NCBI RefSeq assembly: GCF_921293095.1
Contig: NC_060251.1
Coordinates: 89,204,566 to 89,268,565 of the forward strand
Source of the DNA: Ischnura elegans
Lineage: Eukaryota > Arthropoda > Insecta > Odonata > Coenagrionidae
Length of the DNA: 64,000 nt
Direction of reading: 5' to 3'
How positions within the stretch are numbered: the stretch's first letter is position 1; the number at the start of each line of letters is the position of its first letter. The position numbers and the translations under genes are program-made. The notes beneath the pieces were generated by a model. The model did not search any database. It saw only the letters and a list, made by a program, of their open reading frames with translations, and was not told the DNA's origin. Below are positions 1-64,000 of the stretch, piece by piece.

Positions 1-2940
1 AGCCGCAGTTATCAGTATGATACCTAAATTTTCATCCTCTCATAAATTTTGATGCATGATGATAAATACAGAATTTATGTTGTAATCTGATATTACGCTG
101 ATTTCTTGAGAGCTACCGGCTACATTATTCTTTCCCTGAAGCTGTATGCACCAACTCGAATTTATTTTTTTCAAGAACTCAGAGGGCAGCTGTGACCGCT
201 TAAAATGTATGTAATCTGAATAAATGTCGATTTGAATTAAAAAGGCTTTTGAGGCATGCGTAATTGCTTCATAATAACAGTGTGTAATACCCAGCCATAT
301 GATGCAGTCGCTTGTAATTGAGGAAGAATTATTATGTAGTTACCACACAGCTTACGGTATCTCTGAGCTAACTCAAGTCAATGCCATCATTGGATCATGT
401 GTTGACAGAAGATTTTTTCGTGCATATTCCTTCCTCCTCAGAGGTATTACCTAGCCTCTTCGCTTGATGAATGATAAATACCTAGAGGCATTTTATCTGA
501 AAGACCGGTTTTGTATACTGCGCGAGTAGGTGCAACATTTAATGTCGGGGATGAAATATAGCCAGATGTGGTATTGGTCCCGTAGATACCTCACTATTAA
601 GGATACTGGTGTAGGATTATAATTTTTCATCCCTTATCCTAATTGGCATTTTAATTGATTTGCTTGAACATGATTGGTTTGCATCAAACACGGACTGAAC
701 AATTTCAATGTTCGCAAGTGATAGCAAGTACTTTGACCATATTTTATTAAGTGTGCTATAAAACATGCAAATGCCTATTTATTTTTGGTTTAATATTGAA
801 ATTCATTTCTTTAATTTATCTCTCTTCTTCGAGGACTTAAAATATGCGAAAATGTGAGAAGTTTATAAAATTTCTATAAAGGCTCTTCTGTACCTGAGAC
901 GACCATACTAGATGAGAATTATCAATTATCACTTAAAAGATTTTATCTGATGAATATCATTATGTACCGGTAAGTAATGAGGATATATTCAAAAGTAATT
1001 ATTTTCAAAGAAAAATTATAAAGTCGTCAGTAAAGCTGCCATTGAGGTAATTTAATTTTTTGCGGGATTAAAATATTTATGAATTAGAGGAGAAAAAAAA
1101 ATATTTTCATATTCATTCTGTCACTTCTTAATTTTATAGAATAAGATAAATTGGCTGCTATTAGGCTGCAGCCTTAAGTAAAAAAAAACGGATTTTTGCA
1201 ATAACAAACTTATTTGACAATTCTACCCCAAAATTCACCATGTGGTTTTCTGTGTTTTCCGTTTTCTATCGAATCGCAGGAAGCCCTAGTAAAGGGACTG
1301 ACTTCCCTATCTTATTTTGTAAGTAAATATTAATCTTTTCTCATATAAGTCTTCTTTAGATTGCATTAAATATTCGAAATGGAAATGGTGGACTACATTT
1401 ATAAGAGCTGTAGAATAAATGGAAAGGTCAATTTTATTTTTAAATAAAACTAGGTATCCAAACTACCGTTATCTCCTAACTACATTCGAGAACGATATTT
1501 ATGGTCATCACCGCGATACTACTTCATTTACCAACAAATATTTGATAACACAGTAGTGGCGACGAATGGCAACAGTGGTGGCTACTCAAGTATTTTAAAT
1601 GTGTAGCCGTACTGAGAATTTATTAAAAAAAGCCAGTATGAAGCCTCGATTTCTTGTTTGCTTTAGCCCGTACACCTGCGTTGGCAGTTAGTTACTTTTT
1701 AGGCTCCTCATGTTCAGCATAGCGGTGGTCCTCCAGATCTGATTAATCGGTGTGACCCATCTGTTTTGGAGGTTTAGCTGAGAGTTTGCTATTGCGAAAC
1801 AGCGTTTTGCAGCCGTGTACACGTACGCTCGATGCTAACCGTTCGGCCTTCAAAAGTACGTCTTGGCATCGTGGTTTAAATCGAGTCAGCAGCGTGGTGG
1901 CGCATACTTCAGTGAGATTACGAAAATATTTACATCACAACTGATTGAGGGTGCTCCCTCTGGATTCCAATGGAATGACGGAGGCTGCTTTCAAACCATG
2001 TCGAAGTCAACTTTTTGGAACAATTTAACGCCATCTACATTTAACGATAATTTAACCAAAAACGCCACGTAAAAATTCGTGAAAATAATAATTGATGCAT
2101 AAAAGGCCAGAAATAAGAATTTCGTATTTTTTTGAAAATATTAAGAAAAAAAATTCATCTTTTCAGTTCTTTGATTTGTGGACTGACCAGTTTCCCTACT
2201 AGCAGTGAACTTTCGTCTTTATTTCTCAACAGCGACTACTCATTCTATTTTTTCTTACTGCTATGCTTATACCAATTCCAATATGTGGTAATGAGGTGCG
2301 TTTGTTGTGGACGCAATGCTGAGTTCATTTTACTTAAAATTTCTACTCACCATGAGATTGAAAATATTTTAAATGATCCAGATTACCACCGTCTACTTAT
2401 ATGTCAATCCTTCATATGCAAAGTTAACGTTCAAATCAAAATACTTGCTCAGAGTTCGGGTGAGGTCATAAATAGGGACAGATTGGAATGATATAATTAC
2501 TCTCGCAAGGGATTCGCAAAGGTGAAATGAAATCACAAAAGGAACCACCAGTATGAATTTACGGTCACAAAACAACGTCTGAAGTGGCATTTGATAGTGG
2601 ACTCAATTGATGATCTACGCGATGCCCCACCCCTTATCAATGCAATTGGAATGGTTGAGGGTTAGACCAGCCCGTTTGACTAGAATCAGCCCGAAATCAA
2701 CACCAGCTGTACAAATTATATTTAAATTGGTTTGGTTTTATTAGTTTCGTTATTGTTGGCCAGCTGGGATCAGTAATTATCCCCGAATTTGTCGGCAATT
2801 CCGACTCGCTGCCATATAATATCTCTGTTTAGCTGTGTCAATTCCTTCCTCAGCCGTATCATGCATTATTCTTGGAAATTGAAATAATTTGCTGGTCTAT
2901 CCAGCTAACGTTTATTTTTGCAATCAAAAAGTTTTTTCTG
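1..2940. other. AT-rich non-coding stretch, no gene recognised
   Basis: Only short frames without recognisable domains are seen (for example 1863-2072 and 2132-2491). I found no splice-bounded coding block, RNA gene or clear transposon terminus. In this interpretation it lies downstream of gene A's 3' end and looks intergenic. Confidence 0.5.
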
Positions 2941-2947
2941 CAATAAT

Positions 2948-3955
2948 TCTAGCAAGACGTGCTCACAATTTATCATCCGGTACTTTAAAATTTGCCTATT
3001 GTTATTTTCTATTACTGTTGTTATTGACCTTCTTAACAATTTCTGTGTTCTTTTTCAGAATGAAAACATAAAATAGGTTTTGGCCAGTCTTGTATGGCCT
3101 ATTGCATCTGACCTGGTCAATTTCCGTCGACAGAGGCTAAGCATAGATAACATGCTGGGGCAGAGATCAGGACACCTAGGTGGGTCCACTGAAGGTCTGA
3201 GACTTATACGCCCGCGCTCCCGAGGAGGAGTCTGGATGGGAAGGAACAAGGGAAGAGGCGCCGCCGTGATAGGAGCCCTACGACACCTCTGCGATGGGGA
3301 CAGGGTTGAAAGGGAGGGACGGGGTAAACACCTCACCGCTATAGAAGCGGAAAGGGCCCACTAAATAGCAAAACCTGGTATCAGACATTAATGTGCCTAC
3401 GATTTTGGTGGATTTTCCTATTAAAGAGAAAAATCCATCGATCTAATCCTTATAAACATGCAGGGGCAGTGAACCGCACTTCATCAGATTGTTCGGACCC
3501 TAGTAAGTAGGATTTCCTTCGTGCTATGGCCAATACTCCACTCTGCCCAGCCAACCAGTCTTGCAGTACCCAACCCAATGCCACCTACGCGGTGATGTGA
3601 AGGTGATTGTGATGCCTTGGTGAAAAAAATGTAATAAACAAGAAGTTTTGAGATTGTAAAAACTCACAAATCAGCGCCATCAAATGAAATTATCGTCTAT
3701 TCTATGCCAAGCCTTTTTGTGAATAGAAATTGATAAGGGAAATAGTTTGCTGAAACCTAGGTCGGTTCAATAAACGGTTCAAGAAATTGGCGAATTTTTT
3801 TCGTTCTTATTCTAATAAGATGTGTCCACAATTTATCGCTAGATACTTTAAAATCCACCAACCATAATTTATTTAAACTTTTGTTATTGATATTTATTAA
3901 TACTTCACCTACATTTCTGTATGGTTTTCAGAATGAAATTATAAATTTGACTTAA
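2948..3955. repeat. Diverged direct repeat flanking a GC-rich segment
   Basis: Two arms of about 130-145 bp in the same orientation, near 2948-3078 and 3811-3955, share several blocks: TCACAATTTATC or CCACAATTTATC, then TACTTTAAAAT, and a shared end around TTTTCAGAATGAAA. Between them is a GC-richer segment (3080-3400) with overlapping frames on both strands (3080-3364 plus, 3055-3336 minus) and no known domain. It could be a decayed element with terminal direct repeats or a local duplication of about 865 bp. No polymerase or transposase remnant was recognised, so the class is open. Confidence 0.5.
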
Positions 3956-3974
3956 GCCAATGGTTGGTTCTGGG

Positions 3975-4290
3975 TCTAGAGAACAACGGAGAAGGTGAAG
4001 TGAACGGAGAGGAAGATGAACGACGAAGTGCTGGAGATGGCGGGTGAGTGAAGGCAGCTTGAAATACGGAGTAAACAGAACGTACGGATGAATTACTTAG
4101 CGGGGAGGGTATGGTAAAAACAGTGTTGTAAGGTAGAACGCTGGAAGAGGAGGGAAGAGAATAGGATTTTTAGATATGTAGCATGAAAGGGAGTAGACCT
4201 TAGTGTGAGTTGAAGAGGGCATGGAGACTTTCAAAGTCCATGAAGGTAGGGGAGACTGCTAGAATACTTAAATGTATACGCCTACAAATA
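3975..4290 (+). mobile_element. Degenerate LINE 3' end (family 1)
   Basis: Recognised by similarity to the copies at 20925-21250 and 46310-47470: a GGCGGGTGAGTGAAGGCAGC-type block, then a segment rich in GAGGGAAGAGAATAGGATTT and a tail containing GGGAGTAGACCTTAGTG. It corresponds to the last part of a reverse-transcriptase open frame, now broken by stops and frameshifts. It is the most diverged of the plus-strand copies, so probably the oldest. Confidence 0.65.
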
Positions 4291-4307
4291 ACATTCATAT
4301 AAACCTA

Positions 4308-4575
4308 GGTCAGACGCGTAGCCAGGAATTTCGTTCGGGGGGAGGGTCCAAAACCATGGGGTAAATTTTTGAAAACAGGGTTCTGAGTAATGGGTTTTGA
4401 ACTAATTTTAACACTCTTCATAATCGAAAAAACTTAATTTGATAAATAAATATTTAGTAAATTCATGATTTTTCAATATTTTGTCTTCTTTTATGAAGGA
4501 AAATAATTGTGTTTTTCTTTCTCAGGGGGGATCTGGACCCCCGGCAGCCATTCTGGCTATGCCACTGCCACAGGC
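4308..4575. repeat. Short interspersed repeat with inverted ends
   Basis: The segment starts with GCGTAGCCAGGA and a G-run and ends with a G-run, a C-run and CTGGCTATGCCACTG, so the ends form an inverted pair (GTAGCCAG against CTGGCTAT). The middle is AT-rich and non-coding. Similar ends occur at 30312-30620 and near 27825-27880. It resembles a small non-autonomous element; no coding capacity or target duplication was established. Confidence 0.55.
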
Positions 4576-6769
4576 CCTAATTGGTGGAATACTTCAATAA
4601 TAAATTTGTGGTTTAAACTAAGTATCTCACGTGGGAAAAATATTTAGCCCTGTTATGTTTCACATAACAAGCATCTACATAGAAATACAACGGATGTACT
4701 TTCCTATTGGTATATTGGATGATTTTCTTGGAATTCTATGGCCATAACTTAAACTTTCTCCGTGTTACATCACAAGAGCTATCATCTTGGCAGTAGTTTG
4801 ACATGTTGTTGCCTCCACTGGCGAAAAATAGGTTTACGTGCAGGAATGCTACCAAAGCGAGAATGGTCTAAATCACATTATCGATAAAAATGCTTTGGTG
4901 AATTGATTTCAATGATTAACTCCCATAAAACAAGGACAGAGATTCAAAGGGCCCTTTTATCAATTTAATTTTCCATTTATTAAATTAATTCAAATAATAT
5001 ATAGATTACTTGCTCGTTATATCGGAATTAGAATTTTATTTCTTATGAGTATAGCATTACATTGATATTATTTTACAAAATATTGCATCCATTTTTTCGA
5101 ATTAAATTGAAAATTTTTAGCCGGACAATTTATTCAAACTGCCGAGTTTGTTGTATAACTTCATTCCAGATATTTTTATAATATTGTGAATCTTTGCCCT
5201 TCTGCCAATAATCTTTTGTGCTATGTGAATTTCTTTTGGGCGCACTTCGGGTCTCCGGGAAAAACTGCTGCCAAAAAAATTTCAGCAATAATTTACTCCC
5301 TCCCTCTTCCCCTTAGTTTGTTCATCATGGTTGGCTTGTGCAATCGAAAGCTAGCCATGTTGCCCGATCGAAAGAATCACTGATGGGTGATTGATAAGAC
5401 ACGAGAAAATCCGATTCGCCGGAAGTGATAACCGATTGCACGAGATGGACATTTCAAACGGTTGATTGTTCCCAATTGTCTTTCCTTCTGCTAACACTAA
5501 CTCATCATCCCTTGAATCATCTAATTAGGCCGTTGCGTAAATGTATGCTGCGATTTAAACTTCAATTTAAAAATAAGGGATTCAGAGAACCCAAAGAGTG
5601 CCATTTTTGTGCTTATTATTACTAATTTCATCAAAATAAAAATATAGTTAATTTTATTAAAAAGGAGAACTTAACACTTCAGCCTTTAAGTTATAGTGTA
5701 AGAAAAGGATCCGATGCAATACTTTGCGCAACCTTCCTTTTCTTAAAAAATAAAATTGACTATTTAATCCCGTTTCCGGACTGTCGATCTTATTATCTTG
5801 GATCATTTAAGATGTTTTATAATAACATCAAATTAATTATCCTCCCTATAGTATTTTGTTGTTTTTGAGTTGCTATTACATACTCTCCCTGAGTTCCTGA
5901 AGAAATGTGATTGCCCAAAATTCAGCAATGAACTATGACTATTCCCCGTAAGGAATTGTCTTAGATTGCGAATAGGAGAGCGAGTAAGCTTTTAAGATTT
6001 CTTAGAGAATTCACTTTTACTCATACAACTACTTTTTTACGCAACGCAACCCTGGTTTTGATGAGTTATCACCATATTCCTTCCTGCTGCTGGTGTCTAC
6101 GTAGGGTAGATAGGAAGAAGCTTCGAAGTCAGGAAGAAAGAATATTTGAGTGCTTTCAAAAATTACGAAGATGATAAAAGTAATTTTCCTAAACACTTAA
6201 TATGCAACTTCTGTAGGAGCGATTTTAAAATGAATATTTCAAAATTATGCAACGATCGCCTCGACTTCAGAGAGCAGTTGGAACTTTTGAAAATTATTGA
6301 AAACCAGGACAGTCGAAACTCTGATAAACGAATCTTTGCGTATCCTTTTCCCCTATTCTGGCGTGCGTTTTAAAATTCATCTCTTCCTCCGTTTGGTAAC
6401 TAGGTAACAATAATAAGATAAATATATCACAATCATCACATCGCCATTTACGCCTGAAGATGATGATTACATGATATAAAAGTGAATTCTTCAAGTAACC
6501 TTAAAATGGAATACACAACAACAAGGTTAAGGAAGGATTAGTGAATTTTGAGAAAGTTTTTTTCCAATTAAAAGAATGAGCGAGGGATGATTTATCAGAG
6601 TAGGAACGATACAATAAGTCGAAGTGATAACCAGTAGCACGAAGAGAACATTACAAACGCTCGAATGTGTCTTAATCGTGCCTTCTTCTGCTAAATCTTT
6701 CTCCTAAGTCACCCATGGAGGCCATTTGGTTCAAGTATTCCTCGGTGTCCCTGCAGGAGTCGGGAAAGT
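4576..6769. other. AT-rich non-coding stretch
   Basis: No convincing exon. Short frames at 5186, 5425 and 6146 lack domains and coding-like composition. The only structure seen is the pair of diverged direct repeats listed separately. Confidence 0.45.
5383..6714. repeat. Pair of diverged direct repeats
   Basis: Segments near 5383-5510 and 6587-6714 align in the same direction through blocks such as GAAGTGATAACC, GCACGAGATGGACATT against GCACGAAGAGAACATT, and CTTCTGCTAA. They are about 1.2 kb apart and non-coding. They may be two copies of one small repeat or the trace of an old segmental duplication. Confidence 0.5.
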
Positions 6770-7060
6770 CGATTCAACCAACGGGAAGAAGGGTCGAGGA
6801 AAGCGAACAGCATGTGTAACAGATCTTACGCGACGGACGCCGAGGAACGCGTAGACGGAAATACGATTGGCCGGGTCTGAAAGCCGTGTTTTGTTTCGTC
6901 TCGTGCGATTCGAAGTGTGCTCGTCTGATTCCCAATAGGGACGTGAGCGGTTCCCGCATCGCGACGGCGAAAAAAATTATGATAACCTGGCACGCACCAC
7001 AACTCCTGAACTTCGCAGTCTCCCGCTTTCGCGATCAGTTGAACCCTACCCTGCGTCTAT
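6770..7060. other. GC/CpG-rich island, function unknown
   Basis: CpG-dense relative to the AT-rich surroundings. Short frames on both strands (6774-6959 minus, 6886-7122 plus) have no recognisable motif. It could be an unmethylated regulatory island or a diverged exon; neither is supported by splice sites I would trust. Confidence 0.3.
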
Positions 7061-10000
7061 GTCTCTCTTCCCCATCCATGAATCACTACCAATCAGGAAG
7101 TGGCTCTTTGGAAGATAATTGATTTTTGTATATTGCAAATACAACCTGAAAAGGAAACTTGTACTTTATTATGAATTTTATGAGATTAATTTAACGGATT
7201 TAATGATAAATAATTATTTACAATATTTTTTTGAGTAGCCAGTCCATACAATAAGTTATGGAACTTGAGGTAGATGCTTTTTCACTAAGTTATTTACTAT
7301 AATTCAACAATATTTTAGATCACGTCGAATTCTGACTTGTATAACTTTAAGACATATCTTAACAGTCCAAACTTCCAAATACATTCTTCGGGATAAGTCG
7401 AACACTTGAAAATTAATGGAAAATATTCAGTGGTAGGTACAATTGTAGTAAAAATTGTGAAGGATAAAGTTTATCCCAGCGTGCAAGAATAGAAAATCCT
7501 CATTAGGAGCTTCATTGATCAAGTTGAGTTTGATTGCGAGGCAGGGCTGGTAATTTGTTATTTTGGAATCGCCAGCAACTCTAAATGCGAAAAATGTCAA
7601 TGGGAGAATATTTTATCGATAAACGAGTAAATTCAGTTGAGTTGACATTTCAGATTATAAAGTATGTCATACTTAAAATGCGTAATATTTTTTTCCTAAA
7701 TATATCCATTATAAAATCTTGAGGTTTTTTTTGTGGTATGATGTCTTATATTTTGAACTCGGTAGCTAGAGTTCACATCTAGGACACACCTAGGATTTTG
7801 CGGATGGCTTCCGATCACTAGTGCGGTGTAGTGTAATTGGCACAGACACTATACCTTCCATTGTATATTACATTAAATCTGAAGGTTAATTTCTCCCACG
7901 CTATTTTTTCTCCACAGGTCTTCTACCGCATTTTCAGGGAGGAAATTACCTCAGCTGCCAGTAGCTATCAGATACTACTACCAGAGGCCTTGCTCAGACT
8001 TTATCAGAGATTAACCCAGCTGCTTTCTGTCAACCTTGAGATAATGATACAGCTTAGCTCTCACTATAGTTGTGACTCTGCGCATGGGACTGAAAGCACA
8101 AAATTGCCTTTCCACAAAATATTTTAGATGGTCATCCTTAGCGGAAACTGAGCAGATAACTTGTATTTCATTTCTTTTTTTTCACCCGGTAATCAGTTTA
8201 AGCACCAATGAATTGAATATAATTGTTTGGAATAGATTGTTTCACCAATAATAACGTTGGAACTAATGAATAATAAAAATTTATCCCTAATGAATTGAGA
8301 GGCACTCAAAAAAGGGAAGGAACAATAACATTGTGAAACCTGCCTCCCGGTGTTGCTGTGAAAGAAATATAGCGGAGAATTTAGTAGGAAGCAAATAAGA
8401 AGCACGAATGGGAAATAAATCCTACTGTCTGTGGGGTCATAGCGAGAAGGATTTAGTCGGAAGAGACTCTCTATCGGAAAGGTGTTGCTCAAATCTTGGC
8501 GAAATGAATGCCAAGCATTGCAATATTTCGGGCGTGGGTGGGAAGTGAGAAAGCGGAAGGGAATCGCAAAGGAAAGTGTGGGCAGAGTGGAGAATTTGGA
8601 ACACTGTGGATACGAATGTTTTGGTCACTGCGGAGATTGAATAATTCGGAAGCCACATGACCCTCCCTCTCCTCGGCCTTTCCACGACTCGGATGCCCAG
8701 TAGGGTCGTCCTTATTTTTAAAGATTTCGAATTTTTCTTGGGACGCCCCCCAGTTTTGTTCCATTTTATGACAAAAGAAATCATGAAAACTATTGGATAC
8801 TAGACAACGTGCCGTATCGCACTTAAAATTTCGAAATGTTCGTATTTTTGGGTGTTTTTCGGACATAACTGAAGATGATATCACTCTCGGATTATTGTCA
8901 CTTTTTTGTCTTCTACGACGACTCGTTTGACGTTTGCAGTGTATCACATCAATTATATTTCATTTCTGCCCGTTGGTTCCCGGGATATCGCACCGAGAGT
9001 GAGCGCGCGCCACCCCAGGCTGACATTTTGGGCGGCACGCGGGTTGCATGCTCAATATTGGTGATCATTCTCACTCATTGTAAAAGCATAAAATATTTAG
9101 ATAAGCTTGATAACTTCGTCAATATAACCTTAAATGCTATATTTATAACTTTTTACCGGGCAAGTGGGCTTAGTGGCAGTATTTTATTCTCCATATCTAA
9201 ATCTTATATCTATGTGCTTCTATCTAAATTCTGTGAAGCATTTCTGAGAGCTAACCCCCTGAATGGTATCTGAAGGTGCTTCTTCTTGCATGTATTTCTT
9301 TATCATTCTTCTTTGTCTTATTGGGCATTGCCCAGTGATTTCTTAGGTCATCAAGACTTAGATACACTGCCGTGGGAAGGTATTTGTCACCACATTACAC
9401 CAATTGATCCTGCAAAACTCCACAGAGGAAAAATCATTCGCTTTGACCGGGATATGAAATTGGAGCCCTCGATTTCAGGCCGAGTACTTTAGCCTGTTTA
9501 CCTGGACGTTTCACTATCTTACCCATGTGAATTAGAGTAACGTATTCATCATGCATGACTTATCTTTTCATGATGTATTACTTATACTAAAAGTTAGTGC
9601 TTCAGCTCGAAATTCTCAAGATATTATTTATACACTCATTAAAATGCGACTATATGCCAGCATTTAAATGTATTCGTTGGTAAATTAGATAGACACACTT
9701 TTTACCGTATTAATTTTTCAGAGCAGAGAGAGGTCTGGTCAATAACCCTTAGTCACGTAAACTACTTATGGTGAAGATCTGCGTTAAGTCTCTGTCATAA
9801 TCAGATTTTAGAGACCAGAAATAAACTGGGCGAAGGATGCCTACGGTTTTGCCGCCTTGACGTTGGCTATAGCGGTAAAATCAACTATATGTAGCTAATT
9901 TACTTTGTTTAGAGTAATATTTTGACAAATTTACTAAATTCCTGAGCTTCGCCCCATAAAGTCCGTTCACATACACTTATCTTGGTTTATCATTAACCTT

Positions 10001-10774
10001 GTGATTGTTGACATGTTCTTACTATCTCAACCATAATCGTGCATCAACCATGATGTATATTTTAATTAATGATGTATGTTTATCGATGGACAAGACTATT
10101 TTCCTTGCTAATTGTAATCTTCAAGAAAAATTAAGTTTTTCTCAACTTACCGTTATTGAGTCTTTAAAGAATTTTATACTGTTGTGTATAAACAAGCTTT
10201 CGTTTTGAGCTTTCAACTCTACATTTACGCCTCGTAAAATCAACTTGAGTTGCCGTGAAAAAGGATTGTTGAGTTATGTGGTGGGCCACGGATCAGAGGA
10301 GCCCAATTAGAAATTTTTAGGAAGCCTTTACCACTATCAAATATTGCTATTCTTGTTCTGATTCCAGAAAAATTTCCTGTGGCTCTTTGAAATAAGTATT
10401 AGATCACCTTAGAAAAAAGTCTCTCTTAGCGATATATATTCGCCAAAGTCTTAGTTTTAGCTAGGCTCTTCCCGTTTTCAGATGTCATTCTAACCCTCGA
10501 GTTTAATTTGTGAGTGGCAATTGGTGCCCTCTTGGAATTAGGCTCATCAGAACTTTAATTAACAATTCTGATTTGAAACCGATGTAAATATTTTGTTTTA
10601 TCATCTTTTGCCCAGTATCCATCGAAATATTCAGTTTATTCCATTAACTGGCGCTTTTTACTTTGACTTTAACAAATAAAAACTACGGCCAAGCCGCGGC
10701 GAGCGCTCTTCCTTCACTTTATAATCTTTTTAATTATCCTTTTATTTTTTATGTCACTTTCCAAGGAAATAATT
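7061..10774. other. Non-coding stretch with a GC-richer part at about 8400-9050
   Basis: Mostly AT-rich with no recognisable gene. Overlapping frames at 8437-8784 and 8489-8947 (minus) and 8875-9273 (plus) coincide with higher GC content and show no domain, signal peptide or consistent splice structure. I regard them as chance frames. Confidence 0.4.
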
Positions 10775-10960
10775 GCAGAGTAGAGGAGCGTCTTTATGTA
10801 TTCATCCGCAAGTTCCCGTACAGTCCGAAAAAATCACAAAGAAAAAGTTGTTACTTTTTTCCGGGAATCGAACCTGGATCTCCCGAGATCATCCAAGATG
10901 CTCGATTTATGTTTCTAAGACATTGGCGACAGCTTTAGTTGCTAAAAATGTAGACTAATT
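10775..10960 (-). repeat. tRNA-derived SINE-like repeat
   Basis: On the minus strand an A-box-like TAGCAACTAAAG precedes a B-box GGTTCGATTCC by about 60 bp, the arrangement of an internal pol III promoter. The intervening and following sequence does not fold as an intact tRNA, so a SINE or tRNA pseudogene is more likely than a functional tRNA. Confidence 0.55.
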
Positions 10961-11436
10961 AAGAAAATATGTGGAACTAGAAATTTAATCCTGTTTACAG
11001 AAAATGGTTTTTCTCGGTGTAATTTTCGAATTAATTTGTTGTCTGGAATTATGGTCAGTAAAGGGATGAAGACGTCACATTTAGGGTCATTTTCATAACG
11101 TAAAGTTTTAAAGTTGGGTGGAATGAAGGCTAGAGTTAACGAATCATTCTACTTAAGGTCATGAGTTTGCTGGCCATTTTGAGCTACATTGCTGTACTGA
11201 TAATTTCAAATATTATCACGACCTGTTTACAAGTGTACTATTTTCTATCAAACGTTAAAAGGCATTTGGAATCTGGCTCTTTATGTGTTTCTAACTTTTA
11301 TGGGTTCATTATATCCACGAAATAATTAAAATCATAATATATATCGTTTAAAGCTTCTGTATGTAGCTTCTTATTGCTATTTTTCTACATGAGCATGTTA
11401 TGTTCGTTCTTAGGGTATTCAGCGCTTTTTTTATGT

Positions 11437-11815
11437 TGGCTTTCACGGCTACGTCATTCTACCGCAATGGCCTCGCGTGCGAGTCGCGATTGTGTCACCT
11501 CCTGGCGGCGCACACCGGGGAACAGGGCCGAGTGGAGCATCTTTCGGGAGCGATATTTCGGACCCTCCACCACCCTTCTCCTCACCAATGACTCTTGTCC
11601 ACTCGTCCGCCGTACGGAATTCAGAATCAAGGTGTTGGTTTGCTCTCGGCGGCGTGTCGCAAAACAGCGTCAAGACGTGGTTGACGGCACGTGCAGATGT
11701 CCGAACCGATCCAAAGCGTCCGAAGAGCGATGGGTTTCTCGGGGCTTTCGAGGCGGCTGAAACAGTGCCTTTCCAAAGCGCACATTTCCTCATGCGGAGG
11801 GTGATGTAAAGATGT
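11437..11815. other. CpG-rich island with overlapping open frames
   Basis: A sharp GC/CpG-rich block in AT-rich DNA. Frames are open on both strands at once (11374-11760 and 11477-11809 plus, 11449-11793 minus), as expected from base composition alone. No domain or credible splice boundary was identified. A promoter or CpG island, or an orphan exon, remains possible. Confidence 0.3.
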
Positions 11816-12869
11816 GATTTTTATTCGTCGCCATCATCGAGCACAAATGATTATTCGTGGAAAGAAAACAAGAAACACCTAACTACTGGCCAGAAGGCAA
11901 ATACTGTCTTTTATTTCCTACATAGCACCTATACATTTATATACTTCTACTACTTCTATACATTATTATAGTAATGGCAATGAAAATATCTGAACTTGAT
12001 TTGGAATTTAATCATAATATTTATCTCTTCATTAGGTAGGGCATAGGAAATATATCATTAAATTTAGACTAAAGACAATAAGGGTGCAATAATTTATGAG
12101 TAGAAACAATTTTTTCTGCTAATTCTTTGACTGCTTCAGTCCATTTTAAGCAATCAAATATTTTCTATAGCCCCAAAATGAATTTACTGCTGTGTGCTCT
12201 TTATCAATGTACAAGAGCGAAAAATTGAATTCGTCTTAAGATACAAGCGTAGGTATCTAGAGCATTACACCAGAATAAACTACCCGGTTTTAAATATTAT
12301 ATATTTCCTAAGAAATTTAGCCATTTTTAATTGCAAAGGAAATTTTATTAGAAATATTACTTACTATTATCAACGTAGCAGCTTTTGGGATAACAGTAAT
12401 AAAATGAATAAATGCACAGAACTTCGATAAATATGGAATAAATCCGGTTAACTAACTCTCTAAAATAATATATCATGCCAAGAATTTCAAGTATCTTGGA
12501 GTGGGGCTAATAAAAAGGACAGGAAAACTTGTATACTTTATTTCATTAAAAAAAATTCACAATCACGGAAAGACATTTCCCATGAAAACAATTACTATAC
12601 TCATATGGTGCTCATTTAACACCCTGATTGCGGCAGGCCGTTTAAGTGTATTTGATTATATATCAATGGAAACAAGTCCATTCTCCACAATTGAGCAAAA
12701 TTGGAAGGATATTTTTTTTTAAATCAATGAAAAAATTGATTCTGATTGCATAATATATCCGCTTCAGAGGAAATATGTTATTCAGTTTTAAAAATGTTGT
12801 GCTACCTCAGAAAAATTGCAATTGCGTTGATCTTGTTGCGCTTCACGGAAAGTTCGGATAGATATTCCT
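11816..12869. other. AT-rich 3' flank, no gene seen
   Basis: No coding block or repeat boundary recognised. In this interpretation it lies just beyond the 3' end of gene A. Confidence 0.4.
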
Positions 12870-12875
12870 TTTATT
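12870..12875 (-). terminator. Candidate polyadenylation signal of gene A
   Basis: AATAAA on the minus strand, about 142 nt downstream of the gene A stop codon. This is a typical position for a cleavage and polyadenylation signal. It is a motif match only. Confidence 0.5.
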
Positions 12876-13016
12876 GATCACATATTTTTGAGTTTATACC
12901 TCAATTGAGGGTGGTTCGTCACTGGGAATTTACCATCTCCTGGGCCGGTATTGGAATGAAGGGGCAATCTACCACTCGCAATAGGATTCTTCAGCTTCTT
13001 CTTTTCATCTCCCTCT

Positions 13017-14214
13017 TCAGTTAAGGCCGTAATCCTCGCCCTTCCAGGCTTGATAGGCCATATAGGGAAGTGCCGGGTAAGAAGAAGACCTCAGGTTTCC
13101 CAACCCTGAAGCGAGCAGCTGTGCCTGTCTCCTGGCTGCCTCGATCATAGCCGCATTCCTCCTGGCCTCTTCGGCGCTAACCTTGTGAGCCGGGACCCTG
13201 TGGGCCGGGACTTTGGGCAGCAGACCTGGAGGAGGCGCACCGGCAGATGGCCCCGCGATGGCCGTAGCTGATGGGGCCGAGACCGCAAGACCATTTGCTC
13301 CGACGACCGCGGTACCAGAAGGTGCCGCGGCAGCGACACCTCCGACTCCGGCGAGGGCGATGGCTGCCGGCTTGGCCTGTGCCACGGAAGGATTGCTACC
13401 ACCCGGTCCGATGACCACACTATCCGTGTCTTCTTCGTCTTCCTCCTGTTCCCCAACATCTTCTTCACCTGCGGGACTTGAACCGCTCTCGGTACCGGTA
13501 CCAGAGGACCCAGTCTCGCGTACGCCTACCCTCCTGTTTGGAACATTCCTGGGGATTCCAACGACTGGCAGATACATGTTCCTCCTTAGGATGCGGGAGG
13601 TGATCTCGGCAGCCTGGGCTTCTGCATCTTCCTCCGAAACCAGGGGCGCGACAAAAGCTTCCTGCACAGTTTCCAACTCGGGTTCGTCATCCTCGTCGGC
13701 CGGCTGTTGCTCGGCTGGTTGCTGTTCCTCGGCCTCCTCTGCCGGCTTTTCCTCCTCTTCTTCCTCGGGCTTTTCCTCAGCTTCTTCCGTAGGCTTCTCC
13801 GCTTCCGATGGCTTTTCCGCTACCACTGGCTTCTGTACCGGGACTACTTCGTTGGTTACTACAGGCTGTGGTCCAGGTCCACCACCCGTTTCTTCTTCGG
13901 CTATGGGAAGGAAGGGCTGGCTCACGAGATTGCTCTCCTGGTTGCCTCCGAATAAGCCGCTTAAGAAACCCGGTCTTTGCGGTCTTTCGGGTCTATTTGC
14001 GGGCCTCAGATTCGAGAAAAAGTTTGAGATAGTCTCGAAAAATGTTGGACGATTTTGTCTGAGGTCTTCTGTGCTGGCTGGATAGTACAGGTATTGGACG
14101 CCGGTTGGCACTTTCTCATCCGATGAATCTTCGGCAACTGCAGAGCGATATTGAGGAACTGGTACTGGGTACGCGGCGATTATGTACCCCTGGTTGGGAT
14201 CGCCTTTAACATCA
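13017..14214 (-). CDS. Gene A, terminal exon: Gly/Ala-repeat secreted protein (DUF4774-like)
   Basis: The exon starts after an acceptor ending TTTCGTTTCAG, enters in phase 2 and ends at a stop codon. Joined to exon 17379-17171 it gives an open frame of 468 residues, or 473 with the candidate first exon. Using the 473 numbering, there is a Tyr/Pro-rich start, a strongly acidic Glu/Pro segment at about 208-257 and a second acidic run at about 325-340. At about 341-399 there is a block of GG-x-A-x-A/AP-x-x-A units (for example GVGGVAAAAP and TAIAGPSAG). The basic tail has PAHRVPAHK and a helical EEARRNAAMIEAARR segment. The repeat block matches genes B and C and resembles the insect DUF4774 pattern. 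Function is unknown; secretion is inferred from the signal peptide. High GC explains long antisense frames. Confidence 0.85.
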
Positions 14215-15251
14215 CTGAAACGAAATCGGATATCTTAGCGTTAAATAAATATCAATTATTTTTGATACAACGTGAGGGAAAAGTGAATAAAAAGCTTAGC
14301 ATGCTTTTTTTACGCACTTACTAACCATTTTTTGTTATATTAGCTTTCTTATTTGCTTCAATTATATAATTAATACCTGCTGGTGATTAGATAATATCCT
14401 TGTCTCTTATTAAAGCGAATATAATTTAAAATTCTGAGCACGTTTTTCATTTTTTATACCTTTATTACTTGTCTAAAACTTATTTTAACTTTTTCATCAA
14501 GAATATTTGAAAAATTCAATTAGTAAAGAGGTAATATACCGTTATTTTCTCGTGACAAAATACAGTGTCTCAAAAAAATTAAATTGTTATGTTGCAGTAT
14601 AATTTTCTGATACACCTCGCATATTAAGTAGTTATAGTTCTTTAAATTAAAATATTTAAATTCTTTGCGTTGAACAGGTTTACAGTGTTTATCATTCATT
14701 AGGGCCAAGTGAACCTATTCGACTGATGTTCATATATTACTCAGAAAATCCTTTAGGAGGAAGGAGGTAACGATTTTGCTAAATTTGGGTTCGGTAAATG
14801 TTTATTTTCACTTACTTTGGGCAGAGGTCAAAAATGTGCTCCAGAAATATTTTAAACCTCCCTAGGTTATACGCCGATTCATACCGGAACGCGTCCTATA
14901 ACTATTCTTTACGCATAAGTTATGCACCATAGCCAAAAAAAAGCCATTTTGGGTCTATTTCTATTATTTTCATTTTGAGTAGGGTTTCCATTTGTGACAT
15001 AGTCAAGACTTTCAGCAAGTTCATTTTTGGCCCCTGTGTTCATTTTGTTGCAAGATATGCATTCTATTTCTAACGCCTGTACCTTTACGTACAAAATTCT
15101 TGCTCGTCCTATCCATCTCTGCCATTTACCTTTTCTAGTATTCTTTGCTGTTGTCGTTCCTGAGCACGTGCCAGAAGGGCTTCAGTATTCTTATTACAAT
15201 TTGTTCCAATAGTCTTCTTTCTGCAATGACTTTAATTAGAAATTGCCCATA

Positions 15252-15965
15252 AGGGTGTTGCTTATATTTTATTTTTTCTCGGATTTTTTATTTCTACCTC
15301 TTAAAATATACTAAGGGGAGCAGACTGGATATCCTAAAAATTTCAGCTCAATCCCCCTCGCGCCTTCCCTAACGAGAGTCGGTGGAAGAAGAAAGGAGTT
15401 ACCTGTATTGTTTTACATTGTTATAAATTCATGAGACTTTCGTTGAGATTAAGCATAGTATATGGAACCATGGAGAATGATATTTAAAGATGATGTTATT
15501 TTAAAGGATAAAGTACAGCAAACACTCGGTATGAAAAACGCCAACATAGTATTCGACTCCTCCTTTCTTAAGCCGACTTTTGCTTGTACAGGCGCGAGGG
15601 GCGTAAGGCAATGACGGTCGCTGACCGTGAATGCGGCCTGCGAGCGACCAGCTCGCCGTCAGGGGTGTGACGCGCTGCTGTAGCTCGCGGAAATGTATTG
15701 TATTCCTTGAAAACTGTTGAGCGGACGTTAAAGTGGGGCAAATTTTTGCTCTCAAGGGCTGCAAATCGTGCGTTACCCCTAAAAAATGATTTTACTTCAA
15801 AAAATCGGGAAAATTTAATGTTATTGCATTTATGCTCTTTGAGCGACCTCTAAATGTTAAACAATTGAGCTGAAATTTTTAGGATATCCATTCTGCACCC
15901 CATGGCATATTTTAAGAGGTAGAAACCAAAAATCCGAGAAAAAATAAAAAAATAAGCAACACCCT
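15252..15965. mobile_element. MITE-like element with ~120-bp terminal inverted repeats in gene A intron
   Basis: The left end (about 15252-15372) and right end (about 15845-15965) are inverted copies sharing AGGGTGTTGCTTAT, TTTTTTCTCGGATTTTT, TTTCTACCTCTTAAAATAT and ATCCTAAAAATTTCAGCTCA. GCCCAT occurs just outside each end (15245-15250 and 15969-15974) and may be a target duplication. The centre is GC-rich (about 15580-15680) with no transposase motif. It sits inside the intron between gene A exons. Confidence 0.75.
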
Positions 15966-17170
15966 ATCGCCCATTAGTTTTTTTTGCCGGTTCACCAAAT
16001 GTTGGACCATAACTAATTATTGTGAGCTGAAGAATGAACCATTTTTGGTATCTCCAAATAATATTTTTACTGTCAGCAAGTGATCAGAAAACAGGCTTGT
16101 AAACCAGAATAGATGAGTACTGCATTCCGAAAGGTACAGTTAATCAAGTATAAATTTTACTATTATCCTAAATGCTGGTTGAGGCACTGAATACTAACGG
16201 AGCCTAAAATATAAGGGAGGATATAACAGAAAATATTTTGCTATAAATATGATGAAAACTTGACAAATTTCGAAAAAAAATTAAGTTTATCAGAAGATGC
16301 ATTAAACGATATCAAAATCTGGAAGGATGGTTGTTAAAAAAATGAGCGAGTTATAAATACGTGGGATAGTGGTCTTTTAAAAATAATTTTGGATGATATT
16401 TCGTTTGTTTCACTCATATTGCAATACTTTCATGTGAGCTTATCAGTTATCACGCAGCAGAATATAACTTCAGGCCGGAAACTATGTTAGATCGTAGCAA
16501 GGAGTGAATGGTGTAGTAAACTATACGCCACTTTATGTGGAGAAAGTATTACTTATACCTAATTTGTTATGGGTGAAGCCTCTTAAGTTTCATGTTGTTT
16601 GGAGACAATTCCTCAATTAATGTTAAATTTCTAAATATATTGATTATTAACAAATAATGACGCACCATAAATGGGGTGTTGTTAACAGTTATTTACATCT
16701 GTGGCTGCCGTTATTACGACATCAAGCGCTTGATTCCATGGTGACTGTTGTAATTGTGTCAATCGAGAAGTGTGTACTCCAAATCGTTAATAGCATCACT
16801 AGGGAAGTACGGCAGTATGCTTAGAAGGCTACTTTTATTTTGATATAAATGCCCAAAGTTCAAGTTCCAGGGTTATTATAGCTTATGAACTCTCAAAAAT
16901 CCCTACAGAACGAATAAGCCCATGGATAGTACTTCTGTATGTTTTAAAATGAATGTGATTCGAGTTTGAATGCTTATTTCTCAGCCAACAACGATGCACC
17001 AATAAAAACCTTAAATCATCGGAATTCTTGTTTAGTTTTACGTTAGATATTTCTGGTAAAAATTTTTCCCTAATCTGAGTAAATGTTTTACGGTTTTTTG
17101 TTTTTATTCCAATCGCTTTTGAAACAAATTCCTCTATAATAGAACCGATTAGAGTGATTTTTTTATTTAC

Positions 17171-17379
17171 CTGACTGCAGAAGTATCCTTGGCGGTGCTG
17201 GCTTTAGGCAAGGGGCTTGGCACGTATTGATATGAAACCGCTTGGTGTCCTGGGTAGCCGGGGTAGTAGAACCCTGGGTAAGCGTTTGGGAACCCTCCGA
17301 CGGGCTGGTAGGCTGCGAGTGGAAGAGATGAGGACCAAGGGAGCAGACACAGCAGCGCTAGGCCAACCGCTGTCCGCGC
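17171..17379 (-). CDS. Gene A, internal exon with signal peptide
   Basis: The exon lies between acceptor CTCTCCTTGCAG and donor GTCAG|GTAAAT. It enters in phase 0 and leaves in phase 2, with AG pairing with T of the next exon to make Ser. There is no ATG at its start, so an upstream exon must supply the initiator. It encodes a hydrophobic core (AVGLALLCLLPW) followed by a small-residue cleavage region (SSSLPLA). A Tyr/Pro/Gly-rich stretch follows with YPGFYYPGYPG, the kind of low-complexity sequence seen in secreted structural proteins. The phase match to exon 14214-13017 is exact. Confidence 0.8.
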
Positions 17380-20300
17380 CTGCAAGGAGAGAAATGAGGC
17401 TTTCGGTTAAGACAGTGCTGCATGAAGGGAAGGCACGTGATCGAAACTGGATCACTCTTGAGAAAGATCGATGGAGGACTGAAGTTGAGAAACATGGGTA
17501 GGAGGACATCCTCTCCTCATAAGTATTCGATATTTTAGGAGGAAACAGGTATAAAAATGTACTTTATTCTTACCTAAGTCATCATTTCTATAGCATAGTC
17601 AAACCTTATTAATACACGATATCGGAATATAATTTGAATAGGATAAATGTTTGACGAAACGTTGCTCGTGATTACGAGGCATCTTATTGAAACTCATTAC
17701 CTATTCATAAATGCTAAGCCATTTTTCATTTGAGAAATACAATATTTTATGAAATCATGCTAAAGATTTTACTTCAATAATTGGAAAAATTTTCGGTGTT
17801 GCCTGCAGTATTATTTACCGATGATACGTGTCAATATAAAATTTATTTGAATTTTACGTCCAATTATATTCAATAGCTATCACATTAAAGAGTTATGAAA
17901 AATTAAATTTTCTTGAAAAGTTATTCATTATCTCCACTAATATTGATGGATTATGTAAAATATTTTCTGTCTGGGAATGGGGAAAGTTTTAATGGCCAGG
18001 AAAAGTTATGCAGAGCCTACAAGTCTATTTGCTTGCGCGTGCAACAACTTCTTGAATATCAGCGAATTTCAATCAAAATTTTGTGCAAAAAATTCAACCC
18101 TCCGCATTTAACTGAAAATCCTGGAGTACTTTATGTTTTATCATCAGTTTCAAGCCAACTCACTGCATTTGGCATGAATTTCACTTTGGAGGAAAAACAC
18201 CGTTATCAATTTGACTGATTTCACTATATTCGAGACCATTTAAAATACGCACATCCACCATCATTTTTTAAAATTTAATGTAATATTGGTACAAAATTTG
18301 CTTAACTTGATGATATTTTATAATTTATGCCTTAATTAGAAATCAAAAACTGGTAAATTATCGAGATGTCATTAATAATTTAGGGCAAATTATTATAAAT
18401 TTGAATATTTGCACGAAATTTTCAAGCTATACTGGACTTTTTCCTTGTAACACCTTAATAAAACTTTGATGCTGAATTTAAATTAGATTAAGAATGTTTT
18501 ATATACTATTAACGTAAGGCTAAAATGTTTGCATCAAAATTGAGTGTAGTTTTAATGACGTTATAATTTACGATTTATTCGCAACAGAAGCATATTCAAA
18601 CGCAGAAATTACAAGACTCCATAGTGGTTAATTATTTTTTGCAGCAGCATTTATAGCTAATCACTTTTTTTTACCATAGAGGTAACTTCTTTTTTCATTC
18701 TGCTCATTATCGCTTCCACGAATATGGCAATAGAGAATTCTCAATTCGGCCTCATGTCCCTAGTTATTAGAAGATTTACCCCGCTGATTGAAATCATTTG
18801 AACTTTTCTAATTAATGCAATTCGTTGGTATGTAGTTTTATGCCCACCAAACTAACTTATACAGTACACAGTATAGTCATTTTCACCATTGCTAAGCATT
18901 TGGGTACATTCTTTATTGCCTTTGTTGGAGTGAAACTGTCTCAGCTGCGAGGAAACACATTGGAGTTTGGTATGGAAGCTGGAGTCATTTTGAACTGAAA
19001 GCAAAATATTTTAAATTTTGGCCGCTTTAATGGAAACAGAGGTCAAAGAAATTATGATCCTGTAATTTAAGCTGAGTTGCGTGTCCAGCCTTCCCGGATA
19101 TTACTTTCCGCAGCTTTAGGCATTTTCTCGTTCTCTTATAAGAAAAAAACCAATTCAAATTCTTAAGATGACGTGATGAGAGGAAGACGTACAAAGAAAC
19201 ACTCAAACGACTTCTATAATGCCGCGCTTCAGGGTAGTTATTGCGTGCGGTGGAGCAGACAGTTTGCCAAATACTCTTCAGTATGCTTGTATAAGATATT
19301 ATCTTTCCCATTTTCCTTCACGTCATCCATTTATAAGAATCCTTCAATCGTGGAAGTCCATTCAGTGAATATAAATCGTCCTGTTGTCAAATGGGTATCA
19401 TCCTAGTTTTTCAGTCATAGCTTCAGTCATTAGGTTCCGAGAGTTACCATAAAATATAGGATTTATCTTTGATTTTTGATCTTGTCTTAATGCCATTGTT
19501 GACACCAATCTTTTAAACGTGTTCATGAATTATTTGTGGATGCTCTTAGAGCTTTACACCACACAGGTATGACTCGCAGTATTTGACAAAATTCCTTTTA
19601 AATTTGGAAACTGTGCTTCTTTCCTTCCCTAGAATCAGTAAAAAGTTGTCTTTATGCCCGAAATGAACTGCCAACAATTTCTTTTTGAAAGTTGACAAGA
19701 ATTAAGACAGGTAAAATCTTCAGTAAGGTGGATAATTTTGGAGAGAGAGTTACGAGTGAAACTTTGTGTGAAAAGGTCAAATTTAATGATTATTTCGGTG
19801 ATTGTAAGACTTAATTTTTTAAATCAAATATTGGCTTATTCTTCAAAATATTAAGCATAAAACGATTCCTAAATAGTGAGAATTGCTTAGGGATTGTTTC
19901 TTTTATGCGACTCTATTGACAAATTGTACATCGCCAAGTCAACGGTAACATATTGAGTTTGTATTGATTATTATCCCGAACTCTGTTTTCCATAAAGTTT
20001 CAAGCTGTGGATAGGGCTACTTATAGTGAAGAATAAGTGTCGATGATTTTTTGTTGCCATGGATAGTAATAATCTGTTTTGTATTCTTTATGAGGATGAG
20101 GAAATATTAGTTATTACAGTTTTACGTACGATTTATTGATTATCACATACTCTGTGAATGGTTTTTTTTCAACCGAATATGCCCATGTGCTTAGTTTATT
20201 TTCATGGTATGTCAGTAAATTTGTTATAAATAATTTTTTTAATGCATGAAGGGATTTTGCGACACAGAGGCATTCTAATGTAATTAGTTATACACTTTCG

Positions 20301-20924
20301 ATACGCCCGTTATCATTTCTTGTGTGTGCATATTACGATTGCAGGCTGCACCACTAGTGAAAATTTACATTCATTGAGCGATTCTATTTCACATCGTTGT
20401 TATTATTTTGCCTGTCTCACTATTTTGTAAGTAGTAGTCTACAGCATATTCGAGTGCTCGTATACTCGTAAATTGCTTTACATTTTTATAAATATCAATT
20501 ATAGTGCATTTATTTATTAATATTTATTGATGTTAGGTTAAGCTATAATACATCAAGCAAATCTTCGTTTTTTAACTTAAAAGAAACTAGCAGATCCCGC
20601 CTTGATAGCAGTACCAGCATTGCTGCTCAATCGGGAAACACGCTAGTGTCATCATTCGGCCAAACGAAGAACTTAAAAGGATTGGTTTCTCTTGAAATTC
20701 CGGCGACGTCAGTCGGAGCGCACGCTATTCAAGTGAGTGAGAGAGAGAGAGGAGCTAAATGGGAATGCCATTTGGTTAATCCTGTATTGTTTTCTAAGGT
20801 GTGAGTACTCATTCTTGTAGGTGAATATTGAGAGTTTAATGACCTGTACTGCTGAAATGATGCCAATCGGTTTCTATGCATACCTCAATGTTAATAGGTT
20901 TTAAGGTTAAATATTTTTTCAAAA
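17380..20924 (-). other. Gene A first-intron sequence, no feature recognised
   Basis: AT-rich and non-coding. A possible TCAGT-containing GC-richer spot at 20700-20760 was examined and not accepted as an exon. The exon supplying gene A's start codon was not found here. Confidence 0.4.
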
Positions 20925-21250
20925 TGGACGGAGAGGAAAAGGAACGGCGAAGTGCTGGATATGGTTGGCGAGGAGTGGTAGCTTTTAGATGAGATTCGGG
21001 GGAGACAGAAGGTTTGGATGGAGCGAGTACTCAAAACTTAGTAGGGTAGGGGATGTTGAAAATAATGTTAGAGGGTAGAATGTTAGGTAAACGAGGGAGG
21101 GGAAGGAAAAGAATAGAATTTTTAGATAGATTTAAAGGGAGTAGGCCTTACAGTGAATCGAAGAAGGCAGCGCTGGAAGGAAAGGGAGGCTCCCAGATCA
21201 CTTCTTTAGTACTCCATGGAAACCTACCTTAATCGGTAGAGTACTATAAT
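20925..21250 (+). mobile_element. LINE 3' end (family 1), truncated
   Basis: Matches the 3' part of the element at 46310-47470 over the coding tail and the terminal block, including GGCTCCCAGATCACTTCTTT, GTACTCCATGGAAACCT and a TTAATCGGTAGAGTACT end. The frame is disrupted, so this is a 5'-truncated, inactive copy. Confidence 0.8.
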
Positions 21251-21709
21251 AGTAATATTTTACAAGTATGCGCCTATTTTTTATCGGAAAGTAATATATA
21301 CATCTATCTTGATTGATTTTTTTAATTACTTGGAAACTAAAATTGAATTTTATTATTGGCACTTGCTTTTTTTTACCCACGATTCATTCTATTATAAACT
21401 GAGTATAACCAAACAAATTCGATATTGTAAGTACTATTCTACTTTCTATGTACTCTATAATCACGTGGAATCCTCCAGCAAGGTACTTGTAGCATGCCAT
21501 GGATAGTGTTTCCCCTCCATTCTTTGTACACGTTGTGTTTGATCCAGATAATTTAGTCATAGACGCAAATACGTTTGGGAGGGAACTCCTGTGAGGGAAG
21601 AGCAATCAGTATCGGCTGTTGCCAGGATCAAGCTGATGCAAGAAATTGAAATGTGCAATTTTAAATCCATATTTAATAAATAATCATCAGTTTATCAATT
21701 GCTACGGCA

Positions 21710-21960
21710 TCAGGTGGTTGTGGTGTCCAGATTTTTGGATTTCCACCTTGTGATTCCATGTTCAATTCCCGCTCTCGGCAGAGATTTTTCAGAGTCTACT
21801 TGAGTGCTTTGTGTAGGGTGCTTCAAGGACAGCACTCAGTCCATTGGATGGGACGTTAAGCCATGGTCTTCTTGGTGCCTTTCGTTAAGAGCAGGCCAAT
21901 GCCAATGCCGATTTTCTATCCACCCTTCCCTCATGGTGCCTGCCGTTCAGCCGTAAGTCG
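21710..21960 (+). repeat. tRNA-derived SINE-like repeat
   Basis: A B-box-like GTTCAATTCCC is at 21760-21770. The body shares blocks with the repeat at 25960-26275: a GGATGGGACGTTAAGCC or GGGATGCAAAGCC motif, a GGCCAATGCC or GGCAAATGCC motif, and TTTCTATCCACCC or TTTCTCTCCAC. The two are copies of one SINE family that diverged considerably. Confidence 0.6.
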
Positions 21961-22158
21961 TCTCTTCCAAATATTTGAATTACTGGGCATTTCTATGCTC
22001 TGCGGTGGAAAAATGAGATCACACGAGATAGACATGCCTGAACAACTGAAAGTAACTATTGAAAGAGACACTGTAACATTTTGCAGCAGGCAGTGAAAAA
22101 AAGTCATTGGAATATTTGCCGTAGTCTTCGTCCATTCCAAATGTATTTGTATAATTAC

Positions 22159-25100
22159 GTACTATCGTTTTCAAAAGTATGTAGACACCCACGAGCCCCA
22201 CTTAACTGATGTGGTAGGGTCGGAAAAAACTTGGAAGGTTGGCACATGAGGTAGCCTGCATTCCCAACCCGTACCCCAGCAATAGCCGACGAGGACGGAC
22301 GCGGGGGCTACCGGGCTAACGAGACAGGAGTCAAACTACAGGCTCAAATGCCCTAGCGAATAGAATGCTCTGAGGAAACTCGCGTTCACGCACAGGCTGG
22401 GCCGAGGGTGTGTTTTCTCGCGAGCTCCGTGGCGAGGATTTCCTCTCTTCAGATTCATATTTGGACTCACCGTGATCACGGAATGTTTATGTGGCCCCGT
22501 ATCTGAGTAGGATTAATTCACGCGCATTTGATGCACTGAAGTTATGGGGGGGGATTCGAATCTGAGCTTATTTTATTTTATTTATTTTGTGAAAGGTCAA
22601 TTGATATCATCAACATAATAGATATAGTTTACTCGATAAAAAAAATTAACACCGAATTTTTTCAGTGACTAATTTTTTAGCATAAATGACTATATCTGCA
22701 TTAATGAATTTATTTCAAAGCAAGTTTATTCAAAGAGTGGAAAAAAGCAGGGAAAGTGGCAGAGGTTGTATTTTATCCTTGCTGTTGCCAAATTTCCAAA
22801 TATTTTTAGGATCGTAAAAAAGTTGAAAGGGACATTTTGGAATCCAGGAACAAGTGCTTACGTTATAGCCAATCCTTTTCAAGCAATGACTTTTTCTGTC
22901 TGTGCTATCCCAGTCGTAGAAGCAATAATATTTCGTGCATTCAAACTGTATTCCTAGTAAAAATACAGCTACTTTTAATTTTCTACAAATTTTGCGTAGA
23001 GAAAAATTTACTGCATATTCTGGTAAGATTCTTTCATGTCAGTTCCACGAGCTAATGCTTTCGAGGGGAGTTCAATTTCATTATGTTAGAAAACAGCCTT
23101 TAAACTGACGTGAACCTAGTCATCTGTGTTATATTCAAAACTAAGAGTATCCATAACAGAGAAAACATCATTGCAAAAATTAAGATTGTTTTCATGAGAA
23201 TGTACAGTTGTGATTTTTTTTGTATTTCTATTTAGCAAAATCAACCCCTTCAACTGTGATTCTAAGACTTCACTCTGCTTTTTAGACAAATTTAAATTGC
23301 GCAATAGATCACTTATATCCTCTTGCGTCATAAAATGAGGCCTATCAGGTATGTTTGGTCCGAAAATTGGGTCTTTCGAGTTTTCGAATCCATCAATCTC
23401 ACATACTTTCTGATTATTCGCTAAGATTAGTTTTGTGTGGTTCCACCACTGGTAAAATTTTCAAGTGTGGGGCTGATTCTAGGTTGTTTGGATCTTTTAC
23501 TGTGTGTTTTGACATCGGTGTTATTCCTTTAATTTTTGTTTCATAAAAATAATAGTCAGAAATATGATCCTTAGCTTCCCGCCGAATCATGAGGACGGAA
23601 AAATTCATACGAAGTTTTCCATTAGTCCAACCAGTGCCTTTCACATCTGCCTGACACCTGCTACATATCAAAGAAGACTCCGATCCTGTATCCAGGTCAC
23701 ACAACGGACAGTCAATATAAAGTCTAAAACACTGTCTCAAAAAGGTAATATTCATCCCCTTATCCTTGAAAGTAATTTCATCGCACACGTAACAAAAGTC
23801 ATCGTGGTAGTTCACGCTCTGTTTAGGCCCATTCGCCCTTTTAAAAATGTCTGCCAAAAAAGTATGCCTAATAAATTTTTTTCAAATGGTGTTTTGTGAT
23901 TGTATACTTGAAGGGAACCAATGATAAAAAATTCAGGATAATTAAAAATACTGAGCAACATTACCTCGGTGATTAAAATGGATTGACCCCACTTTGAAAG
24001 CTAAGACACTTCACATCGATTACAATGTAATAAGCTGACATTTCCTGCGAGCAACAAAATTCTCAAACCACCTGCATATGAAAAACACACGTCTTTTCGC
24101 GCCTACAGTCACATACTTATTTGGAGTAGAAGCTGATTATGAATTGCATCGAAAAACACGATAGGTTACTGCAAGTTTAATTATATATTTTGTTGGGATA
24201 GGAAGGCATGCCATCGTAGGACAACATGTTATGAGAGGAAATTATTATTTTTACCTGTTCATGCAATTATGATATATAAATGAAATAAATTACTACTTTT
24301 GTAAAAGAAAAAAGCATACATTCAGCTGTCCCAATGAAACTAGACGTGATAGAAATAATCTAAGCCCAGATTCCGAATCAGCAAAAAATACGTTTAACAT
24401 CATCCAACGACGTCTCCAGGACAAAATCTTTGTTCACCAGTTTATGAAGTTATGTAAGTAAAAGCACCAACTATTTGCTTCCAATAGGAGTGCGAAATAC
24501 AAATATCTCCAAGGATAAAGTAGAAGTAAATTGGTACATGAAATCTTTCGCCCTTAAAAACGGACGAAGGGGCGGCCTGGGGTGATTGTGTGACCTCGGC
24601 TGGGGCCCTTGGGAAAATTTTGGGAAATCGCATGCCCAGAAATGGATTTTGACGCTATTCTGGCTCTTAAAATGTAGATTTAAGTTAATTAAAGGTAGCA
24701 ATTTCGTAAATAAAATACTAAGGAAAATGAAAATTACATAGCTTAAAAATATAGATAGGTGTGATGGTTCTATTATCTATTTAGTATATTTGTACCTTAA
24801 AACCGCACTGAAATCTAAAAACCCTCTACAATAACTTTCGAATAACTCTTTCAAAAAGCATAAGGTTCTCTATTATCCTCAAAACCTTTATTTCATTAAT
24901 TGTTTTACAAACTTTGTATGCTGATTAAGCTGTAAACAAATCAAATAATCAGAGCTTAGAATTTCATATTTGTTAAAAATAATTTGGTTCAAGTAATCTG
25001 AGTTTTTTATTACACATTTCACGTACACTTCAAGATAGACGCGAGCGTTGTGGGGGCCCTATAACCTCGCGGGCCTCGGAGATAGCCGACCAACCAACCT

Positions 25101-25814
25101 GACCAGACCGCACCGAACCGAGAACATTAAATAATTATAAATTTATGACCGAATGTATATCATCCATTTCTTCAACGGAAATTTGACAGCAGCAAGAATA
25201 AAATACAAACTCTGCCACTTTCCCTGCTTATTTCCACTCTTTGAATAAACTTGCTTTGAAATAAATTCATTAATGCAGATTTAGTCATTTATGCTAAAAA
25301 ATTAGTCACTGAAAAAATTCGGTGTTAATTTTTTTATCGAGTAAACTATATCTATTATGTTGATGATATCAATTGACCTTTCACAAAATAAATAAAATAA
25401 AATAAGCTCAGATTCGAATCCCCCCCCATAACTTCAGTGCATCAAATGCGCGTGAATTAATCCTACTCAGATACGGGGCCACATAAACATTCCGTGATCA
25501 CGGTGAGTCCAAATATGAATCTGAAGAGAGGAAATCCTCGCCACGGAGCTCGCGAGAAAACACACCCTCGGCCCAGCCTGTGCGTGAACGCGAGTTTCCT
25601 CAGAGCATTCTATTCGCTAGGGCATTTGAGCCTGTAGTTTGACTCCTGTCTCGTTAGCCCGGTCGCCCCCGCGTCCGTCCTCGTCGGCTATTGCTGGGGT
25701 ACGGGTTGGGAATGCAGGCTACCTCATGTGCCAACCTTCCAAGTTTTTTCCGACCCTACCACATCAGTTAAGTGGGGCTCGTGGGTGTCTACATACTTTT
25801 GAAAACGATAGTAC
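22159..25814. mobile_element. 3.66-kb element with 638-bp terminal inverted repeats
   Basis: The left repeat (22159-22797) and right repeat (25178-25814) are inverted copies with only a handful of differences seen by eye, for example GGGGCTACCGG against GGGGCGACCGG. Outer ends read GTACTATCGTTTTC and its complement. The outer half of each arm is GC-rich, the inner half AT-rich. The 2.4-kb interior carries a broken gene on the minus strand (23116-23890) and otherwise AT-rich sequence. No transposase was recognised. Flanks (ATTAC on the left, ATGTA on the right) do not give a convincing target duplication. It lies in the presumed first intron of gene A. High arm identity suggests recent insertion or arm homogenisation. 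Confidence 0.85.
23116..23890 (-). pseudogene. Broken Cys-rich gene fragment carried inside the inverted-repeat element
   Basis: Two minus-strand frames make one protein interrupted near 23410-23420. The first part (23857-23414 and a little upstream) has a Cys array (FCYVCDE, CPLCDL, ICSRC) and a REAKDHISDYYF block. The second, in another frame, runs through IFGPNIPDRPHF and DISDLLRNLNLSKKQSEVLESQ to FCNDVFSVMD, then a stop at 23116. I recognise this order from a family of repeated, uncharacterised arthropod and cnidarian proteins (zinc-finger-like start, LNLSKKQ motif, then a longer C-terminal half). The C-terminal half is missing. Frameshift plus truncation mean it is not functional. Confidence 0.65.
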
Positions 25815-25959
25815 ATGTAAATAGAGTTCTCAAATGAAAGCTATGGAACGAGCATTTTCATATTTTTTTCTCTTTCAATATATTTTTCATTCCTAATTTT
25901 TCTTGCGGCTCGTCATAAGTCGACATGAAAGAGTTCCAACTCTTAATGGGAACCAGATA

Positions 25960-26275
25960 AGTTTGGTGGCTAGAGTTTTGGGTCACCCGCTCATGGTTTG
26001 GTGGGCCCCGGGTTCAAATCCCGGTATCGGCGAAGATATATCAGGATTTGCACAACACTCTCTTGAGGGCTGTGTGTAGAGTACATCAGGTGGAACATTG
26101 TCCGTCCGATGGGATGCAAAGCCGTGGCGTCCTTGACGCACTCTTTACGAACTGGCAAATGCCAACACCAGGTTTCTCTCCACAATCCCTTTCCTACCGT
26201 TTCCTCGTCGCGCATGTGGCTTGAGATTTTGGTACCCTTCTCTAAATACATGGTCCCTGGCCATGTCTAAATATC
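25960..26275 (+). repeat. tRNA-derived SINE-like repeat
   Basis: An A-box-like TGGCTAGAGTTTTGG begins at about 25966 and B-box GGTTCAAATCC is at 26011-26021, about 45 bp later, followed by a CCGGTATCGGCG stretch. The body is shared with the copy at 21710-21960. It is a SINE rather than a tRNA gene because no acceptor stem closes. Confidence 0.65.
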
Positions 26276-26384
26276 TAAATATCCGAGAATGAAACTATTG
26301 AAAATTTGCCATTTTTCACTTTTGTTTCTTTAAAAATATTTACATTTGGCATTTATATGATGAGGTGGCTTTAATTATGTAACT

Positions 26385-26470
26385 TTCGGCCTCGGTGGAG
26401 GATGGGATAAATCCTAACCTAATATTCCGAAGATCGCGGGTTCGAGTTCCGGACATGGGTGTGTGTGATT
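26385..26470 (+). repeat. tRNA-like SINE head
   Basis: CTCGGTGGAGGATGGGATAA followed by a strong B-box GGTTCGAGTTCC at 26439-26450. This is a tRNA-derived promoter region without a closed cloverleaf. Confidence 0.55.
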
Positions 26471-26574
26471 GTTTGTTGTTGATAGCTTTAACTTCCAATG
26501 TAAAAGTCATATTGTGCTGTTTTCGGGGGTAATTGAGATGAATTTAAAAAAATTTTAAACAAATAAAAAAAATT

Positions 26575-27085
26575 GTCATCCTCATCATTAGTCAACGTTC
26601 CTAAGATTGGTTTGACGCAGCTTTTCATTTCTCTCTCATGTTGCTAACCTTTTTATAGCGACGTGTTTTTCCTCTTTTATATCCTTTATAACGTGCCCTA
26701 TTGCCTTGCCCTTTTTCCCTCCCACTAGTCCTTCAGCGATTGTCTTCATCAGGCCATCATGCCTAAAAATGTGGCCAACTAAGTTGTCCAGTCTTCTGCT
26801 TACGGTTTTATGGATACTTCTCTTTTCTCCCACTCTTCTTAACACTTCCCCGTTGCTTACACGGCCGATCCATTTTATCATCATCATTATTCGGTAGCAT
26901 CACATTTCGAATGCTTTCACTCTTAACTTCTCTGCTGCTGTCAACGTCCAAGCCTCGCTTCCATAGAGAAACGAACGAGAAATATCCGTTTTTTGACCTG
27001 CTTATGAATGAAGTCCCTGTTTCGTCGATGCATAAGAAAATATTCTCCTTGGTTTGTTTTCTCACCTTTAAATCCTTCTGAAGAA
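26575..27085 (-). mobile_element. LINE 3' end (family 2), degenerate
   Basis: The minus strand carries the C-terminal part of a non-LTR reverse-transcriptase protein: motifs RVSNGEVLRRVGEKRS, GHIFRHDGLMKTI and VGGKKGKA are readable in 26636-26887, with frameshifts upstream. The 3' end runs into a CATCATCAT-type repeat and a GTTGACTAATG motif like the copy at 33035. It is 5'-truncated. Confidence 0.8.
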
Positions 27086-28754
27086 AACCAAGATACCTAC
27101 ATGGGGGAGAGATATCTCAAGTCCGACTCAAAAGGTGAGAGATTTGAATAAAATTGATAGAGTGATAAATGAGGAGATACATCAAAGAAGAAGGGATGAA
27201 AGGTAGCTATGGAGCACCATAAAAAGGAATGACTCGATGGATATGCCGCCATGTCATGAGACACAATAATCACGAAAGAAATATAATGATGGGTAAATGC
27301 AAAGGGAATAGTACCCTGATGAAGGTCATTGTATAAAAATTTTGTGAAAGCAAAGGAGGACGGAACGAAGAAGATATCTTTTGAAGCTAGCTGATGTTAG
27401 ATGCCAATAACCCTTAGCGACGGAAGAAGGGAACAGGGTATTCATTTGGGTTCTATAACCAGAAAATACGGTTTAGAGAACTAAAGGTAAAAACTTGAAG
27501 AAGGGAAAGAATGGATAGCTGCATTGTAGCAACCTTTCCATTGCAGGGCTAGGAATGAATGGGGCTGTGGGTATCGAAAGGATTGCCATTATCTCTCAAC
27601 GATCCCATTGAAGATCATTAACCTTTCGGCAGTCGCAATATTAGAATTGCTGAGTTCAGGCGCAATGTGTCTGACAGGCACAGATAGAAAAAAACATCAT
27701 TAACTCTTAGTATGGCTCAGTGGTACATCTTTTAAGTTTATAGCAACATCATTAGTGTAAACGAAGACTTAAATGATGTCATATTTGGAATGTATATACC
27801 CCTTTACACACCTTCATATGGCCCCAGACACAGTGGCGCCTAAAATCCCCCTTAACTCCTAGCTGCGCCCCTGCCCGGACCGATCCAGCAAGGTGCGATT
27901 TAACATGCACTTTAGGCTTATAAGTATTATGATATGTAATGTATTTAAGCATGTGAATTCTATAAGATCAGTGTTTTTTTTTTACTTTGCTAACTTAGTT
28001 AGCTAATAATGCTTTTATTTTGCTTTATCGTGCCATTATTTTTTTTAAATATGGTGACTTATCCTTCACTGATTTGTTGGAATAAATGCGAAAAGCAAAA
28101 GGCTGCATAGGACATATGAAAAAAAACAGCTGCTATAAGCGCCAAGGGTCTAAATCGCCTAGTGGCGCGAAGAAATGCAAAATCACTTGCGCTGTGGCTG
28201 TCAGACCCATTGCGCCCGACGGAAGATTAAGGAACTACAGGAACTACTTGAAAATGGAGAAATGGAGACTATTAATACTGTAAAATTATGAAAGAATGAG
28301 GTTGCGGGTACCAAAAGGATTGTGCTATGCGGCTATTAGCCATCCCAGCAAAGATGACCAGATAGGACATAAGGAAATAGCTTTGGAAAGGTGAAAAATA
28401 AGGCTTTAAAATAATTTTCACCGATATAATAATAGAGGGTTCTTCTGTAGGCCACTAATTCTGTTGTCTTCCACCGCAAATTCAAATGGACTTACAAATG
28501 TCGCCACTAGTGTCGCTTGCGAGCAGTGCGATCCGAATTCCACGGAGAATGAAGCTTAATTAGGACTGTGATTAATATTTGTGATTGTGTGACTTATCAA
28601 ATTAATAACTTTTCCATAGAAATGCTCATGATATCAAAAATACATTAAAAATGAGTCGGTCCCTCTGCATTCATGACCGCGCACGGAAATTTGAAAACTT
28701 ATTTAAATGATCCCAAAATGGCAGCTAAAACTAAGCTCCAGTGAGACGTATTGG
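27086..28754. other. Non-coding stretch with LINE-like debris
   Basis: No gene recognised. 27130-27560 contains purine-rich plus-strand sequence with a GAATGGATAGCTGCA end reminiscent of LINE family 2, too degraded to call. 27825-27880 resembles the end of the small repeat at 4308-4575. A frame at 28086-28283 lacks any domain. Confidence 0.35.
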
Positions 28755-29065
28755 TGTCTTCTCTGTGTAATAAAATTGATAGGAATCGGTAAGATTGGGA
28801 CATTGACCGCAGGAGGGTAGTCATGAGTGGAGGCATTGGAAATATGACGCTACCAAAGAATCATGAAAATAAAATGGATGAACCGCGTAAGTAACGAGGA
28901 AGTACTTAGTTTGCCAAGAATGGCAAGGGACGTCCCCGAATGAGTTGCATAGGACACGTTATAAAATATGTTAAAGAGAAGAAATACGTCTCTATTAGAA
29001 GAATAGCGGATATGAGAGCGGAAAGGATAGCTGCCTTTTCAATTCTACCTAACTAAGAGAGAAGT
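28755..29065 (+). mobile_element. Very degenerate LINE 3' fragment (family 2-like)
   Basis: Blocks equivalent to the LINE family 2 C-terminus remain, such as GAAAATAAAATGGATGAACC, GGCAAGGGACGTCCC and AAAGAGAAGAAATACGTCTC, followed by GCGGAAAGGATAGCTGCC. Numerous stops and shifts show it is an old copy. Confidence 0.55.
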
Positions 29066-29347
29066 CTATCACACTTGATGGATGACGTTATGATAGCCCG
29101 GTAAAAATGCTACTGAGATCAAACGAAATGGTCAAGATTGAATTAAAAAAATCGAATTTGGGTCGAAACTAAAAGAAATCAATATTTTCGATTTTTTACC
29201 ATTAAAACTAGATTTTAATCGAAAACAATATTTTCCATTACTACGTCAGACCAATCTTCGGATTGTTGGCTAATAATGATTATGTTGGAAAGAAGGCTTC
29301 CGCGGAGTGGTGTCGATACAGTTGGTCAAGTATTACCTTTGTCACTA

Positions 29348-30072
29348 CTTGTCGCATCATATGCTCAGCAGTCCATACCACCTTTTTATCTCTGTGGATT
29401 TTTCGCACAATAATAATCATTATTAATGATTGGCTGCTTCCAGGTTCTCTCTCGCGTCTGTTCATCTCAGGCGACGACATGTTTAGTTGCAGTTTGCTTC
29501 TTCAGGTCCGAAGTGTAGGATGCAGTTGGTGATTTCCTCATATGCCCTTTCTTCAGCCGGGGACCGGTTCGTTTTGGTGTGCTTTCAATAACACCGGATA
29601 GCAATTAAAAATAGGCAGTTTCGTACCTCAGCCATCGCCGAACACACATTGAGCAGACCGAAACGCAATGTAAATGTGGTAGAAGCAAGATTAATCAAAA
29701 AAGGAAAGACGCTATCATCCGAGACTCATTGGAGAAGCCATCGAAATAAAAAAAACCCAAATAATTTCAATAGAGAAGATGGCTACACTACACTGCCCAG
29801 CGGTTCGGAACGAGTTTTCAGCGAAAACAAGAAAGCGTACCAAAACGAACCGGCCCCCAGCTGAAGGAAAGGTGTTTAAGGAAATCACCACCTGCATCCT
29901 ACACTTCGGACCTGAAGAAGCAATCTGCAACGAAACATGTCGTCGCTTGAGATGAAAAGACGCGGGACGCGAGAACCTGGAAGCAGCCAATCATTAATAA
30001 TGATTATGATTGTGCGAAAAATCCTCAGAGATAAAAAGGTGGTATGGACTGCTGAGCATATGATGCGACAAG
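29348..30072. mobile_element. Penelope-like element remnant with inverted arms
   Basis: The left arm (29348-29586) and right arm (29831-30072) are inverted copies of about 240 bp sharing GGTATGGACTGCTGAGCATA, ATCCTACACTTCGGACC and ACCAAAACGAACCGG. Between them, plus strand, is a short coding remnant ending FNREDGY (about 29758-29790), the motif also present near the C-terminus of the Penelope-like protein at 54424-55092. Each arm has a CTGAAGA ... GAAAC ... GTC string (right arm about 29901-29944) discussed in the findings. The copy has lost nearly all its coding sequence. Confidence 0.7.
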
Positions 30073-30177
30073 CAGTCCAAATCGTGGGCGCAGCGCCACA
30101 GCCGGAGAGCGAAGCCCGAACTTTGAAAACGCAGATCTGTTCGCTTGGAGGTGTCCGGTATAGTCCTCATATTTCCA

Positions 30178-30262
30178 CGGTAGCTTAACTGGCTAAAGTA
30201 CTCGACCGCAAATCGGGAGATCCGGGTTCGTATCCAAGTCAAGGCGAATGTTTTTTTTTTCT
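30178..30262 (+). repeat. tRNA-derived SINE-like repeat with intact pol III boxes
   Basis: A-box TAGCTTAACTGG at 30181-30192 and B-box GGTTCGTATCC at 30225-30235 have tRNA-like spacing. A run of T at about 30250-30259 could terminate pol III. The 5' and 3' ends do not pair as an acceptor stem, so this is a SINE head or tRNA pseudogene. Confidence 0.6.
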
Positions 30263-30311
30263 CTTTGGATTTTTCGCACAATTTTTCCGTCGCGGGTGAC
30301 ACCGTAAATTT

Positions 30312-30620
30312 ATCACCGTGGCTCAGGGGCGCAGCTATGAATAATGGCTTGGGGTGGGGGGTTTCGGAGCAACTAATACTGGAGGTGTGGGGAGTATGGA
30401 ATATCCGCCAGGGTAAGCGGGAGGTGCGGAGGCCCACAAAGAAAAATGTTTCAAAATGGTGAGTTTTAAGGCCTTCGGAAGGATATTTTGTTAAACCTAA
30501 CGCTATTTAATAAGTAAAATTAATCCAATTAAGCATAATGCATCGAACTTAAAAATTTCTCTGAGCTTTTGGGAAGGTTTTATGCCCCAAACCTCCCTCG
30601 CTGCACCACTGCCGTGGCTA
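30312..30620. repeat. Short interspersed repeat with inverted ends
   Basis: Begins GGCTCAGGGGCGCAGC and ends CGCTGCACCACTGCCGTGGC, an inverted pair, with AT-rich middle and G-rich or C-rich borders. It resembles the element at 4308-4575. Non-coding. Confidence 0.5.
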
Positions 30621-30719
30621 GTCCCGGTATACTTAAGTGATAATGATCCTAGCATTGCACCATTATGAATGAATGTTTCTCTATCCGGCCATATGTATGT
30701 TGCAGGTGGCGGGATATTA

Positions 30720-31110
30720 AGAAGGAGGCTACGACAAAGGTTGGTGGGCTGGGAGGGGAGTTAGGTGTGGGACGTTGGGAGGGGTGATGTAAGCTCGGCG
30801 GTTTGAGTTGTCTTCGAGTGAGAGAGAGGAGAGATGGGATGTTGAGGAAAGTCGAGGGCTGACCGTGTGGGAAGCGAGAGAGGAGGACGGAGGGTTTGTA
30901 TTCGCCCTTGGCAGGGTCGAGAACCGCGAGTGGCATTATACAGTGTCGGTTCAAGAGGGACGAGTCCGTTGGGGGGGGAAGGGAGGTAGGGAGATTCACG
31001 TTTGGGCGTGGTGCTCTTCACCCCGAGGGGGTACATTTGGGCGAACGGTGGTACCGGACAGAATAAATAGGGGAGGAAGGGTTGAGAGTGGGAGGGGGGT
31101 GTGAACTTGA
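30720..31110. other. Purine-rich GC-rich stretch
   Basis: The plus strand is strongly purine-rich (many GGGAGG, GAGAGA and GGGGG runs) with frames open on both strands from composition. No domain or repeat relationship was recognised. Confidence 0.35.
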
Positions 31111-33034
31111 AAAGTTTTGGCTGGGCCGAGAGATTGAAACAAGGTTCGCTGAACTCTCTTTCTGCTTTCCGGGCGATCGAAAAATTACGACCATGAAGGG
31201 AAAGGTGATGCCACCGCTGAAGCGGGCTTCCGAGATGTTTTGGGGTTGAGGAATGCTGGATGGGAAAAGAAAAATTTCCGGTATTTGGTTACCGGATTTT
31301 ATTTTTCATCTTTCTCTCGCACCGGCCAGAAGTTAGCCCGATAAAATTATTCACACCGCATCACAGAATAAATGGTATTTATCATTCCTTGATGTTTGGT
31401 TAAGTTGAGCTCAACATCTACAAATGAATATCAACGAATATGGAAAACAGTTTAAGAAAACAATCATAATTTATTTGACCTTGAAGATGGTTGTAAAATT
31501 AATCGAAACGTTGGCAAAAGCAGAAAAAAATTGGAAATATCATAAATAAACTTATTGAATACTCATATAATTTAACTATATTAATCTTTAGTATTCAGCA
31601 ATGAAATATTCTAGATACCTCAACAAATAGCTGATGCATTACTATCGTTTTTCATGATGTTTTTCGCTATCCATGCTTTCTTTTCACAACCAAAGCATGT
31701 GTTTCAGTTACTTTGTATTCCATTAAACTATGTAATGCAGTTGCACCAAATGATACATAAACAGCGCTTGAGTTTACTTTCGCTTTTTTATGGATGATAA
31801 GGTGATATTAATTATTAATTTTTTCCATACTGACTGCAAAAGTGTTGGATATGTGTAGTAAGCTATCAATCATTTTCCACATCCTCTCTTAAAAATGGAC
31901 ACCTTATCATGCATTACGTAACAATGAGATTTTGCTTACATGTCTGCTGAAGATAGTCTTCCGTTAATGATAAAATACCCCAAACAGTACTTCAATTATG
32001 ATTGATTGGGTTGGTAGCTTCTTTTCAACTTTCCGGTAATTAACTATGTGCAGGCAAATTCAACGGTAACATTTACAATTATTTACGTCTTTAATAGAAA
32101 AAATAGGATTTAATGGACATTCGAAACGAAATTTCCGTTCTGGTCTACTTAGTCCTGTCACTACCGCATAGTATAATATAAGAAAATGTCTCTGTTTTTA
32201 TTTGTGGAATTCCATAGCGCGCATTAAGTGAATTTAAAACTTTTTTCACAGTCCCTCGTCCCTTTATTTCGTTATTTTTCTAAATTTTTGAAGCTTTTGA
32301 CAAAACCTACAGGAAAAGTCTGTTAAACTTGGGCATTAAGTACTAAATCCTGATAAAATTACTCTCCACGCAAAACTTTGAAATAAATTTAATGAATTAT
32401 CTGATTTCTATCTTGAGAGAAATTGGTGTAAGACATGCTGTATTATCCTCTCTCATATTCGCCACCAGTGGTTATAGTTAAGCATGAGATGACGTCTTTG
32501 CACGGGAGAAATATTTTATTATGGATCCTATGATATCGTTTTTACATCATATTCACAAATTTCAGTCTTTTCTTCAATGAAAGCTATGTAATCAATCCTT
32601 GGCCTCAATTCTTTCAGCTGTATCACCCCATAATCAGTAAATTCAAATGTATTCGATGCCATACTATACACCATATAAAGCGGCAAACCAATATTGTAAC
32701 TCTATTCCATAGAATCCGTGAAACTCCCATTCAAATCCGTATTCAAAGAGATTCTATACAATATCAAATCCATTACACAGATGATTGAATGTTATCTTTG
32801 ATCAGTATGCACTCTCTCTAAAGTATGTCATTTGGCTTGACCGATATCCGTCATTTGGTCGGAGCTTGTATTTGCTCTTTGAACCTCCCTAGAAAAATAT
32901 TTAGTGGTCATCAACGGAATGAGAATCTCTTGAAACACCCGCGTCAATTAGAACCTCTGTATTAATCAGTAAATGAGTTTGTATCCATTTTATTTTCCAA
33001 ACTTATCTTCCATCCCGTTAAATTCATCGGACGT
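31111..33034. other. AT-rich intron or intergenic sequence
   Basis: No gene recognised. Around 31478-31530 there is a short Penelope-like tail motif (TTGAAGATGG ... CGAAACGTTGG), treated in the findings. Confidence 0.4.
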
Positions 33035-33756
33035 TCATCATCATCACTGGTCAACAATCCTAGGATTGATTTGACGCAGCTCTCCACTCAGTTCTCCTAT
33101 CAGCTAATCTTTTCACACCTACGTATTTCTTCTCTTTCACATCTCTCTTTACTTGTTCCATATATTTTGTTCGAGGTCTTCCTTTTCCATTCTTGCCTCC
33201 AACTTGTCCTTCGACGATTGTCTTCATCAGGCCATCATGTCTCAAGATGTGGCCTATAAGGTTGTTCCGTCTTCTTATTAAGGTTTTCATGAGGCTTTTC
33301 TTCTCTCCTACTCTTCTTAGGACTTCCTCGTTACTAACTCGGTCGATCCATTTGATTTTCATCATTCTTCTGAAGCAACACATTTCAAAGGCCTCTATCC
33401 TTGATTTCTCCGCTGCGGTCATTGTCCATGCCTCGCTTCCGTATAGGAGCGTACTCCAGGTGTAGGTTCTTATGAATTGTTTCTTTACTTCCATATTTAA
33501 GTTTCCCGCTGTAAGCAGGTCTCTCTTTTGGTGGAATGCTCTCTTCGCCTGGGCTATTCTGCTGATAATTTCTTTCTTGCTTCTCCCGTCACTTGCTATC
33601 TTGCTTCCCAAATAACAGAATTCATCCACCTCTATCAGTTTTTGCCTCCCTATTTTAATGTTGGTCTTGACTTCTTCTCTTCTGCTGCATGCTAAGATCT
33701 TGGTTTTCTTCGTGCTTATTTTCAGTTGATATCTACTTAATACCCTACCCATATTA
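33035..33756 (-). mobile_element. LINE family 2, 3' third with intact C-terminal reading frame
   Basis: A 230-residue frame (33752-33060) is uninterrupted. It encodes the region after the reverse-transcriptase palm: KISTKKTKILAC, a YLGSKI motif, LLYGSEAWTMT, a Cys/Arg/Met region, RVSNEEVLRRVGEKKSLM, GHILRHDGLMKTI, and a C-terminus ending EWRAASNQS before a stop. This is typical of RTE-like insect LINEs, though clade assignment is by recollection. After the stop, a 25-nt tail leads into a TGATGATGATG repeat at 33035, the usual 3' end of such elements. The 5' end is truncated near 33756. The last 140 bp differ from the nested copy at 46778-46921 by a single base, so the family was active recently. 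Confidence 0.9.
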
Positions 33757-34504
33757 ACCAGAATAATAATGGAGGTTTTTTATGTTTTTTAGCATGATAA
33801 GTACCTATTTTTCAATAGGATTATGTATGTCTGTATACGGGCATTTTCTACAGCGAATAAAGTCATTTTTCAATAAAATTTCGTGAAGGACCCTTGAAAC
33901 TAGAACACTGATCCACCTTTTCAACCAGTTGTTCGCTCTCAGTCAACGCAATTCCCGCCTGGATATTTTTGGAAAATTTAAAAGCCACAATTTTGTTGAA
34001 CATTTCACTAAAGTAATCCAGAATGATAGGTGACGAACATTCAGCATGTGATACACACACAATGTCTAAGATACCGTTGAACTGTTTAAGCATAGATACA
34101 GAAGGTAGGGGGAGAAAATCAACAGGATATCGTTTCCCAACTCAGATAGTATGCTAAAAGATAAATTTAGCCTGCCCATTGAAGCTCTACATCTGTATGC
34201 CTATGGAAATAATGTTTATTCAGGTGGTACGTGAACCCATTTTTATGGCGCGAGGACAAGGTTATGGATACCCGAAAGGATGCAACCTAGTTCCGCTTGG
34301 TTTCCGTCTCTTGATGAAAAGGTATTGTGTTCATTAATATTTACGTGGCTGTTTGGTTTTGGCCTCACATTTTTATACCGATTTTCAGAATTAAATGGAT
34401 AGCTCTTCATATTTATTACAAATGATTTTTGCAATATGGTTTACTTGAAATCTGTCGCATAAACGATAGTAAAATTCACATCGGTTGTGTTGAGAAAATA
34501 TTCC

Positions 34505-35180
34505 CCAAGTTTGGGAATCGAACCACGAACACTACTCAGGTTTTTTAATTCCAATGCTAATTTTAAATTTTTTCATGTAGCAATAGTTGTTTTTTCTTAA
34601 TGTGAATTTCTCCGTTGTTCGCACGATAAACTTGAAAAAAAAACAAAATTTACCGCCAGGTACGACGTTAGCACGTTAAAGCCCTTATTCCCTTGGGTGG
34701 CCATCATTGACGGGGCTCAAGGGCCCAAGATCTAGCACCATTGAATCTCAGTAAAATTGCCAAGGGAAATTGGAACTTGGATATAACCGTGGTCTGCGTA
34801 ATGGACCGGAACGCAGAGATGAGCCGTATAATTGATTTTTCGTAGCCCGCAGCCACGATGATATACAGTAAAAAGAAATTTATTAACATCAAACCTAAAT
34901 AAAAACGTATTAGTTTGTAATTTGTCGATCCTGCCGTCTGAACGGCCGTCAAAATTACATGAAATACACAGAGTAAAAACTCCCCTGAATCGGGAATCGA
35001 AACACGAACGGAACTAGCTTTCCGGATCACTGCGGAGAACACCTCGCTACCCAGCATCTGGCACCATGAGCCTCGATGCAATTGGCAATGGAATTAGGAA
35101 CCTGGAAAGCATATTCGTCTGAGCATTTTCCCGGAAAGTAGTGGTCCGTGTTTTGATTCCCAGTCCAGGAGGATTGTTTT
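34505..35180. repeat. Cluster of tRNA-like SINE heads
   Basis: Minus-strand B-box-like GTTCGATTCCC is at about 34513-34523 and a second minus-strand B-box-like GTTTCGATTCCC is at about 34991-35002. A plus-strand GTTTTGATTCCC lies near 35150. Each sits next to partial tRNA-like sequence, and the order suggests two or three SINE insertions in opposite orientations. Ends were not determined. Confidence 0.4.
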
Positions 35181-35389
35181 CTCATGACAATTCATATATG
35201 TTCCACCGCCGCTCATGTTTAAGCCTCAAATTATTAAATATTATTGATAGGTATGGTTGTAGCGGTGGTTTGAGTCTCTCAACCGTTTATGAATTCATTG
35301 AAACCGCGTTGCCATCCATAAAAATGACACATTTTAAAATTTATCTTATAAGTCTACAATAAATTTATTTTTAGCTATATCCACAACGA

Positions 35390-36139
35390 TGGCACGAATT
35401 TGCACGGAATGGTCTTAAGCTTTCACTGTCACAGCGATACCATCCATCCGCGGCTTTTTCAGATATTTTTTCCCGCGTCAATAAATGTGAATTTCTGCAA
35501 TATTTTTATTTTGATAGACCAATGGTGAACAAGTAACAGAAAAATGTGGTGCTGTGATTAATTGGATTAAGGTGTATTGTTAAGAGGAACGTGGTATTTT
35601 AAATATTTGTAAGGGGTATGAAATAATGATGCTGTAAATTTAGGTTACGTTTACTGGCGAATAAAATACCATTTTAATAGCCTTCTCTTATTAGAAAATC
35701 ACAGATGCATGAAAGCTATGGATCAAATCAGGAAAAGCCAAAAATTCTATATATTTAAACCTATTTTAATCTGCAGGGTTAATATTTTTATCGTGGCATC
35801 CGTCATTTTTTCCTCTTATACCCAAGACAAAATGGCCATCAGCCTCTTCAATAAGGTTACAATCTCTATTCATTCACATCCTTTGAGTGTAATCCAAATT
35901 TTTACCATCCAACTCAATTTAAAAGTCGAGATTTTTCCAATCCACCAAAGCCTTTCTATTTTCATTTTTTGGTCAAAATTTCATTGAAAAACAGCATATT
36001 TCCAGTTTATCAGTCTAGTTTTTTTAGAAAAAATTATAACATATTCGTTTTTATATGACCACTATTTCTGATATATTATTGGTTTCGATATTTAGTAGGT
36101 ATGTCTTTCTGACTCGCTCATCAATTGTAATGAATCAGT
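35390..36139. other. AT-rich, no feature recognised
   Basis: Only short frames lacking domains, for example 35709-35987. Confidence 0.4.
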
Positions 36140-36370
36140 AGAACGGTAACTTAGTGAGTAGAGTGCTTAGCTGCTTACCGATGGGTTCCGGGTCCAAATC
36201 TCGGTAGAAGCCTTCGGTCACGCCCAAATAAATTACTCGAAGCGTGAGGTGGCCATTTGTGGTTTCTCATCAAGTAGTTAATTTAAAATCAGATATGCTA
36301 CCCTTAGACGCTCAGTGGAAGGTCTAAGTACACGACGGCGTGGGCAACGTTGATTTCTTTTTCACGAGAG
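36140..36370 (+). repeat. tRNA-derived SINE-like repeat
   Basis: A-box-like TAACTTAGTGAG at 36147-36158 and B-box GGTCCAAATC at 36191-36200, followed by CTCGGTAGAAG and a non-tRNA body to about 36370. Confidence 0.55.
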
Positions 36371-39300
36371 CTCTTTTTTAGCATACAATATTAATTTAAA
36401 TCGCCCTGAAAAAGGCGTAAGCATTTGGGCCTTACTCCGTTATCTTTTGAGTTTATTGCCAAGTAGCCTACAGGTCAGAAGATACTGGATTAAATATGCG
36501 TATAAGAGTACCAGCGAAGGTTAAATAACGAAGCCTTAATACTTGATGCACATTCAGGTTAAATCTATTGGAATTCAATGGAGTTTATCTATATATTAGA
36601 GTAAAAATATATGAGAGTGGTGGAATTTAATTTTACTATAATGATAGTGGAATTAAAATTTGTATCAAATGTGTTTCATCTTAAAACTTATCAAATGTCA
36701 GTATTTCCTATCAATTAAATAATGACAAATATGTATGTGTATGAATGCACTATCATAAAATACTTGAAATTATCAAAAATCCTAAAATTTAGATCATAAG
36801 ATAATCTGGAAATTGTGTACCTACATCGTTTCTCAAAAGTTCTTAAATTAAAGGTATTCAGTTATTTTTCATAAATATACAATGCTACAAAAAACCTTCA
36901 ATTATTCAATATAACGAAAGAGGAAAAATAAAAATAAAATTAGGAATTCTTAAGTATGTAGTGGTAGTATGTAAAATCAATGAATTTTCGTCAGCTAAAT
37001 GATAATTGTCACTCTTGTATTGTTTTTTCTATTTTATGGATATTGGAAGTTGATTATTTTTCCTCCTGAAATTGGTGTCCTGCTGCTATTCCCGATATTC
37101 TTTTTATTTCAAGGCTATTCCACATTCTTTCATGTGCCTACAACCATCAACTAATAAAACCGGTGAGCTCACCACATTAGTAGCAACAGTACTGAAGGGA
37201 AAGCAAGTCATTCGATGGTAGATACTTAGCTGCTGAGCGATGGGCGCGAAATCTTTGCTGTGACATTTAAAGTAACGAGTCTTCATGGGCAGCCATGGTA
37301 AACAGCGGCATTTACAATGTCTTTTTTTGCTGTATATGAAAACAAAACCGCATAGTCGAAGGTTACCACGTTCTGAAAAATGACTACAGGAATCCTAAAA
37401 ACCGGTTAGCATCCTTCACATTGAAAATGATGAAAAACTAAGGCTGGCCACTTGTGTCACGGCGAATGGGAATACTCGGCGGCTCCGGTCCGACCGCTTT
37501 TAAGTCGAGACTGTAGCTACTCCTCCTCGCTGCGTGGCGCAAAGTCATTGACCCCGTTGCGCCCTCAGTGAAGGTCTTCCGTACGTCTCCATTTGCTAGA
37601 GTGGTGACTGATTTGACACCGTTCGTGTCATTCACGAGATTGTGTTAGCGACCCAAACGGTTATCTGAGGAAAGTGATTGTAGAGATGATCGATCGTTTT
37701 CCGTTCAATGCTTGTGCATCTGCGTTATCGCTCGCGATGTACCTCGTCATTGTTCGTGAGGCCATGCTATGTCTTAAATGATAATATGCATGCAAAGGTG
37801 TTCGGAATGGCTGTACAGTAGACTGAGGTAATAATTGAATTCTGGGATTCAGTATTATTACTATGGAAGACGTAAAAGTTAGAAAATGCACATAAATGTA
37901 GATTTCATTTTAATTCTGATACTTCTTCGTGAGCCTTAACTGCAATGGTAATCCAATTTTGAATCGAAACAGACGTTTGGAGAACAAACGCCATTGTTGT
38001 AAATAACAAACCAGTTGAATTGAAATCCCAACTTAAGTAGGTACTTTCATGGGAAATGGAAAGAGTTGAAGAATATATTTATGCATCGATTTTAATAAAT
38101 CCCGTAACTTCTTCATATTTTTAGCATTAAACTCCATGCATATAGAATTTTCAGTGAAAATAACAACTGAAGTGTAAATGATACCGATATACTCAGCCAA
38201 TAAGCCCCATCGTATGATATCGAATTATACCAATCCAATCTTTGCCGCATGCACCTAAGCTAAAATTTCTTCTTGTTCACTTTGAGGTCACAACAACAGT
38301 TTTAGAAAAAATGAAGAGTATTTCTTATTTTTTTTGTGCTTTGGCATTGATTTTTCTGTGATCCAAAGTACTTTAAGGCCTTTCATCTATCATTGATGCA
38401 AGCACATTTTGAAACGTAATGAAAGGGAGAGCGAAATGGGTCTAGCCTTTAAACGCGTTGGCTCTTTCTTTTACTTTCGTTCCTGCCAGTAATATGGCAT
38501 CAAAATGTATTCTATGTTTCATTAAAAGATGTCTTCCATAAATCATTCATGGTATGAAACCCCAACATAAGGCTTCCTAGTTCTTAGTTGTTCTCCAACA
38601 AGTCCCTGCAAAAGCTAAGGACCAAATATTATCACATGATATTTTCTCATTTATTTTTCTTTTTGGTTCTTAATATTATTTTTCATTTTATTTTGTTTTT
38701 TGTATTGATTGAAGCCGATTCAGTCAATTTACTTATAATACCGAAGGTAAAAGCCGCAATTTTCTTCTTATGCTCATTTATGTCATCAAGTGCTATATTA
38801 GCGTAATATTAGTACCCTTTATTTAGTATTAGTTTAGTGGTTATTTTTAATGCGTTTTTGATTAATGTTTCAAAGTTGAAACATTAAGAGTCAAAATGAA
38901 GTTAATTTCACTTAACCATTTGAATGAGAGGTATAAATATTGGTATTTAGTTCAAATCTCCAATTGAATTGTTCTTTATTAGTTATTCGGCGTAAAAAGT
39001 AACCTGGCCCTGACTCAAACGTAAAAACACGTTTATGGAAAATACACGTTCTTAAATTTCCGGTGTAGGTGAAGATAAGCATATGGTGCTGTGTAAAAAC
39101 AGGGACCTGATATGCAATAATATAATCAATTCAATTTCTACAAGAATTTTCTCTCTCTCCATTTTTCTGAAATCAATTTAATCGCAATGGAATGGAAGCA
39201 ATACTAAGAAAGCAAATTGTGCTCCAAGTTTAATATGAATTAAAAATTATTGATATTGAAAGAATAAGTATACTAATTATGGCAGTAATTGAACGTTAAA

Positions 39301-41002
39301 GCCCTAATTTAAACCAGGTGAAGCGGAAATTGCCTAATAGCGTATTGCCTTATGCATTGATGAGCCTTTAATTGATTATTTAACCATGCTATCCTCGAAT
39401 CATAAATAATTTTTCCTTGTATGAATGTCTTTTTTCATATTAAATCTGCGCAAATTTCAAAACTGTAAAACGAACTGAATGAAAGAAAACAAATACCAAA
39501 TCTTTGAAGGAAATCTATTCAACCTATGGAATAAATGTGGAATCCTCTGTGGAAGTATTTTCTCTGTGAATTTTGGTATCAGCTTCTACATTTTTTCCAT
39601 TAAATTGACAATTTCCCAATGAATAAGGTCTGTTTCAGTTGCAAGTGGACTTTATCTTAAGATGATTCGCATGAAAAGATTGATTTCCCATAGTACCTTT
39701 CTAATGAGAGCCCAAGGAATAAGTCGAATACAGGTGGGAGTTGCACAAGTATTTGTGACTTTTAATTGCTAGTACATCTGTAATCGTGTTCTTTGAGATA
39801 ATAAAGACTAATTCATTGATTTTCCTTCGACTTTAAGATAATAATAATCAGATTTTTCATTTATTTAGGTGGACCAACCAAAAATTTGCAAATATTAATT
39901 CTCCAAGAGTCTAATATTATTACAGAACATTAGTACTGAATAAAATTATTTGTGTGTTTTTCTATTTTTATTACATAATCATATGGTATATGTCATTGAC
40001 GAATATATTGGTAAATTTTATTTACTTTTATTTTTTCAATTTAAACTTGAAATGTAGACAAATAAGATTGAAAATATTAAATAATTAATTCAGAAAATAT
40101 ATTATTCCCCATGTTCATTTCAATATGCATTAGTAACGGGCAAGAAATTAGTCTACGGATTTTGTGGTGTTTATATTTTTGCCGTAGGCGTTTATTAAAT
40201 ACAAATTGACTAGGTTTGTATGCATTCATCCAATCTCTGCTGAATAAAAGTGGGGTAATTGAGAAATTGAAAGATAACAATAAAAATAAACAGAGCAACA
40301 AAAATATATTTCATAGTTGTTTTTGAATGCTACCAATTAGAATAAGCGGTACCGAATACAATTTTTAGCTCCAAAATAAGACAGTAACTCTTGACGCATT
40401 GGCTCCAGTCACGTATCAGTTTCTGGGCTTTTGTATTGATTTGGTTACATAGTTGCAGGATATTTTGAAAGCAAGGGTTGAGGCATATATCATTTCTATC
40501 TTATTTTACATCCAAGTTTTCATCTATCGTCTACCTTAGATAGGAAAAAAAATAACAGAGAATATTGCATGCACCTTAAAGAATAACCTTATCTTTTAAG
40601 TAAATTAATTACTTAAATTTTGGATAAAATCAAATGATAAAAAGATAGTGTGACTTTTATTTGTTGCTGAAGCAATCAAGGAACTCATTTCATCTCATCG
40701 TTCCATTGCGTTCACGTAAAAAATGACGATGCTACATATATGGATTCTTTTAACCGTATTTATTATTGTTGCATGCACGTAACAAGTGACGGTGTAACTG
40801 TTACACCTACAGATACACGAGTATTCCCCTGAAATATATTGGTATCCTCTCGCGGACTTAAACGGCTCATGAACTTGGGCTCGTTGCGAACGAAAAAAAT
40901 AAGACAATAGAAGGATGGAATCCAAGGTCGACGGAGGGAGACAAGATTGCGTGAGTGACATCCTAAGCAGAGAGGCAACTGTCGCCGCTCCGAGAAACTT
41001 GC
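36371..41002. other. Long AT-rich stretch with two GC-richer patches
   Basis: No gene recognised. Patches at 37085-37315 and 37438-37650 have short minus-strand frames (60 and 65 codons) without domains; the first has the look of an interspersed repeat. If the first exon of gene A is at 41017, all of this is gene A intron 1. Confidence 0.4.
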
Positions 41003-41017
41003 CTGAGAAGGCTCCAT
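41003..41017 (-). CDS. Candidate first coding exon of gene A (five codons, GC-AG donor)
   Basis: On the minus strand a leader rich in AACAACAACACAGCAAC precedes ATG. Codons for M-E-P-S-Q follow, ending exactly at CTCAG|GCAAGT. GCAAGT after AG is the strong consensus of the minor GC-AG intron class. The exon leaves in phase 0, which is what the acceptor at 17379 needs. Joined, the N-terminus is M-E-P-S-Q-A-R-T followed by the hydrophobic core, a plausible signal peptide. The implied intron is about 23.6 kb and holds several transposons. No other minus-strand ATG exon with a fitting donor was found closer, but my search was by eye. A chance match or another gene's first exon remains possible. 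Confidence 0.4.
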
Positions 41018-41240
41018 GTTGCTGTGTTGTTGTTGCGTTGCCGCTCCTCGGGGGGAATACCGGCTGGTGCTGCTTCGGTTCCCGACTCTGGTAGGACACG
41101 ACTTCTACGGCGGTCCGTGTGGGTGATCCACGGAGGAATCTTTTTTACGTCCCTCGCCGGCAACTGCAGCAGACTTGCTATCTCTCTCTCTGGTCCCTTT
41201 ATGGAGTGTGGGAGTCGTCAGGGGAGGGATAAATATGGGT
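41018..41240 (-). promoter_or_regulatory. Putative promoter and 5' leader for the candidate gene A first exon
   Basis: GC/CpG-rich minus-strand sequence leads up to the ATG at 41017. TATA-like CCATAAAGG lies at about 41197-41205 on the minus strand, and CATATTTATC at about 41228-41238. From the first, a start near 41165-41175 would give a leader of about 150 nt. There is no conserved initiator I would insist on. Motif-level evidence only. Confidence 0.3.
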
Positions 41241-41385
41241 GGTGGGGGTAAGAGAATAGGAGGGGGCTTTGCCCACTTGGAAAACAGAAAGGTGTAATGC
41301 CAGTAAGGGTAAGAGGGGTGGTGGAGTCTCACCTTTCCCAAACGGAGGCGGATAGCAGAATAGAGTATCCACGTTTCAGTCTCTC

Positions 41386-41590
41386 GACCTTATACTTGAT
41401 TCCACCTTTCGAACCCAGCCTTGCCTCCCCTCACTCTGCTCCTTCTCCACGCATTTCTCCTCTTTTTACCCCCTCATCCCACTTTCCCCTCCGTCTTTTC
41501 AACCTCCCCCTCCCACCTTTCCCCCTGCTTTCTCCTCTTTCCCACTCTCCTTTTTTTATCAATTCCCTCCCCTCCCTCGCCTCTTTCCAA
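41386..41590. repeat. Long polypyrimidine tract (plus strand)
   Basis: About 200 bases dominated by C and T on the plus strand (many CTCC, CCCTC and TTTCC runs), just upstream of the candidate gene A promoter in that gene's orientation. Such purine/pyrimidine strand asymmetry can form unusual DNA structures. Open frames here come only from composition. Confidence 0.6.
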
Positions 41591-41640
41591 ATGTGTCCCA
41601 TGCGCGCGTTGGAGTCTCCAAGCTCGCCTGGTTCAGTTCT

Positions 41641-43674
41641 GTGATATATGTCATGTTTATTTTGTCTCTCGTCTCCCGTTTTCGGTAGAAACTGGCTTAC
41701 TCAGACGCTATCTTCCTATCCTGTCGTGCCTGATCAGGTGTTTTATTTGAGAATGCTTCTCTTTTCTCATGTCTAGGGAATGGGATAGCCATGTGCCCAG
41801 TTTTTTTCTCAAGCCCCGCTGTTCCCTCTGCCGTTCAGAGTTACGACATTTTTATTTTATGAGCAGCTTTGCTGTCTGTTCCCGTGATATTCGACAACAT
41901 TTGTTTGTAAACAAATGGCCAACGGTATTAGTCATACTAACGAATTATATTTAATTAATGGAGATTGAAAAACGAAAAAAACAAAATTGCGTTTTATTTC
42001 ATGTTATAATTCCTTTTGCACCTGTTTCTCTGTTTAGTCATGAAATGAATATTAAATTGGGCCAAATAAAACGTGTGTTTTTTTGGCCCTGACTTAAAAA
42101 TCAGTGTTTGCTTTCACCTATATTTCAAAAGCAGACGTCAGTTTTATTGGATGCCGTCATAAAAATTGTTGGATTTTTCTTCCAAATTATATGATTCATA
42201 AAACAAGTGCTGTTTTGTCTTATGGCCTAATTGACCTCATAGCAAGGTTTACGATCTATCATAAATTTGGTGTCAATAGTATTCCATCACTTTGCAAGGA
42301 GACTCAGTAGAGAGACGTAAACGTACCCTTCCATAGATTTCCATAGCCCCTAATATTTCTCAAGTGTAATTTATACCGATAAGGCGTGTGTAGGTAAATT
42401 GAATTAGAAATTTTTAATCTTAAAATATCCTGGAGCTGAGAAATAGTAGTCATTTAAATATAATGATTATTTAAAAACGCCATAGATAGATTTAAAAATC
42501 GAATTCTCTTTCCTGAATCCTAAGTTTTTCGTCCTACATGTTTTTTTATGTGTTTAATTTAAAAACCTTGTTTATTTATTTAACTCTTTTTAACCATACG
42601 CTTATTTTATTTACTCTTGTGCCACTCAATTATTTACCAAAATCCCAATATGATTGTATACTCATACATTTATACTTTTTCAAGTATAACTATATGAGCA
42701 TATATTTTTTCTCTTACAACGATTATTATTAACGATTATGATCTAAACATTTATTGTATCCATTCACTATATTTTTATGGTGGTTAAACATCTCTCAAAT
42801 TTCTCTAGCGCTCTTTAAACATTTATTTTAAAGCAATTTTGTGACAATAAACGATCACTTATTGCTCTTCTTTGCGTGTTCAAATGATATTTCAAAAGCA
42901 ATGCAAGTGCGAAAGGACGTTAGATACCCATGATTGTACCATGTTTATCACTATTCACTTGTAGCATTTTCTACTCATAAATGGTTTTTACCGTTGTGTG
43001 GTTGAATTTTTCACAACAGAAGATTATGTAAATCTAAATAAAGCTATCATTTACTTTTTTTTCGTCATGGTATCGTTTTGTTACCATCTAAGCATTATAT
43101 AAGATGGTACATGTTCATGCTCGAGTCAACTGAATTATGAATCTTCAAAGTAAATAGCAATAGCCATGAATAAAAATTATCCTACATCGAGAGTTGTATA
43201 TAGATACTCAATCCGGAACACATTTATTATAATGCTAAATCGCATTGAAACATTTGATTTGAAATCGTGAATGGACCTGTGCTCAGCCTTCGGTCTCGCA
43301 ATGATTCATAACGGAAATGCCAAGGTGGGGAGATAGCAGACGTTAAGTTCAGGAAAATGGCTGTTTCGTGGGTGCAAAGTGTTGAATTCTGCCCTTTTTA
43401 AAGGCATATTAAAAAACGAGTGGGAGGCATATGATTTATTGCACACCCTCAGCCTTACAAGAATATTTCCAGCGTGTAGGTTTGGATATAGAAGAAACAT
43501 ATTTAGTTCTTAGTCATCCTAAGATGACTCTTTTCTAAGAGACCTTAAAATATGCCGAAATGCTCTTATTATATGAAATTTTTGATTAATGTTTATTTGT
43601 CATATTTCACAATTATTTTGTAATATACAACAAAAATAACACCTAATTATGAACGAATGTATGGCTAACAAGTA
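41641..43674. other. AT-rich, no feature recognised
   Basis: Short frames at 41769, 42104 and 42538 have no domains. No repeat boundaries seen. Confidence 0.4.
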
Positions 43675-45017
43675 GGGGAGAGTAGCCTATTATCGGATAC
43701 CTTTATTGAATAATGGTAAAAAAAATATTTTAAGTGATTATATTAAAACTAAACAATGCTTATAATCTAAAATATGAACTTAAGCATATGCTGTCATACA
43801 TTTAAGCAGTTATCCTAATATCTCTAGGTGTGGTATGGGTTATTCATGCCTTTAACACTTTTCACGCTAGTTCAAAAAGGTTCCTATTATTGGATAACAA
43901 GGATTCCTATTATCAGATAGGAAAAAGTCATGGGAAATTTAAGTCAAAAAAATGGTTTAATAGTTTTTTATTTAAATAAATGTATTATCAATTACCAAAA
44001 TATTGAAAAGAGTTTATACACTAGTATTACTTCATAAGCTTATACCCTTGTAGTACAATTATCACCCACATATTTCTTCCAAATCCTTCCTTTAACACCA
44101 GTGCATGGTTCATGGGCCCAGCAAAGACAACTGATGCATCAAATCCACTGTTCCCTTCTGGTGACCTCCTTGAAAGGCTGGAGGCAGAACATACATTCCT
44201 CATCAGCAGTGTCTTCTTCGTCTGTCATAACTAAGGGTATTTCTGCCTCATCAGACTTCAGACATCAACAACAGACAGGCATCAACTTTGATAAGGTGAA
44301 ATTTTCGCTTTCGTCTTTGATTCTTGACTTTGGGAAATAATTTTGTGCTATATGATGGTTTTTCTTCAACTGTTTTCTGTGATTCTGGCTTTTTTCTAGC
44401 GTCTATAGATCAATGTTTAACATAATTCTCCAGGGTAGATTTCGGCAATCCAAAAACCTTAGATGCTTTTAAGAAGCCCATTTTATTCGGTATTTTACTT
44501 CGGTAACAGCTTGAATCATGGGGTCGTGATCCCAGGATTTTCTCTTTTCGGTTTGGCCATCTGTAAAAATATTTTGTATTCGTTACTAAAAAGGTATCAT
44601 ATTATCGGATATCCGGCATTACGAGCGCGCAGACTATCCAATAATAAGCAACCACCGGCGTACCAATTTTCTTGAAGACAACCTAAAACTCTCTCGCAAA
44701 TCTATTAAAGTACACACTGTACTAAATATCTATTTCTATAGACAGTGAGTTAAAATTAACAAACCACCAAAATGCTTTACCTTTACAGCCGTAATCTAAT
44801 TTTGAAGTTGTGACAGCTAATATTCAAGTCACTGAAAAAATCAGTTTGTCTACCATCACGTGTTCACTGATGACGGTCGTCAACACCAACTGAACTGATG
44901 ACTCACTATACTGGTGACATGTAATTCAGCCACCAACCGACAGGCCACTGCACGTCATGGGTAAGAAACGATGGTATTCGATATTAGGCAATCGTCCAAT
45001 GTTAGGCTACTCTCCCT
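43675..45017 (-). mobile_element. pogo-like DNA transposon, decayed, with TA target site
   Basis: The terminal inverted repeats GGGAGAGTAGCCT and AGGCTACTCTCCC are flanked by TA on both sides (43673-43674 and 45018-45019). Subterminal copies of a CCTATTATCGGATA-like motif recur near 43688, 43885-43925 and 44597-44645. On the minus strand at about 44245-44047 a Cys/His zinc-finger-like stretch is readable (EECMFCLQPF, CISCLCWAH, EPCTG), as found at the C-terminus of pogo/jerky-type transposases. Most of the transposase is missing, so this is a non-autonomous deletion derivative of 1.34 kb. Confidence 0.75.
44047..44245 (-). pseudogene. pogo-like transposase C-terminal zinc-finger remnant
   Basis: The minus-strand reading gives a Glu-rich lead (TDEEDTADEE), then C-x2-C, a single in-frame stop, C-x2-C, WAHEPC and TG. 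The Cys/His order matches the PHD-like finger ending many insect pogo-family transposases. Interrupted by a stop and with no DDE catalytic region nearby, it is a fossil. Confidence 0.6.
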
Positions 45018-45019
45018 TA

Positions 45020-46309
45020 CAGAATAATTGTTTTGCCGAGATAGAGAAGGTTTTTTCCTGTCTATTTTTTCCTGAAATTTTTAAATATTTAAGTAACTAC
45101 CTGAGAGCATATATGTTCCTTTTGTATTCCATAATTGCGCTCTCGCTTCAGCGCGTTTATTAGATGCATCCAATGCTTAAATGAAAAATTTCTAACATGA
45201 GATCGACTGTAAAGTATTTATTCCCATGCCCCCTGTGTATAAAATAATGAAGTTTTCGAGAAATATTGGTGGAAAGACGTAAGTAGAAATGAAAGTAGAT
45301 ATGTGCATGATATTGACACTCATATCTCCCCAAAAGTCAAGTGTCATGCTGTAGAGTAGCATTTTTCTTAGTCTATCTGCGGCTTTAACCTTGAAGGAAT
45401 GTCTTTTAAGTTTTCTCAGTAGACCAATCATTATTGCGGTATGTTTGTCATGTTATACTTTTTGCCGATAGCTTTTACCGTTAAACGCCGCAGGAGAGAA
45501 ATTATACCGGAAAAAAAGCTTGAAGAGACACTTAATATAAGTTTCATAACTCAGGAAGGTTTTTTTTTGCCCTTTCGCTGATTTTTTTGTGTGTAATTTA
45601 GTTCTTCAAATTGGCAACATCCCCCCGAATTTTGTGTTGGCTCTTGGAAAAAATGAATGGCGCCGCAAAATTATAGTTATTTCTAATGTACATCAAGCAG
45701 CATCAGAACATTCCTGTCGTTTCATTTGATTTTTATTCCAAGATGGATAAAGTACATTTAAAGAACTAATTGTGCGTATGAAATTCTTTTTAAAGTGAAA
45801 ACGGAAACTTTTCGTATTCAAAAATTGGGGTTGATTAATTTGAGATGTTTAGTGTATTATATTTGTTTAGTGTCTCATTGATTTGAATATAAATATTAAA
45901 GACGGTATAATTAATGACATCTTATCCTTATGAGTCCAGAGTTATCGTTTAAATAATATTTCATCAAAGACATCACTTGGAGTTAAGATAAAGCGCCGTT
46001 CAATACCTAGTTAAACTCAATTCTCTGTGTAAACTCTACCAAATGAAAAAATAAAAATACGGTTGCACACAAAAATGTATTCATCTTTCTTAAAGGTAAT
46101 AAATTAGCAATACTTTGCCAGCACCAAAGGGTCGAAATTTATGTAATTTTTGTTTACCGTTTAATGCAGGTGTATTTCTACGAAATTTGGCGTAGGGAAA
46201 ATGAAATAAAAATACTAGTTTTATGCTCAGCATCTAATGCATTGAAAATGGAAATTAAAAATTGCTTTCCTAGAATAAACGCCAATTAGGTATGCAGCTC
46301 TTGCAGTCA
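45020..46309. other. AT-rich, no feature recognised
   Basis: No coding exon or repeat end recognised. Confidence 0.4.
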
Positions 46310-47470
46310 TTTTTTATATTTTACAAAGCCACTGATTCGTTATCTGTATATGTTTCCCAGACTACGAAAGTGAGGATAGTGGAGGGAGAATCTGGGTGGG
46401 CAAGAATTGGCCGGGGAGTGAGACAAGGTTGTCCATTGTGGCCGCTGCTTTTTAAAGTATACGCTGAGAAGATGGTAAGAGAAGCGTGGGACGAGTTGGA
46501 AGCTGGAGTGAAAGTGGGTGGAATGACGTTTAAATTGGTAAGGTTCGCGGATGATAAGGCACTTGTACGCCAGTCAGCGATGGGACTGCAGGCTCTACTG
46601 GATATGTTAGACGAGCAGTGCAAGGAGTATGGGATGAGTATTAATCACAAGAAGACCAAGTTAATGCGGTTTTGTAAAGCATCACCAGTGAGGAATATAA
46701 GACTCAAGTTGAAGTAGGTGGGGAGAAGCTTGAGCAGGTAGAGCAATTCAACCATTTAGGCAGCACATTAGAAGAAACCTCGAACAAAATATATGGAACA
46801 AGTAAAGAGAGATGTGAAAGAGAAGAAATACGTAGGTGTGAAAAGATTAGCTGATAGGAGAACTGAGTGGAGAGCTGCGTCAAATCAATCGTAGGATTGT
46901 TGACCAGTGATGATGATGATGATTAGAAGAAAACGGATACAGTAGTAAGGACCTCAGGAAGCGAATTGCATTAGCAAAGAAGGCGTTCATGAACAGGAGG
47001 GAGCTTCTGAGAGGGTCGTTATATTAGAGTTTAAAGGAAAGGTTAATCAAGTGTTTGATCTGGAGTGTAGCTCTTTACGGTGCGGAAACGTGGACACTGA
47101 GGAAGGAGGACGAGAGAAGATTGGAGGCATTCGAGATGTGGGTATGGAGAATGTGAAACGGACAGAGAGGAGGAGAAACGACGAAGTGCTAGACAAAGTG
47201 GGTGAGAAGAGGCAACTTTTAGATGATATACGAAGGACACGGTAGATTTGGATGGAGTGAGTACTAAGCGGGTAGAGGATGTTGAAACAGTGTTAGAGGG
47301 TAGAATGTTAGATAAACGAGGGAGGGGAAGGGATATATTAGGATTTTTGGATAGATTGAAAGTGAGTAGGCCTTACAGTGAATTAAAGAAGGTAGTGCTG
47401 GCAGGAAAGAGAGGCTCCCAGATTACTTCTTTAGTACTCCATGGAAACCTGCTTTAATCGGTAGCATACT
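46310..47470 (+). mobile_element. LINE family 1, 5'-truncated copy with reverse-transcriptase core
   Basis: A frame at 46292-46717 covers part of the reverse-transcriptase palm: RGVRQGCPLWPLLF, then the catalytic FADD in VRFADDKALV, then GMSINHKKTKLM. The usual residue after FADD is not K, so a substitution is likely. After a frameshift near 46700 it continues (EKLEQVEQFNHLGS) to the insertion at 46778, and resumes after 46932 with KRIALAKKAF, ALYGAETWT and RRLEAFEMWVW-like blocks in several frames. The 3' end (GGCTCCCAGATTACTTC ... TTAATCGGTAG) matches copies at 20925 and 47768. It is inactive because of frameshifts and the nested insertion. Confidence 0.85.
46778..46932 (+). mobile_element. 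Nested LINE family 2 3' end inside LINE family 1, with 11-bp target duplication
   Basis: The insert begins in codons for P-R-T-K-Y-M-E-Q and runs through EWRAASNQS, a stop and the TGATGATGATG tail. ATTAGAAGAAA occurs at 46767-46777 and again at 46922-46932. Reading across the duplication without the insert restores the LINE family 1 frame (TLEEN-GYSS), confirming the insertion site. Only about 144 bp of the element is present, typical of extreme 5' truncation. Confidence 0.92.
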
Positions 47471-47767
47471 GTCATAAATAAAATCGATTAATGTAGCTTG
47501 GCGTGAAGAAATTATCGTAAGGCACGCATAAATAGTGTATATTTTGACTAGAAAATTTTTATTTGGGCGGAATTAAGTCATGGCATCGAGCGGTGTAAAC
47601 TCAATATATGTCCTACCTTTTTATTGAGGAATTAAATCAATAAAGAACATCATTATGAAAGAGTTATTAAAAAGAATCTGACTAATGATTGTTTAGATTT
47701 GAAATATTTATCTTACGTCAAATTACTGTACCCTTACGCGTTAAAAATAGAAAATATACGCAACAAA

Positions 47768-47835
47768 AATAGATTACTTCTTTCGTACACCACGGAAACC
47801 TACCTTAATCGGTAAAATATTATAATGATATCCAT
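47768..47835 (+). mobile_element. Short LINE family 1 3'-terminal fragment
   Basis: GATTACTTCTTTCGTACACC and the GGAAACCTACCTTAATCGGT motif repeat the end of the copy that finishes at 47470, about 360 bp away. Either an independent, very short insertion or a duplicated tail. Confidence 0.65.
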
Positions 47836-48931
47836 GCAAAAATAAAAATGCGCTTATCACCTTGGTGTATCGCTAATTGGAATTTACCATCCATTAGCTT
47901 TTCAGAATTAGAACATTGGAGTTTTTTCATGCAGTTTTATATTTTTAATAAGTTGGAATGTCAGCTGTTACGTATTCAATGAAAGCGGTTTAACATCCAG
48001 AAATGATCAATTTCACTGCATGTATTATTTTTACGAAAACTTTAGGAGTACATACTTTCCAACTTAAGATGCTGCAATATAATATTGAGTATATTTAACT
48101 TTTTTCCCTTATAGTACTTTGAAAGTGTGTATGAAACAGTTGGAATGTCAGCTATTAGGTATTCAATGAAAACTAAAAAAATATAGCTAGCGGACGGTCC
48201 TATTTTCTACCAGTACTTATATAAAGCGAGTGAAGAAGTTTCATTTTCAAAGAGCTAGAGGGAGTGCGTTTTGCGGTTGATGCATTAACTTCTCGAATTC
48301 GTAATTTTGTACAAATCACCGGGGCAAGCGATGTCTCTTCCACGAAGGGCCGAACGCTGAAGGGGTTGGCTATTTGACCGACCTTGGGTTCATGATGGCC
48401 ACCAAATGATACCCGTAGACGTCGAGTTGGCGCTCCCGCGGTTTCTCGCTGTCTGCGCGTTCATCTTCTACACCCGCTGTCAACGGGGAAACTGGTGGAC
48501 CACAAAGATGTTTCTCTGACTGAAAACTACATTAGAAAATAGCACTTTCCATTTCTTTACTATGTGTTGTTAGGCAATAGATCTAAAGGGTATCTTTCGG
48601 GATTTTCTTCACATTCATCTGTCTCCTTTTTGATCACTCCTAGTTACAGTGAATGCTTCCGCGGGGTTGTTCTGATATTACCTTTGGGGTTTCATCCCGT
48701 TTTTTTTCTTACGTCGCTTTTATTTGCATTTTGGAAAAATTACCCATATCTGACTAGAGATTTCACTTTATATCAAAAATGCACTTCATTCCATCAAGAA
48801 AAACCCAGATAGCAGAATGAAAACGATTGGTTAGCGGTTGGAATGAGCCACATGCTCAACCCCTAATTTTTTATAATTAAGTTGTTCTCCGGAGAGTGCG
48901 GTGATCTCTGTTTCAAACATTTTATAGTACT
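47836..48931. other. Non-coding, with a strong TATA-like motif
   Basis: TATATAAAG at about 48218-48226 is followed by GC-richer sequence to 48500, but no coding exon with credible splice sites was found. A short repeat, GGAATGTCAGCT ... TATTCAATGAAA, occurs near 47955 and 48140. Confidence 0.3.
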
Positions 48932-49443
48932 GATAATGATAGATGGACTTATCGTGTTGTCCACAATTTATTAACCGAGAACGACACGTGTTTCGATTGC
49001 TATACAAACATCCTCAGGTACTAAAGAAACTTACGAAAAATTCAAATACAAACAGATATATATTTATCTTCAAAAACGTGTGGGGAGTGAAGGAAGAGAG
49101 GAGGGGGTACAAATTCAGAAGGAAATGTGATAGGGGGAAAGAGGAAAGGGGTGGTTGAAATAGGGTATTAGGAGGAGATACACATGAGATATTACATCAT
49201 ACTAACAACCAGATAACCAAGTAATCCCGGACTTGCGTCATGTATTGTTGCGCCGGGATTATTTGTTTTTTCTTTGTTCATTTTTGTTTATTTTGCTTCT
49301 TGTTTGTTATACCTGTTTGTATTTGATTTTTTTTGTCAGTTTCTTTAGTAAGTACTTTAGGATGATTGTACAGCAATCTAAACACGTGTCATACTCTATT
49401 AATTAATTGTGGACAATACGATACCTCCGTCTATCATTATCAT
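48932..49443. mobile_element. Inverted-repeat element with Penelope-like tail motifs
   Basis: The left arm (48932-49033) and right arm (49337-49443) are inverted copies sharing TGATAATGATAG, TTGTCCACAATT, GACACGTGTTT and GTACTAAAGAAAC-type blocks. The roughly 300-bp interior has a purine-rich ORF-like stretch without domains. On the minus strand the left arm reads CCTGAGGATG ... CGAAACACGTGTCG, like the arms of the Penelope-like elements here. No polymerase is present. Confidence 0.65.
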
Positions 49444-49601
49444 TAGTTATGTCCCACGACATCTCTGCGAAGGAAGTTGACTTTATTTTATAGTACATTG
49501 GGAGCACGTGTTAGACAGTTATAAATGCACTGGCTGAATTCTGTGTGACAAGTATGCCTTTAATGTAAAGTTTCTTGAGGGCAAGATTGTTTAATAAAGA
49601 A

Positions 49602-49621
49602 GGTATGGTATGGTATGGTAT
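49602..49621 (+). repeat. (GGTAT)4 microsatellite
   Basis: Four perfect GGTAT units follow AATAAAGAA. The position after an AATAAA-like motif suggests it could be the 3' tail of a retroposon. Confidence 0.7.
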
Positions 49622-49794
49622 TTGGATGAGACAATCGAAAGTTATGATTATTCGCAGCATAGGGAAGGTGAGGAAGAGTGGAGAAATAATGGCATAGACA
49701 TTAGCCTACTATCAATGGAAGGTGTCAAGTCAACATATATGCAGTGCTGAATTGATGTACCCACCACAAAACACTCAAGTAAGAATCGGGCAGC

Positions 49795-49885
49795 AGCTGA
49801 AAAAATCTCTTATTCTGCCGCGATTAGAACCCAGTACCAAGGTATTGGAGCCAACATTCTGGTCACCTCACCAACCCATACCCCT
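49795..49885 (-). repeat. tRNA-derived SINE-like repeat
   Basis: On the minus strand, A-box-like TTGGTGAGGTGACC (plus positions about 49861-49874) precedes B-box-like GGGTTCTAATC (about 49822-49832) at tRNA-like spacing. Confidence 0.5.
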
Positions 49886-52800
49886 AATATGGAGTGTGCA
49901 CAGTTTCTTGTCGTGAGAGCAAATGGTTGACTAAAGCTTTATTTATCTCAGTGATGATGGTGTTATTCTAAATAAAATTAGATAAAACCATCTCAACTCC
50001 CTTACAGGTTGTGTACAATTGTGCAAACACATGTGTGTAATTTTATTCTACACGTGTTCAGCCGGGGTTGAATAATTTCGTCTTAAGCTCTTATCAATAT
50101 AAAGATGATAATCTCATCTTTATATTGAAAATCAGTGAAAAGAGTTTTACATCAACATTAAACCACACTGAAATGAATTTTTTCCCCCTTAAATTGTATT
50201 CCTAAGAATTTTAAACAATGATATGAGTCAACCTCTTTATCCTAGGTTATTCAAGTCACGTTTTTGGGGAAAGTGCCTCATAAGTTAGTAATACTATAGT
50301 TATCGCTGAGGTTACTCCAGGTGCGCATGCATATATTTGAACTGCAACGTTTCACTATAACGAAAACCAACATTTACTCGACCTTAGTGTCAAAATGCCA
50401 AAATTTTATACTTTTAATTCGTAATCTACTCTTATAAAACTCTTTCTCTGCTAAGCCCATCCTTTTTTTCTTCCCTCGATCCATCATATAAGTCACCCCA
50501 GCTTTTATCTCTTACAACATTTTTCTCTTTCCGTCCATCTTAGCAAGAACTTCCTCGTTCATGTTTTCCTCGTCCTTAGCACCTTCGACGTATCTCTCCC
50601 CGTCTTTCTCGCGCCTGCACATAAAGTTCCCCAGACGCTTGTATGCGCAGAAGGGACGCTTTTAAATCTCTGATTGTGGTAAGGGAAAGGGATGGGAAAG
50701 TGAATGTATTGCCGTTATAGAGGTCATCATAGCGCTTTAAGAACAAATTCAATTTGGAGTCATTTCTGAGGAACCCAAGTAACCCACCACTCGGTAATAA
50801 AAAACAGAATGCGTTAAAATAAAAAAAACTAGTACGATAGAGACGACGGTAAAGGTCAAAATAAAAAACACCCTGGTGTCAGGGGTTGAAAAGGAGTTGA
50901 AAAAGTCACAAGTTGTTACCGTCTGAATGCATGGTAATAAATGGTAGATATGTATGCATTGAAGAAAGCAAAAACGTGATGAAGTAATAGAAATACCCTC
51001 GCGTCAATCATGAATAAACCATTATATATTATCATCGTCTTATATATTATCAATCTTTTCGGGATGTCAAAAACCCCACTTCTCTCGAACCACGATGCAT
51101 TTGGTGTTGTTTTTTATACGATCACATTTTTTGCGACACTGTCTGTTTGATTGAGAAAGTGACACACATGATCGTAAGAAGTGTAATAAGGTGCAAGTAT
51201 ATTTTTTGTGCAATCCTGTCGGCTTCTTAAGCATTTCCTCGGGGGTTTGCTTCGGGTGCAGTGATTTCGACATTGTGAATTACTATGTCCAAGCCGATCT
51301 TTCTAATACTAAGTTACTCTCTCTTGAATCATATCCCCCAATCCGATTATTCAAGTTTTTCCTTTCCGAAGCTAAAAATTTATATCCACTGTAAATTGTT
51401 TCCAATAGTCAGAAATAAATACTTTTCACTTGTTAACAAAGCATTGCAAAAGTATTCCTGATGCCTGTAACTATTATGTTAGGCATTAGGCAGCACAAAG
51501 TGCAATTTGCTCTCAAATATTAAAAGATATTATACACGACATTGCAGGGAGTTTTGAGGAAGCAATTTTTTAATGCAAAAAACAATGATTTGCTAATGCA
51601 CAAACAAATGACAAGAATTTTTAAGGGATCTGTAAAATTAGATGAAAATAAAAATGAAATAAACCGGTTTATTTTATTTTTCCGGAGAAACCAAAATGTC
51701 TCGAAACATGTTATATATATTATGAGTCGAGTAAATTCGGTAACCTAGTCCTTAAATACTGAATTTCGTTGGAAAAAAAATCACCATGTCTGGAAATTAG
51801 GTTCTCGTGGACGATAATGGCAATCGATGTCATTCCTTGTATGCGCAGCTGCGGCCATACCACCCGGAACATATTAATACAATGACTTACTGCACAAAAA
51901 ATTAATTAACATTTTATTCAAAACGTTAGCATTCCTCTTAATGCAATACCTTTGTTCATAATTTTTACATCGCTCTGTTAAAAACATTCATGCGGCAATG
52001 AAGCCGTTGATATTCCGTCTCCTAGCATAGAATATCCGTTGAATGGCCACAGATTAACAAAAAGGCTTTCCGTGCATAGTCAACCCACTCAAATTCTTGG
52101 TGGAAATACAGGTGGTGCATTTTTTCTACTGAGTTGGAAATAATAAGTTGAAATTTGTTTTGGCTATAATTTAGCCTATCTATTCAGCCATCGGACTGAG
52201 GTCCCGATTCCTACAGCACCTGTAGCGGGGTGAAGTAGGAAGTGACATGTAAACTCTTCTCCACTCTCTCCTCCAAACCTCTGTGATGAATAGCTTAGAT
52301 GGTACGAAGAATGCCAAAGCTTACCCATGGCTGATAAATGCCTGCCCACTACATCTGGACTTTTAGAAAGAGCCCCCTCCAGTTTCTTCATTGTCGCAAT
52401 GCTGTAAACTTCTGAGTAGGTTACATCCGTTCATTTTCATTAATTTCTATCAAAACAAGTGTATTAGTAATTTTACTGCTACAATTTTGTGACGTTTCCC
52501 ATTAACTAAACGTTACTATTACTCTTAATAAATAATAATTTTATTTTATCTGAAAAAATTTTCTCTGAAGAAATGCTCATTTTTATCGACGGCTTGAAAA
52601 TTCATGCATTAATTATCTCAGAATTAATGAAAGATTCCTTGTGAAGGCCTGTTTGGAAATCAAAAGCCTAAAGGATGGCCTAAATAATCATTTCAAAGTC
52701 AGCTGATTTATGAAAAATATCTGGGCTCAATAATTTACAGCTGAAAATCCAATAAGCGTTAGCTAATGTTTTACCGTAAGTTTATGCGTATTTGATCAAT

Positions 52801-53936
52801 GTGGAGGGGAAAAATGTCATACTGTTATGGTAATTACTGTAATTCCCTCCTCTACTTTTAATTTTTGGGATTTTTCGTTTAGGGGATCAATAGAAAGCAT
52901 CATTTGTTCCATTGTTTTTAAGATTATTTATTTTCATTCTACACTCATTTTATCACAAAAATACCTAAAGAATATTTAGAAGCTACCTCTGTTAGCATTT
53001 ATCTGTTGCTCTAATTTTTTGCCTTCATTTAAAATTTCCAGTTTAGATATGACTTTTATTAAATATTACTTTCCTGTTAGCAGTAGCACGATGATTATAT
53101 GGCTCTGTTTACGGCATTGAAATCAACATCAGCTAACGTGTTGGGCTTGTATCATAAAAATAAAAATGAAGCTTTTTTTCTCGGAACCTCTGTTGTCTTA
53201 CTGTTTTATCCATGCGCTCTAATACCTCTATTTCACATGAACACTTGGTGGTTGCAGGAATTGACTCGTAGAAGTTGAACTAAGTTTATTTTAACTAATA
53301 ACAAATTGAATGCGGACAATTATTAGCATTTCACATTCAATATACCGGGAATATTTGAATGACGAACCTCAACACACCTAGGAGGCACGAAGAACCAACC
53401 CAGCTAGAATTGCGCTCTTCCAAAGCCATTTCCAATCCATCTTAAATTAAGATTTACTGTTCACACTTCTGCTGCTGAACTCTACCGTTGTGCCTTAGTT
53501 TTGAAACTTAAAGTCATTATGAAATCCTAAATGCTGTTCAAAGCGTAATAAATGATTTTGGAATCATAAATTTTTCACATTCTTTCATAGTAATAACAAT
53601 GTTCATGGAAGGGTTAGTGATTTTTTTTTAGATGGAAAAGTGAGAATTCGGATGATATAGGTATATTCAGTGATCAAAGGTATGAAGAAAAAATGATTCA
53701 ATAACATTTAAAATGAAAGCTTAAATAGGAAACTAGTTGAATTCTCCGTCGACCAAATACTAGAATTACCATCTAAACAAAACCACCTCAATCAATTTCC
53801 GCAATAATATATGAAATCGACCCTTATTTCAGTATCTGTGTGCTATTATCAGTGTGTCGTGGAGGCCAAAGTACGCAATACGAGAAGAATGCGTTTCAGC
53901 AGTAATGTTTGGGTTGGACGACTTTGATAATTATAC
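49886..53936. other. AT-rich, no feature recognised
   Basis: About 4 kb with only short frames (51191, 51542, 52176 and others) lacking domains or coding composition. 52176-52391 is slightly GC-richer but unrecognised. Confidence 0.4.
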
Positions 53937-54327
53937 TCATACGCTGAACCTTGGGACAGTGTAATATTATAAATAATAATAATAACATTTTTGGGTGAAA
54001 GTGAGGAAAGAAAAAAATGTCTACATGGTATCGCCGGATAATTTAAAATTCCTAAGGGTTTTGACCAATAATGACTATGTATATTATGAGTATTTATCAT
54101 GATGTATTCCTGTAAGTTCCGCGATATGACTCCATAGGCAATCAAAAGTTTTCCTAGTCTATAATTTCAATACTAAACCCCGGTAAAAGTTGGATGGCGG
54201 TACGAACATAGCCTTGAACCGGTGTAATATTATTAAACATATGATTTACAAAGTAATATAGGCGAAAATGAGGGATAAAAATGGCTACAAGATATCACCG
54301 GATAATTTCAAATTCCTATAGGTTGTG

Positions 54328-55312
54328 ATCTCTGCATTTCTCCAGGGTTTTCTTCCGCGTCAGATTGTTGGTTGACAACAGTTTCGCTGGCTATCCTGCC
54401 AGCGTCTTCAGGTCGAAGGTGTCGCTCTCGAAGCTCTCGCTCTCGGTGTCGAAGATGATATCTCCCTCTCCACGGAGATAAAGCACCTCACTACGGCACT
54501 GCAGAGAAATGGCTATAGGAGAGAATTGGTCCTTAAAAGGACCACGAAGGAGGAGGAAAAGCGACGCAAGGCCACCATTGAAAACCAGAGTGATGACGTT
54601 GGAGAAGAAGAATCGTCAAGGAAGCTATACGTCACCATCCCTTTCATTGCTGGAACGTCAGAGAGGATCGCCAGAATATTAAAAAAGCACGACGTGGTCA
54701 CCAGATATAACTGTGTGACCAAGATAAGAGACTTCCTCCCCGGGCCCAAGGATATCATTCCTCAAGAACTGCATGAGGGGGTATACAAGGTGCCCTGCTC
54801 CTGCGGAAAATCCTACATAGGGGAAACTTGCCGCTCCATGCATGTGAGGATTAAAGAACATCAGAGGGCGACCAAGAACAAGCAGTTTCAACTCTCTGCC
54901 ATCGCCGAACATGCATGGTCGGAACCCGGCCATGACATTAAATTTGAGGAGAAGAAACTTTTAGTTAAGGAGTGCCGATACTTCCCTAGACAAATCAGGG
55001 AAGCAATAGAAATTCAAAAAACACCTTTGAATTTCAATAGAGAAGATGGATACTTCCTTCACAGCGCCTGTAAAAGAGTGATCAAAGAGTGAGCCAACCA
55101 GAGAGAAGCACCCAGTCAGACAGCCAATCACAGTGCAGCTCCCATCCAGCCTACAGTATATAAGCGAGGCAGAAACCAACAGCCGACACCTTCGACCTGA
55201 AGACGCTGGCAGGATAGCCAGCGAAACTGTTGTCAACCAACAATCTGACGCGGAAGAAAACCCTGGAGAAATGCAGAGATCAAACCATCGCCGCGGAAAC
55301 CTACGCTCTCCC
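54328..55312 (+). mobile_element. Penelope-like element, truncated, with inverted arms and 10-bp target duplication
   Basis: ATAGGTTGTG occurs on both sides (54318-54327 and 55313-55322). Inside, a 98-bp inverted pair (54327-54424 and 55184-55281) brackets the C-terminal part of a Penelope-like protein. About 30 bp of extra sequence follows the right arm. The insertion splits one unit of the tandem array downstream of gene B. The structure, with partial inverted terminal sequence and strong 5' truncation, is usual for Penelope-like elements. Confidence 0.85.
54424..55092 (+). CDS. Penelope-like element protein, C-terminal part with GIY-YIG endonuclease
   Basis: An uninterrupted frame runs from the left arm to a stop at 55090-55092; it has no genuine start because the element is truncated. 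Early sequence (HLTTALQRNGY) and a later IPFIAGTSERIARILKKH block match the linker after the Penelope reverse transcriptase. Then comes the GIY-YIG endonuclease: GVY at about 54778, CSCGKSYIG with YIG at about 54814, a catalytic-type Arg in MHVRIKEH, a His/Cys finger region, and a catalytic-type Glu in REAIEIQK, followed by LNFNREDGY. Key residues look intact. No reverse transcriptase remains, so it cannot move by itself. Confidence 0.85.
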   Translation, partial: ALEALALGVEDDISLSTEIKHLTTALQRNGYRRELVLKRTTKEEEKRRKATIENQSDDVGEEESSRKLYVTIPFIAGTSERIARILKKHDVVTRYNCVTKIRDFLPGPKDIIPQELHEGVYKVPCSCGKSYIGETCRSMHVRIKEHQRATKNKQFQLSAIAEHAWSEPGHDIKFEEKKLLVKECRYFPRQIREAIEIQKTPLNFNREDGYFLHSACKRVIKE

Positions 55313-55592
55313 ATAGGTTGTGTTTGTGTTTGCTGCTTGCGTGAGTTTTTGATTATGATGCGTTCCGGCCAGTTCCATGATATGACTTCAGAGGCAATTA
55401 CAACTTCTCCTAGTCTAAAATTTCAGTACTAATCCCTGGAAAAGCTGGGTTGCAGTACAAGCATAGTCTTGGATCGGAATAATATTGTTGATGATAAAAT
55501 TTACAATATTTTTGTGAAAATGAGAGATTTAACCAATGTCCACAAGGTATCGGTGGGTAAGTTAAAATTCTTAGGGGTTATGACCAAATATT

Positions 55593-55598
55593 TTTATT
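55593..55598 (-). terminator. Candidate polyadenylation signal of gene B
   Basis: AATAAA on the minus strand, about 85 nt past the gene B stop codon and inside the first downstream tandem unit. Confidence 0.45.
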
Positions 55599-55682
55599 TA
55601 TTATCAATATATTTTGACCAGATAGTTAGACATACAAGATATGACGTTAGAGGCAATCAAAAGTTTTCCTAGTCCATAATTT

Positions 55683-56157
55683 CTATACTAATCCCTGATA
55701 AAAGCTGGGAGGTGGTGCGAACATTGCCTGCGGGTAGAGCATATAGTGGAAGACGACCGGAGGCGCGGGGGTCTCTGGTTTGGATGATTCTCCTTCTTCG
55801 CTGGCTTCCTCGACCTCCGGGGTCTCTTCCGTCTGGCCCGCTTGGTCTCCATCCTGGGATCCTTGGCCCCCTTCAGGGTTCAGGAAGATGCCTGGCTTGT
55901 CCGCTCCCGGTCCCGCGACAGCCACTGCAATCGGTCGGGCGATGGCCAGTCCTCCTGGGCCGACCACGGCGACACCTTGCGGTTTGGAGACGGCCACGCC
56001 GCCCAGCCCTGCGGTCGCGATTCCGATCGGCTGCGCTTGTGCCACGGACTTTTCGCCCGCGTTGGCCGAAACCACCTCAGAGGCCTCGACGACCTCGCCA
56101 TCGCCCGCCGCCTTGCGGATGATGTGGTCCAGGCCCTCGGCACCTCTGTGCTCCAGT
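55683..56157 (-). CDS. Gene B, terminal exon: Gly/Ala-repeat protein (DUF4774-like)
   Basis: Starts after acceptor TTCATCTTACAG, enters in phase 2 (A completes AG from the exon ending at 57733, giving Arg) and stops at 55683. Counting from the first complete visible codon, residues 137-293. There is a short helical start (LEHRGAEGLDHIIRKAAG), then the repeat block at about 175-221 with AQAQPIGIATAG, GLGGVAVSKPQG, VAVVGPGGLAIARP and VAVAGPGAD. An acidic Gln/Glu/Ser/Pro stretch follows, then a Tyr/Phe/Pro tail ending in FYQGLV. Gene A has the same SVAQA lead-in and repeat register, so the genes are paralogues. The 3' end and flank have been copied in tandem downstream. Confidence 0.85.
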
Positions 56158-57732
56158 CTGTAAGATGAAGAGTTATGTTACAATGATGGTCAATTTAGAG
56201 ACAAAAGTGGATTAACACACTCAATGCTGAAAATGTGCATAAAAGTAATCACCTGGACAAGGCAAAATTTTTGTGACTGTAGGAGCGGTAAATGATTGAG
56301 TAAAAATTTTCAAAAAAGGAAATAGGTGAGATCAGTAAAAATGTTCCACACGGAAATTGCAACGTTCCACTCTTCCTGCTGAAGACATACATAGACAGTG
56401 AACAAATCTCCTGATGAGCCACATATAGCCCAGAAGAACTCAAAATGTAAAGTATATTATGGAAAAGAAACATGTAGATATATTGCCATGAATGCAAGAC
56501 TCCAGCATCGAATATGTTAAAAACCATAAATGAATTAAATGGAAACGACAGATATTAAATTAATGATATATTGAGGACTGAAATTGAGATAACCAAGCTT
56601 GGACAGCTATGTAGTTACCAACAGTTACGGTATCAGTTAAAGCGATTTCGAAGAGGTAAGCTTCAAGTACTGCAATACTTGAACACAGCTTGATTATAAT
56701 AAATATAAATGGCAAGATAAGAAGTTTCCATGAAAACTGCAATGCGTAACATGTATGTTTCATATATTTCATTCTGAAGATTTTAAAAGATAGAAAAGAC
56801 ATTGAGGCTTAACACTGCAATGAAGAATATTTGATCCACTCGAAACATATTCGTCAGTATGATGTGGTGAACATCGTGTTGCGAACTCAATTTCAAGTTC
56901 AGGCAAAAACAGTAGTTGAGAGAGATTGATTGTCGAATGTATAGGTATAAGCATCCCTAGCTTCACTTATTATAAGTGACCATGTAAACCTGTACTCAGA
57001 CACATAAAATATGTATTCATAAATATCCACGCCTAATTATCTTACACAGATTTGCTCTAACACGTCGAATCACATGCTTAGATGGTGAATAGTAGGGTTG
57101 CATTGGGAAGACTCAGCCATATAAATAAATCGGATCGCTGTTTGAAATTTTTCGTTGAGGTTGGTAGTATGAGTATGAATTACATAAAATTATGACTTCC
57201 TCCTTATGACCTTCCGTATATTTTAAGATATTCAGAGTGGTGTGAAATTTGAATTCTCGCGATTTTTAAAATGCCTAAAATTCCTTTTTCCATTGCGACA
57301 TACCTCACTGGAACTATTATTAGAGGCTGTTGATTCTTCAAATTAATGTGTTAGCTCATGAATATATTCAAAATTATTCTCTCACTTTTTCCCTTATTAT
57401 TTTCTTTCAAATTTATGAAATCTGTCTCTTATGCATTATTTTTTTCTGTTTTCCCTCTACCTTGAACAAGCATCTTTCCATTTTGTGCACCCTACCGGGG
57501 TGTTGATCCTCGGATTATTGTGATGATATTAATCTTGACTCAAGATTATTTAATGAAAAAGTTCAAGGACATTTATATCACTCAATATGCGCTAATTATC
57601 ACACAGAGCAGCATTAGGTCTTTCCAATCACTAATACCAGCATTAATGAACCAATTTAAATTTCCTGATGAATGAATATAGAGAGTATAACACAGCTGAA
57701 CATCTCAGCCCTATTTGTCAATATTCCTCTAC
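56158..57732 (-). other. Intron between gene B exons
   Basis: AT-rich with no repeat or coding block recognised. Donor side TTCGAG|GTAGAG is a relatively weak match and acceptor side TTCATCTTACAG a good one; the phase match supports the junction. Confidence 0.7.
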
Positions 57733-58140
57733 CTCGAATCTCCTTCTTCCTTTTCCCATAGTCTCTTAATGATGAGCTCTGGCAAAGCGATGGCCGTTCC
57801 CCCAGGGCCGGCCACGGCCGACACCTCCGGCAGGTAGATGACCCGGTCTTCCTTTCGACGAAGGAAGGCGAGCGATAAGGGCCGAGCGACGGCTCTGCCA
57901 CCTACGCCCGCCTTAGCGTGTGCTTTGGGCATTAGAACGAGGACAGAGGCATTCGGTATGGGCCGTATGACCCCGTCCTCTGGCGCCGGCAGCAGGGCCT
58001 CGTCGTCCTCGGCCGCCGAAGCCCCTGGCCTTGCCGTCACGATCACAGAGTCGTCCCCAATGTCCTGGGGCTTTTCTGTTGATAACTGGGGCTCTTCTGT
58101 CGACTCCTCGACGGCAGACTCTTCTCCATCCTCCTCTGAC
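57733..58140 (-). CDS. Gene B, first visible exon
   Basis: Acceptor TTCCAATCTCAG, donor TTCGAG|GTAGAG; phase 2 at both ends. Residues 1-135 of the visible protein. It opens with an acidic Ser/Glu-rich segment (SEEDGEESAVEESTEE). At about 73-87 comes an AKAGVGGRAVARP repeat-like unit, then a basic LRRKEDR stretch, and at about 107-122 a second unit, AVAGPGGTAIALPEL. So the repeat module is split over two exons in gene B, unlike A and C. A start codon and signal peptide are missing, so at least one upstream exon is expected; none was identified between here and gene C. The acceptor region is repeated upstream. Confidence 0.8.
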
Positions 58141-59440
58141 CTGAGATTGGAATGGTCCAATGTGCTGGTCACTTTCTCTCACTCTTTTTTTGATGACATT
58201 AATCCATTTCCTTAATAACCTCATGCACATGCAGCAATTTCTTAAAGCAGGTTATTCAGCCTTTCGAACAATATAAAATTCCCATGCGTTTGGTTTTCAA
58301 TGAACAGCATCCATTGAAGAAATTCCTTCGGTATAATTTCCATATCCCTTCTGCTCGTCCTCAGTTGGCCTCATTGTAATGCAATATTGCTGATACTCCG
58401 ACCGTAGAAAGGAGGTTTGCGAGTGATAGTCCCAATATCTCAAATATTTATTGTGTATAAAAGCGATTAAACAACAGCTTCATGCATGTGCTGTTAACCG
58501 TCAAAGTAGGTTTAAATCTCTTTGACCTTCTTGCAAATTTATATTTGATGGTATTTGTTTAAATAAAAGGCGATAGTTAAATGAATCTTTAAGGTGTGAC
58601 GTTTCAGCTAATTTCCACCTTCTGTCTTAGTTTCTGCTATCAATCCAGTACTGAAAGACTCTCCCATACCGTTCCTCAACTTGAGATTGAAAGTGTTCTA
58701 AGGGCGGTTCACATTTACCTCCATGTTACATAGGCTCAAGTATAAAATGGGGTATAGGCTGGACATCATCATGCACAGAAAGCAATTCTCCAAACCACCA
58801 TTCCACCTCGTTTCTGGGATCCCTCCGGATACACCTCGTTGATGACCATTTTTCGTCCACCCATAACCTTAGATTGGACAGGTCCAAGCTGAAGATCACT
58901 TTGTCTCACTCACTCTTTCATAAAGTTAATTCCCAAATAGCGTCATGCACATGCAGCAGTTACTTAAAGCAGCTTCATTCCTTCTTTGGCACTCTTGCAA
59001 TTTTCCATGAGTTTTAATTCATTGAAACTTAACCAAAATAAATTAGGCAAATCCTTCTTAAGAGACTTTTAGGATAGCCTTTACACACACTCTTAGGTCT
59101 ATATACCTTCTCCTACGTCATGACGTCATTGAATATTTCTAGCTTTTCCCCAATCTGACATTGGAAAGGTTCAAAATGGTGGTTACATTATTTTACGAAT
59201 CAATCTTATGTACACGTGTGATTTCTCAGCAGCCTCATATGAAGTGAATAAATCAACAAATCAAGGTGACTTCTGTGTGTAGACTTTTTGAAAATCCCCA
59301 TTTCATGCTAGCGGTCAAACAAAAAAGTACGCAATTGTTTAGGAGAGACTAAAGAGGTAATTTACAACTCATCCCTGAAAAGTTTATGTTAACCCTTGGT
59401 AAGAAGCTATTTCACACTTTTCTTGACCTGAGTTTGGATC
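58141..59440 (-). repeat. Repeated acceptor-like blocks upstream of gene B's first visible exon
   Basis: The functional acceptor block (about 58141-58260) recurs at about 58872-58985: the two share GCTGCATGTGCATGA, GAGTGAG, AAAGTGA and CCAATCT(C/A)AG in the same order. Shorter relatives of the TTCCAATCTCAG end sit at about 58681, 59152 and 59428. Following the copy at 58871, the minus strand is open in phase 2 for about 48 codons (to about 58725), whereas the frames after 58681, 59152 and 59428 close within a few codons. The segment therefore looks like partly decayed duplicates of an exon boundary. Confidence 0.6.
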
Positions 59441-61147
59441 GTTTTAAATAGTTAGTTATATTTATTTCAACGAATTTATTTTTGTATGCATATAAAATGA
59501 TTGCCTAAAACTCTGATGTTTGTTCAGGAACTTTATAATGAAGGTTTATTTCCCTGTGGCTGCTTCGAAAATCCTCTGGCGAATTCGATGTCACTTTAAT
59601 TAAGAATACCATGGAATTATTTTACAAAATAACCATAGGAATTGCATAAACCCCGATTTTTCCGACAGATTTCTGAAGTATTTTCATGCCAAATAAGTGG
59701 AAAACGCTCTTTCTGATGTTTCAGGGATTCATTTGGATAAAATATCTTATACCTTTACTATTATCGTGGAAAAATATCCTAGTTCTGGTGATGTTTGATC
59801 AGTCCGTATATCAACTGTGGACCCTATTTCCAGATGAATTCTTAAATTTTATGCATATTCGCGACTTGAGAAAGCCAGTTTTAGAGTTCGTTTTTGGGCC
59901 TCTTAGTTTTTGCTTGAACTAGTGAAACCATTCTGTTGGCTTCAATATATTTATAGCCTGATATGACTGTGATTAGTTTTCTATGGCCATTACTGCAATG
60001 ACTATATATGACTAATTCATATATTTAACAGGATATTTTTTGACCGGGTATATCTTGTGGAGAAATTAAAATTACTTTTAAGTTTCCATGCGTAAAAAAA
60101 CCTTTCAAGCAAAGCTTTAATAATTGGTGTAATATTAGAATTTCAAGGAAAGAAGTATATAATTAAACCCATGGAGCCTTTTTTATTCTTTTGAATTATT
60201 TTAAATATGAATTTTCGTGTTTTTAATAAAAACTTGACAATCTACGGTGCTCAAATACTCCTTTGGCACAATATGCCATTGATTTAAATAAAACAAATCG
60301 AGATTCACAAAGAAGGTTGCATAATTCTCAAATGCAAGGCCTTGATCTGGTTTACGAACAACTTTAAACTCATGTCTTATAAAATATAAAAAAATCTTAT
60401 ATATCTTAAAAACCTTTAAATAAATTTAACACATGCAAATCATCATTTTTTTTAATATCGCTTTTTAATAAAAGGACATACATGTGGAAATATTTCAATT
60501 CATGATGGTGATATCACAGAAGGCAGTTGTCTTTTCAATCTTGCTGCACAATAGTGTCCATTTTGTGGTGCTGAAATGACTCACTCTTTTTCTGTCACTT
60601 CATTCATGCGCTGCAGAAAAAATGAAATTATTTAAGGATCTCTGATTTAAATATAAATAAATAGTGATGGTGAAAAACTTTCCATTCCGGTAACTGCGAA
60701 ATTAGACTGTTTGAGGTACTAATATATTGAGGTATGGTGAGGTACAAATATATTTGTGGTTTACAGATATAAATGACGATATTGGTTACTTTCACATTTC
60801 AAATAGAAAATTTGTTACTTAAAACCTGTTAAGATTATACTGGCGTAAATATCGATTTTAATACGATCATACCACTTTAACTCATTTTGTAGGTCTTTCT
60901 TGCACTGAAATTTTCCCATCTTCTTTGATGTCAGTGTTTTGGAAGGTATGACCTTAACGGATATATCAAGAATGCTTTAGGAAAATTAGTCTTTTATCTC
61001 AGCATTTAAGTGGACATACTTTTTTTGGTGAATAATACTTCACGGATGGAATTTTCACAATAAATCCTTTCATCTCTATCATTTCAAATATAGCTTGTTT
61101 TATTCTTCACTTACAAAGCTATGAAGAAAACCTCGGATTTCTGCTTG
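59441..61147. other. AT-rich region between genes B and C
   Basis: No exon recognised. An AATAAA on the minus strand at 61098-61103 is a possible distal polyadenylation signal for gene C, about 500 nt past its stop. Confidence 0.4.
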
Positions 61148-61640
61148 AGAATAACAGCAGACTGAAGAGATAAATCTACCACTTACAGATTTTATAAACA
61201 ATAAGAGTTTATATCTTCACTTAAAGACTACTACAATTACTTGTTGAAAGCTGGATTCTTCCTGTGGAATATTAGGATGTCTTTTTATAATATTAGTGAG
61301 GACGAACCATTGCTGGAATTCTCTTCCTGCAATGTTGTGGTCTAATCAGCCAATTCCTGAACAATTCACTTCTTTTCTCCGCAATTATCGTAGAATAAAT
61401 AGCTGACTGAAGAAGAAACTCAACCACTTTCAGATTTTTAAACAATAAGAGTGGATGACTCCTATGCAAGGCTAATACAACTACGTTTTAAACGATTGAG
61501 CCTTCCTGTGGGATATTTGTCTGTCTTTTTATAATATCACGCACTATTCCTGGAATTGTCTTCTTGAAATGTTATAGGATAAACAGTAAGTTCCTGAACA
61601 ATTCAATTCTTTTCTCCGTAATTATCGTAATAGATGATCG
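61148..61640 (-). repeat. Tandem duplication (~244-bp units) of the 3' end of gene C
   Basis: Two head-to-tail units, near 61148-61391 and 61392-61640, share CTACAATTAC or ATACAACTAC, CTTCCTGTGG, TTTTTATAATAT, TTCCTGAACAATTCA and TTTTCTCCG(C/T)AATTATCGTA. The last motif spans gene C's final codons (YDNYGEKN and stop), so the outer unit carries a decayed copy of the C-terminus (YDNCGEK in minus-strand reading near 61375-61395). The unit includes the 3' end of the coding exon plus 3' flank. Confidence 0.8.
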
Positions 61641-62644
61641 GGCCACGGGCCACTAGTACGCCATCCAACTGATCCGACTTCCCGCGTGCCGTTTTTCCCT
61701 CGCCGTGCGACACGTAGACTCCCTGGTTCCTCTGCGACATCACCCTTCCTCCTGGCCCAACCACTGCCACAGCCCCTGGTCTTGTGTACGCCACTCCACC
61801 AGGGCCCACTATCGCCGTGCCACCCCTGCCCGCCGTGGCGACCCCTCCAGGGCCGGCAATGGCAACACCGCCACCCCTCACAACGACCTTTGTTACGTAT
61901 CCACTGCCCTCCATGGCTATCTCAGCCTCTGAATTGGAACCAACGTCTTCGATGGCGTCTCTACTAGGGCCCTTTGGTCTGCAGACGTCCGCCTCTTGGC
62001 CGTACTCGAACAGTGGTCCGCTGCCGACGAAGGCCTGGTAAGGGTCGTTGATGAGTAGGGGAAAGTAGTTTGCCAGGAACCACTGGCGGCTCCTTCGGTC
62101 CAGGGTTGCAGGAACGTAGGGGGCCAGGCGGAGTGGTTGTTGACCATTCCCCTTTTTGGTTCCCTGGGTGTCGGATAGTGGGACGTAGACAACGGGAGGG
62201 ATGCTGGGGACAGGGCTATCTTCTTTATCCTCGCCCACGTCGTTCTGCTCTGGTTCTGGGACTGGTTGTTGGCTGACTGGTTGGTTCTTTCCGGTTGGTG
62301 GCTGGTGAGCGTTCCTGGCGTGAGGAACGCTTCGGTGTTCCTTCTGTGGTCCAGTGTGCCTCATGAGCCTCTCCCGGAAGGCCTGGTCTGCCACGGAACG
62401 CTGCTTCTCCAGTCTCAGGGTGAAGTCTGACTTAGGCGTGGTAGATGTCGTCGTCGTCGTGGTGCTCATCGCCGCAGTGGTGCCTGTTGTTTGGATTGAG
62501 GCCTTTGGTGCCGGATGGGTGCTCTCTGACTTGGTTACGACAACCTTCGATTCTGAAATCTCTTGATCAACCGCATCATGGTTATTGACCCGTACATCCT
62601 CTTCCTTTTCCGGCTTCCCGTGTGCCGAAACAGCCTCCAAGAGC
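61603..62644 (-). CDS. Gene C, terminal exon: Gly/Ala-repeat protein (DUF4774-like)
   Basis: Starts after acceptor TTTATCCGATACAG, phase 2 (G completes AG of the exon ending at 62754, giving Arg), and stops at 61603. Counting from the first codon of the 26-nt exon, the visible protein has 355 residues. In order: an acidic/Val-rich start; a Thr-rich run at about 60-78; a Pro/Gln-rich linker at about 118-160; a Tyr/Phe-rich region with RQWFLANYFPLLINDPYQ at about 195-212; then the repeat block at about 262-308 with GGGVAIAGPGGVATAG, RGGTAIVGPGGVAY and GAVAVVGPGG. The tail ends YYDNYGEKN. This is the cleanest repeat of the three. Function unknown. Confidence 0.85.
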
Positions 62645-62753
62645 CTGTATCGGATAAAATGAAACACCTCTTAAATAAGCTTTTCACTCCTGATACTAAT
62701 TCTAAATATGTCCGATAGAATTTGCGAGGTATAAGTATTTTATTATTAATTAC
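62645..62753 (-). other. Short intron of gene C
   Basis: A 109-nt intron from GATCAG|GTAATT to TTTATCCGATACAG, phase 2, AT-rich. Confidence 0.75.
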
Positions 62754-62779
62754 CTGATCTTCTCTCTCTCCAAGGTGGA
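62754..62779 (-). CDS. Gene C, 26-nt internal exon
   Basis: Between acceptor CTGATCGTTTTCAG and donor GATCAG|GTAATT. It enters in phase 0 and encodes S-T-L-E-R-E-K-I plus two bases of Arg, a charged helix that reads smoothly into L-L-E-A of the next exon. An in-frame TAA just upstream of the acceptor shows the exon cannot simply extend 5'. The entering phase equals that of gene A's signal-peptide exon start. The signal-peptide exon of gene C is not visible and may lie beyond 64000. Confidence 0.65.
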
Positions 62780-64000
62780 CTGAAAACGATCAGTCGGCGA
62801 GTCCTTTTAGCCAAAGCCGTTGAAAGCTATTTTGAAAACCAAACTCAGACAGAATAAAGAATTTCCCTAGCATGTAAACCAATCAGGATATTTTGACCCA
62901 TAGTGACGCAATAGGGGTCGAAAATGACTATGTGAGACCAATAAACACTTACCACTGTCATTTTTCACGGTATAGTATGAGGTTGGCAGGTGACCTAATT
63001 TAGCGTCATTTACACGATAACGGAAAAGAGGAAAAATGAGCGTGTTAAAACCTTGTTTTTATGTTATTCAGCCTTGAATTAGAGGGGCCAAAGGGATAAA
63101 AATCGTCATATTTTGCCATAAAAGGGCAGTAAACACTTGGTTTCACGTCACTCCCGACGAACGGGGTACTAAGGCTAACGTTCATTCCATTCAGAGCCAT
63201 TGTGGTGGAGGATATTCTTCTATTCTCAGGAGAAACTCCACCATCGCGGTAATTGGCATCCATGCGTTTTAGACCAAAAAAAACAAACAACGGTCTAGCG
63301 TTAATGTCCACCTATCATTAATACATAATTATTAATTATTATGTTATGTCAGTTAGTGGTCCGATTCTCCACTTATCATTTCGATTTATTTTATTTTTAA
63401 GCTCTTTGAGAAGCAAATAAGTCTATACTTTAATTATTTCGTGGAAATTTGAAGCATAGCATCTTTTTATATTGCATTTTATTCCTTCTTCATTATATTA
63501 TTTTATCTCCATGACTTTATACAAAGCTTCCTTAGCTATAAGTCTGGAAATTGAATTCTATTCTTGACGAAGTGAAATATACATTAATTATAAATCATAA
63601 ATAAATTGGATCTTTTATATTCCCGCATAAAATTCTGTGCATATAATAAATATCTGAACGTAAAATACATTATTTAAACTTTATTCATATAGCATTTTTA
63701 TATGTTGTATCTTCTTAAAACGAGTATGCATCTTTGAGCTCCTTTTTTGTTTCCTGAAGCAAAATTTGAGAATATTTGATGTAGAAGTTTAATTATATCT
63801 TTTACAGATTTTTACTTCCTTAAATGGTAGGCATCATGTCTCTAAATAAGTAGACAATTTTGGGGTTGGTAGTTACATTCAATTTTTCCAATGAAAGTGA
63901 ATGTTTTACGATTCCGCACAAAGAAAAAATTCGTTATCGCTTATTTAAATCAACCTTTGGGTTTAATAACTGAGGGAGTGAAAGCCCCTTTATGGCAAAA
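62780..64000. other. Presumed upstream intron of gene C
   Basis: Mostly AT-rich. A minus-strand frame at 63311-63045 (88 codons) has moderate GC and runs into ACAAG|GTTTTA, but its phase does not fit the 26-nt exon and no family was recognised; it may be an interspersed repeat. No promoter or start exon of gene C identified. Confidence 0.4.

Follow-up and report, generated by a model that had tools for sequence, protein, structure and literature searches.

Gene B and its terminal exon

Gene B lies on the minus strand of the window (the whole stretch of Ischnura elegans DNA analysed here, 64,000 nucleotides) and is a DUF4774 gene, its product scoring 48.1 bits against PF15999, for which the Pfam cut-off is 25. 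The stop codon is at 55683 and the C terminus of the protein reads QAMFAPPPSFYQGLV*. Read by eye, the terminal exon has a putative splice acceptor, CTTACAG/A, and by a reading done by hand the intron ahead of this DUF4774 exon leaves one base to it. When the gene B protein was searched against the genome, two other places matched, with matches ending at residues 65 and 59 of 130, and at neither was there a match for the C-terminal tail. This search hit ~13.2–13.4 kb and ~61.7–61.9 kb of the window. Further open reading frames with AVAGPGG-like repeats are found on the minus strand at 13017–14111, 57729–58172, and 61603–62667, the second of which is not among the matches listed for the gene B protein. 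Together with gene B they suggest, from their sequence, a cluster of DUF4774 genes, Pfam having been run among these frames on gene B and 57729–58172 only. Within a limited literature set, we found no paper on DUF4774 in insects. The features discussed below are collected in Table 1.

Table 1. Features at the 3' end of gene B, in window coordinates
Feature	Position	Strand	Basis
Gene B terminal exon	55683..56157	-	Pfam PF15999, E 1e-12; open frame of 164 aa
Unit 1, the gene's own end (last ~15 codons plus 3' flank)	55467..55730	-	Unit alignments; AATAAA at 55602 and 55598
Unit 2, first part	55323..55471	-	Unit alignments; one-base deletion disrupts tail frame
Unit 2, second part, past the insertion	54212..54327	-	Unit alignments
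Unit 3	53949..54216	-	Unit alignments; tail frame open, KAMFVPPSNFYRGLVLKL*
5'-truncated Penelope-like retroelement splitting unit 2, in antisense orientation relative to gene B	54328..55309	+	Genome matches; RT domain in longer copy
Inverted pLTR arm without tail	54328..54424	-	100% complementary to 55184–55282; flank comparison
Filler (29 bp) between inverted arm and truncated body	54425..54453		Letters; matches of other copies
C-terminal part of element ORF, GIY-YIG-like motif YKVPCSCGKSYIGETCRS	54526..55092	+	Nearly the same sequence ends the RT-bearing ORF of longer copy L005
One-sided tail at element 3' end	55283..55309	+	Beyond one arm only
Target-site duplication, left copy ATAGGTTGTG	54318..54327		Flank comparison
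Target-site duplication, right copy ATAGGTTGTG	55313..55322		Flank comparison

Three diverged units in tandem

The end of gene B is itself a unit of ~263 bp, made of the last ~15 codons and ~216 bp of 3' flank, and it runs on unbroken from the DUF4774 exon. It is the first of three such units arranged head to tail in the minus direction, so that two copies lie downstream of the gene's own end. The first-pass annotation, which had seen the 3' end of gene B copied in tandem, is confirmed in that observation, but it placed all three units after the stop codon, and its unit size of 242–258 bp falls below the size measured here. The homology of the units is clear from local alignment scores of 92 (units 1 and 2), 155 (units 1 and 3), and 158 (units 2 and 3), against maxima of 30, 34, and 34, respectively, in 300 single-base shuffles per pair. 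Identity over aligned bases is 174/260 (67%), 189/265 (71%), and 192/261 (74%) in the same order, with K2P distances of 0.44, 0.36, and 0.33. The minus-strand reading of unit 3, KAMFVPPSNFYRGLVLKL, is related to the gene's own QAMFAPPPSFYQGLV, as had been noticed earlier, and a CAAG/CAGG-like border, seen by eye in the alignment, is common to the units. Measured in the first part of the unit, the spacing is ~1256 bp from unit 3 to unit 2 versus ~260 bp from unit 2 to unit 1, and once a script has removed the insertion and one copy of the target-site duplication, the alignment of unit 2 with unit 3 continues through the joint, giving 192 identities. The array is absent from the Tandem Repeats Finder output, as expected of units so diverged and interrupted by an insertion. 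A MAFFT alignment with just the first part of unit 2 gave nothing beyond the pairwise unit alignments.

The units appear to be confined to this locus. In the assembly of 1,722,721,009 bases (110 contigs), searching with unit 1 together with the beginning of unit 2 listed three matches, and searching with unit 3 plus the latter part of unit 2 listed two, all of them at the gene B locus. Among the matches listed in these 1.72 Gb, no copy of the unit thus lies outside the window. The search skips very common words and scores the best candidates only, and with the unit 1 query it passed over the second part of unit 2, so that weak copies can be missed; that the unit has no copies elsewhere in the assembly is likely rather than absolute. 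Inside the window, BLAST with E up to 0.1 gave five other rows, which are matches of 20–35 bases. Within the sensitivity of the genome search, homologous head-to-tail units are found at one locus, and the array looks like a local tandem duplication rather than a genome-wide repeat. The converse, that an interspersed or satellite repeat was captured by the gene as its end, could draw on the unmatched C-terminal tail at the two other places found with the protein, but with every listed match inside the window, and even allowing for missed weak copies, we regard it as highly improbable.

A Penelope-like element within the middle unit

The interval 53937..55740 had been described as the array, and the units do lie there, but ~980 of its 1804 bp, over half, belong to a transposable element that had gone unmentioned and that splits unit 2. 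Judged by its sequence, this insertion is a recent, 5'-truncated Penelope-like retroelement. Its ends carry inverted arms that are complementary at 99/99 positions (54326–54424 vs. 55184–55282 in the repeat finder, the left arm including two further complementary bases), and it is flanked by a target-site duplication of 10 exact bases, ATAGGTTGTG on both sides, or 12/13 when extended. The inverted arm is separated from the truncated body by a filler that seems built of slipped pieces of arm sequence, CTCTCGAAG/GTGTCGAAG-like, as if produced by template slippage. Other copies of the element match the arm (query 1–99) and the body (query 129 on) separately.

Copies are abundant and many are near-identical. 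The genome search with the insertion gave 94 matches, the window's own included, among the best 40 scored of 2409 candidate places. Among those listed, 42 non-self matches exceed 380 bits, 18 of them 99% identical and the other 24 at 93–97%, and 33 of the 42 begin at query base 129, the point at which the body of the window copy is truncated. The first-pass annotation had named a genome-wide interspersed repeat as the finding that would overturn its reading; the insertion is such a repeat, whereas the unit, by the matches listed, is not. One longer copy (L005), 99% identical to the window copy over query 129–984, has RVT_1 in an ORF of 481 aa (E 1.8e-13), while the window copy, being truncated, is without a reverse transcriptase domain. 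At the C-terminal end of the element ORF we see by eye a GIY-YIG-like motif, CSCGKSYIGETCRS. Pfam with E up to 1 returned no GIY-YIG match in the ORF of the window or in that of L005, and on the C-terminal ORF of the element it gave only rows below cut-off. An outward inverted pair of arms, one with the ~27-bp tail and one without, is present at 4 of 12 loci (L008, L011, L014, and L004, which is the window's own copy); at the other eight, inspected with 1.5 kb of flank only, the inverted pair was not seen. By eye, the flanks share 11 bases at L008 and 12 at L014, and L011 sits within a simple repeat.

This layout is already published for Penelope elements: PMC3846280 describes inverted pLTRs, one of which may bear a 31-bp tail, and target-site duplications whose length is 8, 9, or 10 bp and which some copies lack. 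Penelope-like elements with inverted pLTRs, such as Pen2a_Av of Adineta vaga (PMC3846280), share with our element an inverted pLTR without tail, a tail at the other end, a short target-site duplication, an ORF bearing a reverse transcriptase (here in the longer copy), and a GIY-YIG-like end (here by eye). Unlike these, the window copy is 5' truncated and has a 29-bp filler, and its arm is 97–99 bp versus 181–218 bp.

The pLTR also holds, at 55190–55260 on the plus strand, a series CTGAAGA..GCTGGC..GCCAGC..GAAAC that resembles by eye a hammerhead core with one extra base. Hammerhead ribozymes occur in the pLTRs of many Penelope-like elements and are not required of all. Rfam gave no hammerhead match in 52000–58000 (E up to 1) or in 55050–55330 (E up to 5); the sole row in the latter, IhtA, is not meaningful, scoring 15 bits where the gathering score is 76. 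Elsewhere in the window, the ORFs 46292–46717 (plus strand) and 33060–33752 (minus strand) resemble, by their motifs, fragments of non-LTR reverse transcriptases and may be such.

Function and origin of the extra units

One earlier proposal was that alternative ends or polyadenylation sites for gene B could lie in the array. The units do follow gene B immediately on its own strand, 3' flank included, and unit 3 has weaker hexamer variants (GATAAA at 54098, AATATA at 54085, and AATACA at 54108), but the sequence otherwise lends this proposal little support. AATAAA occurs in unit 1 only, ~81 bases past the stop codon; neither AATAAA nor ATTAAA is present in units 2 and 3, and the next AATAAA on the minus strand is at 53290. 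We therefore consider a supply of alternative 3' ends very unlikely. That units 2 and 3 would serve as alternative terminal coding exons is barely credible. By eye, a CAAG that is a candidate acceptor stands ahead of both, and the tail frame is open in unit 3, but it is disrupted in unit 2, and unit 1 runs on from the DUF4774 exon without a break. Moreover, the CAAG acceptor before unit 3 would give LCSYRHPTFTGV* (frame 0) rather than the AMF frame, and unit 3 as a terminal exon would probably be out of frame, because of the one base that, by hand reading, the intron leaves to a terminal exon. The open frame itself says little, since a 15-codon frame stayed open in 64% of 20,000 simulated tails, in which each site was changed with probability 0.24 by substitutions alone, without indels.

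Two results count, at the level of sequence, against a reading of pure neutral drift. The units are not evenly conserved along their length (P for the variance 0.005, 0.0012, and 0.0022 in windows of 20, 30, and 40 columns), although their best-conserved window is not out of the ordinary (P 0.42, 0.30, and 0.08, respectively), and the tail of unit 3 has five synonymous changes on 10.2 sites versus five non-synonymous changes on 34.8 (Fisher P 0.029), both tests resting on few sites. Constraint on the unit belonging to the gene, together with doubtful alignment in the gap-rich middle, could explain both the uneven conservation and the synonymous excess, and selection on gene B's own copy could by itself yield the excess in unit 3. 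It is also conceivable, but most improbable in our view, that selection has maintained the tail and near 3' flank, the best-conserved part of the units, as a repeated 3' element of gene B, unit 3 still being able to serve as a coding or regulatory end once unit 2 had been split.

We favor, with a probability of roughly 0.88, an old tandem duplication followed by neutral decay and a later Penelope-like insertion, that is, ordinary genome wear. A segment of ~263 bp taking in the final codons of gene B and its 3' flank would have been duplicated twice in tandem, probably by replication slippage or unequal exchange, and the additional copies would have drifted since, with no evident function. A 5'-truncated Penelope-like retrotransposon with an inverted pLTR would have landed in the middle copy much later, making a short target-site duplication. 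The insertion is probably the younger of the two events because the units differ by K2P distances of 0.33–0.44, whereas the arms of the element match at 99/99 and many of its copies are 99% identical. Partial gene duplication, in which a 3' end is duplicated by slippage or unequal exchange, is a known process, and the array resembles it in its head-to-tail units, its single locus, its divergence, and its one broken frame; set against such local duplications there is nothing unusual here, just three units. The earlier suggestion that the array is a trace of unequal exchange fits the head-to-tail order, the listing at one locus only, and the CAAG/CAGG-like border. This odd-looking stretch would then be the outcome of two ordinary processes in succession, and the value of recognizing it is mainly for annotation: 54328–55309 should be annotated as a mobile element, belonging neither to the gene nor to the array.
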